Shown here: piece by piece, positions 1 through 64,000 of the stretch | Layout: each line of letters starts with the position of its first letter | Position numbering within the stretch: position 1 is the first letter of the stretch | Assembly (NCBI GenBank): GCA_021789695.1 | Contig: JAJYJH010000001.1 | Coordinates: 248,001 to 312,000 of the forward strand | Reading direction: 5' to 3' | DNA: 64,000 nt | DNA from: a bacterium | GTDB taxonomy: Bacteria; Elusimicrobiota; Elusimicrobia; Elusimicrobiales; UBA9959 | Position numbers and translations under genes: made by a program | The notes under the pieces: model-generated | Seen by the model: the letters and a program-made list of their open reading frames with translations, nothing else | What the model was told of the DNA's origin: nothing | Databases searched by the model: none

Positions 1-2
1 GG

Positions 3-1757
3 GCCTTCTCCCTCCTCCCAGCCCCGCTCCCGACGGCAGGCGCCTACGAGGCCTCCCTGAACACCCAAGACCTGGAGGGCGCGCTGGAGGACACCAAGTT
101 AAACGAGGTCTTCTCCCAGTACCTAGCCACTATACAGATGTACGACCCGGAGCGGGCCACCAGGATGGGTCTGCACGACGCCGACGACAAACTCACCCAG
201 CGCACCCCCGAGCGGGTGGCCAGCGAACTTAAGGCCTTCCAGGTCCTGCGCAAAAAGCTCGACGGCATAAAGAAATCCGACATGGCGCCTTCCCTGCAGG
301 TGGATTACGACCTGCTGGACCATATGCTGGAGGTGGATATCTACGAGATGACCAACCTCAATGTCCTGGCCAGGCGCCCTCAATATTATCTGGAGCCGCT
401 GTTCCTGGTCTACGAGATGATGAACAAGGAGTACGCCGACTACAACACCAGGGCGGCCGCCGCCATCTCCCGCCTGGACCAGCTGCCGGCGGTGCTGCTG
501 CAGGCCGAACGTAATATCTCCAAGCCCCCGAAGATCTGGACTCAGCAGGCCATAAGACAGGCTGATGACGCGCTTAACAACATCTCCGATTTTGTCCCGC
601 TGTTCCGCGGCTACACCAGCTATGACCCGACCCTGAAGACCAGGGTGGACGCCACCCTGGACAATGTGAAGACGGCGCTGGCGCGTTACTCCGAGTTCCT
701 CCGCAAGGACGTTCTGCCGGGACCGGATTCGGATTTTCGCTGCGGCGAATATACCTACGGCTTTTATCTGGAGCGCCGGCACGGGCTGGACATGACTCCG
801 GGCTCCGCTTACAGCTACTCCAAGAAGGCCTTCAAGCGCTCGCTCAAGGCGCTGGAGAAGGAGGCCGTCAATATAGACGCCCTTACCGCCAAGAAGAAGG
901 GCTGGCAGGGCGTCATGGACCAGCTGCCGACCGAGCATCCCGACGAGCGCGACGTCCTGAAGACCTTCCAGGATGAGGTGGACAGGGCCTACCAGCATTT
1001 CGACCAGTACAAGGTGGTAGAGTTCCCGCGCCAGCGCCTGCTGATAAAGAAGATGCCCCGGTTCATGTCCTCCGCCCTCCCGTACGTGTATTACGCGCCT
1101 CCTTTTGCGCTGGACGATAACAGGGTCTCGGAACTTTACGTCCTGCTCCCCTCGGATTCGCTTTCCGACGCGGCCCGCGACAGGGTGCTGGCCTCCGGTT
1201 TCAACTACGCGCTGATCGAGCTGTTGACTGCATATTCGGTGATGCCTGGCCAGCATCTGCGCAGCTACGAGTCCTCCCTGAACCATTCACGCATACGACG
1301 CATTTCCCGCCAGCCGATAATCGACAACGGCTGGGCCTGCTACGCCGAGTACCTCGCTGAGGAGATGGGGTTCTATTCCTCGTATTGGTCGCGTTTTCTG
1401 CGGGCCTACGTGCAGTTGCTGCGCTCCGCCAGGGCCTACGCGGACACGGCGCTGCACACCAAGCGTTGGACGGCGGACCAGGCCTCAGCCTTCTTCCAGG
1501 ATAAGCTCGGGATGAGCAAGGCACAGGCCGACGGGGAGGTCCTTAAGATATCCCTGAATCCGACCGAGGGCTTCAGCTACATCTATGGTATGGACCGGAT
1601 ACTCGAACTGCGCCATTACTATGAGCGTACCGAGGCCCGCTATTTTGACCTGCGCAGGTTTCATACCGATTTCCTTAAGATGGGTGACATCCCTATCGAC
1701 AGCATCGAGAGCGAGATGCGCCGGATAACGAAAGAGGAGGACAGGATAGTCAGATGA
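3..1757 (+). CDS. DUF885-family protein, 5' end outside the window
   Basis: The open frame runs into the left edge. Upstream of the first ATG (138) it reads through a hydrophobic stretch and a small-residue cleavage-like site, so this is probably an exported protein whose start lies outside the window. The length and the C-terminal segment with GWACYAEYLAEEMG match DUF885, a family of predicted zinc peptidase-like proteins often secreted or lipid-anchored. The family's HExxPGHH zinc motif is changed here to YSVMPGQH (1233-1256), so the first His and the Glu are missing while the downstream Glu-containing helix is kept. It may therefore be catalytically inactive or bind metal differently. Its stop overlaps the next start (ATGA), so it leads a five-gene chain. 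Substrate unknown. Confidence 0.82.
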   Translation, partial: AFSLLPAPLPTAGAYEASLNTQDLEGALEDTKLNEVFSQYLATIQMYDPERATRMGLHDADDKLTQRTPERVASELKAFQVLRKKLDGIKKSDMAPSLQVDYDLLDHMLEVDIYEMTNLNVLARRPQYYLEPLFLVYEMMNKEYADYNTRAAAAISRLDQLPAVLLQAERNISKPPKIWTQQAIRQADDALNNISDFVPLFRGYTSYDPTLKTRVDATLDNVKTALARYSEFLRKDVLPGPDSDFRCGEYTYGFYLERRHGLDMTPGSAYSYSKKAFKRSLKALEKEAVNIDALTAKKKGWQGVMDQLPTEHPDERDVLKTFQDEVDRAYQHFDQYKVVEFPRQRLLIKKMPRFMSSALPYVYYAPPFALDDNRVSELYVLLPSDSLSDAARDRVLASGFNYALIELLTAYSVMPGQHLRSYESSLNHSRIRRISRQPIIDNGWACYAEYLAEEMGFYSSYWSRFLRAYVQLLRSARAYADTALHTKRWTADQASAFFQDKLGMSKAQADGEVLKISLNPTEGFSYIYGMDRILELRHYYERTEARYFDLRRFHTDFLKMGDIPIDSIESEMRRITKEEDRIVR

Positions 1758-2491
1758 CGGTTCCGGCGGTTTCCTTTTCCGGGGTAGGGAAGGTCTACAA
1801 GCGCCCGCGTCTTCTGGGAGCGCAGTTCACGACGGGGATCAGGGATCTTTCCTTCGAGTTGCAGCCGGGCGAGATCACGGGCCTGCTGGGCCTGAACGGC
1901 GCCGGCAAGACGACGATCATGAAGCTGATTACCGGCCTGCTTTTCCCTACTTCGGGGAAAGTCAGCGTTTTCGGCTACGCGCCCTCCCGCACCGAGGCCA
2001 AGGCCAGGGTCGGTTATCTGCCTGAACTGCCCTATTTCCCGCCGCAGTTGCGCCCCGTGGAAGCCCTGGCCTATTATGGCCGGCTTTCCGGGCTTTCCGG
2101 CGCCACCCTCTCCTCCGCAGTAGGCGCCGCAATGAGCCGTACCGGGCTTGAGCCGCACGCCGGCAAGCGCGTTTCGGAATTCTCCAAAGGCATGCTGCAG
2201 CGCCTCGGGTTGGCCCAGGCACTGCTTCATGGCCCAGACCTTCTCCTGCTCGACGAGCCGGTCAGCGGCCTGGACCCTCTCGCGATACACGACATCCGCG
2301 GCCTGTTGGCCGGTCTCAACGGCGAAGGCCGGGCCATTTTCCTTTCCTCCCACAGTATCTCCGAGGTGGAAAAGCTCTGCTCGCGGGTTTTGATAATGGT
2401 CAGAGGCTCGCTGGCCAGGACGGTGCTCCGCGCCGAGTGGGAGGCCGCTCCGGGCGGACTGGAAGGGATCTTCGTGGAGGCCGTGAAATGA
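1754..2491 (+). CDS. ABC transporter ATP-binding protein (ABC-2/CcmA type)
   Basis: A 245-residue cytoplasmic ATPase with all ABC motifs: Walker A GLNGAGKTT (residues 46-54), a short signature FSKGMLQRLGLA, Walker B LLLLDEP and the H-loop SSH. The layout and the GYLPE Q-loop region are typical of ATPases that pair with ABC-2-type multi-span permeases (NatA/CcmA-like). The start ATG overlaps the stop of the DUF885 gene by four bases, and its own stop overlaps the permease start, so translation is probably coupled. It should energise the permease encoded next. Direction (export) is inferred from the ABC-2 subclass; the substrate cannot be read from sequence. Confidence 0.93.
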   Translation: MTVPAVSFSGVGKVYKRPRLLGAQFTTGIRDLSFELQPGEITGLLGLNGAGKTTIMKLITGLLFPTSGKVSVFGYAPSRTEAKARVGYLPELPYFPPQLRPVEALAYYGRLSGLSGATLSSAVGAAMSRTGLEPHAGKRVSEFSKGMLQRLGLAQALLHGPDLLLLDEPVSGLDPLAIHDIRGLLAGLNGEGRAIFLSSHSISEVEKLCSRVLIMVRGSLARTVLRAEWEAAPGGLEGIFVEAVK

Positions 2492-3243
2492 GGCGTTCCT
2501 TCTCCACTGTCGTGAGCGTGGCGCTGAACTCCTTCTCCGAGAACGTGCGCAACAAGTTCTTCGCGGTCTTCGCGGTCTTCGCCTTCGCCGCTGTTTACGC
2601 TTCGGTGCTGGCCGGGGTAATGGCCGTTGACCAGGAGGCCCGGGTGCTGACGGACTTCGGGCTGACGCTCATAGAGCTGATTGCTCTGGCTTACGCGCTT
2701 TTCAACGCCTCCTCCGTGCTGCTGCGCGAGGCAGAGACTAAGACGATTTACCTGGTTTTCTCCCGTCCGGTGCCGCGCTGGGCCTACCTGGCCGGCAAAC
2801 TGGCCGGCTCGCTGCTCACCTCCGCCGTGATGCTGGCTCTGATGGGCGCAATGCATCTGCTGCTGCTCAGGCTGCGCGGTTTCCCGCCCCCTGTGGACTA
2901 CGCGTGGGCACTTGCCGGCTCGCTGCTGAAACTCTCCGTTATAACCTCGCTGGCCTTCTTCGTCTCCCTATTCTCCACATCCGCGGTCTCGACGCTGGTC
3001 ATCTCCGGCGTAATCTGGACGGCCGGCCATTTCGCGATCGAGACCCGCTTCCTCGCCGAGCATTCCCCGGGGGTCAAGGGGGGCCTGCTCAAGGCCGCTA
3101 TCTGGCTTATACCTAATTTCCAGCTTTTCAACGTCAGGGACTCCGGAGGGACGCTCCCCTTGGCGGCCTTCGCTACGGCGGCGCTGTGGACGGTGGGGGC
3201 AGGACTCGCGGCCCTGGCCCTGCTCTGGAGGAAGGAGTTTTGA
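2488..3243 (+). CDS. ABC transporter permease (ABC-2 type)
   Basis: A 251-residue integral membrane protein with about six hydrophobic segments, including helices near residues 25-45, 55-75, 100-125, 145-175 and the C-terminal 225-245. The region LLREAETKTIYLVFSRPVPRW is like the cytoplasmic coupling segment of ABC-2 permeases. I use the ATG at 2488 because it gives a 4-base overlap (ATGA) with the ATPase stop; an upstream in-frame start would lie inside the ATPase gene. Partner of the ATPase encoded at 1754. The next start overlaps this stop (TGATG). Confidence 0.9.
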   Translation: MRRSFSTVVSVALNSFSENVRNKFFAVFAVFAFAAVYASVLAGVMAVDQEARVLTDFGLTLIELIALAYALFNASSVLLREAETKTIYLVFSRPVPRWAYLAGKLAGSLLTSAVMLALMGAMHLLLLRLRGFPPPVDYAWALAGSLLKLSVITSLAFFVSLFSTSAVSTLVISGVIWTAGHFAIETRFLAEHSPGVKGGLLKAAIWLIPNFQLFNVRDSGGTLPLAAFATAALWTVGAGLAALALLWRKEF

Positions 3244-4001
3244 TGCGGCTCCTGGCGGCCTGCGCTGCGTTGCTGGCCTGGACCGCCGGTTCGGCCGTTT
3301 CCGTCTCTGTCTACCGTTCCCCGTTCCCGCCCCCCTCCGACATCCATGTGTCCGCCGAAGGGGCGGCAGGAGACATACTGGCTCTGGCGTTCGGCGCCAG
3401 GCGCCTCTTCGCCGACGTCTGGTTCATCCGCCTGATGCAGTATTACGGCACTCCCGAGGCGGGCCCCGGCGGGACTCCCGGGGATTCCTTCGCCTGGCTG
3501 CTGCCCAAAACCGGCGGCGGGGCAGCAGAGGAGGCGGCCGAGGCCGCGATCAACAACGGCGCCGGGCGTTACCCGGACTTTTTCCCGCTGGCCATGCACA
3601 TACTTCAGCTTGACCCCTCGTTCACCGGCGCCGCGCTTTACGGCGCCGCCTCCCTGGCGTTCAACATGAACAGGCCGGGTGAAGCCGAGGCGTTGCTGCG
3701 CTACGGGCTGAGGTACCATCCACACGACTGGAAATCTTTAAAGCTTCTGACGGCAATAGGCTACAGCCGCTCGAGGGACCCCTCTGCCGTGGCCGCTTCC
3801 ATAGCGCCGCTCCTAAAGGACCCGGATTGCCCGGTCATGCTCAAGCAGTTGGCGGCCTTCCTGGACAAGAAGGCTGGTAACTACGCCGAGGCCGCCGCGC
3901 TTTATGCCGACATCCTGACCACGTCGCGCGACCCGTCCTACGCCAGCAACGCCAGGAAAGAGCTAGCGCTGCTCGCCGCCAGGGGGATTACGCCCAGATG
4001 A
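3243..4001 (+). CDS. Membrane-anchored TPR-like protein of the ABC-2 cluster
   Basis: About 252 residues. The N-terminus (first 25 residues) is a hydrophobic signal or anchor segment, so the rest is probably periplasmic. The C-terminal two thirds consist of helical pairs with TPR character, e.g. FTGAALYGAASLAFNMNRPG, then LLRYGLRYHPHDW and YAEAAALYADIL. The start at 3243 overlaps the permease stop by one base, and the stop overlaps the glycosyltransferase start by four. The tight packing suggests it is a scaffold or partner of the transporter or of the glycosyltransferase. I do not recognise a named family. Confidence 0.75.
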   Translation: MRLLAACAALLAWTAGSAVSVSVYRSPFPPPSDIHVSAEGAAGDILALAFGARRLFADVWFIRLMQYYGTPEAGPGGTPGDSFAWLLPKTGGGAAEEAAEAAINNGAGRYPDFFPLAMHILQLDPSFTGAALYGAASLAFNMNRPGEAEALLRYGLRYHPHDWKSLKLLTAIGYSRSRDPSAVAASIAPLLKDPDCPVMLKQLAAFLDKKAGNYAEAAALYADILTTSRDPSYASNARKELALLAARGITPR

Positions 4002-5038
4002 AGGTGCTGAACGTCTGCGATTCTGCGGGCTGGGACATGGTCTCCTACCAGGCCTTGCACACCGCTGCGCGCTTCTCGAAGTTGGGCCACAAGTCCGCCG
4101 TGCTTTGCCCTAAGGACTCTCCCCTTTTCGCCGAATGCGCCCGGTTCAAGGTGGAGGCCCTCCCGCTTTCTCTTAAGTCCAGGCTCGGTTTCTTCGAGCA
4201 TCCGGGCTGGGACGTAGTGCACCTGTACAATCCCTCGGCTCTTCCCCCTCTCTTCTTACGGAACGCCAGGGCGGCCTCGCGCGTCTTCGTCAGCCAGTAC
4301 AGGCTGGGCAGCCCTAAAGCCTTCGCCAGGCTGGCCGAGGTGCAACCCCACGTGGATATGTTCCTTGGCGCGTGCAATTCGGTGCAGGAGGACTTCATCT
4401 CTTACGGGGTGGCCCCGCGCCAGACCTTCATGGTGCCTCCCTGCATCAGCATAGGCCGCTGGGAGAGCGCGATGCTTATCAAGCCGGCGATGTTCCAGAA
4501 GCGGCCGTACAAGGTCGGCACGGTCAGCATGGACGCGACGATGAAGGAACAGGAACTCTTCCTGCTGATGGCCAGGCAGGTGCTGGAGGTGTTGCCGGAC
4601 ACCAATTTCATGCTGGTCGGCATAAAGGATGAGCGCATCCGGGATTTCGCCCGCACGCTGGGCATAAGCCACAAGGTGGATCTACTGTGGGACCGGAACG
4701 ATATGCCGGAGGTAATGGCGATGATGCACATATACGCCAAGACCGCCCGCCGCCACGGGCTCTCCATGTCGCTGATAGAGGCGCAGGCCTCCGGCGTGAC
4801 CTGCGTCATCCCGCGCCTGCGCGGCCTCAGCGATTTCACGGTCAATGAGCGCAACGGGGTGATAGTGGAACCTGAGGATCCGCTGGCCTGCGCCCGCGCC
4901 GTGATAAGGCTGATCGGCGACCCGCAGATCTGCCACGGTATATCGAAGATGGCTTTCGACTACGTAAACAACAATATGTCGGTCCCCGTGGTATGCAACA
5001 TCCTGCTGCGCCTCTACGAGGACGTCCTGCTCTCCTGA
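3998..5038 (+). CDS. Glycosyltransferase, GT4-like (GT-B fold)
   Basis: A 346-residue protein with a GT-B arrangement. The N-terminal Rossmann-like half starts MKVLNVCDSAGWDM and has no signal peptide. The C-terminal half contains a nucleotide-sugar binding region with HGLSMSLIEAQASGVTCVIP, equivalent to the E-x7-E motif of GT4 enzymes, followed by the usual NGVIVEPEDPLACARAV segment. It should transfer a sugar from an activated donor in the cytoplasm; acceptor unknown. It ends the five-gene chain with the ABC-2 transporter, so the sugar could decorate the molecule that transporter exports, but this is inference from neighbourhood. Confidence 0.85.
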   Translation: MKVLNVCDSAGWDMVSYQALHTAARFSKLGHKSAVLCPKDSPLFAECARFKVEALPLSLKSRLGFFEHPGWDVVHLYNPSALPPLFLRNARAASRVFVSQYRLGSPKAFARLAEVQPHVDMFLGACNSVQEDFISYGVAPRQTFMVPPCISIGRWESAMLIKPAMFQKRPYKVGTVSMDATMKEQELFLLMARQVLEVLPDTNFMLVGIKDERIRDFARTLGISHKVDLLWDRNDMPEVMAMMHIYAKTARRHGLSMSLIEAQASGVTCVIPRLRGLSDFTVNERNGVIVEPEDPLACARAVIRLIGDPQICHGISKMAFDYVNNNMSVPVVCNILLRLYEDVLLS

Positions 5039-5051
5039 GCCCACCCCTGCC

Positions 5052-5441
5052 CTAGAACTCGCTCCAGTAACGCCCTTTCTCGTCCTTGCCGGCGGAATCT
5101 ATGTAGACTAGGCCGAAGTCCGGGCTTTTCGGGTTGTTGACGTACGCCCAGCAGCCGGAGCCCGTTATCCCCGCCGAGCGGACGTCGCGTACGGAGTCGC
5201 AGGCCGGATGCCAGCGCAGCTTCAGGCGCGGCACGGCCTCCAGTTTCCCAGCGCGTACCGTGTCGGCGAAGGTCAACGGGAAATGCTCCTTGTCCTCCCT
5301 ATACAGTTCCGCCGAAATCCTGAGCGCCCCGAGTTTGCGGAGTACTTCCTGCGCGCCCATGCCCTCCCTCAGTCTAAAGAACATCCAGCCGGTGGCGAGG
5401 AGCGCTGCAGCCGTCAGGAACATCATAAATTTGCGCCGCAT
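5052..5441 (-). CDS. Pilin/pseudopilin-like small membrane protein
   Basis: 129 residues starting at the ATG 5441. A short basic start (MRRKF) is followed by one hydrophobic helix (about residues 5-21), then an amphipathic segment and a small globular C-terminus ending GSGCWAYVNNPKS... and GRYWSEF. This plan resembles small type IV pilins or GspG-like pseudopilins. The diagnostic prepilin peptidase site (G-FTLxE) is absent, so it is either a diverged relative or a non-pilin anchored protein. It is convergent with the glycosyltransferase and divergent from ackA. An in-frame extension up to 5552 crosses the ackA promoter region and is unlikely to be coding. Confidence 0.6.
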   Translation of the reverse strand: MRRKFMMFLTAAALLATGWMFFRLREGMGAQEVLRKLGALRISAELYREDKEHFPLTFADTVRAGKLEAVPRLKLRWHPACDSVRDVRSAGITGSGCWAYVNNPKSPDFGLVYIDSAGKDEKGRYWSEF

Positions 5442-5485
5442 AGGGAACCGGTTCCTCCGTGGAAAATCTCCAACGCCATTTATTG

Positions 5486-5491
5486 TAGAAT
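5486..5491 (+). promoter_or_regulatory. -10 element of ackA (TAGAAT)
   Basis: TTGTAGAAT stands 45 bases before the acetate kinase ATG and matches the TAGAAT -10 form seen at several other genes in this window. No convincing -35 box is visible. Confidence 0.5.
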
Positions 5492-5497
5492 AAGTTG

Positions 5498-5522
5498 AGG
5501 CGGCTTCCGAAATCCGCCGCCT
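5498..5522 (+). promoter_or_regulatory. Hairpin in the ackA leader
   Basis: AGGCGGC (5498-5504) pairs perfectly with GCCGCCT (5516-5522) over an 11-base loop. It sits between the -10 element and the ribosome binding site (AGAGG), so it would form in the 5' leader. No known riboswitch is recognised. Confidence 0.45.
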
Positions 5523-5536
5523 GAAAGAGGACTGCC

Positions 5537-6889
5537 ATGAAAATATTGTCATTGAACTGTGGAAGTTCTTCCGTCAAATATTCCTTGTTCGACTGGGAGA
5601 ACAGGACTCCGCTGGCCTCCGGAGTGGTGGAGCGGGTCGGAATAGGAGGCTCCTTCATAAGCCACGAGGCCTCCGGTCGCGAGAAGCTAACGGTCAACCA
5701 GGACTGTCCTACACACAAGGACGCCATAAAGCTGGTTATAGATACGCTGACCGATCCCGGGGCTGGGGTCATCGAGAGTCTTGCCTCCATCTCAGCCGTA
5801 GGCCACAGGGTAGTGCACGGCGGCGAGAAGTTTGTTAAGTCGGTGATCGTGGACGACAAGGTGCTCGACACCTTTCGCGAACTTTCCTCGCTGGCCCCGC
5901 TGCACAATCCGCCCAACATCCAGGGCATAGAGGCCGCGCGCGAACTGATGCCGAAGGTTCCGCACATGGCCATCATGGACACCGCCTGGCACCAGACCAT
6001 GCCCCCCTCCTCCTTCACCTACGCGCTGCCGCACAAGTGGTATGAGAAATACGGGATACGCCGCTACGGCTTCCATGGCACCTCGTTCCTTTACGTCGCC
6101 AAGCGCGCGGCCGTTCTGCTGAAGAAGGATCCCTTCAGGACCAACGTCGTTATCTGCCACATCGGGAACGGCGCGTCGGTGAACGCCGTTAAGAACGGCC
6201 TTTCCTACGACACCAGCATGGGCTTCACCCCGCTCGAGGGGCTGGTCATGGGCACCCGGGCCGGCGACCACGACCCCGCCATTCCGCTCTACGTGATGGC
6301 TCGCGAGAGCCTGAACCCGGGCGAAATGGACGCTCTGCTCAACAAGAAGTCAGGCATCCTGGGTATCACCGGCAAGTACACGGACCGCCGCGACGTAGAG
6401 ACGGCCGCCGAACAGGGCGACGAGCGCGCGAAGTTGGCCATCGCGATAGAGTGCTACCGGATAAAGAAGTACATCGGGGCCTACGCCGCGGCCGTTGGCG
6501 GGGTCGACGCGGTCGTGTTCACCGCGGGGGTGGGAGAGATGGGCCCAATCACGCGCGCCGGGGCTCTGGAGGGACTGGAGTTCATGGGCATAAAGTGCGA
6601 CGCGGGAAAGAACGAGATCTCCAAGACCCGCAACGCCGAAACGGACATCTCCGCCAAGGGCTCTAAGGCCAAGGTCTTCGTAATCCCCACCGACGAGGAG
6701 CGCGTGTTCGTGGAGGACGTGGCCGGGCTGATTGGCGGGACTTACGATGTTCACACCCGCTTCGACTACACCTTCCAGCACGCCGGCTACCGTAACCGCC
6801 TGCGCGACGACGCCTTTAACAAGCAGTGCGCCAAGAAGCCTTCGCTCCTTAAGGTGGCCGCCGCGCCGCTGGAGAAGGCCAGGCGCTGA
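5537..6889 (+). CDS. ackA: Acetate kinase
   Basis: Catalyses acetyl phosphate + ADP to acetate + ATP in the cytoplasm, the substrate-level phosphorylation step of acetate fermentation. Family motifs are clear: N-terminal LNCGSSSVKYSLF, GHRVVHGGE, RYGFHGTS and the phosphate region around MGTRAGDHDP. At 450 residues it is longer than the usual about 400; the extra length is a basic C-terminal tail after about residue 410. The family's usual GTRSGDLDP reads GTRAGDHDP. No phosphotransacetylase gene is adjacent. The K+ channel gene follows after 6 bases, so the two may share a transcript. Confidence 0.95.
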   Translation: MKILSLNCGSSSVKYSLFDWENRTPLASGVVERVGIGGSFISHEASGREKLTVNQDCPTHKDAIKLVIDTLTDPGAGVIESLASISAVGHRVVHGGEKFVKSVIVDDKVLDTFRELSSLAPLHNPPNIQGIEAARELMPKVPHMAIMDTAWHQTMPPSSFTYALPHKWYEKYGIRRYGFHGTSFLYVAKRAAVLLKKDPFRTNVVICHIGNGASVNAVKNGLSYDTSMGFTPLEGLVMGTRAGDHDPAIPLYVMARESLNPGEMDALLNKKSGILGITGKYTDRRDVETAAEQGDERAKLAIAIECYRIKKYIGAYAAAVGGVDAVVFTAGVGEMGPITRAGALEGLEFMGIKCDAGKNEISKTRNAETDISAKGSKAKVFVIPTDEERVFVEDVAGLIGGTYDVHTRFDYTFQHAGYRNRLRDDAFNKQCAKKPSLLKVAAAPLEKARR

Positions 6890-6895
6890 GGGCGA

Positions 6896-7897
6896 ATGCG
6901 GGATGTAAGGAAGAAACTGCTGCATACTTTTGCCCTCCTGGCGGCGCTCTGCGTCGCTGGGGTGGCAGGGTATTCGCTGATAGAGGGCTGGAACCTGCTG
7001 GACAGCCTCTACATGACGGTCATCACGCTCTCCACCATAGGCTACGGCGAGGTGCATCCGCTCTCGACTGCCGGCCGGGTCTTTACGATGGCGCTGATAC
7101 TAGGCGGCCTCGGCGTGATGACGTATGTCTTTACCAACATAGCGGAACTTCTTATGAGCGGCGGCCTGCGGGAGGCCGTCCGGAGGATGCGAATGCAGGA
7201 CAAGATTGCCAGGATGGAAGGTCATTTTATAGTCTGCGGCGCCTCTCGCCCCGGGCTCAGCATCTGCGAGGAGCTGAGCGGCACCGGAAGGCCTTTCGCG
7301 CTGATAGTGCTGAACGAAGCCGAACTAAGGAAGTTCATGGACCTCGGCTGGTGCGCGGTGGCCGGTGACGCCTCCTCCTCAGCAGTGCTGTTGGAGGCGG
7401 GCATAAAGCGCGCCTCGGGAGTCTTCTGCGCGCTTCCCAACGATAAGGACAATGCCTTCGTTTCCATCACCGCCCGCGGCCTTAACCAGGGGGTCAGGAT
7501 AGTGACAGTGCAGAACGATCACGACGAGGAAATGAAGGACAAGTTGCTGCGAGCGGGCTCCGATATCGTAATCAACCCCTCGCATATCGGCGGTCTCCGC
7601 ATGGCCTCGGAGATGGTCCGCCCGGCCACCGTGCAGTTCCTGGATTCCATGCTGCGCGGCCAGGGGGCGGGCGCCCGTTTCGAGGATATCTCGGTCGGCC
7701 ACGGGGCCGGCGGCCAGGAGCTGGGGCGCTTCAAGGGAGCGGACCGCAGGGGCGCTCTGATCGTCGCGATCCGCAAGCCTGGGGAGAACGCCTACGAACT
7801 TAACCCGCCGCCTGGGCTGAAACTGAAAAAGGGCGACGTGCTAGTCGCCCTCGGGACCCCCGAAGAGCTCAGCGCCCTCACTGCCTCCCTTTCCTGA
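6896..7897 (+). CDS. Two-TM potassium channel with RCK (TrkA-N/TrkA-C) domain
   Basis: 333 residues. Two membrane helices (about 9-27 and 65-85) flank a pore loop with selectivity filter TIGYG (47-51), the classic KcsA/MthK plan. From about residue 103 a cytoplasmic RCK domain follows (HFIVCGASRPGLS..., DLGWCAVAGDAS, LPNDKDN) and a TrkA-C-like end. Subunits should form a K+-selective tetramer gated by a ligand on the RCK ring. The nucleotide-binding glycine motif reads CGASRPG rather than the usual GxGxxG, so ligand preference may differ. The last 20 bases overlap the convergent methyltransferase gene. Confidence 0.92.
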   Translation: MRDVRKKLLHTFALLAALCVAGVAGYSLIEGWNLLDSLYMTVITLSTIGYGEVHPLSTAGRVFTMALILGGLGVMTYVFTNIAELLMSGGLREAVRRMRMQDKIARMEGHFIVCGASRPGLSICEELSGTGRPFALIVLNEAELRKFMDLGWCAVAGDASSSAVLLEAGIKRASGVFCALPNDKDNAFVSITARGLNQGVRIVTVQNDHDEEMKDKLLRAGSDIVINPSHIGGLRMASEMVRPATVQFLDSMLRGQGAGARFEDISVGHGAGGQELGRFKGADRRGALIVAIRKPGENAYELNPPPGLKLKKGDVLVALGTPEELSALTASLS

Positions 7898-8663
7898 GCG
7901 GCGGTTCCCAGACTATGACCGCCTTCCTGGCCGCGGTGCGCTGCCGTACCTTGCCGCCGCGCGCCCTGGCGCGCAGGAGCGCCTCGGTCCATTCGCGGCG
8001 CAGCACGGCTCCGTTGACCGTCATGCTTACGGCTATCTCGCGCAGCGTCTCCTCCGGGGTCTCCTCTTTCGTCCAGTTTTCGCGCAGGTAGACCGTCCTG
8101 GGCCTGCGGCCCAGGGCCCGCAGTACGCGCAGCGCCCGTTCGGCACCCTCCGGCGCGCTGTAGGCTACCCCGTGGGCCGCGTAGATCTTCTCCAGCAGCG
8201 CGTTGCGGCGTTCGCCGGCCCAGCCTATGTAAACGCAGGCCTCCCCGGCCGCCGCCTCCATCTTCAGCACATCGGCGCGGGTCTTAACCGCGGCGGTCAT
8301 GGAGGCCAGCGCCACGTTGAATTTTCCCCTGACCTTGGCTGCGGGCAGATTGCTCCATTCGGAGAGCGCGCACTCGGCGTTGGCGATGCCGCGCTCCTTT
8401 TTGACCTTCCTGAAGATCTTCAGCATCGCAGCGGAAGAGTCCACGCCCAGGACGCTCGCGGCCCTGTCAGCCAGCGTGAGAGCGTAGACGCCTGTACCGC
8501 AGCCGATGTCCAGCAGGCGGCGCCCGCGGAAATCCACGCCGAGCCGGCCCAGCAGGCGCACGATGCGTGCCGTCTTAGCCTCCGTCTCCGGGGTGAACGG
8601 CAGCGGGTAGCCGCGGGCTCGGCTGTCCCAAAAAAGTTTTTCGTTCCTGCGCGTGCCTATCAT
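7878..8663 (-). CDS. Class I SAM-dependent methyltransferase
   Basis: 261 residues with the SAM-binding motif I LLDIGCGTGVYALTLA, followed by the acidic residue in VLGVDSSAAML that should bind the ribose. The fold is the standard Rossmann methyltransferase and the protein is soluble. The C-terminal 100 residues are basic (ARARGGKVRQRTAARK) and give no clear substrate hint. It is convergent with the K+ channel gene, overlapping it by 20 bases, and divergent from the small membrane protein gene. A TATAAT (8681-8686, minus strand) lies 17 bases before its ATG. Confidence 0.85.
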   Translation of the reverse strand: MIGTRRNEKLFWDSRARGYPLPFTPETEAKTARIVRLLGRLGVDFRGRRLLDIGCGTGVYALTLADRAASVLGVDSSAAMLKIFRKVKKERGIANAECALSEWSNLPAAKVRGKFNVALASMTAAVKTRADVLKMEAAAGEACVYIGWAGERRNALLEKIYAAHGVAYSAPEGAERALRVLRALGRRPRTVYLRENWTKEETPEETLREIAVSMTVNGAVLRREWTEALLRARARGGKVRQRTAARKAVIVWEPPLRKGRQ

Positions 8664-8680
8664 ATTGCCAATTGCGTATT

Positions 8681-8688
8681 ATTATAGT
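8681..8688. promoter_or_regulatory. Divergent AT-rich promoter region
   Basis: ATTATAGT reads as TATAAT on the minus strand (8686-8681, toward the methyltransferase) and TATAGT on the plus strand (8683-8688, toward the gene at 8715). The surrounding 40 bases are strikingly AT-rich in a GC-rich background. Confidence 0.5.
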
Positions 8689-8714
8689 TTAATTGAAATC
8701 GGGATACCTCGACA

Positions 8715-8951
8715 ATGAAGCTCAGCAGGATAATCTTTCTCGGACTGCCCGCCATAGTGCTCTGGGTTATCGCGATCTTCATCCTGGGAATCTTCCTGAT
8801 AAAGTGGTTCTGGATGTGGACCATACCCGGCCTTTTCCCGGGGGCGGTGGCTTCCGGCGCCGTGGCGGCCAGAATCTCCTGGTGGACGGCGCTGAAACTT
8901 TCGGTCCTCGTGTCGCTGCTGGCGGCCATAACCAACATCTCCAAGAAATAA
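8715..8951 (+). CDS. Small two-helix membrane protein
   Basis: 78 residues, no recognised family. Two hydrophobic helices (about 6-32 and 58-74) are joined by a Gly/Ala-rich loop with WMWTIPGLFPG. There is its own AT-rich promoter-like sequence upstream, and it ends 10 bases before the binding-protein gene of the sugar ABC importer, so the two are probably cotranscribed. Function unknown; it could be an accessory to the importer. Confidence 0.6.
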   Translation: MKLSRIIFLGLPAIVLWVIAIFILGIFLIKWFWMWTIPGLFPGAVASGAVAARISWWTALKLSVLVSLLAAITNISKK

Positions 8952-8961
8952 GGGGCGGTGG

Positions 8962-10179
8962 GTGGAAAAAATATTTCTCCTGACGGTGCTTCTGGCGGCC
9001 ACGGCCGCCTGCGTCCGTCCCCCCGCCGACGATCCCAAGCATATCGTAGTATGGGAGCAGGAGGACGCCCAGGTGGCCCCGTACATAGATTCCGTTTTCA
9101 GGGCCTTCGAGAAACTGCCCGGCAACGAGGGCGTGACGATCACCCGCACCCATTACCAGACGGAGGACCTGCGCCAGCAGTTCCAGGCCGCCTCGCTGGC
9201 CGGCGTTCCGCCGGATTTATTGCTGGGCCCGTCCGACACCGCCGGCCTCTACGCGATTTCTGGTTTTATCATCCCGCTGGACGGCATGTTCGACTTCTCC
9301 AAGTTCAATAAACAGGTGGTCGACGCGATATCGCTGGACGGGCATATCTGGGGCGTCCCGGTCTCCAACGGCAACCACCTACTGTTGTTCTATAACAAGA
9401 AGTTTATCAAGGACGCCCCGAAGAGCACCGGCGACCTTTTCTCCTTCTGCGACAAAAACTCCGGGGAAGACAAGCTGGAAAGCTGTATGGCCTTCGACTC
9501 CGGGGAGCCGTTCTGGCTGATGCCGTGGCTGGGCGCCTTCGGCGGCTGGCCGATAGACGGCAGGAAGCCGACGCTGGACACCCAGGCCATGCGCGACGCC
9601 CTTAACTTCTACCTCTACCTGAAGTACGACAAGAAGTACATCCCGATGGAATGCGATTACAACTGCATGGACTCCCTCTTCAAGGAGAACAAGACCGCTT
9701 TCATCATCAACGGCGACTGGGCCATCTCCGGCTACCAGAAGCAGCTTGGCAGGAACTTCGGCATAGGGCTCATCCCGAAGCTCTCGCAGACCGGCCGCTG
9801 GCCCACTCCGATGGTCAGCGGCAAGTACTTCACAGTCAGCGCCGGGGTCGGCCCGGAGAAGATGGAGATCATAAAGCGGCTGCTGAACTTCTACACGGAC
9901 TACGACAACCAGGTGCGTCAATACAAGGAGCTTACGCGCCTGCCGGCCCTGAAAGCCGCCGCTGCCGCTCCAGAGATTACCTCCGACCCTGTCGCGCGGG
10001 TTTCCATGGAGGAGATCCGCAAGGGCAGGCCGATGCCTATGGCCACTGAGATGCGCGCCATCTGGGATTCCGCGCGCAACTACATGGGTCTGGCCACCAC
10101 CCGGAAGATGGACGTGGACACCGCGGTGAGGCGTATGCAGGCCAACGCGGTGAAGAAGATACAGGAGATGGACCGCTGA
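8962..10179 (+). CDS. ABC transporter extracellular solute-binding protein (family 1)
   Basis: 405 residues. The N-terminus is a short signal sequence ending in a lipobox-like TAAC, so this is probably a lipoprotein on the outer face of the inner membrane. The body has the family 1 (MalE-like) order: DLRQQFQAASLAGVPPDLLLGP, WGVPVSNGNHLLLFYNKK and AFIINGDWAISGYQKQLG. It should capture an oligosaccharide or sugar derivative for the two permeases that follow. The start is GTG at 8962, with AGGGG seven bases upstream. Specificity cannot be read; no glycosidase gene lies nearby. Confidence 0.92.
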   Translation: MEKIFLLTVLLAATAACVRPPADDPKHIVVWEQEDAQVAPYIDSVFRAFEKLPGNEGVTITRTHYQTEDLRQQFQAASLAGVPPDLLLGPSDTAGLYAISGFIIPLDGMFDFSKFNKQVVDAISLDGHIWGVPVSNGNHLLLFYNKKFIKDAPKSTGDLFSFCDKNSGEDKLESCMAFDSGEPFWLMPWLGAFGGWPIDGRKPTLDTQAMRDALNFYLYLKYDKKYIPMECDYNCMDSLFKENKTAFIINGDWAISGYQKQLGRNFGIGLIPKLSQTGRWPTPMVSGKYFTVSAGVGPEKMEIIKRLLNFYTDYDNQVRQYKELTRLPALKAAAAAPEITSDPVARVSMEEIRKGRPMPMATEMRAIWDSARNYMGLATTRKMDVDTAVRRMQANAVKKIQEMDR

Positions 10180-10180
10180 T

Positions 10181-11368
10181 ATGGATATCCTCAGGTCCGT
10201 CTACCAGGTCGCCGGCTTCATCGTGCTTATCTCGCTCGGGGTGGCCGTCCTGGAGGGCTATTTCTACTACCACTTCAAGTACTACGCCCGCTCGTGGTTC
10301 TTTCCCGCCGCGCTGACGGTCTTTCCGCTGTTGGCGCTGGCCGGGTATTACGGCGTAACATGGGAGCATCCGCTGCGCGTCTGGGCCTATTTCGTGGCGG
10401 CCGAGGCGCTGGTCTGCGCGGCCTTCCGCAATATCGTGAAGGGGCGCAATACGCTGCCGTATCTGCTGCTGGCGCCGGCCTTCGTAGGGCTGGCGCTGCT
10501 GCTGGTCTATCCCTTCATGTTCGAGGTCTACCTCTCCTTCCACGACCTCAAACTTACCACAATCATGATGTGGAAGAACACGGGGCATATCCCGTTCGTC
10601 GGGCTGCGCCAGTACTGGAACGTCTTCACCACGTCTCCGCTCTCCGAAGTCTCGTTCTGGGCGCTGGTCGGCCGCACGCTGGTGTGGACCTTTTCCAACG
10701 TCTTCTTCCACGTACTGGGCGGCTTCGCGCTGGCTCTCCTTCTCAACAACAGCATACGCTTCAAGGGCGTCTACCGCACGCTGCTGGTAATCCCATGGGC
10801 CATGCCGCAGGTGGTGGCAGTGCTGGCGATGCGCGGCGAGTTTCACGCCACGAACGGTTTTGTCAACATCGTGCTCGGCCGGATAGCGGCCGCCTTTCCG
10901 TTCCTGGCCCATCTGGGCGTGGGGCCGGTGCAGTGGCTCAGCGACTATCCGCTGCTCACCTGCACCATCATCAACGTCTGGCTGGGCATTCCGTTCATGA
11001 TGGTCGTCATCCTGGGCGGCCTGCAGTCCATCTCCAGTTCCTACTACGACGCGGCCGATATCGACGGGGCCTCCTATTTCCAGAAGCTGCGCTACATCAC
11101 GGTTCCGCTGATCCGTCCGGTGCTGATGCCGGCCCTGACGCTGGGCACCGTCTGGACCTTCAACAATATCAACGTGATTTATCTGGTAACCGGCCAGGCC
11201 GGCGGCACCGAACAGGCGGACATTCTGGTATCGGCCCTTTACAAGGCCGCCTTCACCTACAACCGTTACAGTTATTCCGCCGCCTTCGCGATCGTGGTCT
11301 TCGCGATGCTGTTCTTCATCTCCGTTTTCTATCTGCACGGCTTCGACGCCGCCAAGGACGAGCGATGA
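10181..11368 (+). CDS. Sugar ABC transporter permease, MalF-like
   Basis: 395 residues with about eight membrane helices: two or three extra N-terminal helices (residues about 10-95) before the six-helix core that starts at LPYLLLAPAFVGLALL. The EAA loop that docks the ATPase is present as YYDAADIDGASYFQKLRYITVPL. The extra N-terminal helices recall MalF of enteric bacteria, where they precede the core. It starts two bases after the binding-protein stop and overlaps the MalG-like gene by four bases (ATGA). Partner of the permease at 11365 and the ATPase at 12220. Confidence 0.93.
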   Translation: MDILRSVYQVAGFIVLISLGVAVLEGYFYYHFKYYARSWFFPAALTVFPLLALAGYYGVTWEHPLRVWAYFVAAEALVCAAFRNIVKGRNTLPYLLLAPAFVGLALLLVYPFMFEVYLSFHDLKLTTIMMWKNTGHIPFVGLRQYWNVFTTSPLSEVSFWALVGRTLVWTFSNVFFHVLGGFALALLLNNSIRFKGVYRTLLVIPWAMPQVVAVLAMRGEFHATNGFVNIVLGRIAAAFPFLAHLGVGPVQWLSDYPLLTCTIINVWLGIPFMMVVILGGLQSISSSYYDAADIDGASYFQKLRYITVPLIRPVLMPALTLGTVWTFNNINVIYLVTGQAGGTEQADILVSALYKAAFTYNRYSYSAAFAIVVFAMLFFISVFYLHGFDAAKDER

Positions 11369-12216
11369 CCGAAAAAGAAAAGCGCATCTTAAAAAGGAGG
11401 CTTAAATTCCTGCTGATACACGTCGCCATCGTCGTGGCGGCTGCCGTCTGCGTCTACCCGCTGCTGCGCATCTTCTCCGTTTCGCTGCGCCCTGGCGACA
11501 AGCTGTTCTCCACGGACCTGTCCATAATCCCCCCGAACGCCACTTTCAAGGCCTATTCCGACCTGCTGAAGCACACGCTGTTCCTGCGCTGGATGTGGAA
11601 CTCTCTCGTAATTACGCTGGCGACCTCGGTGATCGGAGTGTCGCTGGCCTCCACGGCGGCTTACGCCTTCTCCCGCTTCCGCTTTCCCGGCAAGAAGGCC
11701 GGCCTGATTCTGCTGCTCTCCAGCCAGATGATCCCGGCGGGCATGCTGATCCTGCCGCTGTTCCTGATGATCATGAAGCTGCGCCTGATGAACACCTACC
11801 TCGGCATGATCATAGCGTACTCGGTCTCGTCGCTGCCGTTCAGCATCTGGATCCTGAAGGGCTACTACGACACGATTCCCCGCTCGCTGGAGGAGGCGGC
11901 GCTAGTGGACGGCACCAGTCAGGTGGGCGCGTTTTGGCGCATAATACTTCCGCTCTCCACGCCCGCGCTCAGCATAGCCTTCCTTTTCAATTTCACTACC
12001 GCCTGGAACGAATATCTGGTGGCGCGCGTGGTGCTGTTCAGTTCGCAACAGTACACCTGGACGCTTGGCTTGTTCGAGCTGCAGGGGCAGTATATAACGC
12101 AGTGGGGGATGTTTGCCGCCGGCTCCATGCTGGTGACGATACCGGTGCTGGCCGTCTTCCTGTACTCCTCCAAGTGGCTGATCTCGGGCCTTACCCTCGG
12201 CAGCGTGAAAGGATGA
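11365..12216 (+). CDS. Sugar ABC transporter permease, MalG-like
   Basis: 283 residues with six predicted helices. The EAA coupling loop reads EEAALVDGTSQVGAFWRIILPL, a strong match to MalG-type permeases, and the C-terminus ends in the typical GLTLGSVKG. The ATG at 11365 overlaps the stop of the MalF-like gene; a long in-frame extension to 10294 lies inside that gene and is not coding. Together the two permeases form the channel for the substrate delivered by the lipoprotein encoded at 8962. Confidence 0.94.
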   Translation: MTEKEKRILKRRLKFLLIHVAIVVAAAVCVYPLLRIFSVSLRPGDKLFSTDLSIIPPNATFKAYSDLLKHTLFLRWMWNSLVITLATSVIGVSLASTAAYAFSRFRFPGKKAGLILLLSSQMIPAGMLILPLFLMIMKLRLMNTYLGMIIAYSVSSLPFSIWILKGYYDTIPRSLEEAALVDGTSQVGAFWRIILPLSTPALSIAFLFNFTTAWNEYLVARVVLFSSQQYTWTLGLFELQGQYITQWGMFAAGSMLVTIPVLAVFLYSSKWLISGLTLGSVKG

Positions 12217-12219
12217 ACT

Positions 12220-13317
12220 ATGGCTTCGGTAGAATTCAAGGGCATCGTTAAAAGGTTCAAGGATAACACGGTCCTCAACGGCGTCGACGTGGACATCAAG
12301 GACCACGAGTTCGTCGTAATCGTCGGCCCCTCCGGCTGCGGCAAGACCACGCTGTTGAGGATGCTTGCCGGCCTTGAGGAAGTCACCGACGGCGAGATTC
12401 TGATAGACGCCCTGCGCGTCAACGAGCTGCACCCCTCCAAACGGCAGATCGCGATGGTTTTCCAGGACTACGCCCTCTACCCGCACATGACGGTGGAGGA
12501 GAACATGAGCTTCGCGCTGCGCCTTAAGAGGACCGGCAGGTCCGAGATAGAGGCGCGGGTGCAGGAAGCAGCCGGCATACTCCAGCTGCAGAAGCTGCTC
12601 AAACGCATGCCCAAACAGCTCTCCGGCGGCCAGCGCCAGCGCGTGGCGATCGGCCGCGCGATTGTCCGCAATCCCAAGGTCTTCCTGTTCGACGAGCCGC
12701 TCTCCAACCTGGACGCGAAGCTGCGCGAGGAGATGCGCGTGGAGATAGCCAAGCTCTACCAGCGCCTGAACGCCACCATCATCTACGTCACGCACGACCA
12801 GGTGGAGGCAATGACCCTCGCCGGCCGCATCGTCGTCATGAACAAAGGGATCGTGCAACAGGTCGGCTCACCTATAGAGGTCTATCGCAAGCCGGCCAAC
12901 CTTTTCGTCGCCGGCTTTATCGGCAGCCCGACGATGAACTTCTTCTCCGGCCAGCTGCGTTCCGAAGGCGACAGGCTCCTCTTCGTCAACGAAAATATGA
13001 AGCTGCCCATCCCCTCCTTCCTGCTGCACGACGGCGACAGGCACGCCGGCCGCGAGGTGGTAGTAGGCGTGCGCCCGGACGACGTGCTGGTCGGCAGGGA
13101 CGGCGCCGAGTGCTCCGGAAAAATGGAGGCCGTGCTGGAGGTCTGCGAACTGCTCGGCCACCGGGAGAATCTCTACCTGAAGCTGGGCGGCCTGCGTCTG
13201 CTGGCCACGGTGGAAGCCTTCTTCGACCGCAGTCCCGGCAGCGCTGTCACGCTGTGCTTTAACTACCGCAACATGCACGTCTTTGACGCGGCCACGGAAC
13301 GGCGCATCAGCGAATAG
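12220..13317 (+). CDS. Sugar ABC transporter ATPase, MalK/UgpC-like
   Basis: 365 residues. Walker A GPSGCGKTT (36-44), Q-loop VFQDYALYPHMTV, signature LSGGQRQRVAIGRAI, Walker B VFLFDEPLSNLD and the H-loop VTHDQVEAM are all intact. A C-terminal TOBE-type regulatory domain (from about 240) contains VVVGVRPDDVLV. This is the CUT1 family ATPase used by oligosaccharide importers, so the operon is a complete self-contained importer. RBS AAAGGATG precedes the ATG. Confidence 0.95.
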   Translation: MASVEFKGIVKRFKDNTVLNGVDVDIKDHEFVVIVGPSGCGKTTLLRMLAGLEEVTDGEILIDALRVNELHPSKRQIAMVFQDYALYPHMTVEENMSFALRLKRTGRSEIEARVQEAAGILQLQKLLKRMPKQLSGGQRQRVAIGRAIVRNPKVFLFDEPLSNLDAKLREEMRVEIAKLYQRLNATIIYVTHDQVEAMTLAGRIVVMNKGIVQQVGSPIEVYRKPANLFVAGFIGSPTMNFFSGQLRSEGDRLLFVNENMKLPIPSFLLHDGDRHAGREVVVGVRPDDVLVGRDGAECSGKMEAVLEVCELLGHRENLYLKLGGLRLLATVEAFFDRSPGSAVTLCFNYRNMHVFDAATERRISE

Positions 13318-13339
13318 GCCGGACAGCCCGCTGTTTTTG

Positions 13340-13345
13340 TATAAT
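13340..13345 (+). promoter_or_regulatory. -10 element of the ferredoxin gene (TATAAT)
   Basis: A perfect TATAAT within TTTTTGTATAATTTC lies 42 bases before the ferredoxin ATG, which also has a strong GGAGG ribosome binding site at 13376. No clear -35 box. It suggests the ferredoxin is expressed independently of the sugar importer. Confidence 0.6.
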
Positions 13346-13387
13346 TTCAAGGTCGGATTTCCGCTTAACCATACGGAGGTATTAAAC

Positions 13388-13570
13388 ATGAAAGCTACTG
13401 TAGACCAGAACGCCTGTATCGGCTGCGGCCTCTGCGCCAACGACTGCCCCGAAGTTTTCGAGATGAACGCCGACAAGGCCGTCTCCAAGGGCCAGGTCCC
13501 GGCCGGCAAGGAAGACGCCGCCAAGAACGCGGCAGCCAACTGCCCCGTGCAGTGCATCACCGTCGCCTGA
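13388..13570 (+). CDS. Small [4Fe-4S] ferredoxin
   Basis: 60 residues. Cluster ligands C10, C13 and C16 (CIGCGLC) plus C52 before Pro fit a single [4Fe-4S] ferredoxin of the Thermotoga/Desulfovibrio type, where the second cluster has been lost. C20 and C56 are additional cysteines; in related proteins one such residue joins a disulfide. It is a low-potential cytoplasmic electron carrier and a plausible acceptor for the oxidoreductase encoded at 21.4-24.0 kb. Own promoter upstream and a strong terminator just downstream make it a monocistronic, probably highly expressed gene. Confidence 0.95.
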   Translation: MKATVDQNACIGCGLCANDCPEVFEMNADKAVSKGQVPAGKEDAAKNAAANCPVQCITVA

Positions 13571-13591
13571 GAAGTCGGTGCCGGAAAACGG

Positions 13592-13621
13592 AACAGCCCG
13601 CCTTAGGCGGGCTGTTTTTTT
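13592..13621 (+). terminator. Rho-independent terminator after ferredoxin
   Basis: A perfect 11-bp stem, AACAGCCCGCC (13592-13602) with GGCGGGCTGTT (13606-13616), a 3-base loop and a T run to 13621. The TAA stop of the convergent MFS gene lies inside the loop. Confidence 0.92.
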
Positions 13622-15099
13622 ACGTCCTCCTGCCGCGGCGGCAGTTTAAAGATCACCAGTATTCCCGGTACAGTCAGGGCGCAGACCCACAGGAAGAAAT
13701 GGCGGTAGCCGACGGCCTGCTGCAGCATTCCGCTCAGCATGCCAGGTACCATCATGCCTAGCGCCATAATGCCGGTGGAGATGGCGTAATGCGCCGTCTT
13801 GTACTTGCCCCGGCAGATTATTATCAGGTACATCGTGAAGACGGTAAAACCTACTCCGTAGCCGAACTGCTCCGCCGCCACCAGCAGCGGCACCGAGCCC
13901 CACGGTATCCGGTGTCCTAACAGCGTGACCTGCCGCAGCGCCGGCTGCGCGTAGGACATATAGAGATAGAACACGTCCGGCACGTGCAGCGCCAGCACCA
14001 TAGGCCACAGGCAGCGGCGGAAACCGTACCTGGCTATCAGCCAGCCGCCAAGTATGCCGCCGATCACCAGCGCGGTCATGCCTATCGTGCCGTAGATGAT
14101 GCCGACGTCGGAGGTCGGGATGGCCAGGCCGCCGGCCGCGGCGGGGTCGAGCAGGAATGGCTGCGTCATTTTCATCAGCATCGCTTCCGCCAGGCGGTAG
14201 AGGAGGATGAAGGCCACGATATAGCCTATCCCGTCCTGCGTGAAATAAGTGACGAAGGCCTCGTTGAAGGTGCTGCCTTCGGATGTTATTCTGGCCTTCA
14301 TGGCCGGGAACAGCCAGCGGTGCGAAGCGACCGCCAGGCCGGCGGTCAGCAGCGCGGCCGCCCCCAGCTTGTGCCAGGTCCCCGGCAGCGCGTCTAAAAG
14401 CCAGATCTGCGCTCCGGCCGCCGCCAGGTATACCCCCAGCGTGCCGGCGGAGCGCAGCAGCCTCCCCGGCTCCGCCGCGGCCTTAGGGACGTCCTCGCCA
14501 GGGCGCGGCAGCATGAACCGGTGATAGAGAAACAGCGCCGCGAAAATGGCCCCCGAGAGGCCCAGCATCGCCTGCCAACTGGCCGCCGCCGTCGCCCCCG
14601 CCTCTTGCAGCTTTCCCGCCCTGAAGACCAGGAAGCCGGTGCCGAAGATCATCGCGAAGCGGTAGAACATCGCGCGGATGCCGACGAAGAAGGCCTGGTC
14701 CTCCCTGGTCAGCGCCAACATATAGAAACCGTCCACCGCTATGTCGTGCGTGGCCGAAACGAAGGCCCCGGCCGCGAACGTCAGCAGCGAGACGGCGAAG
14801 AAGTCCTTCCCCGTCAGCGAGAGCGCCGCCGCGCCCATGCACGCGGCCAGGAGCAGCTGGGTCCAGACCACCCAGCCTCGGCGCGTGCCGTACATATCGA
14901 CCATCGGACCCCAGAGCATCTTTATGACCCACGGCAGATAGAGCCAGCTGGTCCAAAAGGCCATAGTGGCGTTAGAAACACCCATGTTCTTGTAAAGGAT
15001 GACGGAGACCGAGTTGACGATTATGTAGGGCAGACCTTCGGCGAAATAGGTGCTGGGGACGAACAGCCAGGGGTTGCGGCGATCCTCTTTCGAGATCAT
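13603..15099 (-). CDS. MFS transporter, AmpG/PAT-like
   Basis: About 498 residues and 12-14 membrane helices. The N-terminal NPWLFVPSTYFAEGLPY, the loop WGPMVDMYGTRRGWV and SATHDIAVDGFYM (Asp-rich) are typical of the AmpG/acetyl-CoA-transporter branch of the major facilitator superfamily, which includes muropeptide permeases. Substrate is uncertain: muropeptide import for wall recycling is the default guess. I choose the ATG at 15099 because GGAG stands six bases upstream; a TTG at 15117 in the same frame has no such site. TATAAT (15126-15131, minus strand) supports a promoter here. Confidence 0.85.
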   Translation of the reverse strand: MISKEDRRNPWLFVPSTYFAEGLPYIIVNSVSVILYKNMGVSNATMAFWTSWLYLPWVIKMLWGPMVDMYGTRRGWVVWTQLLLAACMGAAALSLTGKDFFAVSLLTFAAGAFVSATHDIAVDGFYMLALTREDQAFFVGIRAMFYRFAMIFGTGFLVFRAGKLQEAGATAAASWQAMLGLSGAIFAALFLYHRFMLPRPGEDVPKAAAEPGRLLRSAGTLGVYLAAAGAQIWLLDALPGTWHKLGAAALLTAGLAVASHRWLFPAMKARITSEGSTFNEAFVTYFTQDGIGYIVAFILLYRLAEAMLMKMTQPFLLDPAAAGGLAIPTSDVGIIYGTIGMTALVIGGILGGWLIARYGFRRCLWPMVLALHVPDVFYLYMSYAQPALRQVTLLGHRIPWGSVPLLVAAEQFGYGVGFTVFTMYLIIICRGKYKTAHYAISTGIMALGMMVPGMLSGMLQQAVGYRHFFLWVCALTVPGILVIFKLPPRQEDVKKQPA

Positions 15100-15125
15100 G
15101 CTGGGCTCCGTTTGCAAGGGTGTTA

Positions 15126-15131
15126 ATTATA
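15126..15131 (-). promoter_or_regulatory. -10 element of the AmpG-like gene (TATAAT)
   Basis: TATAAT on the minus strand, 26 bases before the ATG at 15099; it would give a leader of about 20 bases that contains the GGAG ribosome site. Confidence 0.5.
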
Positions 15132-15185
15132 AAGATGATAGTAAATTGGGGCGGCGGCAGAAAGACCCGCGTCCGCCCTATTTTG

Positions 15186-15191
15186 TAGAAT
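15186..15191 (+). promoter_or_regulatory. Leaderless-type -10 element (TAGAAT)
   Basis: TTTTGTAGAAT followed by exactly six bases (TAGCCC) and the ATG at 15198. With a start site about seven bases after the hexamer, the transcript would begin at the start codon. No Shine-Dalgarno sequence is present. Confidence 0.6.
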
Positions 15192-15197
15192 TAGCCC

Positions 15198-16850
15198 ATG
15201 TCGTTTCTCTCCGCGCTCTTCTCCCCGCAGTCGGCGGCCTGGGCCGTCTTCGCCGTGGTGCTGGTCTCCGCCGCCGGCCTGGCGCTCGGCAATGTCAGGT
15301 TCTTTGGTGTGAACCTAGGCATAGCCGGCGTGATGTTTTCGGGTATAATCTGTTCCTACCTCGGCCTTTCGGCGGATCCGGTCATGCTGGGCCTCCTGCG
15401 GGACCTGGGGCTTATCCTGTTCGTCTACTCCATAGGCACCGAAGTGGGTCCCGGTTTCTTCGCCTCGTTCCGCAGCGAGGGTCTGAAACTAAACATGATG
15501 ACCGCGGCCATCGTGCTGTGCGGCGTCGGCCTGACGCTGGTGATAAGCCGCTTCGCCTCTATCCCGATGCCCATGGCCGTCGGCATGTACGCCGGGGCGG
15601 CCACGAATACCCCGGCCCTGGCCGCCGCCCAGCAGACGTTGTCCGGGACCCCGGGAGGCCCGGACATGGCCGCTGTCGGCTGCGCCCTGGCCTATCCCGG
15701 CGGCGTCCTGGGGGTAATCCTGGTCATCCTTCTGCTCAAGCGCATCTTCCGGCGGGAGCTGCGGACGGACCTGGCGAAGGCCCTCCCGTCCGGCCCGGCC
15801 TTAATAAACGCCAGCATCTCGGTGGACAATCGCAACCTGGACGGGCTGCGCATAAGGGATATCCCTGCCCTGCGGGAACTGGGTGTGGTGGTTTCGCGCG
15901 TTTATCACGACGGTAAGTTGTCGATAGCCGGCGCCGAGACCCTTTTGCGAGCCGGGGACATCGTCCTCGCCGTCGGCCTGGAGGAGAACGTAAGGAAGTT
16001 CACTCTGATTGTCGGTTCCAGGAGCGCCACCGATCTTAAGAAACTGCCCAGCCGCATAATCAACTCGCAGGTGATAGTGACACGCGGCGCCGTGATAGGT
16101 AGAACGCTGGAGGAGGTGGACCTGGCCTCCCGCTGCGACGTGGCCGCCACGCGGGTGTCTCGCGCGGGCATGGAGTTCCTGGTGCCGGAGGGTTACACCC
16201 TGCAGTTCGGGGACAATCTGGTGGTGGTAGGCGAGGCCGAGGACGTGTCCCGCGCGGCCGAACTGCTGGGTAATTCCCCGAAGGACCTCGACCAGCCACG
16301 CCTAATCCCGGTCTTTATAGGCATAGGCCTGGGCGTCCTGCTGGGTTCCGTGCCGATACTCGTCCCCGGCCTCGGCGCGCCGGTCAGGCTCGGGCTGGCG
16401 GGCGGTCCGCTCCTCATCGCCATCCTGCTCAGCTGGGCGCAGACCATCGGCCCGCTCAACTGGTATATGCCCCCGCCCGCCAACCTGATGCTGCGGGAGC
16501 TGGGGATAGTCCTGTTCCTCGCCTGCGTCGGCCTGGAGTCGGGCGGCAAGTTCTTCGAGACTATACTGCGCGGCGACGGCCTGCGGCTGATCGCGCTCTC
16601 AGCGGTAATCACGGTCCTGCCGGCGCTGGCGGCGGCCTACGTGTTCAAGAGGCGCTACGGCTTCAATTTTATGGCCCTCTGCGGGGCCCTGACCGGCTCC
16701 ACGACCAATCCTCCGGCCCTGGCCTTCAGCGGCACTATCTCCCAGTCCAGCATGCAGACCATGGCTTACGCGACGGTATACCCGCTTGCCATGATACTGC
16801 GCATAATCTCGGCTCAGGTGATGCTGCTCTTCTTCCTGAGGCACAAGTGA
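15198..16850 (+). CDS. AspT/YidE/YbjL-type transporter with paired TrkA-C domains
   Basis: 550 residues. Two homologous membrane halves (about 1-185 and 370-550, each with the AspT duplication motif; compare GAATNTPALAAAQ and GSTTNPPALAFS) flank a central cytoplasmic region with two TrkA-C-like domains (about 200-365). This is the aspartate:alanine exchanger (AAEx) family, known for acid exchange coupled to proton-motive force. The substrate may be an amino or dicarboxylic acid; it could excrete a fermentation product. It overlaps the AEC-type gene by four bases (GTGA), so the two are translationally coupled. Confidence 0.9.
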   Translation: MSFLSALFSPQSAAWAVFAVVLVSAAGLALGNVRFFGVNLGIAGVMFSGIICSYLGLSADPVMLGLLRDLGLILFVYSIGTEVGPGFFASFRSEGLKLNMMTAAIVLCGVGLTLVISRFASIPMPMAVGMYAGAATNTPALAAAQQTLSGTPGGPDMAAVGCALAYPGGVLGVILVILLLKRIFRRELRTDLAKALPSGPALINASISVDNRNLDGLRIRDIPALRELGVVVSRVYHDGKLSIAGAETLLRAGDIVLAVGLEENVRKFTLIVGSRSATDLKKLPSRIINSQVIVTRGAVIGRTLEEVDLASRCDVAATRVSRAGMEFLVPEGYTLQFGDNLVVVGEAEDVSRAAELLGNSPKDLDQPRLIPVFIGIGLGVLLGSVPILVPGLGAPVRLGLAGGPLLIAILLSWAQTIGPLNWYMPPPANLMLRELGIVLFLACVGLESGGKFFETILRGDGLRLIALSAVITVLPALAAAYVFKRRYGFNFMALCGALTGSTTNPPALAFSGTISQSSMQTMAYATVYPLAMILRIISAQVMLLFFLRHK

Positions 16851-17758
16851 CCGCGATAATCGCTAATCTCTCCGCAGTGCTGGCAGCCGGCTGGCTATTC
16901 AGGCGCTTCGGCGTGGTGGACGAGAACGCCGAGAAGGCCTTCAACCGCTATCTCTATTACCTGGCCCTGCCCGCGCTTATCGTGGTCAAGATCTCCGGGA
17001 CTCCTGTGTCGGGCTTCGGCTGGCGCTTCCTGGTCCTCAACGCGCTGCCGCCGGCGGTCCTGATGGCTGCCGCCTGGGGCGCGTGGCGGGCGGGGCTGGT
17101 GGACTGGCGGTTCGCAAGGCTTCTGATCATCGTTCCCGCGCTCGGCAACACGGCCTACCTGGGCTTCCCGGTGGCGTCTATGCGCCTTGGCGGCGGCGCC
17201 ATCGGCTACGCCGCGGTCTCGGCCTCGCTTCAGAACGTTATGGTCTTCACCTTCGGCCTCGCGCTGATGACCGCGGTCGGCGGCGAGGGACGTCCACCAG
17301 CGCGCTTCCTGCGCCGCATCTCCGGCAACGCGGTCCTGTGGGCCTCCCTGGCGGGACTGTCCGTCTCGGCGTCGGGGTTGCGCCTTCCCTCCCTCGTTCT
17401 CGGCGTGCTTTCCGACTTGGGACGCACCACCCTGCCGATAGCTCTCTTCACGATGGGGGCGGGCCTCTACGGCAAGAAGGTGGCGCACAATCTGCCGCGC
17501 ATCCTGCTGGTAAGCGGCCTGAAGCTGCTGGCGCTGCCGCTGCTCTATCTGGCCGGCGCGCGCCTGGCCGGGTTCTCGGGCCTGGCTTCCAGGACCGGGT
17601 TCATAGAGATGGCCGTTCCTGTGGCAGTACTGAACTATATAGTGGCGCGAGAGTTCGATTTCGACGCGGAGCTCGTAGGGCAGACCATAGTCCTCTCCAC
17701 GCTGGCCTTTTTCCCCCTGCTCTACCTGTACGACTGGACGATGGTCCGTTTCCTTTAG
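16847..17758 (+). CDS. AEC-family transporter (auxin efflux carrier-like)
   Basis: 303 residues, about ten hydrophobic helices in two repeats of five. The N-terminus RRFGVVDENAEKAFNRYLYYLALPALI and the central VPALGNTAYLGFPV are typical of bacterial AEC carriers, many of which move malate, malonate or other carboxylates. The start is GTG, overlapping the AspT-type gene. Coexpression of two different carboxylate-type carriers suggests joint import or export of organic acids. Confidence 0.9.
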   Translation: MTAIIANLSAVLAAGWLFRRFGVVDENAEKAFNRYLYYLALPALIVVKISGTPVSGFGWRFLVLNALPPAVLMAAAWGAWRAGLVDWRFARLLIIVPALGNTAYLGFPVASMRLGGGAIGYAAVSASLQNVMVFTFGLALMTAVGGEGRPPARFLRRISGNAVLWASLAGLSVSASGLRLPSLVLGVLSDLGRTTLPIALFTMGAGLYGKKVAHNLPRILLVSGLKLLALPLLYLAGARLAGFSGLASRTGFIEMAVPVAVLNYIVAREFDFDAELVGQTIVLSTLAFFPLLYLYDWTMVRFL

Positions 17759-17772
17759 GGCCGGCTTTGGCG

Positions 17773-19524
17773 CTAAGCTCTGTCCAGCCCCTCGGCCAGC
17801 TTGCTCCGCTCGTAGATCTGTCTGTACAGTATGCCCCCCCGCAGCAGCTCAGAGTGGGTTCCCTGTTCCGCCAGCCTCCCTTCGTCCATCACCAGTATCA
17901 GGTCGGAGGTCTCTATCGTCTTGACGCGGTGAGTTACGGCCAGGCACAGCGCTTCCGGGTGCTCCCTGCGGAAGGCCAGCCAGAAGTTGTGCTCGGTTTG
18001 CGCGTCCATGGCGCTGGTCGCGTCGTCCAGCAGCAGCACGTCGGGCCCGGTCAACAGCGCGCGGGCTATGGCCACCCGCTGTTTCTGGCCGCCGGAAAGG
18101 GTGAAGCCCCGCGTGCCTATCACTGTGTCCAGCCCCTTCGGGAACTTGAGCAGCTCGCGCTTGAGCTGGGAGGTCTCAAGGGCCTTCTCCAGCATCCGGT
18201 CCGTGACGCCGAAGGAGCGGTCCATCAGTATGTTCTCGCGCAGCGTTCCGGTGAAGATGGCCGCCTCCTGGGAGATGTACCCCACGCGCCCGCGGAACAA
18301 CCGCAGGTCCCACTCGCGTATATCCGCGCCGTTGACCAGCATCTCGCCCTCGTCGTGCTCGGAGAGACGCAGGGCCAGCGCCAGTAGAGTGGACTTGCCG
18401 CTCCCTATTTTGCCGACCACGGCCACCCGCTGGCCGCGCACGGCTCTGAACGAGACGCCGCGCACCAGCATCTCGTCGCCTTTCGGGTCCCTGAGCCCGG
18501 CCCCGCGGAACTCCAGCGCCGTGATGTGGTCCGGAGTGGTCCTGTTTCCAAGGCCGTGCTTCAGAGAGGAGCGTGCCCGGAGCAGCTCTTCCACGCGCTT
18601 TATCGAAACTCCGGCCCGGTTGCCGGTCACTACGAACTGGCTGATGTCCATCAGCGGCCCGGTCACCATGCTGGCGTAGAACTGGAAGGCGACCAGTTCC
18701 CCCAGCGTCGCGCGGCCCTTTATCACCATCAAGCCGCCCAGCGCGTAGAGCAGCGCTATAGAAACGAAACCAGCCTCGCTCCAGAAATAGGAGAAGATCA
18801 CCTGCAGTTTGGCCGTGGCTATCTCCGCATCGCGCTGGGCCGCGGCCCGGCCCGCAAAGAATTCCAGCTGCGAGCTCTCCTTGGCGTTGGCCTTTATTAC
18901 GCGCACGCCAGTAAAGCAGGTCTCCAAGAAGTCGTAGAGGGCGGTGATGGACTCCTGCAGCTCCTTGTACTTCCCGCCCAGGAGCCTGCCGGTCCTGATG
19001 GAGAGCAGCAGCACGAACGGCAGCGGGGCCAGCACGCAGAGCGCAAAAAACCGGTTTAACCAGAACATCATGATGACTGCGGCCAGCAATGTGAAGCAGG
19101 CCTGCACGAAGCGGAAAACCCCGGAGCAGGAAAACCACGAGATCTTCTCCGAGATGTCGTCTGAAAGGCGGGTAACCAGGTCCCCGGTCGTGAAGCGGTG
19201 GAAGAAATTTCTGTCCATACCAATCACATGATCGAAGACCTTGCGGCGTATCTCCCATTCTATCTTGGCGTTCATCCACGCCCGGCCGCGCTGCGACACC
19301 AGGTTGGTAACGAACAGGCCAAATCCGACCAGCAGGATCAGCTCGACGTTGTGGTTCAGATACTCGCGGCTCAGGTGCGAATTCAGGCCGTTGATGATGT
19401 TTTTGATCAGGATCGGGTTGTAGGCCTGAAGCGCGGCGAACCCCATCCCAAAGAACACGATGCCCGCCATGCGCCAGATGTGCCGGCGCCAGTAGGGGAG
19501 CAGCCATTTCAGCGTGAAGTTCAT
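17773..19524 (-). CDS. Heterodimeric ABC exporter subunit (degenerate Walker B)
   Basis: 583 residues: six-helix exporter domain (about 15-310) then an ATPase domain. Walker A GKIGSGKST, signature LSGGQKQR and switch THRV are canonical, but Walker B reads VLLLDDATSAMD, with Asp in place of the catalytic Glu. In heterodimeric type IV exporters such as TM287/288 this marks the non-hydrolysing site. Its partner is the gene at 19521, which overlaps by four bases. Likely exports lipids or drugs; substrate unknown. Confidence 0.92.
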   Translation of the reverse strand: MNFTLKWLLPYWRRHIWRMAGIVFFGMGFAALQAYNPILIKNIINGLNSHLSREYLNHNVELILLVGFGLFVTNLVSQRGRAWMNAKIEWEIRRKVFDHVIGMDRNFFHRFTTGDLVTRLSDDISEKISWFSCSGVFRFVQACFTLLAAVIMMFWLNRFFALCVLAPLPFVLLLSIRTGRLLGGKYKELQESITALYDFLETCFTGVRVIKANAKESSQLEFFAGRAAAQRDAEIATAKLQVIFSYFWSEAGFVSIALLYALGGLMVIKGRATLGELVAFQFYASMVTGPLMDISQFVVTGNRAGVSIKRVEELLRARSSLKHGLGNRTTPDHITALEFRGAGLRDPKGDEMLVRGVSFRAVRGQRVAVVGKIGSGKSTLLALALRLSEHDEGEMLVNGADIREWDLRLFRGRVGYISQEAAIFTGTLRENILMDRSFGVTDRMLEKALETSQLKRELLKFPKGLDTVIGTRGFTLSGGQKQRVAIARALLTGPDVLLLDDATSAMDAQTEHNFWLAFRREHPEALCLAVTHRVKTIETSDLILVMDEGRLAEQGTHSELLRGGILYRQIYERSKLAEGLDRA

Positions 19525-21299
19525 TCCCCCTCCCCGAACTGCAGCCTGTAGTATCTGGAGTAGAGCCCGTCTTTTGCGAGCAGTTCGTCGTGCGTCCCGA
19601 GTTCCTTGACCTCTCCGCCGGAGATCATCATTACTCTGTCCGCGTTCCTGACGGTAGAAAGACGGTGGGCGATTATTATCACGGTCTTGTGCTTCAACAG
19701 GTTTCCTATGGCGGCCGTGATGAGCCGCTCGGTGTGCGGGTCCATATTCGAGGTCGCCTCGTCCAGGACCAGCACCTCCTGGTCCAGCACCATCGCGCGC
19801 GCCAGCGAGATCACCTGTTTTTCTCCTATCGAGAGGTTCGCCCCTTTCTCCTGCACCTTCTTGTCCAGCGGGTGCTTCCTGAAGAAGGCCTCCAGCCCCA
19901 TCAATCGTATCGCGTCGTGCACGCGCGCGTCCGGTATCGCGGCGTCCATCAGCTTGAGGTTCTCCATCACTGTCCCGGGGAATAGATAGATGTCCTGCTG
20001 CACCAGGCCGATTGCCGAGCGCAACGAGGCCAGGCTGAGCCCGCGTATATCGGTCCCGTCCACCAGGATATGCCCCTTCTGGAAATCGTAGAAGCGGAAC
20101 AGCAGGCTGGTGACGGTCGTCTTCCCGCCGCCTGTCTCGCCGAGGATGGCCAGGCTGCGGCCGCGCGCAAGCGTGAAGGAGACATTCCTCAGCACCCAGC
20201 CGGCCTCCTCGTTGTAGCGCATCCAGACGTTGCGGAACTCTATCGAATCGCGCATGCTGGACAGATAACGAGGCTTCCGGGGCTCGGTCAGCGTCGGCCT
20301 GAGCTCAAGTATCCTCGCGATGCGGTGACCGGCGGAGAAGGAGCTCTGGATAACGGACAGGTGGTCAGAGAGCCGGAAGATAGGCTCGAACAGATATCCC
20401 AGGTAGAGTACGAACATGACTATCACGCCTACGGTCACCCCGCCCCCCATCACCAGACGGCCGCCTATGCCGAAGACCGTGGCCGTGGCGGCCGGGTTCA
20501 GGAGCACTATGCTCAGGAAGAAGACGACCCCGTAGAGTTCCACGCGCATCTCGGCCGTGAACTTGCGGCGGTTGAGATCCTCCATTTTGCCTGATACGGC
20601 GGTCTCTCGCCCGAAAGCCTGAAGGACGCTTATCCCGTTGAGCTGCTCGGTGAGGAAGCCGGGGATCTCGGAGGCGATCTTGCGCACCTTGACGTACATC
20701 GGAGAGGTAATCCTGGCGAAGAGCCAGCCCATGAACGCCAGTAGCGGGAAGAGCGGCAGCAGGATCAGGGTCAGCTTCAGGTCGCTATAGGCCATCACGC
20801 AGGCGGCTGCCGAGAACATCAGCGCGTCGTTGAAGATCGTGATGACGGTGTTAGTGAAGAGGACGTAAAGCGTGCTGGTGTCGGACTGCACTCGGGCGGT
20901 CAGGCGGCCCACCGGCGTAGCGGAATAGAACTCCAGGTCCAGCGAGAGCATGTGCCTGAGCATTCGCTGTTTCAGATCCACAATCAGGTCCTGTCCCGCC
21001 CGCGCGAGCTGCGCTACCTGAAGGTAGTTGAAGAAGAGGACGAGTATGGTGGCCAGCAGGTAGGCGCCCGCGGCCAGCAGCAGGGAGGCCTGGTCCTTGG
21101 CGGGCAGCGCCCGGTCTATGACGTACTTGGCGATAACCGGGATGAGCAGGTTCAGCAGCGTTCCGGCCGACATATAAAGGAAGGCGACGAGGAACGGGCC
21201 TTTCCGCTCGGACAGCAGCGAGTAAAGAAGGCGGAAGGTTGCCTTGTAGTTTATCCGTTCTTTCGGGTCCTGCCCGTCGTCTTGTCCGTCGAAATGCAT
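19521..21299 (-). CDS. Heterodimeric ABC exporter subunit (catalytic Walker B)
   Basis: About 592 residues with the same exporter plan. Walker A GETGGGKTT, Walker B VLVLDEATSNMD with the catalytic Glu, and switch IIAHRLSTV are intact, but the signature reads LSIGEKQ instead of LSGGQ. Combined with the partner's Asp, both defects fall in the same composite site, as expected for an asymmetric exporter. I use the ATG at 21299, because TAGAAT lies just upstream of it; an ATG at 21353 would place that promoter element inside the gene. Confidence 0.9.
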   Translation of the reverse strand: MHFDGQDDGQDPKERINYKATFRLLYSLLSERKGPFLVAFLYMSAGTLLNLLIPVIAKYVIDRALPAKDQASLLLAAGAYLLATILVLFFNYLQVAQLARAGQDLIVDLKQRMLRHMLSLDLEFYSATPVGRLTARVQSDTSTLYVLFTNTVITIFNDALMFSAAACVMAYSDLKLTLILLPLFPLLAFMGWLFARITSPMYVKVRKIASEIPGFLTEQLNGISVLQAFGRETAVSGKMEDLNRRKFTAEMRVELYGVVFFLSIVLLNPAATATVFGIGGRLVMGGGVTVGVIVMFVLYLGYLFEPIFRLSDHLSVIQSSFSAGHRIARILELRPTLTEPRKPRYLSSMRDSIEFRNVWMRYNEEAGWVLRNVSFTLARGRSLAILGETGGGKTTVTSLLFRFYDFQKGHILVDGTDIRGLSLASLRSAIGLVQQDIYLFPGTVMENLKLMDAAIPDARVHDAIRLMGLEAFFRKHPLDKKVQEKGANLSIGEKQVISLARAMVLDQEVLVLDEATSNMDPHTERLITAAIGNLLKHKTVIIIAHRLSTVRNADRVMMISGGEVKELGTHDELLAKDGLYSRYYRLQFGEGE

Positions 21300-21312
21300 A
21301 AAGCGACTGTAT

Positions 21313-21318
21313 ATTCTA
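21313..21318 (-). promoter_or_regulatory. -10 element of the ABC exporter operon (TAGAAT)
   Basis: TATAGAAT on the minus strand ends 13 bases before the ATG at 21299, leaving only a very short leader without a Shine-Dalgarno sequence. Confidence 0.45.
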
Positions 21319-21376
21319 TAAAATAGCCCGGCGGCGGCTCCCGGACCGGCCATGGCCCTTCCGGGGAGAGCTGCAT

Positions 21377-21407
21377 AAAAAGCGGACCCGGGCGCCGGCC
21401 CGGGTCC
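21377..21407 (-). terminator. Rho-independent terminator of the 2-oxoacid oxidoreductase operon
   Basis: On the minus strand a 10-bp stem (GGACCCGGGC with its complement, 21384-21407) is followed by TTTTT (21381-21377). It lies 25 bases beyond the stop of the last operon gene. Confidence 0.85.
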
Positions 21408-21431
21408 CTGTCCACTCGTCCACGTCCGCGG

Positions 21432-21971
21432 TCAACCGGCTTTGAATTGCGCGCCGCGCCTGAGCGCCTTGATGTTGAGGTCTATGACTTCCGGCTTGAG
21501 CTTTTTGTATACCTTCGGGAGCGCGCCGGCGATGGCGTCCACGCTCATCGCCCCCGTGGTGGCAGCGAAGGCGCCCAGCGCCACCATGTTCATGACCTTG
21601 GCGTTGCCGAGTTCTCCGGCAACCTCGTTGCAGGGCACATAGAGCACCTTGATGTCGGTGCGCTTGGCTTTGGTGTTAATCAACGAGCTGTTGACTATCA
21701 GCAGGCCGCCGGGCTTCACCATCGGTTCGAACTTGGCCAGCGAAGGCTCGTTGAGGACGATAGCCGTGTCCGGGTCCGAGACTATCGGGGTCGAGACCTC
21801 GTCGGAAGCGACCACCACCGAGCAGTTGGCGGTGCCACCGCGCATCTCGGCGCCGTAGGCCGGGAAAAAACTGACTTCCCTGCCTTCCATCATGCCGGCC
21901 TGGGCCAGCAGCACGCCGGCAGAGATAACGCCCTGGCCGCCGAAACCGGATATCCTTATTCCCTGGTACAT
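21432..21971 (-). CDS. 2-oxoacid:ferredoxin oxidoreductase, gamma subunit
   Basis: 179 residues starting MYQGIRISGFGGQGVISAG, the hallmark of the gamma subunit domain in pyruvate/ketoisovalerate-type oxidoreductases. It helps form the coenzyme A binding region of the cytoplasmic complex. The ATG at 21971 has GAGG nine bases upstream; the longer frame upstream overlaps the beta gene and is not credible. Last gene of a four-gene operon ending at a clear terminator. Confidence 0.93.
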   Translation of the reverse strand: MYQGIRISGFGGQGVISAGVLLAQAGMMEGREVSFFPAYGAEMRGGTANCSVVVASDEVSTPIVSDPDTAIVLNEPSLAKFEPMVKPGGLLIVNSSLINTKAKRTDIKVLYVPCNEVAGELGNAKVMNMVALGAFAATTGAMSVDAIAGALPKVYKKLKPEVIDLNIKALRRGAQFKAG

Positions 21972-21982
21972 ATCATCCTCCG

Positions 21983-22744
21983 TTATTTCTTGTCGGCCGC
22001 GCAGGCATCCTTGTACACGCCGGGCGGGAAGGTCTTGGACATACTCTCCCCCACGTACTTCGTGGCCTCGGAGGGATTGTCCAGGCGCGTGCCCCAGTTG
22101 GTCGGGCACATACTGAGCACCTCTACCATCGAGAAGCCCTTGTTGTCCATCTGGTACTGGAAGGCCTTCTTGATGGCGCGCTTGGTGGCCAGCGCGCCGG
22201 AGTTATTGTGTACGGTGGTCCGCTCCAGGTAGGTGGCGCCGTCTATCGTAGCCAGCATCTCGCACATCTTTATCGGGTAGCCGGCCTGCTTGGCGGCACG
22301 CCCGTCCACGCAGGTGGTGGCCTTTTGGCCAATCAGGGTGGTCGGCGCCATCTGGCCACCGGTCATGCCGTAGATCGCGTTGTTGATAAAGACCACCGTG
22401 ATGTTCTCGGAACGGATCGCCGCGTGCACGATCTCGGCCATGCCGATGGAGGCCAGGTCGCCGTCGCCCTGATAAGAGAACACGATCGAATCCGGCTTGC
22501 AGCGCTTGATGCCGGTGGCCTCCGCGGGTCCGCGGCCGTGCGGGCCCTGGATCATGTCGCAGTTAAAGTAGGTGTCGGCAAACACGGCGCAGCCTACCGG
22601 TGCTATGCCTATCGTGCGCTCGCGGATACCGAGTTCGTCCATGACCTCGGCCACCACGCGGTGCACTATGCCGTGGCCGCAGCCCGGGCAGTAGTGCATC
22701 TTGACGTCCAGCAGGGACTCGGGGCGCTTATTTAACAGCTGCAT
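21983..22744 (-). CDS. 2-oxoacid:ferredoxin oxidoreductase, beta (TPP) subunit
   Basis: 253 residues. CPGCGHG near residue 19-25 provides cysteines for the [4Fe-4S] cluster and GDGDLASIGMAEI the thiamine diphosphate/Mg2+ motif. This subunit carries out decarboxylation of the 2-oxoacid and passes electrons toward ferredoxin. The separate alpha, beta, gamma and delta genes are the archetypal multi-subunit arrangement. Its 5' end overlaps the alpha gene by 17 bases. Confidence 0.94.
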   Translation of the reverse strand: MQLLNKRPESLLDVKMHYCPGCGHGIVHRVVAEVMDELGIRERTIGIAPVGCAVFADTYFNCDMIQGPHGRGPAEATGIKRCKPDSIVFSYQGDGDLASIGMAEIVHAAIRSENITVVFINNAIYGMTGGQMAPTTLIGQKATTCVDGRAAKQAGYPIKMCEMLATIDGATYLERTTVHNNSGALATKRAIKKAFQYQMDNKGFSMVEVLSMCPTNWGTRLDNPSEATKYVGESMSKTFPPGVYKDACAADKK

Positions 22745-23816
22745 ATTCCTTGGCCTCCTTCTTGGCTATCTTCTCCAGGGTCTTGGCCACTTCCTCGGCG
22801 GTTATGACGGAAGCGCCCGGCTTGGCGTGGAGATAGACCTCCGCCTTGCCGTTTATGGAAAGCTGCACGTCCTCCACCAGCTGGCCCAGGCTCATCTCGA
22901 CCGCCACAAACTTCTTAACGCGCTTGGAGAGCTCCGCCAGGCGGACCTTCGGGAACGGCCAGAGCGTTATCGGGCGGAAGAGGCCGGCTCTGACGCCTTT
23001 CTCCCGGGCGATCTTTATCGCGGCCGAGGCTACGCGGGCGGAAGTGCCGTAGGCTACGATGGCTATATCGGCGTCCTCCAGTTGTCTCTCCTCGTATAGC
23101 ACCTCGTTCTGCTCTATTTGTTTATAGCGTTCCACGCGGGCCAGCACCATCTTCTCCAGATAGCCTTCGCGCAGGTCGTAGGACTTGACTATACGTTTGC
23201 CGCGTCCCTTGCTGATGCCAAGCGCCCAGTCCGGTTCCTTTAAGCTCTTTGTGTCCACTTCGGGAGTGTTGAACTCCACCGGTTCCATCATCTGCCCGAT
23301 GATGCCGTCTGCGAGGATCATCGACGGGATCCTGTACTTATAGGCCACTTCGAAGCACTTGTTCGGGAAGTTGGCCATCTCGTTGACGCCGTTGGGCGCC
23401 ATCACGAAGACGCGGTAATCGCCGTGACCGCCGCCGCGGGTGGCCTGCCAGTAATCGCCCTGCGCGCCGGCAATATTGCCGAGGCCAGGGCCGCCGCGCA
23501 TCACGTTGCCTATCAGCAGCGGCAGGTCGGCGCCGGCGCAGTAGGAGATGCCCTCCTGCTTGAGGCTGATGCCGGGGCTTGAAGAGGAGGTCATGCAGCG
23601 CACGCCGGTGGCGGCCGCGCCGTAAATCATGTTTATCGCGGAGACCTCGGACTCGGCCTGCACGAACGCGCCGCCCACCTGCGGCAGGCGCCAGGACATG
23701 TACTCGGGTACTTCGTTCTGCGGGGTTATCGGGTAGCCGGCGAAGAAACGGCAGCCGGCGCGCAGCGCGCCTTCCGCCAGAGCTTCGTTGCCTTTCATCA
23801 GTTTTTTATCAGCCAT
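22728..23816 (-). CDS. vorB: 2-oxoacid:ferredoxin oxidoreductase, alpha subunit (VorB-like)
   Basis: 362 residues. The segment TSSSSPGISLKQEGISYCAG followed by RGGPGLGNIAGAQGDYWQATRGGGHGDYR matches the VorB type (3-methyl-2-oxobutanoate:ferredoxin oxidoreductase) more than pyruvate enzymes. The enzyme would oxidise keto acids from valine, leucine and isoleucine to acyl-CoA, CO2 and reduced ferredoxin. Related 2-oxoglutarate enzymes cannot be excluded by reading alone. Between the delta and beta genes in one operon. Confidence 0.88.
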   Translation of the reverse strand: MADKKLMKGNEALAEGALRAGCRFFAGYPITPQNEVPEYMSWRLPQVGGAFVQAESEVSAINMIYGAAATGVRCMTSSSSPGISLKQEGISYCAGADLPLLIGNVMRGGPGLGNIAGAQGDYWQATRGGGHGDYRVFVMAPNGVNEMANFPNKCFEVAYKYRIPSMILADGIIGQMMEPVEFNTPEVDTKSLKEPDWALGISKGRGKRIVKSYDLREGYLEKMVLARVERYKQIEQNEVLYEERQLEDADIAIVAYGTSARVASAAIKIAREKGVRAGLFRPITLWPFPKVRLAELSKRVKKFVAVEMSLGQLVEDVQLSINGKAEVYLHAKPGASVITAEEVAKTLEKIAKKEAKEYAAVK

Positions 23817-23827
23817 GGTGTCCCTCC

Positions 23828-24031
23828 TTATTTATAGACCTTCACGGCAAGGTCGGGGCAGATGTTCGCGCAGGCCATGCACGCTATGCAGCAGCCTTCC
23901 TTGGAATCCTTGGCCGGATAATACCCGGTCTTGGAGAACTTGTCGGATCTCTCAATGCATTTCTTCGGGCAGACCTGTATGCACAGGTAGCAACCCTTGC
24001 ACTTGTCCACGTCCACTTCCATCTTCGGCAT
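23828..24031 (-). CDS. 2-oxoacid:ferredoxin oxidoreductase, delta (2[4Fe-4S] ferredoxin) subunit
   Basis: 67 residues with two cluster motifs, CKGCYLCIQVCP and CCIACMACANICP, the eight-iron ferredoxin pattern. As the delta subunit it carries electrons from the TPP subunit to soluble ferredoxin. First gene of the operon. Upstream lie two perfect palindromes and a TATACT -10 element. Confidence 0.95.
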   Translation of the reverse strand: MPKMEVDVDKCKGCYLCIQVCPKKCIERSDKFSKTGYYPAKDSKEGCCIACMACANICPDLAVKVYK

Positions 24032-24106
24032 AGAACCTCCGGGGTGAATTGCGCGGCTGGCCGTCTTTTGGAGGGCTGCCGGGAGAGTCGGCCGCGGCGG
24101 CTTTCT

Positions 24107-24126
24107 GAAGGCCGTATACGGCCTTC
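24107..24126. promoter_or_regulatory. Perfect 20-bp palindrome upstream of the vor operon
   Basis: GAAGGCCGTATACGGCCTTC is identical on both strands (two 10-base halves, no spacer). It lies 76 bases before the delta-subunit start, in the predicted leader. Could be an operator or an RNA stem. Confidence 0.6.
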
Positions 24127-24132
24127 GGCTCC

Positions 24133-24148
24133 GTCACTGCGCAGTGAC
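24133..24148. promoter_or_regulatory. Perfect 16-bp palindrome upstream of the vor operon
   Basis: GTCACTGCGCAGTGAC, a spacer-less palindrome six bases from the 20-bp one. The two differ in sequence, so they are not copies of one operator. Confidence 0.6.
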
Positions 24149-24185
24149 AGCCCTGCCGCGCTTGACGCTCAAATGCTACTTAAAA

Positions 24186-24191
24186 AGTATA
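24186..24191 (-). promoter_or_regulatory. -10 element of the vor operon (TATACT)
   Basis: TATACT on the minus strand in an AT-rich tract, 155 bases before the delta start. It directly abuts the T tract of the glycosyltransferase terminator. A transcript from here would carry both palindromes in its leader. Confidence 0.45.
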
Positions 24192-24193
24192 AC

Positions 24194-24232
24194 AAAAAAA
24201 GCCGGATGTGAATACCCCGCCGGGACGGCTTT
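24194..24232 (-). terminator. Probable terminator of the glycosyltransferase gene
   Basis: On the minus strand AAAGCCG pairs with CGGCTTT around a 21-base loop that itself contains a small GC hairpin, followed by seven T residues (24200-24194). It begins 17 bases after the glycosyltransferase stop. Confidence 0.6.
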
Positions 24233-24248
24233 CCGCAGTCGGGCCGGA

Positions 24249-25442
24249 TCAGCGGACGGGAGGCTGCGAAAGGATCCTCCGGTAGAAGGCGGCCAGGCGC
24301 CCGGTCATGCTGCGCGTGCCGAAACGCGGCAGGCCGGACGCGTCCCGCGAAAGGGCCCAGTTCCTGGCGGCGGCTCCCAGCTGCGCCCGCAGCTCCCGGT
24401 CCAGCAGCAGCTTCTCCAGGGCCTCCGCCAGGGCCTCCGGGTCGCCCGGCGGCACGCAAAGGCCGGTTTCCCCGTCCCGTATCACGTCGGGCAGGCCGCA
24501 GACCTTGCTGACCACGGTCGGTATGCCCAGCGCCTGTGCTTCCAGCGGGGCTCGGCCCATGGCCTCGTTCAGCGAGGGCTGGACGTAGACGTCGAAGCAT
24601 CCCATCAGCGAAACGGCGTCCTCCCGGTGCCCGGTGAAGAGCATCTGTCCGGCGAAGCCCAGGCCGCCGGCCAGGTCGCGCAGCCGTCCCTCCAGGCTTC
24701 CCCCTCCCACTACCACGAACCTGAGGCGGAGTCCTGGTCGCCTGGCCATGATCAGTGCCGCCGCCCTTACGAAAAACTCCATCCCTTTGACCGGCTCCAG
24801 GCGCGCTACTGAACCGACCACTATCTCGTCGGCTGCTATCCCGAGGTCGCGCTTGCGCGCCGCCGGCTCCGGCGCGGAGAACTCCACGCCGCTGTGCACT
24901 ATCCGCCATTGCGCGCGGCGGCCTATACCCGCGGCCAGCGACTCGTCCATCTCCCCTGGGGTCAGGGCTATCAGGTAGTCCGTGACGCGGGCCAGCAGGC
25001 GCTCGGCCGTCTTGAAAAGGAAGGTCTTAAAAGGGCCGTAATACCCGTAGAGCAGATGGCCGTGCGGCGTGTGCACCACAAGGGCCCTTTCCTTCCTCCA
25101 GAAATCCGCCAGCAGCGCCGCCAGCCTGCCCAGCGCGCCGGCCTTGGAGGTATGCGTGTGCACTATCGCCGGGCGCAGCCGGACCAGCTCGCGGCGCAGC
25201 TCCATCAGGGCGGAGAGGTCCCTCAGCGGGCATATTTCCCGGGCAAGGCTCTTTACTTCAACGTGGTTGACCACCGGCGGCAGCAGTCTGAGCAGCCGCG
25301 CCGAATCCTTGTGCGGTCCGGCCAGCAGCACCACGTCGTAGTCGGCCGCCAGCGCCGCGCAGGAATCAACGGTATTGCGGCTGGACCCGCCAGGCTCCAG
25401 CCGCGTTATAATGTGCACGACGAGCGGCCTGGCGTCAGGCAC
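24249..25442 (-). CDS. Glycosyltransferase, GT4 family
   Basis: 397 residues, GT-B fold. N-terminal HIITRLEPGGSSRNTVD is the usual GT4 glycine loop; HTHTSKAGALGRLAA and HTPHGHLLYGYYG follow; the donor site is in EAMGRAPLEAQALGIPTVVS with the E-x7-E spacing. It should add a sugar from an NDP-donor to a lipid or polysaccharide acceptor. I choose GTG at 25442 since AAGGAG stands seven bases upstream; it overlaps the end of the YihY-type gene by eight bases. A TTG at 25478 is possible but has weaker support. Confidence 0.9.
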   Translation of the reverse strand: MPDARPLVVHIITRLEPGGSSRNTVDSCAALAADYDVVLLAGPHKDSARLLRLLPPVVNHVEVKSLAREICPLRDLSALMELRRELVRLRPAIVHTHTSKAGALGRLAALLADFWRKERALVVHTPHGHLLYGYYGPFKTFLFKTAERLLARVTDYLIALTPGEMDESLAAGIGRRAQWRIVHSGVEFSAPEPAARKRDLGIAADEIVVGSVARLEPVKGMEFFVRAAALIMARRPGLRLRFVVVGGGSLEGRLRDLAGGLGFAGQMLFTGHREDAVSLMGCFDVYVQPSLNEAMGRAPLEAQALGIPTVVSKVCGLPDVIRDGETGLCVPPGDPEALAEALEKLLLDRELRAQLGAAARNWALSRDASGLPRFGTRSMTGRLAAFYRRILSQPPVR

Positions 25443-26283
25443 CGCGCTGCTCCTTGAACGAGGCCTGCGCTGCGCCAAGGCAGGCGCAGAAAACGAAGAT
25501 CAGGCCCGAAATATAAATCCAGAGCAGCAGAGCCATGAGCCCGCCGAAAGCGCCGTAGACCGCGTTCAGCGTGGCGAAGTGCCTGAGGTAGAGCACAAAC
25601 AGGGTCTGCGCGGCGTTGAGCAGTAGGGCGGCCAGCAGGGCCGACGGCCATATTTCCGAATAACTAGTGCGCCGGTGCGGCGCAAGTTTGTAGAAGAACA
25701 TTACGCTCAGGAATACCGCCCCCCACGGAGCTACGCTGAGCGCCAGGTGGTAGGCGTCCGGCAGTATCAGCCTGGAATGCAATGTGCCGGCCGCCAGCCT
25801 GGCCAGCATCGGGGCTCCTATCCCGCCCAGTACCGTCACGGTCATTATCCCCAGCAGCGCCAGGCTCTTGAGCGGCAGTTTCCACCACTTGTTGCCGCTG
25901 GTGCCCCAGGCGCGGTTGGCCGCCTGGATCAGCGTGACGAAAAACTGGGAGGCCACCCAGACCAGTATCAGCAGCGCCACAGCGCTGGCCCTGCCGCGTG
26001 CCTGTATCACTCCCGACACCGCGGCGAAGACATGGGCCTGGGCCCCGCTGCTGGACGGGAAAACGGACTGGACATAGGAAAGGACAATCGCCGCGGCCTT
26101 TTCTCTGGGGACAAAGAATGAGGCTGCCGTGACGAAGAGGATTATCACCGGGAAAAGGGCAAAGAACCCTGTGTACGCCAGGGCCGCAGCGCGCTGCGGC
26201 CCGTCGATGCGCATGAACTTCTGGGTGGCCAGCCTCAGCACGGGCCAGAACGCGCCCCTCCCTTTCGCAGGTCTTTCCGACAT
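25435..26283 (-). CDS. YihY/BrkB-family membrane protein
   Basis: 282 residues with six hydrophobic segments. RAAALAYTGFFALFPVIILFV near the N-terminus and the C-terminal YGAFGGLMALLLWIYISGLIFVFCACLGAA are diagnostic of the YihY (formerly RNase BN/BrkB) family. Function is not settled; roles in lipid export or transport have been proposed for relatives. Overlaps the downstream glycosyltransferase gene by eight bases, so both may act on the cell envelope. Confidence 0.92.
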   Translation of the reverse strand: MSERPAKGRGAFWPVLRLATQKFMRIDGPQRAAALAYTGFFALFPVIILFVTAASFFVPREKAAAIVLSYVQSVFPSSSGAQAHVFAAVSGVIQARGRASAVALLILVWVASQFFVTLIQAANRAWGTSGNKWWKLPLKSLALLGIMTVTVLGGIGAPMLARLAAGTLHSRLILPDAYHLALSVAPWGAVFLSVMFFYKLAPHRRTSYSEIWPSALLAALLLNAAQTLFVLYLRHFATLNAVYGAFGGLMALLLWIYISGLIFVFCACLGAAQASFKEQRGA

Positions 26284-26316
26284 AGTCTCCGGCCTTTCGG
26301 TCCAGGGCGGAACGCG

Positions 26317-27561
26317 TCAGGTCCCTTTCCTGATCTCCTCCAGAGATTCAGCTATCATGTCGGCGGCGTGGCCGAGGTCCTTTGAAGAGTGCCGGTAACA
26401 GACGTAACCGTGGTGGTAGGGCTGCAGGAACACACGCCGGCGTATCAACTGAGTGTAGAAAGCGGTGCGCAGCTTCTTGTATCTGCCGGTGTCCTCCTTG
26501 TCGAAGGTGATGTAGGGCATCCATGGCTCGCCGGTGAAGGTGACGGGCAGCCCGCTCGCCTTCACGTACTTGCGCACTTTTTTGCAGAAGGCGTGGCCGC
26601 GCTTCGAGATGACGTCGAGGATGCCGTCGCGCTCGAGCATATTGATGGTGGCTAGCGAGCCAACCATGGCCAGCGTGTTATTGAAGTAGGTGGAACTGAC
26701 GAAGGCCTTGCTGACGAGGACGTCCATAATGTCCCTGCGGCCGGCCACCATGCTGATTTCGTAGCCGTTGGCCATGGCCTTGCCGAACACGCTCATGTGC
26801 GGCGTTACGCCGAAGAACTTCTGCGCGCCGCCGAGGCTCACGCGAAAGCCGGTGCGGATCTCATCGAAGCAGAGCACGGCGCCGTGCTGCTCGGCGAGTT
26901 TCTTGGCGCCTTCGAGGAAGCCGGGCCTTGGCATCTCCACCTCGTGAGCGTTAGGGTGGCCAATGGGGGTCATGATAATCAGCGCCACGTCGCCGGCGTG
27001 AGCCTTGAGCAGGTCCTCCAGGCCCTGCAAGTCGTTGTAGTGAAACTCGAGGGTATCCTCGTATAGTTTGGGGAGCACGCCGCCCTTCTGTTCTACGCAC
27101 CAGTCGTGCCAGCCGTGGTAGCCGCAGCGGATGATCTTGGCCTTGCCGGTAAAGGAGCGGGCTATGCGTCCGGCGAGGGTGGTGGCGTCGGAGCCGGTCT
27201 TGCAGAAGACTACTTTCTCTGCGGAGGGCACGAGGGCGGTTACTTTCTTGGCGAGTGTGTTCTGTATCTCCTGCACTATGGACATGCAGAAGCCTTTTTC
27301 CTTTATCTGCTTGATTACGGCGGCGTCTATCTCGCGTTCGCGGTGGCCTATGATGATGGGGCCGTAGGCGCAGAGCATATCCAGGTATTCGTTGCCGTCG
27401 GCGTCGGTGACTTTGCCGCCTTTGGCGGAGTCAAAGAATATGGGGTATTCGCCGGGGACGAAGTTGTAGGGGCGGCGTATACCCATCATGCCGCCGGGTA
27501 TCAGCTCCTGCGCCTCCTTGTAAAGGCGTTCCGAATTATCCAGTTTAAGATGTTCAGCCAT
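26317..27561 (-). CDS. Class III aminotransferase (glutamate-1-semialdehyde aminomutase-like)
   Basis: 414 residues, PLP-dependent fold type I. The phosphate site CKTGSDATTLAGRIAR, the aspartate in LCFDEIRTGFR and the Schiff-base lysine in FGKAMANGYEIS are all present. The overall plan resembles HemL, but no heme genes are nearby and the region is rich in amino-acid catabolism genes, so an omega-aminotransferase acting on an amino acid is equally likely. RBS AAGGAG seven bases before the ATG. Upstream, 27562-27756 contains nothing I can identify. Confidence 0.85.
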   Translation of the reverse strand: MAEHLKLDNSERLYKEAQELIPGGMMGIRRPYNFVPGEYPIFFDSAKGGKVTDADGNEYLDMLCAYGPIIIGHREREIDAAVIKQIKEKGFCMSIVQEIQNTLAKKVTALVPSAEKVVFCKTGSDATTLAGRIARSFTGKAKIIRCGYHGWHDWCVEQKGGVLPKLYEDTLEFHYNDLQGLEDLLKAHAGDVALIIMTPIGHPNAHEVEMPRPGFLEGAKKLAEQHGAVLCFDEIRTGFRVSLGGAQKFFGVTPHMSVFGKAMANGYEISMVAGRRDIMDVLVSKAFVSSTYFNNTLAMVGSLATINMLERDGILDVISKRGHAFCKKVRKYVKASGLPVTFTGEPWMPYITFDKEDTGRYKKLRTAFYTQLIRRRVFLQPYHHGYVCYRHSSKDLGHAADMIAESLEEIRKGT

Positions 27562-27756
27562 TTTATGCTCCTTGCATTCTCAACTCTTTGCTAGTTTACA
27601 AAATCCTGACAAGGCTGCAGCAGGCGGGTGTAGCCGGGATCCTTATTGAGGACGTTTATCGTGGCCCACAGGGTGGGAAGGTTTTACGTCGGTCGTGCCG
27701 CTCTTTTTTCAGTGTCACGTGGATAGCAAGCGCCGAGGCGCGCGAACGGGGAAGGT

Positions 27757-29271
27757 TCAGGCTTCGCGCAGGAATTTCATGGCTTTGCCTATAGAGTAGG
27801 TCTCGTGCCCCGGGGGCAGAGCCGCCAACAGCGCCCTGGCTGAAGCCAGGTCTTCGCCAAGCGTGACCACGGGCGGTTCCACGTAGCCGCCCTGGCGCAG
27901 CTGCGGCTGCCCCGCGGCGGCCAGCAGCGCGTTGCAGAGGCAGGCCCGCCCCGCAGTGTTCTGGACGCGCCCGCCCTTGGCTTTAAAAGTTTCAACCGGC
28001 TCCGCCGGGCAGCGGTAGCCCAGTTCCCCTTCGGGGGTAAGGTACGCGGCCTGCAGCAGGCCTATGTCACAGCGGCGTGTCCTGGCAAGATAGACCGGGG
28101 TTTCGGAAATGGTGCCCGGCACCTGCGCCACCTTGAAGGGGAAACCGGTCGGGGACACCAGGGAATTGTTCACCCTGAGTTCCCCGGCCGCGAGCAGCTT
28201 GAGCACCCTGGACCTCAGTTCCGGGGCCAGGCCCGACTGGGCCGAGAGCGCGGCCAGCGTGCCGAACTGTATACCCGCGGCGCCCAGTTCCCGGGCGGAG
28301 CGCAGGCGCGCGTGGCTGGCGTAAGCGCCGGCCAGCCAGAAAGGCAGGCCAAGCCCGGCGATGGCGCCGATGTCGGCCTTGTCGCGTTCGGTGTAAACCA
28401 GGGTCTGTTTTCCTCCGGCATCGAAAGTCATCATGGCCGGGGCGGCGCTGTGGCCGCCGGCTTCCGAACCTTCCACCACGAAGCCGTAAGGCCTCGCAGC
28501 CGGGTCGGAGGCCAGCGTTTTGGCCAGGCCGAACGAGGAAACTATGGCCAGGAACCTGGGGGCCGGCAGGTTTCGCCCGCCGGCGTTCAAAGCCCGCGGC
28601 CGCACCGCGGCGTAGAAAGCGCCAGAGCCGGAACGCGCCCCGTGGACCTTGAAAGACATTACGGCCGGTTCGTGTTTGGAAAGAGCGTTTATCATGCCGG
28701 GCAGCTCGTCCGGGCTGCCCGCCCCGACCAGGACGTAGGCCGCGCCGGCGAGCATCGCCCCGTAAAGAGCCCACGGCAGCGGCCGCTCCACCTTGCGCAG
28801 AAAATTTATCCCGACCGGCCCGTCGTGGCCTTCTTTCGCCAGCCAGACTTCGGCGAAGTTGGCAGCGAGCACCAGCACCTGCATCTCGCGAGGCAGTTCC
28901 CAGAAGGAGTCCGGTCCGGGGCGGAAGTTCTCTATGCGCGCCAGGCGGCAGAGGGGCACGGGCTTGTACGGGGTGCCGGGCGCGCGCCCGCCCTCGATGT
29001 AGTATTTGTCGAAAATTTCCCACACGGGCCCGGCCAGGGCGGAATGGCGGCGCGCCAGTTCCGTGAAGGCGCGGCGCACGTGGCCGCCGGGGTCTCCGTC
29101 CTGCAGAAGCCTCGGATAAACTATCTCCAAACCGGTCCCCGATACGACGCCGAGACCCCCCATCATGGCTACTATCCTGGCCATGACCCACCAGGAGATG
29201 CGCACACCCATGCCTCCGGAAATGATGGCCGGGGCCGCGCCCGTGGAAGATGGTTTAATGTAAGAGTCCAA
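27757..29271 (-). CDS. Nitronate monooxygenase-like FMN protein (PfaD-type)
   Basis: 504 residues. PAIISGGMGVRISWWVMAR at the start and VVEGSEAGGHSAAP in the middle are the FMN-binding signatures of the nitronate monooxygenase/2-nitropropane dioxygenase TIM barrel. At 504 residues it is longer than stand-alone NMO (about 320-350) and closer to PfaD-like enoyl reductases of polyketide/fatty acid systems; no such system is nearby. The start must lie before the GGMG motif, which leaves the TTG at 29271. A TATAAT 20 bases upstream supports it. Substrate unknown. Confidence 0.8.
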   Translation of the reverse strand: MDSYIKPSSTGAAPAIISGGMGVRISWWVMARIVAMMGGLGVVSGTGLEIVYPRLLQDGDPGGHVRRAFTELARRHSALAGPVWEIFDKYYIEGGRAPGTPYKPVPLCRLARIENFRPGPDSFWELPREMQVLVLAANFAEVWLAKEGHDGPVGINFLRKVERPLPWALYGAMLAGAAYVLVGAGSPDELPGMINALSKHEPAVMSFKVHGARSGSGAFYAAVRPRALNAGGRNLPAPRFLAIVSSFGLAKTLASDPAARPYGFVVEGSEAGGHSAAPAMMTFDAGGKQTLVYTERDKADIGAIAGLGLPFWLAGAYASHARLRSARELGAAGIQFGTLAALSAQSGLAPELRSRVLKLLAAGELRVNNSLVSPTGFPFKVAQVPGTISETPVYLARTRRCDIGLLQAAYLTPEGELGYRCPAEPVETFKAKGGRVQNTAGRACLCNALLAAAGQPQLRQGGYVEPPVVTLGEDLASARALLAALPPGHETYSIGKAMKFLREA

Positions 29272-29290
29272 TTCTCCGCCTGTTGTGCAA

Positions 29291-29296
29291 ATTATA
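29291..29296 (-). promoter_or_regulatory. -10 element of the nitronate monooxygenase-like gene (TATAAT)
   Basis: TATAAT on the minus strand, 19 bases from the TTG start, between kamE and this gene. It implies a separate transcript from the lysine operon. Confidence 0.5.
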
Positions 29297-29364
29297 TGGC
29301 CGTTTCTGGGAAGGCGTAAAATATCTTACCTTTTCCAGCGCTCTTTTTCGCGATATTCCTCCGC

Positions 29365-30102
29365 CTATTTCTTGCTCGTCATGCGCTCGTAAAGCTTCTT
29401 GGCCACGAAGGTGGCGACGTGCTCGGCGTAGGTGCCGGCGCCGAAACCGGCGTCGTAGCCGAGCTCCTTGGCCAGTTTGTTGTTCACGCGGGGACCACCC
29501 ATTACCAGCAGTACCTTGCCGCGCACCTTCTCGGCTTCGGCCAACTCTACCAGTTCAGTGAGATTCTTTATGTGCACGTCCTTCTGTGTCACTATCTGCG
29601 ACACCAGCACGGCGTCGGCCTTGAGTTCCTTCGCCTTGGCGAGGATCTTTTCGTTCGGCACCTGCGACCCCATGTTCAGGGCCTCTATCATGGGGTAGCG
29701 CTCCAGGCCGAAGTGGTGGTTGTAGCCCTTCATGTTCATGATGGCGTCTATGCCCACCGTATGCGCGTCGGTGCCGGTGCAGGCGCCCACTATGACTAAC
29801 TTGCGCTTGAAGTGCGTCTTAATGAAGTCGTTCACCTCGTCCATGGACATGTACTTGTCCACGGCCTCGGCGTACTCCACCTTGTCGTAGTCCAGGCCTA
29901 TGTCGGTCTTGCCGTAAGCCACGAAGAACGTGAAGTCGTCGGACAGGGCGGCCGCATGCACCACGTCCACCTTTTTGAAGCCCAGCTTCTGCACGTAGAG
30001 CCTGGCGGCTTCCTTGGCCCTGCCGCAGTTCTTTACCGGCAGCGTAAAGGAAAGTTGTACCGCGCCGTCGTTGGAAGTGTCGCCGTAAGGTTTTATGAAC
30101 AT
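29365..30102 (-). CDS. kamE: Lysine 5,6-aminomutase, beta subunit
   Basis: 245 residues. The B12-binding motif DAHTVG places the cobalt-ligating histidine at H114, and K125, eleven residues later, matches Lys144 of the Clostridium enzyme that forms the aldimine with PLP. The enzyme moves the 5/6-amino group of D-lysine or L-beta-lysine by an adenosylcobalamin radical mechanism. It needs KamD as partner, encoded immediately upstream, and the KamBC reactivase. RBS AAGGAG. Last gene of the operon. Confidence 0.95.
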   Translation of the reverse strand: MFIKPYGDTSNDGAVQLSFTLPVKNCGRAKEAARLYVQKLGFKKVDVVHAAALSDDFTFFVAYGKTDIGLDYDKVEYAEAVDKYMSMDEVNDFIKTHFKRKLVIVGACTGTDAHTVGIDAIMNMKGYNHHFGLERYPMIEALNMGSQVPNEKILAKAKELKADAVLVSQIVTQKDVHIKNLTELVELAEAEKVRGKVLLVMGGPRVNNKLAKELGYDAGFGAGTYAEHVATFVAKKLYERMTSKK

Positions 30103-30112
30103 AGCGGTCTCC

Positions 30113-31681
30113 TTATTCCCCCACCTTGAGCTTCTTCTTGAGGTAGGCCTCCACCGGGTTATAGTAGCCGGCGGATTTCTCGTAGACCCCGTCGAAGCCT
30201 TTGCCCCCGTCGCGCGGGCGCTTGATCTCGGCGAACATGCCGGTCTCTATGGCGGTGAACAGGCCGCGCTTCTTCACGTCCTTGAGCATCTCCATGGTCT
30301 CGCTGAGCACCTGCTGCGCGCGTTTCTGTATGACGCCGCCTTTCCTGAACTCTATTTCGTCAGCGAAGCCAGCCATGGCGTTGTGCACGTACAGCGCGTT
30401 CTCTATAGCCAGGTGTCGGTCCTGAAGGTACGGAGTGTGGATGGCCTCGGTCAGCATACCAAGCAGCTCTATGCCCTGCCCGGTAGCTTTGCTGACGAAG
30501 TTGAACAGCGTGTTCATGGCGTACCCCTTGAAGATGTCGCCCGTCATGAACTTGGTGGGTGGCATGTACTTGAGCGGGTGTTCAGGGAAGATTTCGCGGG
30601 CCATCAACGCCTGCGCGTACTCGTACAGGAAGCCGTTCTTGAGCGAGGGGTCTATTTCGAAGGCGTGGCCCAGGCCCATCAGACGGGCCGGCATGCCGGC
30701 GTTAGAGGCGAACTTCTCGTTCAAGAACTGGCTCGCGAGCACGGTGTGGGCCTTCTCCACCGCATCCGACGTGGTGAGGTAGTTGTCCTCGCCGGTGTTG
30801 ATGACGATGTCGGCCGCGGCGTTGATCATACGGGAAAAAAACTGGTCCGTGAACGTGCGGTACATGTTGATGTCGCGGAACAGAATGCCGTACATGGAAT
30901 CGTTGAGCATCATGTCCAGCCGTTCGAGCGCGCCCATGGCGGCAATCTCCGGCATGCAGAGGCCTGAGCAGTAGTTCACCAGGCGTATATAGCGCCCTTC
31001 CTTTTCGACCACCTCGTCGAGCGCGGCGCGCATGATCTTGAAGTTCTCCTGCGTGGCGTAGGTGCCGCCAAAGCCCTCGGTGGTGGCGCCATAGGGCACG
31101 TAGTCCAGCAGGCTCTGCGCGGTGGTGCGGATAACTGCTACGATGTCCGCCCCCTCTAGCGCAGCGGCCTGCGCCTGCTTGACGTCCTCGTAGATGTTGC
31201 CGGTGGCCACGATTACGTAGATCAACGGGGACTTCGCCTTGTCCGTGCAAGCTTTCAGTTTGGCGTTACGGTGCGCCACGTTGCCGGCTATGCGGGCGTC
31301 CAGGCCCTTCAGCAGCTCGTCGGCCTTCTTCTGAATCCGCTTCAGGTCGGTAAAGGGTATCGCGGCGATGTTCAGGCCGCCGGCTATCTCCTTGTTGAGT
31401 TCTGACGGATTTTTATCCAGCTTCACGAGCGCGTTCAGGTAGAACGACGCCGCGCCGCCGGCGAGCTTATCGCCGCACTGCGAGGCCGCCAGGTTCGGCA
31501 CCGGGACGCCGTCGGGATTGGCTCCGTCGGCGCCCAGCAGGCGCAGCGTGGCGCGCTCTATGGTGACGGTAGTATGGCCGCCTATGAATTGCTGCACGGG
31601 CGCCACTATGTCCGCGGCCAGTTCCCTGGCCGCGTCTATCTTGGGTCTGGAAAGCCCCAACCGACTTTTCGTAGGTGTCAT
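30113..31681 (-). CDS. kamD: Lysine 5,6-aminomutase, alpha subunit
   Basis: 522 residues, the expected length. The family-wide segments GHTTVTIERATLRLLGADG, GKxxPLIYVIVATGN-like (here SPLIYVIVATGNIYEDVKQAQ) and the C-terminal half with PYLQDRHLAIENALYV are conserved. It supplies the substrate and PLP/cobalamin barrel of the radical mutase. The start overlaps the stop of kamC by four bases. The step converts L-beta-lysine into 3,5-diaminohexanoate for Kdd. Confidence 0.95.
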   Translation of the reverse strand: MTPTKSRLGLSRPKIDAARELAADIVAPVQQFIGGHTTVTIERATLRLLGADGANPDGVPVPNLAASQCGDKLAGGAASFYLNALVKLDKNPSELNKEIAGGLNIAAIPFTDLKRIQKKADELLKGLDARIAGNVAHRNAKLKACTDKAKSPLIYVIVATGNIYEDVKQAQAAALEGADIVAVIRTTAQSLLDYVPYGATTEGFGGTYATQENFKIMRAALDEVVEKEGRYIRLVNYCSGLCMPEIAAMGALERLDMMLNDSMYGILFRDINMYRTFTDQFFSRMINAAADIVINTGEDNYLTTSDAVEKAHTVLASQFLNEKFASNAGMPARLMGLGHAFEIDPSLKNGFLYEYAQALMAREIFPEHPLKYMPPTKFMTGDIFKGYAMNTLFNFVSKATGQGIELLGMLTEAIHTPYLQDRHLAIENALYVHNAMAGFADEIEFRKGGVIQKRAQQVLSETMEMLKDVKKRGLFTAIETGMFAEIKRPRDGGKGFDGVYEKSAGYYNPVEAYLKKKLKVGE

Positions 31682-33273
31682 TTCTTCTCCTCCATGAAAT
31701 CCTGCGCTTTCTTGATGATGCTCTTCGCCACGCCGAGTATTCCGGCGATCTTAATGGCGTCGCGGGCCTCGGCTCCTTCGGCGCCCTCCAATAGTTCGTA
31801 GCGCATGAACTTGTTGATCATCCTGAGCTTCTCGTCGAGGCCGCAGGCCGGCTTGCCGGAGAAATAGTCGTTGAACGCGGTGGTGTCGAAGCCGCGCATC
31901 TTGAACGAAGCGGAACCCTTGCCGGCCAGGAGGCCCGAGAAATGCGTGGCCAGGAAAGCGCAGGCTGAACTCTGCGCGCAGAGGTCCGAGAGTATGGCCG
32001 AAAGCAGCGCCACAGCCTCCTCCGAGTTGGTGGTGCGGGCGAACTCGTCCATCACCAGGAGAGTGTTCTCGCTCTTCAGTTTCGCGTGCGCGGCGGCGAA
32101 GTCGTTCATCTCCAGGCCGAAGCTGCTCAACCCTCCGGCGGTCTCCATCTCGGCGCCGCCTATGAAGGACGCCCCGTCGAACAGGCAGGTCTCGAAAACT
32201 GCCGCCGGCACAAAGAAGCCGCCCTGCGCGAGCAGTTGCATAAAGGCCAGTGTCTTGAGCGCCACGGTCTTGCCGCCCATGTTGGAGCCGTGGATCACGT
32301 TGACGCGCCGCGTGAAGACCGCTGTGAGCGGCGTGTACTTCAGACCGGACTCGGCCAGCCGGGCCTCTAGCGGCAGGAAGCGCGCCCGGGTGAGACGCAT
32401 GGTCCCGGGGTACTTGTGCACTATGGGACGCACCAACTTCAACTCGGCGGCGAGACGAGCCTTCTCGGCGGCCGTATCTATGCGCTCGATGGCCTTCATG
32501 TAGGCCTCAAAATTTCTCTTCTCGGCCGAAACGGCTGCGGCCAAGCGCTTCACCACGGCGGCCTCGAACTCGCGTTCGCGGGCCCGCCTGCGGTCGCGCT
32601 CGGAGGCAGCTTCCATGTAATCCTGGCCGTAGACAGGTTTGACCGTGACGCGCGTGCAGTCGTACGGCTCCAGGAAGAGCTCCGGAGCGCCGCCGAACCT
32701 GGCGGCGGTCTTCTCCTCCACCACTAGGAAGTCTCGGTCAGTGAAGTCCAGTCCCCAGCGCTCGCGCAGGGCCTTCAGCTTCCCTTCGCGCAGGGCTTTG
32801 AGGGCCTTGTCGCATTCGGCTATGGCAACGCGCTCTGCGGCGAGTTCCCTGTCGTAGGCGTCGGCGACGTGGAAGGCCTCGCCTGCGCCGCCCTTGTTCA
32901 GCAGGGCGAGCAGCTCGACCGACTCCCACTTCGCGCCGAACTTCGCCCGCAGCGGGGCTGGCAGCAGTTTGAAGATCTCCGAGACGTGCATAAGGAATTT
33001 GCGGGCGAGGAACAGGCCCGGCGCACAGGCGAGCGCCTCGGGCGAGAGGTCCATCGGCGGAACATTGCGCAGGTGGAAACGCAGTTTGTCCGACTTCAGA
33101 CGGTTCGAGGCCGCGAAGGTGCCCATTGCCGCGGCGAGGTCGTACTCGGTCTTCAGCCCGGCTGCGTCCGCGATGAAGCGGCGTTCTTCGCGGCGCGCTC
33201 GTCCGTATGGCGTCAGCGGCCGATAGAGGGCGTAAAAGGTCTCAAATTCTGCGAAAGTCCTGAACTTTTCCAT
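31678..33273 (-). CDS. kamC: Lysine 5,6-aminomutase reactivase ATPase, MutS-like
   Basis: 531 residues. The C-terminal half is a MutS-type ATPase with Walker A GSNMGGKT and Walker B TLLVMDEF, preceded by a helical lever-like region. In other lysine fermenters KamB and KamC restore aminomutase that has lost or damaged its cobalamin. I start at ATG 33273, which overlaps the stop of kamB (TGATG); upstream in-frame codons lie in kamB and are not supported. Not a mismatch repair protein: the DNA-binding domain is missing. Confidence 0.9.
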   Translation of the reverse strand: MEKFRTFAEFETFYALYRPLTPYGRARREERRFIADAAGLKTEYDLAAAMGTFAASNRLKSDKLRFHLRNVPPMDLSPEALACAPGLFLARKFLMHVSEIFKLLPAPLRAKFGAKWESVELLALLNKGGAGEAFHVADAYDRELAAERVAIAECDKALKALREGKLKALRERWGLDFTDRDFLVVEEKTAARFGGAPELFLEPYDCTRVTVKPVYGQDYMEAASERDRRRAREREFEAAVVKRLAAAVSAEKRNFEAYMKAIERIDTAAEKARLAAELKLVRPIVHKYPGTMRLTRARFLPLEARLAESGLKYTPLTAVFTRRVNVIHGSNMGGKTVALKTLAFMQLLAQGGFFVPAAVFETCLFDGASFIGGAEMETAGGLSSFGLEMNDFAAAHAKLKSENTLLVMDEFARTTNSEEAVALLSAILSDLCAQSSACAFLATHFSGLLAGKGSASFKMRGFDTTAFNDYFSGKPACGLDEKLRMINKFMRYELLEGAEGAEARDAIKIAGILGVAKSIIKKAQDFMEEKK

Positions 33274-34139
33274 CAGCCCTTCACTTCGTACGGGTTGTAC
33301 ACTATCCGCTCGGCCAGCGCGGGCAGGCCAAGCTTCTTTTCGAAATCGGCGCGGCTCACGTCGCGCAGGTTCACCACGAAGGCCGCGAGTTCCGGCTTGG
33401 CGGCGAAGCGCAGCTCGAAGCGGCCCCCCAGTTCGGTCCATTGCTGCCAGTTCAGGAAGACCTTTGTGAAGTCCTCCATCACCAGCGTGCCCTTCTTCAC
33501 GTCCCTGCCTGGCACGCGGCCGGGCGTCAGGGCTCCGTCTATAACCAATACCGGCTCGGACAGTTTCTCGCCTGCGCGGCACAGCGGCACAGAGGCCGCG
33601 GCCCACACCAGCTTTATAGCCGCGGCGGAGGAATCCAGGTTCTCGGGCTCCACGCGGGCTATGTAGACGAAGGCCGCTTTCTTCACCGAGGCGGCCTGCG
33701 TGACCCTGTCCACGGCTCCGTCCACGAACACCGTGCCCGCCCCGTGGCGGCGCATGTCGGCGAGTATCTCCTCGAGCTGCTCGTTATTCTCCGGCCCGGA
33801 AATCTCGGCGCGGCCGGGGCGCAACGCCCGCAGCAGCACCGGCCGGCCTATGGCAGTGCGGTACGTGTAGATGTTCAGTACCTCGAATTGCAGGTCCGCG
33901 CCCGGCAGCGCCGTCTCCGCGCAGAGGAACAGGTCCCCCCGCTCTGCCTTTACCTGCGGCTTCGGGCTGCCGAAGACCTGGTCGCAGGCCTCGCCGTCCA
34001 CGCCTACGCTCATGACCCCCAACGCGCCGCCGCCGCGCAGGCGGCTCAGCGCGTAGTTCAGGAAGGTGGTCTTGCCGGCATTCTTCTTCGAGCCGACTAT
34101 AAAGACCGTCCTATCCCGGAGGCCCTTCACAAAGTCCAT
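33273..34139 (-). CDS. kamB: Lysine 5,6-aminomutase reactivase subunit KamB
   Basis: 288 residues. The N-terminal P-loop FIVGSKKNAGKTTFLNYAL marks a nucleotide-binding protein of the KamB type; the rest is an alpha/beta domain without other recognised motifs. KamB partners the MutS-like KamC to reactivate the B12-dependent aminomutase. It lies 10 bases after kamA and overlaps kamC by one base, which supports a stoichiometric complex. Confidence 0.88.
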   Translation of the reverse strand: MDFVKGLRDRTVFIVGSKKNAGKTTFLNYALSRLRGGGALGVMSVGVDGEACDQVFGSPKPQVKAERGDLFLCAETALPGADLQFEVLNIYTYRTAIGRPVLLRALRPGRAEISGPENNEQLEEILADMRRHGAGTVFVDGAVDRVTQAASVKKAAFVYIARVEPENLDSSAAAIKLVWAAASVPLCRAGEKLSEPVLVIDGALTPGRVPGRDVKKGTLVMEDFTKVFLNWQQWTELGGRFELRFAAKPELAAFVVNLRDVSRADFEKKLGLPALAERIVYNPYEVKG

Positions 34140-34149
34140 TCGCCGTCCG

Positions 34150-35418
34150 TTACTTCCGGTGGCGCCTGGTGCGCATCAGGTTCGCCGGCTCGAGCGTGAG
34201 CTTCTCGCCGTTGAGCAGTTTGGCCACGCCGTCTATGGGCTTGTACCTGTCGTCGCCGCAGTATAAGCAGTTCTCGTGCGAGGAAACGTATCCCTCCGGC
34301 TCCGTGTAGGTGGTCACCACGCCCTCGTAGTTCCTGAGCACGACGCGTTTGTCGTTCATCGAGATCAGGTAGTTCGGCATCACGGGCGTCTTACCGCCGC
34401 CGCCAGGGGCGTCCACTACGAACGTCGGGACGGCCATGCCGGTGGTGTGGCCGCGCAGGTTCTCTATGATCTCCACGCCCTTCGATACCGTCGTGCGGAA
34501 GTGGCTTATCCCCACCGATAGGTCGCACTGGTAGATGTAGTACGGTTTCACCCGGGCCATCAGCAACTCATGCACCAGTTTCTTCATTGTCTGCGGGCAA
34601 TCGTTGACCCCTTTCAGCAGCACGCTCTGGTTGCCTACGGGGATGCCCGCGTCCGCGAGCTTGCGGCAGGCCTCGAAGGCGTCGGCGGTCATCTCCTTCG
34701 GGTGGTTGAAGTGCGTGTTGACGTAGATGGGATGGTACTTCTTGAGCATATTCACCAGCTTGTCGGTGATGCGCATAGGCATCACGACCGGCGTGCGGGT
34801 GCCGATGCGGATGATCTCCACATGCTCTATGGCGCGGATCTTCTTTATGATGCCTTCCAGCATCTCGTCTGTCAGCACCAGCGGGTCACCGCCGGAGATC
34901 AGCACGTCGCGCACCTCTGGGGTGCGGCGGATGTACTCTATCGCCTTGTCTATGTTGGCCGAGGACATATGCACGTCCTCGAAGCCGACGAGGCGGCGGC
35001 GCGTGCAGTGACGGCAGTTCATCGAGCAGATGTTCGTGACCAGCAGCAGCACTCGGTCGGGGTAGCGGTGCGTCAGGCCGGGCACCGGCGAGTCGACATC
35101 CTCGTGGAGCGGGTCGGATAGGTCGGATGGATCCTGGTGCAGTTCGAGGCCGCGCGGTATGGCCTGCAGGCGCACCGGGCAGCCCTTGTCCTTCTTGTCC
35201 ATCAGAGCGGCGTAGTACGGCGTAATGGCCATCCGGAACTTCTTCAGGCAGGCCCGCAGATCCTTCTTCTCCTGCGGGGTCAGCACGGCCACCTTCTCCA
35301 GCGTCGGAATGTCCTTTATGACGTGCTTCAGCTGCCACTGGTAGTTGTGCCAGTCACTCTCGCTCACGTCCTTCCAGAGCGGGACCTTCTTGTAGTCGAC
35401 CCTCTTGTGTTCGCGCAT
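34150..35418 (-). CDS. kamA: Lysine 2,3-aminomutase (radical SAM)
   Basis: 422 residues, length typical. The radical SAM cluster motif CSMNCRHC gives C131, C135, C138; PLP-binding lysine is in APGGGGKTP near residue 335; a C-terminal CLYCGDD zinc-type segment is present. It converts L-lysine to L-beta-lysine, the first step of the pathway, using a 5'-deoxyadenosyl radical and PLP. ATG at 35418 follows AAGGAG; the longer frame overlaps kdd. Fully conserved, so probably active. Confidence 0.96.
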   Translation of the reverse strand: MREHKRVDYKKVPLWKDVSESDWHNYQWQLKHVIKDIPTLEKVAVLTPQEKKDLRACLKKFRMAITPYYAALMDKKDKGCPVRLQAIPRGLELHQDPSDLSDPLHEDVDSPVPGLTHRYPDRVLLLVTNICSMNCRHCTRRRLVGFEDVHMSSANIDKAIEYIRRTPEVRDVLISGGDPLVLTDEMLEGIIKKIRAIEHVEIIRIGTRTPVVMPMRITDKLVNMLKKYHPIYVNTHFNHPKEMTADAFEACRKLADAGIPVGNQSVLLKGVNDCPQTMKKLVHELLMARVKPYYIYQCDLSVGISHFRTTVSKGVEIIENLRGHTTGMAVPTFVVDAPGGGGKTPVMPNYLISMNDKRVVLRNYEGVVTTYTEPEGYVSSHENCLYCGDDRYKPIDGVAKLLNGEKLTLEPANLMRTRRHRK

Positions 35419-35438
35419 TTTGTCGTCTCCTTGGGGGC

Positions 35439-36488
35439 TCAAGCGTAAAGTTTCTCGTAGGCCGCGCGTATTTCCGGGCTCTCGCGCAGGATATTGAGCG
35501 TCACCTCGGCGTGGCCCTTTGTGTAGCCGTTGCCGATAATCATGTCTATGTCCTTGCCGACGCCCTCGGCGCCCAGCGCGGCCTTGGTGAACGAGGTGGC
35601 CATGCTGAAGAAATAGACCGTCCCCTCGTCCCTGCACATCAATATCGAGGCCATCTCCGTGTTCTGCACGTTGACGCAGTTGATGACCACGTCGGCAAGC
35701 TTCCCGCCGGTCAGCGCGGCAATCTTCTCATAGCACTCCACGGCGTTCGTGGCGTCGGCCCGAACGGATTCGTGGCAGAAGCCGTACTCCTCTATCCTGC
35801 CGACGGCTTCGGGCGCGTATTCTATGCCTATGACCTTTCCGGTAACGCCGGCGCGGCGCCTCGCCTCGTAGGCGCAAAGCACTCCGGACTTGCCGGCCGC
35901 GCCTATGATGACCACGGTCTGGCCTGGCTTCACCAGTCTGGCTACCTGAGCCGGGGCACCCGCCACGTCCAGGACCGCGAGGGCGAGCGTCTCCGGCAAG
36001 TCCTTCGGGAGCTTCGCGTAGATGCCGCTTTCGAACAGGACGGCCTTCGCCTTCACGTTCACCTGCTCGGTACCCTTCTTGATGCCCAGGATTCTCTCGA
36101 TCTTGAGCGGGGTCAGCGACAGCGAAACCAGGCTCGCGATCTTGTCCCCCTCCTTCAGCTCGCTCTTCCCGTCCAGCGCCGGGCCTATCTTCGCCACCCG
36201 GCCTATGAACATGCCGCCGGAGCCGGTGACGGGGTTCTGCATCTTGCCGCGCTCGGAAACTATACGCAGGATCTCGGCTTTAATCTTCTCCTCGTCCCCT
36301 CCGGCCGCCTGCTTGATCTGGGTGAAAGAGGCCGAGTCGATGTTGAGTGTCTCCACATCTACTAGAATCTCGTTGTCGTAGATGGAGTCCACGTCGTTGG
36401 AGATCCTGACAGCGGGCTGCGGGAGCACGCCCTTGGGCTCGATGACCCGGTGCGCGCCGAAGGGATTTCCGTTCTTGAGTATATTCAT
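35439..36488 (-). CDS. kdd: L-erythro-3,5-diaminohexanoate dehydrogenase
   Basis: 349 residues. The Rossmann motif VVIIGAAGKSGVLCAYEARR binds NAD(P)+. It oxidises 3,5-diaminohexanoate to 3-keto-5-aminohexanoate with release of ammonia. N-terminal GAHRVIEPKGVLPQPA and GSGGMFIGRVAKIGP are characteristic of the Kdd family. RBS AAGGAG. It sits between kce and kamA, as in several other lysine fermentation operons. Confidence 0.93.
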   Translation of the reverse strand: MNILKNGNPFGAHRVIEPKGVLPQPAVRISNDVDSIYDNEILVDVETLNIDSASFTQIKQAAGGDEEKIKAEILRIVSERGKMQNPVTGSGGMFIGRVAKIGPALDGKSELKEGDKIASLVSLSLTPLKIERILGIKKGTEQVNVKAKAVLFESGIYAKLPKDLPETLALAVLDVAGAPAQVARLVKPGQTVVIIGAAGKSGVLCAYEARRRAGVTGKVIGIEYAPEAVGRIEEYGFCHESVRADATNAVECYEKIAALTGGKLADVVINCVNVQNTEMASILMCRDEGTVYFFSMATSFTKAALGAEGVGKDIDMIIGNGYTKGHAEVTLNILRESPEIRAAYEKLYA

Positions 36489-36506
36489 CGTGTCTCCTTT
36501 TGGGTT

Positions 36507-37325
36507 CTAGGCGCCGCGCAGTCCGAAGAACCTGCGCACGTCTCCGGGTTCGGCTATCTCAAACTGGGCCTCCCGGGACAGCCTGACGGCCCGCTCGACG
36601 AATTCGGCGTTGGAGGCGGCCAGCCGCCCCTTCGCGTAATAGATGTTATCCTCGAAGCCGACGCGTATCCAGCCGCCGGACGCTATCGCTAGGCAGACTC
36701 CGGGGATGTGGGCGCGGCCTATGCCCATGACGGTGAAGCGGCTCTCCGCCGGCATCTGGTCCATCATGTAGGAGAGCGTCTTCGGCGTCAGCGACAGCGC
36801 CGCCGGCACCTGCATCACAAAGCCGTAGTGGAACGGCGGTTTCAACAGCCCCTCCTTGATCAGGATATGCGAGGACTGCACGTGGGAGACGTCGAAGCAC
36901 TCAAGCGTGGGATGGACCTTGTGCCTGTTCATCTCCGAGGCGAACTGCCGCATGACCGGCAGCGTGTTGACGATGTATTCCTCGCCAAAGTTGACGGTGC
37001 CGCAGTCGAGCGAGGCCATGTCAGGCTCCAGCGCCACCGGAGCGATGCGCTCCCCTGGGCTCATGCCGACGGCGCCGCCGGTGGTTATTTCCACCACCAC
37101 GTCGGTCCTCTTCCTGATGAGCTCTATGGCCTTCTTGAAGACCTTCACGTCTGCCGTCGGAAAACCATCGTCGTTGCGGGCGTGCAGGTGCACTATCGCC
37201 GCACCGGCCCGGCGACATTGCTCCGCGTCGGCGGCCAGCTCCTCCGGGGTCACCGGCAGCGCGGGACATTGCTTCTTCGTGGTTTCCGCTCCGGTCAGCG
37301 CGCAAGTTATGACCATCTTGTTCAT
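36507..37325 (-). CDS. kce: 3-keto-5-aminohexanoate cleavage enzyme
   Basis: 272 residues. Zinc ligands HLH (H46, H48) and E225 in VGFEDN correspond to the metal triad of the family. It reacts 3-keto-5-aminohexanoate with acetyl-CoA to give acetoacetate and 3-aminobutyryl-CoA. The ATG at 37325 has AAAGGAG upstream; the frame extending to 37391 is in the atoA gene. The product 3-aminobutyryl-CoA would need Kal, for which no gene lies in the operon. Confidence 0.94.
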   Translation of the reverse strand: MNKMVITCALTGAETTKKQCPALPVTPEELAADAEQCRRAGAAIVHLHARNDDGFPTADVKVFKKAIELIRKRTDVVVEITTGGAVGMSPGERIAPVALEPDMASLDCGTVNFGEEYIVNTLPVMRQFASEMNRHKVHPTLECFDVSHVQSSHILIKEGLLKPPFHYGFVMQVPAALSLTPKTLSYMMDQMPAESRFTVMGIGRAHIPGVCLAIASGGWIRVGFEDNIYYAKGRLAASNAEFVERAVRLSREAQFEIAEPGDVRRFFGLRGA

Positions 37326-37335
37326 CGCGGCTCCT

Positions 37336-37995
37336 TTAGAAGGTACCGAGCTTGCCGGCCACGTGCAGCGGGGCCTCGGTGGCTTTGACAACTTCCTCTA
37401 CGGTGACCCCCTCGGCTATCTCCTCGAGCACGAGGCCCTTCTTGGTGACGCGGATGAAGGCCATGTCGGTGACTATCAGGTCCACCTCCCCCACCGCGGT
37501 CAGCGGCAGCGTGCATTTTTTCAGGATTTTCGGCGCGCCGTTCTTGTTGACGTGCTCCATCGCGATGATGACGTTCTTGGCGCCCGCCACCAGGTCCATC
37601 GCGCCGCCCATGCCGGGCACCATCTTGCCGGGGATCATGTAGTTGGCCAGGTTGCCCTCCATGTCCACCTCCAGCGCGCCGAGCACGGTGTAGTCCACGT
37701 GCCCCCCGCGGATGATCGCGAAGGACATCGACGAGTCGAAGTAGGCGCCGCCGGGCACTATCGTCACAGGCTGGCCGCCGGCGTTGACCACGCGCGGGTC
37801 CTCCTTGCCTCTCTGCGCGGCAGGTCCGAGGCCCGTGAAACCGTTCTCTGAGTGCAGCAGTATCGTGCGTCCTTCGGGAATGTGGTTGGCCACCATCGTC
37901 GGCATACCTATGCCAAGGTTGACCAGAGCGCCGTCGGGGAATTCCTGCGCTATGCGCTTCACCAGCCTTACTCTTTTTAACTCTTTGAGGTCCAT
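37336..37995 (-). CDS. atoA: 3-oxoacid/butyrate-acetoacetate CoA-transferase, subunit B
   Basis: 219 residues. The catalytic glutamate is E50 in LLHSENGFTGLGP. The GAALE-type and PGMGGAMDLVAGAK segments are typical of AtoA/ScoB. With AtoD it moves CoA from an acyl-CoA to acetoacetate, feeding acetoacetyl-CoA to thiolysis and releasing a free fatty acid. Second gene of the operon. Confidence 0.95.
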   Translation of the reverse strand: MDLKELKRVRLVKRIAQEFPDGALVNLGIGMPTMVANHIPEGRTILLHSENGFTGLGPAAQRGKEDPRVVNAGGQPVTIVPGGAYFDSSMSFAIIRGGHVDYTVLGALEVDMEGNLANYMIPGKMVPGMGGAMDLVAGAKNVIIAMEHVNKNGAPKILKKCTLPLTAVGEVDLIVTDMAFIRVTKKGLVLEEIAEGVTVEEVVKATEAPLHVAGKLGTF

Positions 37996-38011
37996 GCGGT
38001 CTCTCCTTGGC

Positions 38012-38692
38012 TCAGGCCTTCTGCTGCAGGTTGGCGGCCGGCAACTCCGATTTCACTATCGTCGAGACGAAGATGCCGGGTATTGTCACCCTGTCGGGGT
38101 CCAGTTCTCCGGGCTCCACTATCTTCTCCGCTTCCAGTATCACGTGGTCGGCGGCCATTGCCATCACCACCGCCATGTTCTTGGTGGCGGCCGGCAGCCA
38201 AGCGTTGCCGTACCTGTCGGCCATCTCGGCCTTGATAAAGGCGTAGTCGGCGCCCAGCGGCTTCTCCAGCAGGTACTCCCTGCCGTCTATCTCTAACTTC
38301 TGCTTCCCCTCCTCCACGGCCGTGCCACGGCCGGTCGGGGTAAGCACGCCGCCTAGGCCCGCGCCCTTGGAACGGATGCGCTCCGCGAAAGTGCCCTGCG
38401 GCACCAGCGTGACTTTAAGCTCTCCGGAGTTCATCTTCTGGCCCGAGACCGGGTTGGTGCCGATGTGCGAGGCGATTAGCGTGGCGGCGCGGTTCTGACA
38501 GATGAGGCGTCCAACGCCCACCTCGGGATAGGCGGTGTCGCTGGTGATGAGGTTTAGGTCCCTGGTCCCCTTCCGGACGAGCGCGTCTATCAGCGTGAAG
38601 GCGTTGCCACAGCCCATGAAGCCGGCCACCATCAGCGAGCAGCCGTCCCGGATGTCCTTAACGGCTTCGTCCGCGGTTACGATTGGTTTCAT
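38012..38692 (-). CDS. atoD: 3-oxoacid/butyrate-acetoacetate CoA-transferase, subunit A
   Basis: 226 residues with the glycine-rich MVAGFMGCGNAFTLIDALVRKGT segment that forms the CoA site, and GLGGVLTPTGRGT in the centre, as in AtoD/ScoA. First gene of the nine-gene lysine operon. RBS AAGGAG before the ATG and TATAAT at 38742-38747 (minus strand), leaving a leader of roughly 40-45 bases. Confidence 0.95.
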   Translation of the reverse strand: MKPIVTADEAVKDIRDGCSLMVAGFMGCGNAFTLIDALVRKGTRDLNLITSDTAYPEVGVGRLICQNRAATLIASHIGTNPVSGQKMNSGELKVTLVPQGTFAERIRSKGAGLGGVLTPTGRGTAVEEGKQKLEIDGREYLLEKPLGADYAFIKAEMADRYGNAWLPAATKNMAVVMAMAADHVILEAEKIVEPGELDPDRVTIPGIFVSTIVKSELPAANLQQKA

Positions 38693-38741
38693 TGTAAGCT
38701 CCTTACCTGGTTGCCGAAAAAGCGCCGTGGAATTTTCGAAT

Positions 38742-38747
38742 ATTATA
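38742..38747 (-). promoter_or_regulatory. -10 element of the lysine fermentation operon (TATAAT)
   Basis: TATAAT on the minus strand, 49 bases before atoD. It is only 10 bases from the opposite-strand TATAAT of the Mrp gene, so the two promoters are back to back and polymerases would compete. Confidence 0.6.
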
Positions 38748-38757
38748 ACAAAAAAAA

Positions 38758-38763
38758 TATAAT
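38758..38763 (+). promoter_or_regulatory. -10 element of the Mrp gene (TATAAT)
   Basis: TATAAT after a run of A, 39 bases before the ATG at 38803. No strong -35 match. Confidence 0.55.
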
Positions 38764-38802
38764 AGTCGAGGAGCCGGGACGCCGGCTATTCCAGGAGGCA
38801 TC

Positions 38803-39618
38803 ATGCATCAAGTTCATGTGGATCACAGGGCATCCATCATCAAGGACAACATGGGGCGTATCAAGCGCAAGATCCTGGTGATGAGCAACAAGGGCGGGGT
38901 CGGCAAGAGCACGATAGCGGTTAATTTCGCGGCGCTGCTGGCGGCGCGCGGCCAGAGGACCGGGCTGCTGGACATAGACATCCACGGCCCCTCCGTCGCC
39001 CGCATGACCGGGCAGGAAGGGAGGGCGCACACCTCAGACGGCAAGCTGATAGAGCCGCTGGAGGCCGCCCCCAATCTGAAGATGATCTCGATGGGTAGCA
39101 TAATGCAGGAGGCCGACTCCCCGGTCATCTGGCGCGGCGCGCTGAAGATGGGCGTGCTGAAGCAGTTCCTGGCCGACGTCAACTGGGGCGAGCTGGATGC
39201 GCTGGTGATAGACGCTCCCCCGGGCACCGGCGACGAGCCCCTGACCATATGCCAACTGATACCGGAGATGACCGGCGCCGTCGTAGTGACCACCGGCCAG
39301 GGCGTCGCGCTGCTGGACAGCCGCAAGGCCGTCAACTTTCTCAAACAGGTAGGTATCCCGGTGCTGGGCGTGCTGGAGAACATGACCTCCTTCGCGTGCC
39401 CTCACTGCGCAAAGGAGGTCAACCTCTTCAAGACCGGCGGCGGCGCGCGCGCGGCGGCCGAGATGGGCGTGCCGTTCCTCGGCAGCGTGCCGTTCGATCC
39501 CGCGATGGTGGACGCCGGCGATGATGGCAGGTTCTATTCGCTGGAGAGGCCGGAGGCTGCCCCGGCGGCGGCTATAAAGGCGGCGCTGGACAAGGCTCTC
39601 TCCTCCGCAGCCGGCTAG
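38803..39618 (+). CDS. Mrp/NBP35-family Fe-S carrier ATPase
   Basis: 271 residues. Deviant Walker A NKGGVGKST with MinD-type second lysine, Walker B LVIDAPPGTGDE and a CxxC (FACPHC) that would bridge a [4Fe-4S] cluster at a dimer interface. It is thought to deliver Fe-S clusters to apoproteins; this genome region has many (KamA, ferredoxins, Vor). The ATG has GGAGG seven bases upstream. Divergent from the lysine operon. Confidence 0.93.
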   Translation: MHQVHVDHRASIIKDNMGRIKRKILVMSNKGGVGKSTIAVNFAALLAARGQRTGLLDIDIHGPSVARMTGQEGRAHTSDGKLIEPLEAAPNLKMISMGSIMQEADSPVIWRGALKMGVLKQFLADVNWGELDALVIDAPPGTGDEPLTICQLIPEMTGAVVVTTGQGVALLDSRKAVNFLKQVGIPVLGVLENMTSFACPHCAKEVNLFKTGGGARAAAEMGVPFLGSVPFDPAMVDAGDDGRFYSLERPEAAPAAAIKAALDKALSSAAG

Positions 39619-39644
39619 CACCGGCCGCGCCCCCGGTTGTGGCG

Positions 39645-41294
39645 CTAGACCGCGGTCCCGGCCGAGAGGCGGCCTATCATGCTCTCCGCGTCCGCGAAAA
39701 TACGGTCCAGGTGCTCCGGACCACGGAAGCTTTCGGCGTAGATCTTATAGACGTTCTCGGTGCCGGACGGGCGCGCGGCGAACCAGCCTCCCGCGGCCGT
39801 CACCTTTACGCCGCCCAGCGGCTCGCCGTTGGAGGGCGCCTTGTCGAGCACGCGCTCTATCCGCTCTCCGGCCAGTTCGCCGAAAGGAAACTTCTCCGGC
39901 GTAAGCCCTTTCAATAACTTCTTGATCTCGGGCGTGGCCGGCGCGTCCTGCCTGCGGTAGAAAGGCTCGCCGTACTTCGCCGTAAGTTCCTTGTACAGGC
40001 CGGCCGGGTTCTTCCCGGTCTTAGCGGTAATCTCGGCCGACAGCAGTGCCATAATCAGGCCGTCCTTGTCGGTGCTCCAGGGCCCGCCGTCGAAACGCAG
40101 GAACGAGGCCCCCGCGCTCTCCTCCCCGCCGAAGCCGATGCTCCCATCCAGAAGCCCGTAGACGAACCACTTGAAGCCCACCGGCACCTCTCGCAGCCCG
40201 CGGCCCAGGCCGGCCGCCACACGGTCTATCATGGAGCTGGAGACCGCGGTTTTGCCTACGGCCGCGTCCACGCGCCAGCCCGGCCGGTTCTGGAAGAGGT
40301 AGTGGATGGCCGCCGACAGGTAGTGGTTCGGTGGCAGCAGCCCCTCCGGCGTCACTATGCCGTGGCGGTCATAGTCCGTGTCGCAGCCGAAGGCCACGTC
40401 GTACTTGTCCTTTAGCTTTATCAGCCGCCGCATCGCGTATGGAGAGGACGGGTCCATGCGGATCTTGCCGTCCCAGTCCGCCGTCATGAACGAGAACGAC
40501 TTATCCACCTCGCCGCTGACTATGGAGAGGTCCAGCCCATAGGTCTCGGCTATCGGGCCCCAGTACCCCACGCCGGAGCCGCCCAGCGGGTCCACGCCCA
40601 GCTTAACGCCGGCGGCCTTCACGGCGGCAAGGTCTATCACCCCGCCCAGTCCCTTTACGTATTCGCCCGTGTAGTCGTAGCGCTTCGTCGTGGAGGCCTT
40701 CTTCGCCGCGCTCAGCGGCGTCCGCTTCACCCCGGCCAGCCCCTTCTCCAGCAGCGCATTGGCCAGCGCCTGTATGCGCCCCGTGATCTCCGGACCGGCC
40801 GGGCCGCCGGTGGGCGGGTTGTACTTGAAGCCGCCGTCGGAGGGCGGGTTGTGGGAAGGGGTTATCAGTATCCCGTCGGCCAGGCCGGCCTTCCTGCCGG
40901 CGTTGTGCGCCAGTATCGCGCGCGAGACCGCCGGCGTGGGCGTGTAGCCTTCGCCCGCGTCTATCATCGCCGTCACGCTGTTGGCCGCCAGCACCTCCAG
41001 CGCAGTGTCGAAGGCCGGCGCGGAGAGCGCGTGTGTGTCCATGCCCATGAAGAGCGGGCCGTCCACGCCGGCCTCCCGGCGATAGTCGCAGATGGCCTGT
41101 GTTATCGCCAATATGTGGCGCTCGTTGAAGGAGCGGGTGAACGAGCTGCCCCTGTGGCCGGACGTGCCGAACGAAACGCGCTGCGCCGGGTCCTCGGGGT
41201 CTGGCGTCTCCCCGGCGTAGGCCTTCAGCAGGGCGGGTATATCGGTCAGCAACTCTCTCGGCAGGTTCTTTCCGGCGTATTCGCTTATCGGCAT
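39645..41294 (-). CDS. pgm: Phosphoglucomutase (alpha-D-glucose phosphate-specific)
   Basis: 549 residues, typical length. The start region [11 protein letters not shown], active-site serine loop [20 protein letters not shown], metal loop CDTDYDRHG and sugar loop GFGGEESAG, plus the phosphate loop [12 protein letters not shown], are all complete. Interconverts glucose 1-phosphate and glucose 6-phosphate. The ATG at 41294 has GGAGAG upstream; the longer frame contains no conserved sequence. Convergent with Mrp. Confidence 0.96.
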
Positions 41295-41370
41295 GGGTCT
41301 CTCCTCGTCGTCATCGCGGGCGGACCGGCCCGTTGAAATCGTATTACTCCCAACGCCCTGGTTCAAGGCG

Positions 41371-41886
41371 TCATAGCCTGCGCGCGTCGTAGGCCCAGTG
41401 CAGCAGTGCCTGTTTCTGGCGCGGCCGGCAGGCCGTATCACCAGGCGCGCAGTGGCGGCGCACCTGGGCCAGGTGGCGGCGTATGGCCAGCCACCGGCTT
41501 ATCTGGGTCTCGTCCACTTCGGACAGGCGCCGGCCCTGGAAATAGCGGCAGTACCACTGGAACCAGCCGCGCGGGTCGGCCGGGTGTATCCACCCCTTCC
41601 TGCGCCACACCGCCAGCGGCTGGCTGGCGGTGACCTTGAAATAGTTAAGTGAAGCCTCGTGCTTTCCTGTCGTCGAGAGCCTGGCGCCGCGGAACCACGA
41701 GGCCGGGAACTCCGCGCGGCAGTCGGTCATGTACTTGCCGCCGAAGACGCCCAGCCTCAGCATCTGCGCCGGGGTCAGTTCCGGCCTGAAGCGCGGGTCG
41801 AAGTCCCTGCCGACGGGCGCCGTCAGAAAGTAGCGGTAGTTTTTCTGCATCAGGTCGTTGACCACCACGATCCGCGGCTTCCTCAT
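41371..41886 (-). CDS. Conserved hypothetical protein, 171 aa
   Basis: I do not recognise a named family. The protein is rich in aromatic and basic residues with a distinctive central block [21 protein letters not shown] and a C-terminal region with [21 protein letters not shown] and two cysteines in [14 protein letters not shown]. No signal sequence or membrane helices. The aromatic richness and order of motifs suggest a defined fold. It overlaps the upstream gene (41883) by four bases, so both may work together. Confidence 0.7.
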
Positions 41887-42302
41887 CCGCGCGGCTCCGG
41901 TTTGAAGGTGATGGAAAGGGCAGCCTTCTCCCTGTCCCAGGAGGTGCTGGCGGCGTACGGGCGAGAGCCCGTGTTGATGTAGGTCTCGAAGGCCTTCGCC
42001 GTCTCGAACGGGCTCATTCCGGCCCTTAGCGCCAGCGGAATGTTCCAGCCGCTAACGTGGTCTATTGTGCCGTCCGGCCGCATGTAGCGGAAGATGGAAA
42101 GCCATAGATCTATTGTGCCGTTTATGCCGTCCCCCTTGCCGGTGGCAGTCCCGGAGAACTCTACCACCCCGGGCGTCCCGCCTACGGTGACCTTGTCCAC
42201 GGTCACTTCCGCCCGCTGAGTCTTGTCGTAGGAGGCCGCGGTCAGGCCGGCTCCCTTCTTCAACTCCGTCCCTGGATCGTATTCCCCCGGTTTCTTTTCC
42301 AT
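41883..42302 (-). CDS. Hypothetical protein, 139 aa
   Basis: 139 residues, no recognised family. Contains a VTVDKVTVGGTPGVVEFSGTA beta-rich segment and a C-terminal helix AGMSPFETAKAFETYINT. No signal peptide or membrane segment. GGGGG ribosome site before the ATG and TAGACT (39 bases upstream, minus strand) suggest it leads a two-gene operon with the 171-residue protein. Confidence 0.65.
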   Translation of the reverse strand: MEKKPGEYDPGTELKKGAGLTAASYDKTQRAEVTVDKVTVGGTPGVVEFSGTATGKGDGINGTIDLWLSIFRYMRPDGTIDHVSGWNIPLALRAGMSPFETAKAFETYINTGSRPYAASTSWDREKAALSITFKPEPRG

Positions 42303-42424
42303 GCTGCCCCCTTTCTGCGCGCAGTATGGGGAAAGTCTACAATTTCCGCGCCGGAATGTGAACCCAGGGCCGGGGAGTCCGCCGCGCGTCCCCTTCCCGG
42401 CGCGCGGCGGACCTTGAACGGTCC

Positions 42425-42925
42425 TCAGAGCGTCCCTTCCTCCGGGCCGCCAGACGCCTCCGTCCTTGCGGCGTTCCTGGGCCTTCCCGGCTTTCTCTTG
42501 CCGGCGGTTCCGGCCGGCTCCTGCCCTTCCGCCGTCCCTTCCTGAACTTCAGCGCCTGGCGCCGCGCCCGCGGCCTTCCTGCCGCCTAAGAACTCCACGG
42601 ACTCCACGTAGATCAGCGTGCGGGAGTGCTTCCTCCCGTCGTCCTTGCCGTCCCACTGCTCCAGCGCCAGGCGGCCTTCCACGTAGAGCTCCTGGCCGCG
42701 GTGCAGGTGGGTTCCGGCCAGGTCGGCCAGTTTGCGGCCGTGCTCGTGGTTGAAGGCCTTAAGTTCCATCCAGACCGGCACATTCTCCCACTGCCCGGTT
42801 TCCTGTCTCCTGCGGCGGTTGTTCACCGCCAGTCCCAGCAGGGCCACTTTCCCGCCGGAGAACTCCTTTATCTCCGGCTCGCGCGTCAGCCTTCCTATCA
42901 GCATCACTTTGTTAAGGTTTCCCAT
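42425..42925 (-). CDS. ssb: Single-stranded DNA-binding protein with AT-hook-like tail
   Basis: 166 residues. The OB fold (1-115) begins MGNLNKVMLIGRLTREPEIK and contains GQELYVEGRLALEQWDGKD and TLIYVESVEFLGG, all canonical. The C-terminus lacks the acidic DDDIPF tip that binds partner proteins. Instead residues 143-151 read KRKPGRPRN, an AT-hook-like element, after a low-complexity Ala/Gly linker. Start at ATG 42925 with AAAGGGGG upstream; TTGACG-16-TATGGA lies 40-70 bases before. Confidence 0.92.
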   Translation of the reverse strand: MGNLNKVMLIGRLTREPEIKEFSGGKVALLGLAVNNRRRRQETGQWENVPVWMELKAFNHEHGRKLADLAGTHLHRGQELYVEGRLALEQWDGKDDGRKHSRTLIYVESVEFLGGRKAAGAAPGAEVQEGTAEGQEPAGTAGKRKPGRPRNAARTEASGGPEEGTL

Positions 42926-43071
42926 ATTTCCCCCTTTCGTTCCTTCCGCTCCGTCCATAGCCTAGCACATCACCCCGTCAAGGGCCTGTCGTGTTCCGCG
43001 GCCCGTGGCACTTTTTAACGACAGCCCCTTACCCGGGTAGTCTGCTACGCTGTGAAAAGGAAGTGGGGAAA

Positions 43072-43221
43072 ATGAAAAGGCGCGTTTCCAAGTCGCAGTC
43101 CATGACGGGCTTGCAGTGTCATAAGAGGCTGTTGCTCTACAATTTCCTGGGGAAGCCGCTTGCCTACTGCGGTCTGGATACGCTGGCCATGGTCAAGACA
43201 CTGGCGGGCTATACAAACTGG
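43072..43221 (+). pseudogene. Remnant of a DUF2779 (RecB/Cas4-like nuclease) gene with internal deletion
   Basis: A 50-codon frame with a good AGGAAGTGGGG ribosome site. The first 27 residues carry SKSQSMTGLQCHKRLLLY, which matches the start of DUF2779 nucleases (SKSxxxxGLQCPKRLWL). Immediately after it comes AYCGLDTLAMVKTL, resembling the C-terminal exonuclease motif YCxxDTxAMV of the same family. The roughly 400 residues normally between are missing, so the gene appears to be reduced to its two ends. Further downstream the frame loses all similarity and runs antisense to the YgjP-type gene. Confidence 0.6.
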
Positions 43222-43297
43222 CCTGGGCGGTTAGCGTCCTGTCCGGCCCCGGCGGGGCAGAGAGGGGAGAAGGGGCGCGAACAGCGCGCAGAGACAC

Positions 43298-43786
43298 TTA
43301 GCCGTTGGCCGCTCCCGGCTCGCCGGCCATCAGCGCGGCGCCGTTCAGACGCAACCAGCGGCGGCGCTGCCGGTAGTCGGGGCAGGCCGCCTCCACGTGT
43401 GCCCAGAACCGCCTGGAATGGTTCATCTCGCGCAGGTGGCAGAGCTCATGTATAACCACATAGTCCAGCGTCTCCAGCGGAGCGTCCGCCAGGCGCCAGT
43501 TGAAGTTCAGGTTCCCCCTGAGCGAGCAGCTTCCCCAGAGCGTACGCTGCGCCTTTACCGAGACGCGCCCGTATCCAACTCCGAGCCTGGCGGCCCAGTG
43601 CGCCGCTCTCCCGCTTATGAGCTCCTTGGCCCTGGCCAGGCGCTCCGGAGAAGGCTGCCGGCCACTAGCACGCACAGGCCTTGCGGCCGGCGGCCGGCGC
43701 GCCAGCCGCGGGAAGACGCCCGGCAGCTCGCGCGCCAGACCGCGCAGAAAAGGCTCAACGTCGCGACAGACGGACTTTACGCTCAT
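43298..43786 (-). CDS. YgjP-like (DUF45) zinc metallopeptidase
   Basis: 162 residues. HELCHL followed by NHS and the preceding TLWGSCSLRGNLNFNWRL match the YgjP/DUF45 family, putative M48-like gluzincins. The zinc motif HExxH is intact. Family members are about 230 residues; the N-terminal beta region is shortened here. No strong ribosome site. The N-terminal region is rich in Pro/Arg. Cytoplasmic. Substrate unknown. Confidence 0.85.
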   Translation of the reverse strand: MSVKSVCRDVEPFLRGLARELPGVFPRLARRPPAARPVRASGRQPSPERLARAKELISGRAAHWAARLGVGYGRVSVKAQRTLWGSCSLRGNLNFNWRLADAPLETLDYVVIHELCHLREMNHSRRFWAHVEAACPDYRQRRRWLRLNGAALMAGEPGAANG

Positions 43787-43809
43787 GCCAGGTCAACCCC
43801 TTCCGGGTC

Positions 43810-44097
43810 TTACTTGTTGGCGGGCGCGCCTTCCTCGTAGGGCATTATAAACTCCGTGAAGGCCGGCACCAGCCTGGTCTTGGGGCTGTGGTTTTCCCCC
43901 TGGCCGTTCAGCCCGAAGTGTATCTTGAGCCCGTGCTCCAGGTACTCGTTGGTCTCGTCGGCCGGCATCTCGCGGCCCATCACCGAAAGATACTCGCGCA
44001 TCAACTCCCGGTCCCGTTCTATGTAGCAGAAAAACTCGTCCGCGATATCGCGCGTGAACCGCTCCAGCGCCTTGCTCCTGAACTCTTCCAGCGTCAT
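43810..44097 (-). CDS. Small hypothetical protein, 95 aa
   Basis: 95 residues, acidic N-terminal helices (FRSKALERFTRDIADEFFCYIERDREL) then a mixed C-terminus (HFGLNGQGENHSPK). No recognised family. Lies between the O-methyltransferase and the YgjP gene, on the same strand, with 12-24 base spacing, so probably cotranscribed with both. Confidence 0.6.
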   Translation of the reverse strand: MTLEEFRSKALERFTRDIADEFFCYIERDRELMREYLSVMGREMPADETNEYLEHGLKIHFGLNGQGENHSPKTRLVPAFTEFIMPYEEGAPANK

Positions 44098-44109
44098 CGT
44101 TCCTCCCTT

Positions 44110-45120
44110 TCAGCGCGGCCTGACGGCCTCTATCACCGTGTCCATCGCCTCTCCGCGGCGCAGGTACCTGACCCCGCCGAAGCCGGCCGTCCGCAGGTCC
44201 TCGGCCAGTTCCCGGAAAGTGAACGTGGATCCGCCCTGGGTGCCCACCAGCATGTTCACCGCGAACAGCGCTCCGTGCACCGGGCGGGTGCGGGAGGGCT
44301 CCAGCACCACGTCGCGTATCAGCATACGTCCGCCGGGCACTAGGGCCGCGTAGATCTTCTTGAACATCGCGCGGTTCTGCGCGCGGGAGTTTTGATGCAC
44401 TATCGCGCTGACCCAGGCGAGGTCGTGGCCGGGGGGCAGTTGGTCAGTGTAGAAGCTGCCCGGGACCAGTTTTACCCTGTCCGCCAGGCCTAGCTTGGCC
44501 AGGCTGCGGCGGGCCATCGGGATGACGTGCGGCAGGTCAAAGATGGTGGCGCTGGCGCCCGGAGCGCGTTTGAGCAGCGGCACTGTCCACGTGCCGGAGG
44601 CTCCGCCCAGGTCCAGCAGGCGCTTGAACTTAAGCCGGCCCAGGCTCTTTACCAGCGGCGCGGCCAGCGGCGAGGAAACCTCGTGCATCGCCCGGATGAA
44701 GGATTCCATGTCCCCCTCGTGCCCGCGCACGCTGGGGCGCTTTTGGGCCGGCTTGCCGCTCAGCACCACCGCCGCGAGGTCCGACCACTTGCGCAGGCAG
44801 GCGCCCTGGTGGCGCAGCATGCCCAGTACGCCGCGTTTTGCGTCCTCGGTCAGCGCCTCGGCGAGGCGCGGCGGCACGGCGTAGACAGGCGGCTCTGCGG
44901 CGCTCTTCTTTATGGCGCCCAGCGCGGCCAGGGCGTCAAGCAGAACCTCTACGGCGCGCGCACTGCTCTTGAGCTTGCCGGCCAGCTGTTCAGCCGTCAT
45001 GGGCCGCTTGTGCAGCAGGGTGAACACGTCCAGGTCCCCTCCCGCTATGAGCACGCAGGCGGGCTGGAAGGCCCGCACCATCTCAAGTATCTTCTTCCCG
45101 GTGAGCCGCTGCTGTGTCAT
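44110..45120 (-). CDS. O-methyltransferase family 2 (hydroxyneurosporene/ASMT-like)
   Basis: 336 residues. An N-terminal dimerisation/winged-helix domain (LTGKKILEMVRAFQPACVLI..., LAGKLKSSARAVEVLLDALAALG) precedes the SAM domain with LLDLGGASGTWTVPLLKRAP and FDLPHVIPMAR, as in O-methyltransferases of small aromatic or polyketide compounds. I use ATG 45120 with AGGAGG close upstream. An alternative ATG at 45171 lies exactly six bases after TAGAAT and would add 17 residues; both could be used. Confidence 0.85.
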   Translation of the reverse strand: MTQQRLTGKKILEMVRAFQPACVLIAGGDLDVFTLLHKRPMTAEQLAGKLKSSARAVEVLLDALAALGAIKKSAAEPPVYAVPPRLAEALTEDAKRGVLGMLRHQGACLRKWSDLAAVVLSGKPAQKRPSVRGHEGDMESFIRAMHEVSSPLAAPLVKSLGRLKFKRLLDLGGASGTWTVPLLKRAPGASATIFDLPHVIPMARRSLAKLGLADRVKLVPGSFYTDQLPPGHDLAWVSAIVHQNSRAQNRAMFKKIYAALVPGGRMLIRDVVLEPSRTRPVHGALFAVNMLVGTQGGSTFTFRELAEDLRTAGFGGVRYLRRGEAMDTVIEAVRPR

Positions 45121-45177
45121 CTCGCCTCCTGTCCGATAGCGCAAGGTGTTTTTCGTCCCCGGCCGCTTCATACTGCA

Positions 45178-45183
45178 ATTCTA
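45178..45183 (-). promoter_or_regulatory. Leaderless-type -10 element (TAGAAT)
   Basis: TATAGAAT on the minus strand, then six bases (TGCAGT) and an ATG at 45171, in frame with the O-methyltransferase. Either the protein starts there, or the transcript has a 51-base leader with the AGGAGG site of the ATG at 45120. Confidence 0.55.
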
Positions 45184-45328
45184 TAAAAAACCGGGGCACA
45201 AGATAGCCCCCGCCGCCACCCGCGCCCCCCCTCCCGGGCCAGCCTGGCCTTGAAGGGCGGGGTCGACGCTCACTAGGCTAATATGCAGTTGTGGTCCTTG
45301 GGCGGCAGGGCCGCCGGATGGTGCAATA

Positions 45329-45448
45329 TCACCCCACTAACTCTAGCCTGAACAAGCGGAACGGCCCGTGGTCCCGGCTGTAGCCGTATAACTTCTCGAG
45401 GGGCGGATTAACCATCCTGATGCGCCCGCGCTTCCCATTGCGGCAATT
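45329..45448 (-). other. In-frame open stretch after the MutT amber stop
   Basis: Directly after the TAG of mutT the same frame stays open for 39 codons to a TGA (45329). Third-position GC is high, as in coding genes here, and the peptide has an ordered look (e.g. RMVNPPLEKLYGYSRDHG and PFRLFRLEL). It is either a decayed domain, a readthrough extension or chance. The rest of the gap to 45171 holds only a small GC hairpin at 45301-45315. Confidence 0.35.
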
Positions 45449-45862
45449 CTAGGGCATTGCGCCCGGTTCCGCCAGTCTTCGCGCCACGGGGATGTCGGCC
45501 GAGGACAGGTCGTAGGCCAGCAGCTCCGCGGGGCTCACCCATTTTATCTCGGAATGGTCGTTCAGGACGAACTCACCTCCGACGTGGCTGACCCGGTAGG
45601 CCAGCAGTTCTATGTGGGTATGCCCGTACTCGAACTCGCTGGCGCAGACGAATTCGCCGATTTCGCTGTCTATACCGAACTCCTCGGCCAGTTCGCGCCG
45701 CAGGCACTCGCGAGGGGTCTCCCCGGGCTCCAGCTTGCCGCCTGGGAACTCCCACTTGCCGGCCAGCGCGTCCCCCGCCTTGCGCCGGGCTAGGAGTATC
45801 TTTCCGTTCTTTTCCAATACTGCCGCGGCCACTTGCCTCGGCCCTTTTCGCTGTCTGTCCAT
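45449..45862 (-). CDS. mutT: MutT-like Nudix hydrolase (8-oxo-dGTP diphosphatase type)
   Basis: 137 residues. The Nudix box runs residues 41-63 (GGKLEPGETP...REL.EEFGI) with all acidic metal ligands. Preceding VAAAVLEKNGKILLARRKAG is the typical MutT start, and EFPGG supports 8-oxo-dGTP type specificity. It would cleanse oxidised nucleotides, or act on related nucleoside diphosphate derivatives. The next in-frame codons after its TAG stop remain open (see 45329). Confidence 0.92.
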   Translation of the reverse strand: MDRQRKGPRQVAAAVLEKNGKILLARRKAGDALAGKWEFPGGKLEPGETPRECLRRELAEEFGIDSEIGEFVCASEFEYGHTHIELLAYRVSHVGGEFVLNDHSEIKWVSPAELLAYDLSSADIPVARRLAEPGAMP

Positions 45863-45917
45863 GAAAGCATGTTACCAAGCCCGGCCGGCGCGGCGCAATG
45901 CCGCCTCCGGAGTTTGA

Positions 45918-45923
45918 TAAAAT
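45918..45923 (+). promoter_or_regulatory. Leaderless-type -10 element (TAAAAT)
   Basis: TTTGATAAAAT, then six bases (AGCGGG) and the ATG at 45930. No ribosome site upstream. Confidence 0.55.
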
Positions 45924-45929
45924 AGCGGG

Positions 45930-46292
45930 ATGAGAAGGAATTTATACGTGATGACAGGGCTGTTGCTGCTGGCCGCGCTGCTGGCCCTGACGCATTTCGT
46001 AAAGAACGGCCGCGTCGTGGTGGCGCTCCTGGCCGCGAAGAAGCCGATACATGCCGTGTTCAACTGCGACGGCGGGCGCACGCTGGACGCAGTTTTCCGC
46101 CCCGCCCCGGCCGATAGGGTGGACCTCAGACTTGGCGACGGCCGCGCTCTCTCGCTGCCCCGCGCTCTCTCGGCCGACGGCACCAGGTATGCCGCCTCTG
46201 ACGGGAGCGCCGTTTTCTGGGATAAGGGCCGCAACGCCCTGCTGACCGGGAAGATCTTTTCCTCCTACACCAACTGTTCCGCTTCCGAATAG
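45930..46292 (+). CDS. MliC-like C-type lysozyme inhibitor, membrane-anchored
   Basis: 120 residues. N-terminal membrane anchor or signal (MRRNLYVMTGLLLLAALLAL), then an MliC-like barrel: HAVFNCDGGRTLDAVF, LSLPRALSADGTRYA, AVFWDKGRNALL and a closing YTNC. The two cysteines (in FNCDG and YTNC) are placed to form the MliC disulfide. Family proteins inhibit host c-type lysozyme in the periplasm. No SD; a TAAAAT lies six bases before the ATG. Confidence 0.8.
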   Translation: MRRNLYVMTGLLLLAALLALTHFVKNGRVVVALLAAKKPIHAVFNCDGGRTLDAVFRPAPADRVDLRLGDGRALSLPRALSADGTRYAASDGSAVFWDKGRNALLTGKIFSSYTNCSASE

Positions 46293-46296
46293 CGGC

Positions 46297-47871
46297 TCAG
46301 GCGCTGGCACTATGCAGCTTTTCCAGCTCCTCCCGCTTGAGGCGGGCCGCCGCGCGCGCCTCCTCCATGGTCGTCTCCGCGAAGCGGATGGCTTGATTGG
46401 GGCCGTACTGTGCCAGCAGGTCTATATCGGCCGAGATCACGTTGAAGATACGCGGGTAACCGCCTATGGTCTGCCTGTGCCGCAGCAGGACGATGGGACC
46501 CTCCGGCGTGAGTTGCACGGTGCCGTCCGCCACGGCTCCGGAGACCATGTTACCCATGCCGCAGGAGACCCCCGGGTCTCCGGTCAGGCGTATGCCCATC
46601 TTGTCCATCTTAAAGGTGGTGCGCCACTGGGTAAGAAAAAAGAGGCCCGGCTGGGCCAGGCAGCGGTACTCGGGGCCCGGCAGCACGCGGATGCGGCCGG
46701 CTGGGTCGGTCCAGCCGCTGACGGCGGAGAAAGGCAGGCTTTCCGCCGTGGGGCCGCCGCCGTCGCGGCCGCGGAAACAGAAATAGGTGTACATACCGTA
46801 ACGCCGTGCGCCGAAGGTCAGCCTGTCCCCTGCCCCGGCCTCGTAGACGCGGCTGTGCTCCACATCGGCGGAAGAGCTCCCGCTGTGCAGCGCCGCGTCC
46901 AGCCGGCCGCCGGTCAGCACGAAGCGCCCCGGCCGCAGTATCTCTATCTCCGGCGGTCCGGCTATCTCCAGGGCCGGGCTTTCCTCTGGGTTGCCCAGCA
47001 TCAGGTTGCCGCGCGCCAGGGAAAAAAGGTCCATGGCGCCGCCCGGCGAAACGCCCAGATGCTGCCTGCCGTAGACCGGCGGCCCGGCTGTGCCGCAGAA
47101 GCCGGGCCTGATAAACCGGATATTGCCGCCCACACCGGCTGCGGCCTTTTCCCTTTCAGCGGCGTCCAGCTCCGCGCGCAGCCTGGCGGCCAGCTCCAGC
47201 GCTATCGGCGAGTCGGAATGCACGCAGAGGGTGTCGGCCTTGATCTCCCGCCAGTCCGGCCCGGAAGGGCCCCCGACGTTCACCCGGCCGCGCAGGACCA
47301 GTTCCCGGGCCTGCGCCAGAGCCTCGTTCACGCCGGAGATCACGGCTCCGTCCCCGGAGCGGGCGGCCAGCCGCAGCCGCCCGTCGGCCGGGTCCGCCTC
47401 GTAGCGGCGGTCCGCGAAGGCCTCCCGCAGCACGGCTATGCCGGCCCGGCGCGCCGCCACGGCTATCTCGGAGCCGTCCGGGGCCAGTACGCGGTCTATG
47501 CCGCGGCGCGCCATCCAGCCGGACAGCAGCGAGGCCAGACTCGGGTCCTGCCAGGCGTTGTTATAGAGCGCGCCGTGGAGCTTGGCCATCCTAACTCCGG
47601 GCAGCAGCGCCAGCTGCGCGTCCAGCGCGGCCAGCAGTTCTTCGCCCGGCAGGTCCATGGTGGCGCGTCCAAAATTAGCCTTGTCCGGGTACGAGAGATG
47701 CGCCGACACCGCCACGCCCCGCTCTTCGGCCAGCGCGCGGAAAGCCTTCACGCTTTGGCGGTCGCCCGCGTGGCCCTCGCAGGCCAGGTTGGCTATGTGG
47801 ATGAACTCCATCAGTTTGCGGTCCCCTTCGTGCAGAGGGCCCCGCTCTCCTATGTCGCAGTTTATGAGCAT
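46297..47871 (-). CDS. 5-oxoprolinase: PxpA-PxpC fusion
   Basis: 524 residues. Residues about 1-225 are a PxpA (LamB/YcsF) domain: MLINCDIGE, ANLACEGHAGD, AKLHGALYN. Residues about 255-515 are a PxpC (carboxyltransferase, KipA) domain: RPGFCGTAGPPVYGRQHLGVSPGGAMD, ALEIAGPP, IRLTGDPG. The two normally come as separate proteins with PxpB in the ATP-dependent 5-oxoproline to glutamate enzyme. Fusing A and C fixes their ratio; PxpB is encoded next to it with a one-base overlap. Confidence 0.9.
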   Translation of the reverse strand: MLINCDIGERGPLHEGDRKLMEFIHIANLACEGHAGDRQSVKAFRALAEERGVAVSAHLSYPDKANFGRATMDLPGEELLAALDAQLALLPGVRMAKLHGALYNNAWQDPSLASLLSGWMARRGIDRVLAPDGSEIAVAARRAGIAVLREAFADRRYEADPADGRLRLAARSGDGAVISGVNEALAQARELVLRGRVNVGGPSGPDWREIKADTLCVHSDSPIALELAARLRAELDAAEREKAAAGVGGNIRFIRPGFCGTAGPPVYGRQHLGVSPGGAMDLFSLARGNLMLGNPEESPALEIAGPPEIEILRPGRFVLTGGRLDAALHSGSSSADVEHSRVYEAGAGDRLTFGARRYGMYTYFCFRGRDGGGPTAESLPFSAVSGWTDPAGRIRVLPGPEYRCLAQPGLFFLTQWRTTFKMDKMGIRLTGDPGVSCGMGNMVSGAVADGTVQLTPEGPIVLLRHRQTIGGYPRIFNVISADIDLLAQYGPNQAIRFAETTMEEARAAARLKREELEKLHSASA

Positions 47872-48518
47872 CAGCCCTCCGCCCTCTCGAAGACCACCGA
47901 GTCACCGGGCTCTATGCCGTAGAGCAGTTCCGGCCTGGTCATGCCCAGTATATTCCAGCCGCCGGGAGAGGTCTCCGGGTACACCCCGGTCTGCTCGCCG
48001 CCGATGGCCACGGCGCCGGCGGGCACGGCCAGGCGCGGCGAATCCATCCTCGGCGTGGCCAGCGACGGGTCCAGTCCAAGCAGGTATGGAAAATGCGGCC
48101 GGAAGCCTATCATGGCCACCAGGTATTCCGGGGCCGTGTGGCGGCGGATCACCTCCTCCACGGTGAGCCCGGCGTGCCCGGCCACGCGGGCCAGGTCCTC
48201 GCCCCGGTATACGACCGGCAGCGCGTGCCGTCTGGAGCGCTCGGCCAGGGCCTTTTCGTCGCAAGGGACCCGCTCCAGTGCGGCGGCCACCAGCCGGCGC
48301 ACAGCGTCCCAGTCGCACAAGGGGTCCGCGTGCGCGGCCAGCGCGGTGTAGGAGGGCACCAGGTCGTGCACCCCCAGCCGGGCCAGCTCCGGATTCTCCC
48401 TGAGCCGCCGGTAGACCCAGAGTACCTGCAGCGAGGTCAGGCGGTCTATCTTCCCGCCCAGGCTCCAGCACAGGCAGGCGTCGCCAAGGAAATATGTCTC
48501 GGGAGCGGTCTTGTTCAC
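47871..48518 (-). CDS. pxpB: 5-oxoprolinase subunit PxpB (KipI-like)
   Basis: 215 residues. IGFRPHFPYLLGLDP, GAVAIGGEQTGVYPETSPGGWNILG and the closing EPGDSVVF are the KipI/PxpB family motifs. With PxpA-PxpC it hydrolyses 5-oxoproline to glutamate using ATP. Start is GTG at 48518; TATAAT precedes it by exactly six bases and no ribosome site is seen. It is the first gene of the two-gene unit. Confidence 0.92.
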   Translation of the reverse strand: MNKTAPETYFLGDACLCWSLGGKIDRLTSLQVLWVYRRLRENPELARLGVHDLVPSYTALAAHADPLCDWDAVRRLVAAALERVPCDEKALAERSRRHALPVVYRGEDLARVAGHAGLTVEEVIRRHTAPEYLVAMIGFRPHFPYLLGLDPSLATPRMDSPRLAVPAGAVAIGGEQTGVYPETSPGGWNILGMTRPELLYGIEPGDSVVFERAEG

Positions 48519-48524
48519 GTCTTA

Positions 48525-48530
48525 ATTATA
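48525..48530 (-). promoter_or_regulatory. Leaderless-type -10 element (TATAAT)
   Basis: GTTATAAT on the minus strand, then six bases (TAAGAC) and the GTG of pxpB. Confidence 0.6.
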
Positions 48531-48645
48531 ACAAACGGCGTCCCACGCCCGCCCGCTGGTTATTTCCTGATAGCACCGCATCGCCGGGACTGTAATGGCG
48601 GCCGTTGTGCATCCTCGTTCTGACGGCACAAGAAAGCCTCTAACT

Positions 48646-48665
48646 CCCCGGCCCCGCGGCCGGGG
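48646..48665. repeat. GC-rich hairpin in the gap after the TPR gene
   Basis: CCCCGGCC and GGCCGGGG form an 8-bp perfect stem with a 4-base loop. It has no T run on either side, so it is not a standard terminator. Lies between pxpB and the TPR gene end. Confidence 0.4.
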
Positions 48666-48691
48666 GGCGCCGTGACCGCGCCTGACGGGAA

Positions 48692-49681
48692 CTAGTTGCC
48701 GCTGAATTTTCTAAAATCAGAACGGGCCACGTGCGCGGCTTCCACGGGCGGCTCGGAGACAGCACCCGGCTCAAGCTGGCAGTAATACAGCCAGTCCAGC
48801 GCCGCGCCGCCGCGGTCCCCGGAGGCCAGGCGGGACTCGTAGCGGCGGCGGTACGCCTCAGCGTGGCCCGGCTCCAGCGCTATCAGCGCGTCCAGGTCGG
48901 CCAGCTCGCGCCTGTCGTCGCCGGCCTGCAGGTAGGCCAGGCTGCGCCAGTTGTAGGCCTCGGTAAAAGCGGGGTCCAGCCTCAGTGCCTCGGACAGGTC
49001 CTTCACCGCTTTGGCCAGCTGCTCCGCCCCGGCTGGCTTCTCGCCAAGGTAAGAGAGCACCTTGGCGCGCTGCAGATAGTATTCCGGCCCTTCCGGCTCC
49101 AGTTCTATGGCCCTGGAAGCGTCGGTCAGCGCTCCCTCGTAGTCTTCCTGAAGGGTGCGCAGCTGGCTCCTCAAATGATAGGCCACGGGCAGCTCCGCGC
49201 CGGCGGCCAGCAGGCCGTCCAGGACCTCCAGCGCGGCCGGCACGTTCCCCAGCTCGTCGTAAATAGCGGCCTTCCAGCACATAGCTTCGGCGTCTCCCGG
49301 CAGGATCACCAGGCACTTGTCAAAGGCCGCAATGGCGCCGCCCCAGGCGCGCCTGTCCATCAGGATGACGCCCAGGCCGTAATAGGCGTCGGCGTTGGCT
49401 GGGTCCAGCGCCACCGCGCGCAGGGAGTCATCCAGGGCGAGCCCCAATTCGCCGCCGCGGCTGAGGCTCTCAGCCCATTTCGCGTAGGCGTCCTCGTCGA
49501 AAGGCGCGCGCCCGGCTTCCTCGTAGGCTTTAGCCGTGTAAGCCTTGGCCCGCAGGGTGTAAAGCTGTGAATTGTCAGCCCAGGCCGCTATGGCCCTGGT
49601 GTAGTTGGCTATCGCGCGGGCATAGAGCCCTTCGTCGAAGTAGGCCTCGCCGCGCTTGATAATGGTGTCCAGGTCGTTCAT
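48692..49681 (-). CDS. TPR-repeat protein
   Basis: 329 residues, almost wholly TPR repeats (seven or eight units). Typical repeat marks such as YxxLGVxLxxxxxxxxAIAAFDKCL and alternating ALEVLDGLLAAG, ALTDASRAIELEPEGPEY, DLDALIALEPGHAEAY are clear. No signal peptide, so cytoplasmic scaffold. ATG at 49681 has GGAGGGG eight bases upstream; TATACT lies 27 bases before. The frame upstream belongs to a different remnant (next entry). Confidence 0.88.
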   Translation of the reverse strand: MNDLDTIIKRGEAYFDEGLYARAIANYTRAIAAWADNSQLYTLRAKAYTAKAYEEAGRAPFDEDAYAKWAESLSRGGELGLALDDSLRAVALDPANADAYYGLGVILMDRRAWGGAIAAFDKCLVILPGDAEAMCWKAAIYDELGNVPAALEVLDGLLAAGAELPVAYHLRSQLRTLQEDYEGALTDASRAIELEPEGPEYYLQRAKVLSYLGEKPAGAEQLAKAVKDLSEALRLDPAFTEAYNWRSLAYLQAGDDRRELADLDALIALEPGHAEAYRRRYESRLASGDRGGAALDWLYYCQLEPGAVSEPPVEAAHVARSDFRKFSGN

Positions 49682-49744
49682 TTGGCACGCCCCTCCGGCG
49701 TAGCATATAGTATACCCGATTGAGCGGCTCTCGGATATCAGGTC

Positions 49745-49891
49745 AGGCGCGGCCCCCTGCGCGCCCTTTACGCCTTCCGGGTGGCTGTGTGTCACGGCGG
49801 CGCTGGTCTCGGTCTCAGATAGCACCTCTTCCAGGCTGTCGAAGGCGTAGGCCACCGGTCTCACCTGCATGACCAAGCTGTTACCACTGGG
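49745..49891 (-). pseudogene. Remnant of an ADP-ribosylglycohydrolase gene
   Basis: In frame upstream of the TPR gene, about 49 codons read GNSLVMQVRPVAYAFDSLEE, then THSHPEGVKGAQ. This is the well-conserved block of the ADP-ribosylglycohydrolase family (GNGSAMRVSPVGFAFDSLEE... THNHPEGIKGAQAT). Nothing of the N- or C-terminal domains is present on either side, so it is a broken piece of a lost gene. Confidence 0.6.
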
Positions 49892-49922
49892 GCTATTTTT
49901 AAAAATCAGAGCCGCTGGTGAA

Positions 49923-50942
49923 TCAGGTCGAGAATTTCCAGAAGTGGGCCACGTCCATATCGGCGGGGCAGTCATCGCCGTGAATGCCTTTGCCGGTGGC
50001 CGGGTCCGTGTGAGCCCCATGGTCAGGGGCGAAGAGCGCCGCGCGCGGCACTCCGGACCATTTCCGGTCGAAGGCCTCCGCCAGCCTCAGGAAGGCATCC
50101 GCGTGCCGTCGCACGGCGGCTACGGCCCCGTCCTTCCACGGGCCGACGGCGTGCAGTAGGTCGTCGTACTCCTGGTGATAAACCAGGATAAAGTCGTGCC
50201 CGCCGTTCTCTATCAGTTCCAGTGCGCTGGCGGTCACCTGCTGATCGCACTCCCCAGAGAAGTAGTCTACCGGGCGGCCGCGGAAGATTAGGTCTATACT
50301 GCTGCCCTTCACTGCGGCTATGGCGGTCTTTACGCCGCCGGCGGGCAGCGCGTCGAAAAGAGTTTTGCAGCCGAGCGCTGGCTTCTCGTATTGCGCGATG
50401 CCGTGGCCGGCCGGCGGCAGGCCGGTGAACATGGAAGCGTAGCATACCGGAGTTTTTGACGGGAACACGCTGCGCACATCAACGCGCGTGAAGCCGGCTG
50501 AAAAAAAATTCTCAAAGAGCTCCGCGTGTAGCGTTACCATCCGCCGCCCTATGGCGTCCGGCGCGTACACCAGCACCTTCTTTACCCCGCCGGCCGGGAG
50601 CAGCTTCAGCGCGCGGGCGTCCGGCGCGGCGGCGCTCGGTTCCAGCCCGCCGGCTACGCCCATGGCCGCCAGCAGGGTAGCCGCCACCGAGGTTATGCAC
50701 GCCTCGGGAGCCGCCGGAGCGCGTCGCGGTAGCTCGCGCAAGTACATGGCTTCTATTTTCCTGCGCGCCCAGGGCGTTTTGCGCAGGAAGGCAAGGCTCG
50801 ACTTCACCGACGGCTCGTAAAGAAAGCACCTCGCCGGTACGCGCTGTCCCAGCCCCGCCCAGCCGTGCCGCTTCACCAGCGCGTTAAGAATCTCCTCCAG
50901 GGTAATACCGTGCAGAGGGTCGCGAACGTTAGTGTCTGGCAT
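49923..50942 (-). CDS. VF530 domain fused to a phosphodiesterase/alkaline phosphatase-like domain
   Basis: 339 residues. Residues 8-70 match the VF530 (DUF2132) DNA-binding family: LHGITLEEILNALVKRHGW, then RCFLYEPSVKSSLAFLRKTPWAR. After a linker, residues about 118-335 form an alkaline-phosphatase-superfamily domain: VYAPDAIG, SVFPSKTPVCYASMFTGLPPAGHG, VYHQEYDDLLHAVGP, APDHGAHTD. Both domains are normally separate. The start ATG is exactly six bases after TAGAAT on the minus strand. Confidence 0.82.
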   Translation of the reverse strand: MPDTNVRDPLHGITLEEILNALVKRHGWAGLGQRVPARCFLYEPSVKSSLAFLRKTPWARRKIEAMYLRELPRRAPAAPEACITSVAATLLAAMGVAGGLEPSAAAPDARALKLLPAGGVKKVLVYAPDAIGRRMVTLHAELFENFFSAGFTRVDVRSVFPSKTPVCYASMFTGLPPAGHGIAQYEKPALGCKTLFDALPAGGVKTAIAAVKGSSIDLIFRGRPVDYFSGECDQQVTASALELIENGGHDFILVYHQEYDDLLHAVGPWKDGAVAAVRRHADAFLRLAEAFDRKWSGVPRAALFAPDHGAHTDPATGKGIHGDDCPADMDVAHFWKFST

Positions 50943-50948
50943 ACGATG

Positions 50949-50954
50949 ATTCTA
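50949..50954 (-). promoter_or_regulatory. Leaderless-type -10 element (TAGAAT)
   Basis: TAGAAT on the minus strand, then six bases (CATCGT) and the ATG at 50942. Confidence 0.6.
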
Positions 50955-51033
50955 CTATTATTTACGCGGACAACTAATAAGCGGCGGTCAAGACGCACGT
51001 ATTTTTTTGCTTGCGCCGGAGGGCTAGACAAGA

Positions 51034-51039
51034 TAGACT
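51034..51039 (+). promoter_or_regulatory. Possible leaderless-type -10 element (TAGACT)
   Basis: TAGACT followed by six bases (ATCCCG) and the ATG at 51046. Weaker match, same spacing as the others. Confidence 0.4.
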
Positions 51040-51045
51040 ATCCCG

Positions 51046-51927
51046 ATGATTACCCTGCCTCCGATACGCTGTCCCGGCTGCGGCCGCATGATGCCGCAGG
51101 TCAAAGCCCGCGAAGTTCCCCAGGCCAACACCTACCGCGACTGCCTGCGCCACTGCACCCACTGCCGCATCGGCGCCACCAACGCCAAGAACAGCTCTAA
51201 AGTTAAGTTCATCCACGCTGGCACGCGGCCAGGCGAGACCTCCGCTGCCGCGGCGCCGACGGAACAGCCGAAGGAAAGGCCGCATAACCAACTGCAGGAA
51301 ACGCAGGCCGCGCGAGCGGAGACCATTATCCCGGAGCAGCCCATTAAAGCTGTTCTTCCGGAACAGCCAATCAAAGCTGCAGCCGCGCCTGAGCCCGCTG
51401 ACCAGCCCGGCCCAGAATCGCAGCCGTCTCCCGCGCCAGCCGCACCCCCGGCAGAACCGCGCCAGCCGCCCCCGGTCGCGGGGATACCCCAGCGACCGCG
51501 CTATAATGAACCGCGCGGCGGCAGGCAGTACGACCGCCCAAACCCGCGCAGGTTCGGTGAACAACGCGGGGATGATAGCCGCGGCGGGCGCCCCGGCGTC
51601 CATTTCGGCGCGCCAAAACAGGACAGCCACCCGCGCCCCGACCATCCCGCCAAGCATTACGGGCCGCCCAGGCGCGACTCGCGTTACGGCGATGGCCGAC
51701 CCCGGAAACATTACGGTCCCCCACCACGCGACGCCGGCTCCCGCGAGGAGGGCCCCAACAGGCACTTCGGCCCCCCCCAGTACCGCGACGAGCGCCGCCC
51801 AGGCGATGACCGCCCGTGGCAGTCGCGCAGCGGCAAGCCCTACGGCAGGCCGGGGCCCCGCAAATTCGGGCACGACCGCCGCGGCCCCGGTGACCACCGA
51901 AGCCCGCAACGTCCCCGTAAGGACTGA
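51046..51927 (+). CDS. Zinc-ribbon protein with long disordered Arg/Pro/Gly tail
   Basis: 293 residues. The N-terminal 60 hold a zinc-ribbon-like Cys set (CPGCGR ... CTHCRIG). From about residue 65 the chain is low complexity: first Ala/Pro/Gln/Glu, then repeated basic units such as KHYGPPRRDSRYGDGRP and KHYGPPPRDAGSREE. This tail resembles RGG/RPP RNA-binding or phase-separating regions. The composition on the opposite strand would give a less sensible protein. No named family recognised. Confidence 0.7.
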   Translation: MITLPPIRCPGCGRMMPQVKAREVPQANTYRDCLRHCTHCRIGATNAKNSSKVKFIHAGTRPGETSAAAAPTEQPKERPHNQLQETQAARAETIIPEQPIKAVLPEQPIKAAAAPEPADQPGPESQPSPAPAAPPAEPRQPPPVAGIPQRPRYNEPRGGRQYDRPNPRRFGEQRGDDSRGGRPGVHFGAPKQDSHPRPDHPAKHYGPPRRDSRYGDGRPRKHYGPPPRDAGSREEGPNRHFGPPQYRDERRPGDDRPWQSRSGKPYGRPGPRKFGHDRRGPGDHRSPQRPRKD

Positions 51928-52002
51928 GCCGCCTCAACGTCCCGCCCTATCCGTTTCAGCTTGATATGGGCGCGGCAGCTTAAAAAGCAGGTTGTGTCCC
52001 GC

Positions 52003-53556
52003 TTAATGCAGCGTCTTTATGCGGCCGAGCTTTGGCGGGTTTACCGGGCCGGCCTTGAAGGCGGCCTCCATAACGTCGCGCACCAGAACCATCGTGTCGG
52101 TCTTGTCCGGGGCGGCCGTGAAGACCGCGCCGCCGTCGCCGCCACCGGCCAGGTAACTGTTGGTGGCCACGGTGAATCTGTCTCCGGGCTTTATCTCCCT
52201 GCCGTTGCGGTAGAGCTTCACCTCGGCCGCGCCGCCGTCGAGGGCTTGCCGTATGGCGACGGTAAGGCCGCTGACCTGCATGTCGCTGGAGCCGTGGTGG
52301 AAGTTGTCGCGCAAGACCTGCACTATCTTGGCGCCGGTTAGAGTCATGGTCTCGATGGTGTTGTCGAAGGGCATGGCCTGGTAGAGGTCGCGCAGGTAGA
52401 CGGGACCCTTGGGGATGGGGTGGCGCAGGGCGTGGGTGTTCTGAAAGGCCAACTGCGTACCCACGCGCCTGCGGGTGACGTCGGAAAGCCAGCTGCCTAT
52501 CGGGTTATCCAGGCCTTTGCCGGAGAAGCCCAGCTCGGCGGTTGTCGTTCCCACCTTACGGCCCATCTTCTGCTGCACCTGCTCCTCGTAGCCGGCCACC
52601 ATCTTCAGAATCGCCGGGTCCTGGCCGGTCCGGTCTATCCAGAGCGGCACCAGCTCTACGTCCACGCCGGCCAGGTTGCCGGTGGTGTCGTCGAACTTGA
52701 GTTCTGCGCGGGTAACGTAGGAGAGGCCGTAGTAACTCTCTCCCAGCCAGGCGCCGCTGACGGGGTCGTGGTAGCCGTGGAAGAGGCCGGTGTGGTCGTG
52801 GCCGCCCAGCACCAGCGCTATGCCGGGCGAGGCGCGGGCTATGGCCAGCGTGCTACGCGCGGCCACGGGGAAGGTCCATGTGGAGACGTCCACCAACTTG
52901 GTGCCGAGGTCCTCGGAGATGCCCATGTGGGTTATAACTATTATGGCGTCGGGGTGCAGCTTCTCTATCTCGGGCAACCACTTGGCGGCCTCAGAGGCCT
53001 CGTCTCGGAAGTCCAGGTTCTTGACGTTGGCGGGGAGCGTGAGCGTGGTGTCGTGCATGTTTGTGAGGCCCAACACGGCTATCGTCTTGCCGTCCTTGCG
53101 CAGCATGACGTAGGGCTTGAGGTAGGGTACGGGCCCGCCGTCCTTCTTCTCGTAGATGTTGGCGCCCAGGAAAGGGAAATCAGCGCTGGAGACCAGCGTG
53201 CGGAAGGCGGCCTCGCCGTTGTCGTAGTCGTGGTTGCCGGGGACAGCCGCCGAGTAGCCCAGCTTGTTCATCAGTTCTATACTGGCCATCCCATTGCTCA
53301 GCATACCCTCCGGCGTACCTTGGAACATGTCGCCCGAATCCAGCAGCAGGTAGGGCGTGGTCTGCCTGGCCAGTAGGGCGCCCAGCGCGGGGAAGCCGCC
53401 TATCAGGCGGCCGGGGTCGGCCTTGTCCCAGCGGGCGGGGCGGGCGAAGTACCAGCCGTGCACGTCCGAGGTGTGGAAGACGTCTATGGTCAGGGCCTGC
53501 GCGCCGGCGGCCAGGGCCAGCAACAGCGTTATAAGGGGCAGCGTTTTCTTGAGCAT
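52003..53556 (-). CDS. 5'-nucleotidase/UshA-like periplasmic metallophosphatase
   Basis: 517 residues. Signal peptide (MLKKTLPLITLLLALAAGAQA), then the metallophosphatase domain with DVHGWY, LDSGDMFQG, GNHDYDNGE, THMG and GGHDHTGLFHG, and a C-terminal 5'-nucleotidase domain with NPIGSWLSD, NTHALR, DLYQAMPFDNT. It should hydrolyse extracellular nucleotides or related phosphoesters in the periplasm. The ATG is exactly six bases after TACAAT (minus strand) and lacks a ribosome site. Confidence 0.92.
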   Translation of the reverse strand: MLKKTLPLITLLLALAAGAQALTIDVFHTSDVHGWYFARPARWDKADPGRLIGGFPALGALLARQTTPYLLLDSGDMFQGTPEGMLSNGMASIELMNKLGYSAAVPGNHDYDNGEAAFRTLVSSADFPFLGANIYEKKDGGPVPYLKPYVMLRKDGKTIAVLGLTNMHDTTLTLPANVKNLDFRDEASEAAKWLPEIEKLHPDAIIVITHMGISEDLGTKLVDVSTWTFPVAARSTLAIARASPGIALVLGGHDHTGLFHGYHDPVSGAWLGESYYGLSYVTRAELKFDDTTGNLAGVDVELVPLWIDRTGQDPAILKMVAGYEEQVQQKMGRKVGTTTAELGFSGKGLDNPIGSWLSDVTRRRVGTQLAFQNTHALRHPIPKGPVYLRDLYQAMPFDNTIETMTLTGAKIVQVLRDNFHHGSSDMQVSGLTVAIRQALDGGAAEVKLYRNGREIKPGDRFTVATNSYLAGGGDGGAVFTAAPDKTDTMVLVRDVMEAAFKAGPVNPPKLGRIKTLH

Positions 53557-53562
53557 GAGGAT

Positions 53563-53568
53563 ATTGTA
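53563..53568 (-). promoter_or_regulatory. Leaderless-type -10 element (TACAAT)
   Basis: TCTACAAT on the minus strand, then six bases (ATCCTC) and the ATG of the nucleotidase gene. Confidence 0.55.
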
Positions 53569-53615
53569 GAAAAAATCCTTCCGGCTCGGTTTTATATAGT
53601 GCTGGAGAAATTAAC

Positions 53616-53621
53616 TATAAT
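53616..53621 (+). promoter_or_regulatory. -10 element of the nuclease pair (TATAAT)
   Basis: Perfect TATAAT 13 bases before the ATG at 53635, giving a leader of only a few bases; a second AT-rich stretch is found at 53591-53599. Confidence 0.5.
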
Positions 53622-53634
53622 TGGTAGAGAAGCT

Positions 53635-54732
53635 ATGGCAAAGTTGGTACATACAGCGGACCTGCATATACGGCGCGACGAGAAGGACTACTGCTACGCC
53701 GTGCTGGCGGAGATAATAGCTCTGACCCGGCAGCAGAAGGCGGAGTTCCTGGCTATCTCCGGGGACCTGTTCGACTCCTTCTCGGAGTTTGAGGCGCTGA
53801 GGAGGGAGGTGGCGGATATGCTGGCGCCGCTGGCAAAGGAAGGCTGCCATGTGATCTACATCCCTGGCAACCACGAGGCGCGCGGCGCCACGTCCGACCT
53901 TTCTGCCTTCAACCTGGAGCCGCTGCGTTACTGTGCGCGCGGGCCCTTCGATTTCTTCGAGCTGGGCGGGGTTGAGTTCCTCTGCGTGCCGCATTCCGAG
54001 AGCTACGGCGGTTACCGCGATTGGAAGGTCCCCACCAAGCAGCACGGCGTCGTGCGAGTGGCGTTGCTGCACGCGCTGAACTCCGCCATTTACATAGGCC
54101 CCGACGAGGAGGCCGATTCCCGCACTGGGGTCATAGAGGACGATTTCTTCGGCCGCTTCGCCGTGGACTACGCGGCGATGGGGCACGTGCACTCCGGGCG
54201 CCAGCATACACTGGGCGGGGCCGTGGCCTGTTACCCGGGCTCCCCGCGGGTCTGGCGGGCGCACCCGCGCGAGGCGGGGCCGCGCTGCGCCGTGGTGGCT
54301 GACCTGGGCTGCTCGCCCGTGGTGGCGCACCCGGCGGAACTGCTGTCGGCCGGGCAGTACAGAGAGTTCTCGCTGCCTCTTGGCTTCGACGGGGCGCCGC
54401 CGCTGACGGCCGTGCACCGTATGGAGGCGGCGCTCAGGGAGCAGGACTACGCGCGCGTGACGCTCACAGGCGTGGTGGAGGATGAGAATGCGGCCAAGGC
54501 TGCCGCCGACGGCCTGCGCCAGCGCCTGTGCAGCCGGGTGCGCGCGGCCGAAGTGCAGTTGGAGACGCTGGTTGCTTCCTCGCTTTCCTCCAACACGCTG
54601 GCGCGCGCCTTCCTGGAGGCCATCGACGACCTTAAACCCGCCGATGAGATCGGGGACCAATACCGCCGCTGGCTGCTGGCCAGGCAGTACGGGCTGGAGG
54701 CTATAGCCGAGCGCGCGGGGAAGGCCGCATGA
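53635..54732 (+). CDS. Mre11/SbcD-like DNA repair exonuclease (YhaO-type)
   Basis: 365 residues. All phosphoesterase motifs: TADLHI, GDLFDSFSE, PGNHE, LLHA and GHVHSGR. The C-terminal cap region (from about 245) differs from SbcD and fits the YhaO/Mre11-like group. It is the nuclease partner of the SMC-like ATPase that starts at 54729 (4-base ATGA overlap). Start ATG 53635 chosen since the frame upstream overlaps the nucleotidase gene's opposite strand. Confidence 0.92.
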   Translation: MAKLVHTADLHIRRDEKDYCYAVLAEIIALTRQQKAEFLAISGDLFDSFSEFEALRREVADMLAPLAKEGCHVIYIPGNHEARGATSDLSAFNLEPLRYCARGPFDFFELGGVEFLCVPHSESYGGYRDWKVPTKQHGVVRVALLHALNSAIYIGPDEEADSRTGVIEDDFFGRFAVDYAAMGHVHSGRQHTLGGAVACYPGSPRVWRAHPREAGPRCAVVADLGCSPVVAHPAELLSAGQYREFSLPLGFDGAPPLTAVHRMEAALREQDYARVTLTGVVEDENAAKAAADGLRQRLCSRVRAAEVQLETLVASSLSSNTLARAFLEAIDDLKPADEIGDQYRRWLLARQYGLEAIAERAGKAA

Positions 54733-57020
54733 TACGCCGCCTGGACCTGACCGATTACGGCAAGTTCCGCAAGGAGCGGCTGCATTTCGGCCCTTTCACC
54801 GTGATTACCGGCGCCAACGAGGCCGGCAAGACCACCGTCTTCGACGCGCTGTTCGATGCGTTATGCGCCGGCTCCCGGCACGAGGGGCGTCCGGCGTGGA
54901 AGGCGCTGGCCGGCCGCTACGGCGCGCTGCGCAAGGCTGAGTTGGTCTGGGAGGAGGGCTTTCACCCGTTATCCTTCACCGACGACGAATTCCTGGAGAT
55001 CTTCGCCGTGCGCGCCGGCGACACGCGCGTGGACGCCGAAGGCGGCGGTTCCTGGGAGGGAGCGGCCGAAGCCCGGCTGCTGAACTCCGGGCTGAACCCT
55101 GCCAGTTTCGCCGCAGGCATGGAGGACAAGGCCGACAGCGCGCGCAAGGGATCGCTGAAGTACCGTGAAAAGGAACTGAACAGGCAGATTAACGCGCGCG
55201 AGCCTGAGCTGCAGGAGCTCAAAGTCAGGCGCGCCGCAATCTTCGCCGGCGAGGCGGAGACGGCCCGGCTGGAAGCGGAACTGAAGAGGCTCCGCGAGGC
55301 GCAGGAGGCCAGGCTCGCCGAACTGGAGGCGCTGAAGGAGCGCGAGGAGGAACTTTCCCTCTCGTGCCGGCTGGCCTCGGCCGAAGCCGGGCTCAAGGCA
55401 CTGCGCGAACTAAAGGACACGCGCGGCGAGCTGGCCCGGCTGGTGGTGTTTGCCTCCAACGAGCTGCCGGCCTACCGCGCCCTGCGCTCTGCCGCCGACG
55501 AGGCCGGCCGGGCCTATGAGACCGCGGCCGCCGCGCTGGCCGAAAAGGAGGCCTACGAGGCCTCTGCAAAGGCCGTCCTGGACCAGTTGGAGATACAGCA
55601 GCCGGTCATACGCAAGCGGCGCGCCACGGCCGAGGCTCTTAACGGCAGGATTTCGGCCTTCCTGGCCGCGCCGCCCAAGGTGCTGCGCAGCGTAAGCAAG
55701 GGCGCGCGCTTTGGCCTCTGGGCCGGGGCGCTGGCGCTAGCCGGCTTCGTGGTCTATTCCGGGCGCAATAACGTGTCCTACGCCACCGCGGCCGTGATAG
55801 CCGCGGCCGGGGCCTGGGTAGGCGTGAAGCTTTCCATAAAGGAAACCCTGGCCGGTCCTTCGCCGGAGGAGATAAAAGCCTTCCTGGCCGGTTTGATGAC
55901 GGAGTGGGTGCTGGTTTCTGAGGAGAAGCTCCCCTCCGACGGGGTTGAGAACGCCAGGGCTTTCCTCTCCAGGGCCATGGCCGCCGCGGCCGATGCCGAG
56001 GCCGACCTCAAGGTCAGATCTGAGGCGCTGCGAGACCTGCGGGCCGCCTCCGGGACCGTCCGCACCGGTGTGGAGGAACTGAGGGCCGCGGCCGCTGGGG
56101 CTGCCGGCAAGGCCCAGGCCTGGCTCAAGGAGCGCGGTTGCGATAGCGAAGACGACTACCAGGGAAAGCTGGCTGCGCACGGGCGCTTCGTGCAGAGGGC
56201 CGGAGACATAATGCAGCGGGTCAAGATCTTTAAGGACAGGCTGCGTTGCTCCGGCGACGACGAGATACGCGACCGGCTGTTGATGGAGAAGGAGGCGCTG
56301 GACCACAAGGGCGTAGACCCCTCCAAGGCGGACGAGCCGGAACTGGAGCGCCTGAAGGCCCGCGCCGCCGAGCTGAATGAGGACGTACACTCGGTGGCTG
56401 CCGCGGCTTCCGAAGTTAATTCCGCACTGGAAAAGGCTCGCGCCGTGGCCGGCGCCAGACTTGAGGGCCTGCCGGAGCGCATAAACCGGCTTGAGGCGGA
56501 GAACGCCTCCGACAGAGAGGAACTAGCTGGTCTGGAACTGCAGAAGCAGGCCTACAGGCTGGCCGCGGACGTTTTCAGAAAGCTGGCCGAGGAGTCCACC
56601 GCGGCATTCGCAGAACTTGGCAAAGAGGTCACGGCCATGCTCTCCCGCGCCGTGCCGGAGTTGAAGGCACAGTTTATTAGCTTCAAAGCGGGCGAGGCCG
56701 GCATGAAGGACGCCGGCGGCGCCGTACGTCCGGTCAAGTACCTTTCGTCTGGCGCGCGCGATCTGTTCATGCTGGCGGCACGCCTGACCATGGCCGAAGA
56801 TTGCCGCCGGGACGCGGACGGGAATATTTCCCCCGCCCTGCTTGTGCTGGATGATCCATTTTACACGCTGGACTCGGCTCGCACCCGGGCCGCGCTAAAA
56901 CTACTGGCCGACTTCCAGAAGGAGACTGGCTGGCAGATTATCATACTGACCAAGGACTTCACTCTACCCGACGCCGCCCGCGAAGCCACCAGCCAAATAA
57001 CCGAACAAACGCTCATATAA
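54729..57020 (+). CDS. SMC/Rad50-like ATPase with central membrane hairpin (YhaN-type)
   Basis: 763 residues. Walker A TGANEAGKTTVFDALF near the start, long coiled coil (about 130-300 and 380-620), and at the C-terminus YLSSGARDLFMLAARL (signature) with LLVLDDPFYTLDSAR (Walker B, D-loop). In the middle of the coiled coil, about residues 325-375, two short hydrophobic helices (GLWAGALALAGFVVY and ATAAVIAAAGAWVGV) form a predicted membrane hairpin. YhaN of Bacillus has a similar plan. It would tether a Mre11-type nuclease complex to the membrane. Confidence 0.88.
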   Translation: MIRRLDLTDYGKFRKERLHFGPFTVITGANEAGKTTVFDALFDALCAGSRHEGRPAWKALAGRYGALRKAELVWEEGFHPLSFTDDEFLEIFAVRAGDTRVDAEGGGSWEGAAEARLLNSGLNPASFAAGMEDKADSARKGSLKYREKELNRQINAREPELQELKVRRAAIFAGEAETARLEAELKRLREAQEARLAELEALKEREEELSLSCRLASAEAGLKALRELKDTRGELARLVVFASNELPAYRALRSAADEAGRAYETAAAALAEKEAYEASAKAVLDQLEIQQPVIRKRRATAEALNGRISAFLAAPPKVLRSVSKGARFGLWAGALALAGFVVYSGRNNVSYATAAVIAAAGAWVGVKLSIKETLAGPSPEEIKAFLAGLMTEWVLVSEEKLPSDGVENARAFLSRAMAAAADAEADLKVRSEALRDLRAASGTVRTGVEELRAAAAGAAGKAQAWLKERGCDSEDDYQGKLAAHGRFVQRAGDIMQRVKIFKDRLRCSGDDEIRDRLLMEKEALDHKGVDPSKADEPELERLKARAAELNEDVHSVAAAASEVNSALEKARAVAGARLEGLPERINRLEAENASDREELAGLELQKQAYRLAADVFRKLAEESTAAFAELGKEVTAMLSRAVPELKAQFISFKAGEAGMKDAGGAVRPVKYLSSGARDLFMLAARLTMAEDCRRDADGNISPALLVLDDPFYTLDSARTRAALKLLADFQKETGWQIIILTKDFTLPDAAREATSQITEQTLI

Positions 57021-57127
57021 AAAGGGGACAGGCTATTTAAAAAGTAGCCTGTCCCCTTTTTTTGTCCTCTTTTAGCTTCGAAGACCTGTTCCCTTTCTGC
57101 TAATAAAAGTAGCCTGTCCCCTTTTTT
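57020..57127. repeat. REP-like palindromic repeat cluster
   Basis: 57020-57060 forms a 16-bp perfect stem (AAAAGGGGACAGGCTA with its complement) and ends in a T run, so it can also act as a bidirectional terminator. A second half-copy, AAAAGTAGCCTGTCCCCTTT, lies at 57105-57124, and a degenerate third, GACCTGTTCCCTTT, at 57083-57096. This sequence type is known from REP-like elements mobilised by RAYT (Y1-type) transposases. No transposase is in the window. Confidence 0.75.
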
Positions 57128-58812
57128 AAGGTTTCGGATTCGGATTTTAGGCGGGATTCCAGGTCGGACTGGCTGTCAGAGGCCAGTTTTTTGAGGCGGT
57201 CCTGGTAAGGTTTGAGGGCCGCGTCCACCTTGGCGCGAGCAGCGTCCTGGGCGGCCCTGGCCTGGGCGCCCAGCGCACGGGAGAAAGCCTTGGAGAGTGC
57301 GTCGGCCAGGTTGGTGCGCACGGCCAGCCTGGGGTCAGAGACCGTACCGGAGACGTCGGCCTGGATGACGGCCGAGGAGAGGCCAGAGAAAGCGGAGTCC
57401 ACCGCGGCGCCCAACGGACCTGCGGCGATGCCTCCTGCCTGCGTCAGGAATTTAGCGCCGGACAGCAAGACTTGGGCCTTGCCGTCCACCTTGTCGCCTT
57501 CTGTTCTGAGATCGGCCTGGAAGGAGCCGGAGCCGCCGGAGACGTCTACTCCCAGCGAGGAAGGTGAACCAAGTTGCAGGCCCGCGACCGGCATCCCGGT
57601 GTAGGACAGGTTTGAATCGGTGACGAAAATATTGTCGCGGCCGTCCAGTATGAACTTAAAATCAAGCCGGCGCGCCCCCTTGGCCCCGGAGATGGAAGCC
57701 ACCGTGGGCTTGCCGTAAACCTGCGGCTGGGTTGTGAGGCCCTCGACCGTGCCGCTGTAGGCCAGCGGGTCCTGGCGGCCCAGTTCGCCGGTGAGGCGCA
57801 GCTCGCGCACGAGCAGCGTGGGATATGCGCGCCCCCCGGGAAAATGGACGACGCGGCCGCGGCGGGCCGGGGTCTTAGTGGGACCAGCCGAGGCCGGCAT
57901 GTACCTGCGCGCCAGCGCCAGCCATTTCATCACGGTGGCCGCTTTCTGCGCGGCGACCGGGCCGGCCAGCGCCTCGCCCAGCGACCGCGAGTCCAGGGAC
58001 GGCAGCTTCATCTTTGCCATAACGGCTTCCTGGTCGCGCCGGCGGGCCTCGTCTAGCGCCTTGAAACCGTCCTTCTCCCGGGCCAACGCCGCCTCGGCGT
58101 CCTTGCTGTCCTTGTTGAAGCGGTCGGTCAGCTTTTTGGCGTCCTTGGCTGTCTCCGCGTAGTCCCTGGCCCGCTTGAGGAAGTTCTTCTCCGCCTTAGC
58201 CTTATCGTAGCGGGCCTTGAGAGCGTCCAAGTCCGCCTGGTAGGCTTTGCCGTCGACGCGCCCGACTATGTCGGCGTAGTCCTTCTTGTAATTTTCCTCC
58301 AGCTGCTTGGCCAGTTTGACGGACTCCAGGTCGCCCGGGGCCACCTTGTAGTCGGCCTTGAATCTGGAGGTCAGGTTGTCCGCCGACGCGGCGGCGAGGG
58401 CCTTTGCCTGCTCCTGGGCCTTCTTAACCATGGGCGAGGGCGGTTCAGGCCTGCTGAAAAGCAGCTGTCCTGAGGTCTTGCGCGGAGTGCCGAAGCGCAG
58501 GCCGGTGAGCGAACCCTTGTCCACGACGAACTTCTTCTCCAGCAACGGCGCGCCTTCCGCAGAAAGTTCGAGGCGCGAGAACTGCACCAGGTTCGTGTAC
58601 TTCTGCGAGGAGTCGGCCACGGTTAGTCCGTTTATGACCAGCGACGGGTGCAGAAAGGTGGTCTTGACCGAGGAGATCTCCACCCTGGCCTTGGCGGCCT
58701 TCTCCAGCCCCTTTATCATGGCCCACTTGAGCAGCGGGTCGAAGGCGAAGACCGAAAAGAGCCAGACCAGGCCCAGTAGGACGAGGCGAGGTTTTATGTA
58801 AGTCCAGCGCAT
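57100..58812 (-). CDS. TIGR03545-family envelope protein
   Basis: 570 residues. N-terminal anchor (WTYIKPRLVLLGLVWLFSVFAF), then an AsmA-like start LVINGLTVADSSQKYTNLVQ and LTGLRFGTPRKTSG, which matches TIGR03545. A long Lys/Ala helix follows (about 130-290). Function unknown; the family usually sits next to TIGR03546, as here. The last eight residues (KKGTGYFY) are encoded by a REP half-copy, so the native C-terminus has been replaced. Confidence 0.85.
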   Translation of the reverse strand: MRWTYIKPRLVLLGLVWLFSVFAFDPLLKWAMIKGLEKAAKARVEISSVKTTFLHPSLVINGLTVADSSQKYTNLVQFSRLELSAEGAPLLEKKFVVDKGSLTGLRFGTPRKTSGQLLFSRPEPPSPMVKKAQEQAKALAAASADNLTSRFKADYKVAPGDLESVKLAKQLEENYKKDYADIVGRVDGKAYQADLDALKARYDKAKAEKNFLKRARDYAETAKDAKKLTDRFNKDSKDAEAALAREKDGFKALDEARRRDQEAVMAKMKLPSLDSRSLGEALAGPVAAQKAATVMKWLALARRYMPASAGPTKTPARRGRVVHFPGGRAYPTLLVRELRLTGELGRQDPLAYSGTVEGLTTQPQVYGKPTVASISGAKGARRLDFKFILDGRDNIFVTDSNLSYTGMPVAGLQLGSPSSLGVDVSGGSGSFQADLRTEGDKVDGKAQVLLSGAKFLTQAGGIAAGPLGAAVDSAFSGLSSAVIQADVSGTVSDPRLAVRTNLADALSKAFSRALGAQARAAQDAARAKVDAALKPYQDRLKKLASDSQSDLESRLKSESETLKKGTGYFY

Positions 58813-58813
58813 A

Positions 58814-59326
58814 TCAGGCCCCTTCCTTGAAATACCAGTCCAGCAGCCAGGAGGCCTTGACGGCCTTTATGGCCCGTGAGCCAATCAGCCGGTCGCGGAA
58901 CCTCTCGTTATAGAGGACTCCGAAGCGCCTGCCCGCCAGGTATACCGGGGCCAGCAGCGCCGCGCCGAAGGCCAGGCCGCCGGTCACCACCGTGTCGTTG
59001 AAGCCTGTCCACGGCACTATCGGCATGTTGTAGAGCCTGGTCCAGAGCGGCCGGAGGGACTGCGCAGTGAGGATGGCGTAGCCGATGGGGTCGGTGACCT
59101 TGTCCAGGAGCGGATTGAGCAGGCTGACGCCCAGCGCGGTGAGCATGGCCATGGGAATGTTCACGCGCGAGGCCATTACCGCTATCAGCAGGATCTGTGC
59201 GGTCAACGTGGCCTTGGGCATGAGGCCGAGCAGAAAGCCCAGGGCGATGCCGGCCCCTATCTGCGCCGGGGCGGTGTCGGACGTGAGGCCCTTGATGAAT
59301 TTTCTTAAAATGGCGAGAGGGTTCAT
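58814..59326 (-). CDS. TIGR03546-family membrane protein (DUF2062-like)
   Basis: 170 residues. ILRKFIKGLTSDTAPAQIGAGIALGFLLGLMPKATL and the following helices match TIGR03546. Three or four hydrophobic segments. The family pairs with TIGR03545, which it precedes with one base between stop and start. The ATG at 59326 has TATATT seven bases upstream and no ribosome site, like other leaderless-type genes here; the frame extending to 59362 is in the promoter. Confidence 0.88.
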   Translation of the reverse strand: MNPLAILRKFIKGLTSDTAPAQIGAGIALGFLLGLMPKATLTAQILLIAVMASRVNIPMAMLTALGVSLLNPLLDKVTDPIGYAILTAQSLRPLWTRLYNMPIVPWTGFNDTVVTGGLAFGAALLAPVYLAGRRFGVLYNERFRDRLIGSRAIKAVKASWLLDWYFKEGA

Positions 59327-59333
59327 ACCGGGT

Positions 59334-59339
59334 AATATA
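59334..59339 (-). promoter_or_regulatory. -10 element (TATATT) of the TIGR03546/TIGR03545 pair
   Basis: TATATT on the minus strand, seven bases before the ATG at 59326. The rest of the 128-base gap up to the GAF gene shows no other feature. Confidence 0.45.
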
Positions 59340-59454
59340 TAAAAACGGCGCCGGGTCTTCAAGCCGCCGCCAGAATATTCGCGGAATTTACGAGATGAAG
59401 CCGGCGGTCACTATAGCAGCCATAGGCCTCAAAAGTCCTGCTCGGCGGGCGGGG

Positions 59455-60177
59455 TCATTTCCCGGGCTTATCCGGCTTGTCCTTGTCGGTCTTGTCAGGT
59501 TCCTTGAACCATTTCTCATGGCCGTAGAGTTTCTGCATGCAGTCCTCGCAAAGGCCGTGCGTGAAGCGCGCCTGGGAATGCTCCTCTAGATAGACCTCCA
59601 CCTTCTGCCAGTAACCCTTGTCGTTGCGGATCTTCTTGCACTGCGCGCAGATAGGGATGAGCCCCTGAAGCGTGCGCACGTCCTTCAGGGTCTCCTCCAA
59701 CTTCAGGTTGGCCTGTATCAGTTCCAGATGGCCGGTGATGATGTCGGCGAACTCCTCCATGAGGCGTACCGTGGGACCGCTGAAATCGTTCGGCTTACTG
59801 TCGAAGAGACACAGTGTGCCGAAAATCTCCCGGTCCGGCTGAAAGATCGGCACGCCGGCATAGGCGATGAAACCGGCCTTGGCCCCGTCGCTGTCCTTCC
59901 AGAAGTCGCTGCGGGTGGCGTCCCTGATGATCAACTTCTCGCGGGCGTGCACGACACCGGCGCAGTAGCTCTTCATGCCGGGCTGGAACTTATAGGGAGT
60001 TTCGCCAGGCCCGCCCCTCCGTGGAGCGTGGACGCTTTCGATGATGCGTATGGAGTCACCCTCCACTACGCTAATCCCCGAGGCAGGCACGCCGGCTATC
60101 TCGGCCATCAAGTCGGATATGCTGCGCCACTTGGTTAGCGCTATCTCCGGTATGCGCAGGTTGTGTATTTCGCGCAT
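59455..60177 (-). CDS. GAF-domain sensor protein with C-terminal Cys-rich segment
   Basis: 240 residues. GAF domain (about 20-165): GVPIFQPDREIFGTLCLFDSK and the preceding KSYCAGVVHAREKLIIRDA are typical. The C-terminal LIPICAQCKKIRNDKGYWQKV and HGLCEDCMQKLY form two Cys pairs that could bind zinc; this element is common at the end of two-component receivers and GAF proteins. It is last in a kinase/receiver operon, 7 bases after the receiver gene, so it probably belongs to that circuit. Confidence 0.85.
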   Translation of the reverse strand: MREIHNLRIPEIALTKWRSISDLMAEIAGVPASGISVVEGDSIRIIESVHAPRRGGPGETPYKFQPGMKSYCAGVVHAREKLIIRDATRSDFWKDSDGAKAGFIAYAGVPIFQPDREIFGTLCLFDSKPNDFSGPTVRLMEEFADIITGHLELIQANLKLEETLKDVRTLQGLIPICAQCKKIRNDKGYWQKVEVYLEEHSQARFTHGLCEDCMQKLYGHEKWFKEPDKTDKDKPDKPGK

Positions 60178-60184
60178 GGCGGCC

Positions 60185-60628
60185 TCAGTTCGGCAGCCTG
60201 GAGACGGAGACCCAGTACTGCTCGAAGCGGCGCGCCAGTTCCAGGAACTCGTCCAGTGAGGCCGGTTTGGTCAGATAGGAGGCGGCTCCGTTCTCGTAAC
60301 TGCGGGCTATGTCCTCCTGCCGGGAGGAGGTGGTCAGCATCACCACCGGTATGGAGCGCAGCGAGGCGTCCGCCTTAAGGCGCTTGAGCAGCGCTATGCC
60401 GTCCATCAGCGGCAGCGTGATGTCCAGCAGGATGATCGAGGGGTGCAGCGGCTTCTGGCCGGCGCGGCTGCCCGAACCAGTCAGCAGGTCCAGCGCCTCC
60501 TGCCCGTCGCGGGCCACGCTCACGCTGGAGATGAACTTGAACTCCTTGAAGGCCCGTTGTGCGATGAGCACATCGTCCTCGTTGTCTTCCACGAGCAGTA
60601 AACTGAGCGTTTCGTTTTCCTGTGTCAT
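60185..60628 (-). CDS. CheY-like response regulator (Rcp1-type)
   Basis: 147 residues, receiver domain only. LLVEDNEDDVLIAQRAF, the phospho-acceptor Asp in ILLDITLPLMDG, the switch Thr in VVMLTTSSRQEDI and the lysine in YLTKPAS are all present. It resembles single-domain receivers that pair with phytochrome-like kinases, and follows the kinase gene at once. With no output domain it must act through protein contact or a further relay. Confidence 0.93.
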   Translation of the reverse strand: MTQENETLSLLLVEDNEDDVLIAQRAFKEFKFISSVSVARDGQEALDLLTGSGSRAGQKPLHPSIILLDITLPLMDGIALLKRLKADASLRSIPVVMLTTSSRQEDIARSYENGAASYLTKPASLDEFLELARRFEQYWVSVSRLPN

Positions 60629-60635
60629 AGCTCTC

Positions 60636-62480
60636 CTATGGCTTCTTCCTGAGGTCTGCGGGAATCAGGATGTGGAACTGGGAGCCCTCCCCTTCCGTGG
60701 ACTCCAGCCAGACCTTCCCGTTATGCTCCTCCGCAATCTTCTTGACTATCGCCAGCCCGGCGCCGGTGCCTCCGCCGTACTCGTACCTGGCGTGCAGGCG
60801 CTTGAACATACGGAAGATCTCGTCGAAATACTGCGACGGAACGCCTATGCCGTTGTCAGAGACCGTAAACTTCCAGTAATAATCTCCGAATTTCTCGGCC
60901 GATACCTCGACAAGCGGGTGTGGCTTGTCGTTGTACTTCAGCGCGTTGGCAATAAGGTTCTGGAAGAGCTGACGTATCTTGACCGGGTCGCAGTAGAGTT
61001 CAGGCAGGTTCTCGGCGATCCTGACCTCGGCTTTGCGCTCCTCCGTCAGGGTGGAGAGAGCGGCCGCTCCCTCCTGCGCCAGTTTTAGGGTGGAGGCTTG
61101 CTCGTACGGGTTGCGCACGCGGGCTACGCGGGCGTAGCTGAGCAGGTCGTCTATCAGGCGGCGCATGCGGCCGGAGGCCTTCACGATGCGGTTCAGGTAG
61201 TCGGTGGCCTGCGGGTCCATCTTAGGGGCGTAGTCCGACAGCAGCATCCCGGAGAACATCTCTATGCCGCGCAGAGGCTCCTTGAGGTCGTGCGAGACGG
61301 TGTGGGCGAAGGCGTCGAGCTCGCTATTGACGCTTTCCAACTCCTTGAGGTACTGGGCCATCTTGGCCTCGGCCTCCTTGTGCATGGCCGTGTCCTTAAG
61401 CAGCATCAGCACCTGCCTGTGGCCGTGCAGCGTGATGATGCCCGCCGAAAGCATGACCGGCCGCCGGCGGCCGTCGGCGGTCTTGAACCACAGGTCCAGC
61501 TCGTTGATCCGCCCGCTCCAGGAAAGGAGCCCGAAAGGCTCGGCGGCGCCTTCGGTCTGCTGTTCTAGCATCCCCCGCACGTTGTAGGCCTCCCCCTGGC
61601 GAAAGGGGTAGCCGGAGAACTCGGCCGCGGCTTTGTTGGTCTTGAGCACGGCGCCGTCCACGGTGCAGATAAGGAGCGGGTCCGGCAGGCTCTCCAGCAC
61701 GGAATCAAGGTACTTCATGGAGACCGTGGTGTCGGAAAGGTCGCGACAAAGTTTATTGAAGCTCTCGGCGGCGTCGCCCAGCTCGTCGCGTGTTATCACC
61801 GGCACCATCGCGTCAAAGTCCCCCCCGCGCAGTTTCCTTATGCCCTCCCCCAGCAGCGAGACCTGGCGCAGCGCCAGCCTGGCGAAAAGGGCCGACAGGA
61901 GGGCGGCCGCGGCGGCTATGCCCAGCGCCAGCAGCAGCAGATTGAAGGTTATGCTCTTCTCCGCCTTCAGGGCCGGCGTTAGCGGCAGGCCCACGCGTAA
62001 GTAACCGGCCTTGGACTGGCCTCCGGAGAGCCCCTCGAAGAGCAGGTTCTCCCCGGAGGCGGTCCTGGGCTGCACCGGGATGACGGCGTCCACCACGGTG
62101 ACGCCGTTGTAGACGCGGCGCGTTAAGACCTGCTCTCCGGAACGCAGCGCCTTGCGCATCAGTGGGTCGGTGAGGCGTGTGCCGGCGAGGGCGACGTTGG
62201 TGTGGGCGATCACCGTGCCGTCGGGCAGGGTCAGGCCGGCGTAGAGAGCGCCTGTGCGCTGAGTGAAGTCGTGCAGCGCCCTGATGCCGTCGAGCTCCTT
62301 GCCGGAGAGGAAGGCCTGGCGGAACTCGGGGGCCAGCGCGGAGGCGGCCGCCGCGGCTGAATCCGTAATCTGGGTGCTCATGGCCTCGGAGACGGCCAGC
62401 CTGGAATAATGCAGGTTCACCCAGAGGGCGGAGCCGACCAGAAAAAAGATGAAGGCGAGTATCTTGGCGTACAGTTTCAT
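60636..62480 (-). CDS. Sensor histidine kinase with extracytoplasmic, HAMP and PAS domains
   Basis: 614 residues. TM1 (about 7-25), a periplasmic domain (26-190), TM2 (about 191-212), HAMP (to about 265), PAS (about 280-395), HisKA with FAHTVSHDLKEPLRGIEMF, then the ATPase domain with NLIANALKYND and DNGIGVP and GTGAGLAIVKKI. Start ATG 62480 overlaps the binding-protein stop by four bases; the long frame upstream is inside that gene. It should phosphorylate the receiver encoded next. Confidence 0.93.
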   Translation of the reverse strand: MKLYAKILAFIFFLVGSALWVNLHYSRLAVSEAMSTQITDSAAAAASALAPEFRQAFLSGKELDGIRALHDFTQRTGALYAGLTLPDGTVIAHTNVALAGTRLTDPLMRKALRSGEQVLTRRVYNGVTVVDAVIPVQPRTASGENLLFEGLSGGQSKAGYLRVGLPLTPALKAEKSITFNLLLLALGIAAAAALLSALFARLALRQVSLLGEGIRKLRGGDFDAMVPVITRDELGDAAESFNKLCRDLSDTTVSMKYLDSVLESLPDPLLICTVDGAVLKTNKAAAEFSGYPFRQGEAYNVRGMLEQQTEGAAEPFGLLSWSGRINELDLWFKTADGRRRPVMLSAGIITLHGHRQVLMLLKDTAMHKEAEAKMAQYLKELESVNSELDAFAHTVSHDLKEPLRGIEMFSGMLLSDYAPKMDPQATDYLNRIVKASGRMRRLIDDLLSYARVARVRNPYEQASTLKLAQEGAAALSTLTEERKAEVRIAENLPELYCDPVKIRQLFQNLIANALKYNDKPHPLVEVSAEKFGDYYWKFTVSDNGIGVPSQYFDEIFRMFKRLHARYEYGGGTGAGLAIVKKIAEEHNGKVWLESTEGEGSQFHILIPADLRKKP

Positions 62481-63355
62481 CGGAAGAGGTCGGAGGCCTG
62501 CCGCAGAATATCGTCCGTCAGCGTTATTCCGCAGCGCCTGGACGCGCCGGAATTGAGGGCAAGTTCGGTGCGTGCGGGGAAGATGAACGGCTGGACCGGC
62601 CTGCCAGCCTCCATATCCAGCACCGCCAGGGCCGCAGCGGCGCCCATCTCGGAGAAGCTCACGCCGATAGAGGCGCAGGCCCCATCGCGCACGAGGCCCT
62701 TGGTGGAGGCGTACATCGGGATGGCGTTGTCCCACGAGAACTGCCGGAAGATCATCAGGCTCTCCGGAGTTATCAGCAGCGGATCAGGTGGAAGCCAGAA
62801 AGCGTCCATTTTACCGAGGCCCGCCCTGAGCAGGCCAGGAAGATAGTTCGTGTCCCTGACCCGCACCACCGTCAGGTTGACGCCCACCTTCGCGGCGGCG
62901 GCCTTCGCGTCCCCCCAGTAAGTCTTGTAGCCGGGGGCGGCCCAGAAGACGCGCAGCTCCCTCAGGCCGGGCTGCAACTTCCTGAGGATTGCGAGTATCT
63001 CTTCGAACCTGCGGTCCATGCGGATCTTAACGTGGCCGCCAGGCACCGTACCATGCAGGATCAGCCCGGGAGACATGGCGTACACCACGCGCACCCCTGG
63101 CGGATAAGCGGCGCTTGCGGCGCGCGTGCCGAAAGTGACCACTATCCTGGTGCCCGGCGGCAGGTCGGGGTCGCCTTTTGAGGCGTCGAAGTAGGGCACG
63201 TCGGCGCCGTAGGCAGCCTGGAAGGCGGAAAAGGCGTCCAAGTACGCTCCTCCATCGTAGGAGAGGACCGCGGCGACCCGCGGGCCGGCGGCTCCGGCGG
63301 GCGGGACCGCGGCGGCCAGCCAGAGCAGGGAGAGGAGCGGCCCCCTAAAAGTCAT
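62477..63355 (-). CDS. ABC transporter substrate-binding protein (ABC_sub_bind family)
   Basis: 292 residues. Signal peptide ending near PPAGAA, then a periplasmic binding protein of the ABC_sub_bind family (VFWAAPGYKTYWGDAKAAAAKVGV, MDAFWLPPDPLLITPESL, GVSFSEMGAAAALAVLDMEAGRP). The usual ABC permease and ATPase genes are absent. Instead it lies between a TonB receptor and a histidine kinase, with 4- and 11-base overlaps. It may deliver the ligand signal to the kinase. Confidence 0.85.
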   Translation of the reverse strand: MTFRGPLLSLLWLAAAVPPAGAAGPRVAAVLSYDGGAYLDAFSAFQAAYGADVPYFDASKGDPDLPPGTRIVVTFGTRAASAAYPPGVRVVYAMSPGLILHGTVPGGHVKIRMDRRFEEILAILRKLQPGLRELRVFWAAPGYKTYWGDAKAAAAKVGVNLTVVRVRDTNYLPGLLRAGLGKMDAFWLPPDPLLITPESLMIFRQFSWDNAIPMYASTKGLVRDGACASIGVSFSEMGAAAALAVLDMEAGRPVQPFIFPARTELALNSGASRRCGITLTDDILRQASDLFR

Positions 63356-64000
63356 ATTCCCCCTTCAGGAAGAGCTCCCGCGAGGGGGCCGGCAGCGGGG
63401 CGTGGCCTCCGTAGTAAGGTTGTATGTAGCTGTAACCGGACTTGAAGATATCGTGCACCGACAGGGTCAGCCTGGTCCTTTCCGCCGGCCAGCCGCGCAG
63501 GCAAAGCGCCAGATTTCCCATGGTCCTTTCCCCGAAGACGCGCACCGTGCCGGAGTCGGAGTAGCCGTAGCGCTTCGAGATATATACGGCCGAGGGGGTC
63601 AGTCTTAAGCGGGAGGAGAGCGGGAACGAGGCGTTGAGGGTTATCTTGTGTTTCGGAAAGCCCAACAGGTACGAATCGTGGCCGGGAACGGAGTAGGAAT
63701 CAACCTTGTTGTCGCGCGCGGCGTAAAAGAGATAGCCGAGGTCGGCGCGCAAAAGCCCGTTCTTGTATTTGGCCGTAAGCCCAAAGCCCTGCGTGCCGGT
63801 GCGGCCGTAGTTCCGGTAGGTCTCCGAACTCCCGTTATAAGAAAAAACTATCGGGTCGTTTATGTCCGTCCTGAAGGCGTCCGCGGACAGAAAGAAGGTC
63901 TCGGAGAACTTGTACCCCGCCTCTAATTCCACTGAGTATTCCTTCTCTGGCTTTATGTCCGGGTTCAGCCGGATGTTCTCTATGGACGGGGCCCTGAAGG
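63345..64000 (-). CDS. TonB-dependent receptor, C-terminal part (start outside the window)
   Basis: The open frame continues beyond the right edge. From the edge it reads FRAPSIENIRLNPDIKPEKE, then ELEAGYKF, the standard TonB receptor barrel block FRAPSxxE...NPxxKPE.. ELGY. Alternating strands follow, and the protein ends with Phe (EYDF), the usual outer-membrane barrel terminus recognised by the BAM complex. It imports a siderophore, vitamin or other ligand. It precedes the binding protein and kinase genes, overlapping by 11 bases. Confidence 0.92.
   Translation of the reverse strand, partial: FRAPSIENIRLNPDIKPEKEYSVELEAGYKFSETFFLSADAFRTDINDPIVFSYNGSSETYRNYGRTGTQGFGLTAKYKNGLLRADLGYLFYAARDNKVDSYSVPGHDSYLLGFPKHKITLNASFPLSSRLRLTPSAVYISKRYGYSDSGTVRVFGERTMGNLALCLRGWPAERTRLTLSVHDIFKSGYSYIQPYYGGHAPLPAPSRELFLKGEYDF

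Follow-up and report, generated by a model that had tools for sequence, protein, structure and literature searches.

The open reading frame (ORF) that starts with the ATG at 51046 and ends with the TGA at 51925–51927 of the window is a genuine gene. By the window we mean the whole 64,000-nucleotide stretch analysed, which comes from an Elusimicrobiota MAG. Judged from sequence comparison, the gene product belongs to a small, apparently genus-restricted family of basic proteins with a zinc-ribbon-like core. In this species and its sister the core carries a long basic tail built on an 18-residue repeat, and this tail is best explained as a lineage-specific feature that was gained once. Our tentative reading, to which we give somewhat less than an even chance, is that the core docks on a conserved partner while the tail acts as a multivalent RNA binder of low specificity.

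Layout of the gene and its product

The product consists of a 58-residue core, a 92-residue linker and a 143-residue tail (Table 1). The initial annotation had described a 200-residue basic tail. A basic tail is indeed present, but it is confined to the last 143 residues, and the linker before it is not basic. The tail contains 30 Arg, 8 His, 12 aromatic and 19 acidic residues; that of the sister has 260 residues, among them 63 Arg and 18 aromatic ones, and a net charge of +37. In a full-length model computed with a 23-sequence alignment, pLDDT was 92–97 for residues 1–60 and 43–68 beyond (blocks of ten), with no secondary structure beyond residue 60. The core modelled alone reached a pLDDT of 80. 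The protein is thus predicted to combine a folded, Cys-rich core with a disordered tail of Arg-rich repeats, which supports this part of the initial annotation.

Table 1. Features of the gene and its surroundings (positions in the window).
Feature	Position	Strand	Basis
Whole gene, 293-aa ORF	51046..51927	+	dN/dS and controls
Zinc-ribbon-like core, residues 1–58, five invariant Cys, net +8	51046..51219	+	Homologue search, alignment, predicted fold
Linker rich in Pro/Ala/Glu/Gln, residues 59–150, net −3	51220..51495	+	Low pLDDT
Basic Arg/Pro/Gly/Tyr/His tail, residues 151–293, net +17	51496..51924	+	Composition, pLDDT, dN/dS
Four 18-residue (54-base) units, at residues 183, 201, 219 and 237	51592..51807	+	Repeat analysis
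TTGCGC, −35-like, separated from the −10-like box by 17 bases	51011..51016	+	Sequence; TTGCGT at the matching position in the sister
TAGACT, −10-like, separated from the ATG by six bases	51034..51039	+	Sequence; spacing enriched in window and genus
Overlapping minus-strand ORF, rejected as a gene	50974..51909	−	Stops in each frame of this strand in the sister

At 0.755, the third-position GC of the ORF is lower than in all seven neighbours measured (0.776–0.869) and close to the 0.718 of the antisense ORF, which leaves the strand undecided on composition. It is decided by comparison with relatives: the antisense ORF is not conserved, and every minus-strand frame over the sister gene contains stops.

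Distribution of the core family

The initial annotation had made its reading hinge in part on the zinc ribbon having homologues, and these were found. The first 65 residues matched 25 of 101 near genomes, all from the same genus and amounting to 25 of its 32 genomes; the other seven are draft assemblies, in which loss is indistinguishable from an assembly gap. Two near-identical sequences were omitted from the 25, and a profile built from the remaining 23 was run at E 0.01 against 340 phylum genomes, of which it matched 29. These were the same 25 together with four weak partial matches in another family of the order (E 0.002–0.004), which we left uncounted, and no convincing match outside the genus was seen among the 340. 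A scan of GTDB contigs for exact peptide patterns, which leaves room for distant relatives elsewhere, returned 13 contigs, 11 of them titled Elusimicrobia or Elusimicrobiales and the other two "bacterium". No relative was found in viral contigs, phages or plasmids that would point to a mobile or phage origin. Among the papers listed by literature searches on Elusimicrobia zinc ribbons, disordered proteins and Arg-rich or RGG tails, none describes the core family; the search on zinc ribbons led to PMC7448276, on Ruc.

The alignment of the 23 members has 20 invariant columns. Five of these are Cys (C9, C12, C33, C37 and C40; CxxC, 20 residues, CxxxCxxC), and R35, K48 and K52 are invariant as well. 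The core carries a net charge of +6 to +12 in every aligned member. The zinc-ribbon-like Cys set noted earlier therefore stands as part of a Cys-rich core that is predicted to fold, with the correction that five Cys are invariant and not four. Binding of zinc is suggested by the Cys pattern.

None of the libraries gives the core a convincing family. Against the 23 members, the best E was 0.0033 in Pfam (among the best 25 of 63 families), 0.0037 in NCBIfam, where the DVU_1557 redox family appeared in 14 of the 23 (best 0.0043), and 0.00053 in PHROGs, where phrog_5624, of no known function, appeared in 12 of the 23 (among the best 25 of 43). We take these matches as weak because they involve short Cys-rich proteins and are spread over many zinc-ribbon families. 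A PDB search returned two C2H2 zinc-finger chains (E 1.2e-07 and 1e-4), which we rejected because each E adds up repeated short matches, no single one of which passes.

The model of the core shows short strands along with the Cys pattern, and its matches to zinc ribbons are weak. Fold searches yielded no convincing structural match. Ranked first were the LysW/ArgW amino-group carrier zinc ribbons 3wwn_B (Z 2.4, rmsd 3.1, 51 aligned) and 3vpb_E (Z 2.4, rmsd 3.2, 49 aligned), with 5eio_C found by Foldseek (E 2.3–3.3). With overall scores of Z 2.0–2.4 and Foldseek E 2.3–9.7, the LysW-type matches are too weak for a claim of kinship, and the window core differs in being basic.

Long and short tails across the genus

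With length counted from the aligned Met, the range is 62–112 residues for 23 of the 25 copies. The two long ones are the window copy (293) and that of genome G007 (428), which we refer to as the sister; locus L028 falls within a G007 contig and hence belongs to the same genome. In a midpoint-rooted tree of five ribosomal proteins from 30 of the 32 genus genomes, the two genomes with long tails group as sisters (support 0.999), G017 (112 aa) stands next to the pair (0.992) and G029 (77 aa) falls in the wider clade (0.973). The short tails are mostly acidic and Pro-rich, 18 of the 21 aligned being net negative, one neutral and two +1, as against +14 (window) and +30 (sister) for the long tails in this comparison.

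Searching the 32 genus genomes with the tail recovered the window genome and its sister, with no other copy; as none was found in these genomes, we rejected the idea that the tail was borrowed from another gene. A weak match on contig 14 of the window's own genome (E 0.01) overlaps a long frame that looks like an alcohol dehydrogenase from its translation, and was dropped. DNA sites encoding H[YF]GPP occur in 30 of the 32 genomes. Three of seven in the window genome and five of nine in the sister lie within the gene, and among the listed pairs no others are close enough for an array. The earlier statement that such tails are rare in bacteria was checked within the phylum and for this particular tail: the sister's tail matched one of 247 genomes drawn, which was the window's own.

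The 18-residue repeat

The tail is organised around an 18-residue unit of the [KR]H[YF]GPP type, four copies of which are exactly 18 residues apart. The motif [YF]GxP occurs five times in the window tail (0.31 expected from residue shuffles) and 11 times in the sister tail (0.66 expected), counts reached in 0 of 5000 shuffles in either species. The repeated Arg/Pro/Gly/Tyr units (KHYGPP) of the initial annotation are thus well beyond chance. Its RGG label did not hold, as there is no clear enrichment of RGG, which occurs twice in the window tail (0.66 expected) and once in the sister tail (1.99 expected). On the whole, its observation was right, and its interpretation is partly supported.

Ten units from both species were picked by [YF]G[PA]P, and conservation was judged on residues outside this motif. 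P1 and H4 are kept in nine of the ten, R10 and D11 in eight. The His is present in all four units of the window gene and in five of six in the sister, in runs of exact 18-residue spacing. No tandem DNA array of the repeat period scoring at least 30 was found in either gene; the repeat copies are diverged at the DNA level. Silent changes among the [YF]GPP codons are no proof of selection, since the copies were chosen by that very motif.

Coding status and selection on the tail

The reading frame stays open over 293 codons in the window and 428 in the sister. Protein-guided comparison of the two gave a dN/dS of 0.12 for the core, 0.35 for the linker and 0.27 for the tail, and the tail changes fell on codon positions 1, 2 and 3 in numbers of 22, 34 and 64. 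By the same method two neighbouring genes gave 0.24 and 0.25, the latter for the TPR neighbour. When the tail was treated alone, dN/dS was 0.26 in the true frame and 0.40–0.83 in the five wrong frames.

Alignment choice pulls dN/dS down in repetitive sequence, as seen with codon-shuffled tails: 30 shuffled sister tails gave 0.27–0.71, so the observed 0.26 lies barely under the lowest. Residue identity of the tails was 0.67 against a mean of 0.50 for shuffled ones, and one reverse frame also reached 0.67. A DNA-only alignment of the tail carried a weak signal, with 37, 44 and 53 mismatches at the three codon positions (339 of 416 columns in the same frame) and gap lengths in multiples of three in six of eight cases. 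From these comparisons we regard it as well supported that the gene is coding, tail included, and as moderately supported that selection acts on the tail.

It is because of the codon-shuffle control that one alternative stays alive, namely that the tail is a low-complexity expansion which is tolerated and contributes little by itself, the function residing in the core as it does in the 23 short members. Such growth would fit a tail that is present in just two of 25 members and differs in length between sisters, and shuffles come close to the observed dN/dS. It would not readily account for [YF]GxP counts above every shuffle in each species, for the His kept in nine of ten units, or for an in-frame dN/dS under that of all five other frames, and we consider it rather unlikely.

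Promoter-like sequence and a predicted leaderless mRNA

Upstream of the gene lie, in order, TTGCGC, 17 bases, TAGACT, six bases and the ATG. Transcription of this strand was the other point on which the initial annotation depended, and the strand carries a promoter-like site as a predicted signal for it. With the −10-like box only six bases before the ATG, transcription would start at the A of the ATG, which predicts a leaderless mRNA. Of the 25 copies, 15 have T at −12, 19 have A at −11 and 20 have T at −7. Two loci (L016 and L017) have the box further upstream, followed by six bases and an in-frame upstream ATG, and two others (L010 and L014) have a distant box and AGGAG instead.

The spacing is not peculiar to this gene. 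In the window, TA[AGT]ANT precedes an ATG by six bases seven times, compared with 0–3 times at each of 18 other spacings, and in 13 genus loci 23 times, compared with 3–10. Over whole genomes TA[GT]AAT-N6-ATG outnumbers TA[GT]AAT-N9-ATG in 32 of 32 genus genomes; the window genome has 56 and 15, respectively, and reversed-pattern controls gave 5 and 10. Examples in the window are the starts at 15198 (+), 45930 (+), 50942 (−), 45171 (−) and 53556 (−). The pattern predicts that leaderless mRNAs are widespread in these Elusimicrobiota. Elusimicrobiota are listed with a Shine-Dalgarno type of 16S end in the available excerpt of PMC10783764.

Genomic neighbourhood

The upstream neighbour is divergent and the downstream one, a 5′-nucleotidase gene, convergent. 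The former (49923–50942, −) is a single ORF that fuses a VF530 domain (PF09905, E 5.6e-28) to a type I phosphodiesterase (PF01663, E 5.7e-13). The same fusion is found in the sister, and a literature search on VF530 returned no paper. Further along, the TPR ORF (48692–50020, −) begins with a fragment of an ADP-ribosylglycohydrolase (profile positions 110–165 of 287), whereas in the sister this family is represented by a gene of its own, 269 aa long (L028:4026–4835); the gene looks decayed in the window genome. A single ORF (46297–47871, −) fuses LamB/YcsF to carboxyltransferase A/B domains, and next to it lies a carboxyltransferase C/D gene (47871–48518). This cluster, presumably of the 5-oxoprolinase type, lies within the ~6-kb flanks in eight of 14 loci compared. 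Neighbours in the 13 other loci were clustered, mostly without names being assigned. The Pfam scan of the window neighbours recognised no RNA-related gene and no chaperone gene.

Comparison with known systems

A small zinc-ribbon-like protein with a disordered tail is already known, and the basic tail of 18-residue repeats is a variant on that plan. The closest working analogue is Ruc (Rv0991c) with the FmdB proteins (PF09723, TIGR02605), in which, according to the consulted portion of PMC7448276, the N terminus forms a small, Cys-rich domain resembling a zinc ribbon and the rest is a variable, disordered tail. The disordered hydrophilic C-terminal tail of these proteins has its counterpart in the low predicted pLDDT past residue 60. 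By the same portion, the four Cys of Ruc are at 8, 11, 29 and 32 (CxxC, 17 residues, CxxC), as opposed to five with other spacing in the window family, and Ruc-type tails measure ~7–61 residues, against up to 371 here. We reject membership in Ruc/FmdB on the profile match and the Cys spacing. Searching the window genome with PF09723 (E 1e-4) and TIGR02605 (1e-3) did not find the gene, and hhalign of FmdB against the core family gave an out-of-register alignment of 11 columns with a probability of 13% (E 0.0021).

By its layout, a redox-regulated chaperone like Ruc is a serious rival to RNA binding: Cys oxidation would release zinc and free the disordered tail to hold unfolded proteins. The layout is that of Ruc, whose chaperone activity needs the disordered tail, as stated in the part of PMC7448276 drawn on here, where the linkage of Ruc to chaperone genes is described as partial. 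Of 149 phylum genomes, 62 (e.g. L088–L116) have FmdB-type proteins above the PF09723 cut-off, and none of the 62 comes from the window's own taxonomic family, so that a functional stand-in is thinkable. Many of these phylum proteins have additional Cys and a tail in which Ser, Cys and His abound. The FmdB profile (TIGR02605) appears in just two of the 23 members (best E 0.11), the first Cys pair of the core aligns to the second of FmdB, and the Cys spacing and the lack of a recognised chaperone gene among the neighbours scanned also speak against this mechanism. We judge it unlikely.

Hfq offers a second likeness, as a basic RNA-binding core tuned by a disordered tail (PMC5606850, in the extract used), since in the short members, too, a basic core is followed by a tail that is mostly acidic. 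The cores are unrelated, and acidic autoregulation in the window family would be an analogy alone. With eukaryotic RGG/RG RNA-binding tails the window tail shares disorder and richness in Arg, Gly and aromatic residues; it differs in lacking clear RGG enrichment and in its 18-residue period. A literature search on RGG tails in disordered bacterial zinc-ribbon proteins found no paper.

Proposed function

In the reading that we tentatively prefer, the zinc-ribbon-like core would dock on a single conserved partner, for which RNA or a ribonucleoprotein is the likeliest candidate. In most species it would do so with a short Pro-rich, usually acidic tail; as 23 of 25 members have no long tail, the basic role of the family needs none. 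In the lineage of the window and its sister, the tail would have become a mildly acidic linker followed by copies of the 18-residue Arg/His/Tyr/Pro unit. Each unit would supply several Arg and one aromatic residue, giving a flexible, multivalent binder of RNA with low specificity that may concentrate the core on its target or bridge RNAs. We infer RNA as the likeliest ligand from charge and composition. Basic cores, the Arg- and aromatic-rich tail, the lowest dN/dS in frame and the kept His, R10 and D11 are consistent with this, and condensates of Arg/aromatic repeat chains with RNA are the subject of PMC8595643, as far as its excerpt goes. The many members that do without the long tail, the 19 acidic residues in the tail, the lack of a recognised RNA-related neighbour in the window, a dN/dS barely below the codon-shuffle minimum and the weak DNA-only codon-position signal count against it. 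That the evenly spaced His-[Tyr/Phe]-Gly-Pro-Pro units bind metal or protein instead of RNA would suit the regularly retained His, but Arg is far commoner (30 against 8 His) and no partner is known, which makes such scaffolding very unlikely.

Going further, an acidic-tailed zinc-ribbon protein could have been turned into an RNA scaffold by a charge-reversing repeat tail, a recent bacterial origin of a eukaryotic-type condensate-forming tail with the short ancestral form persisting in close relatives. We think this quite unlikely.

Since close relatives share the core, some with and some without the tail, nature supplies the comparison needed to test what the tail does. Should it bind RNA and form condensates, it would be a placed example of such tails arising in bacteria; otherwise it would serve as a warning against inferring RNA function from Arg-rich composition.
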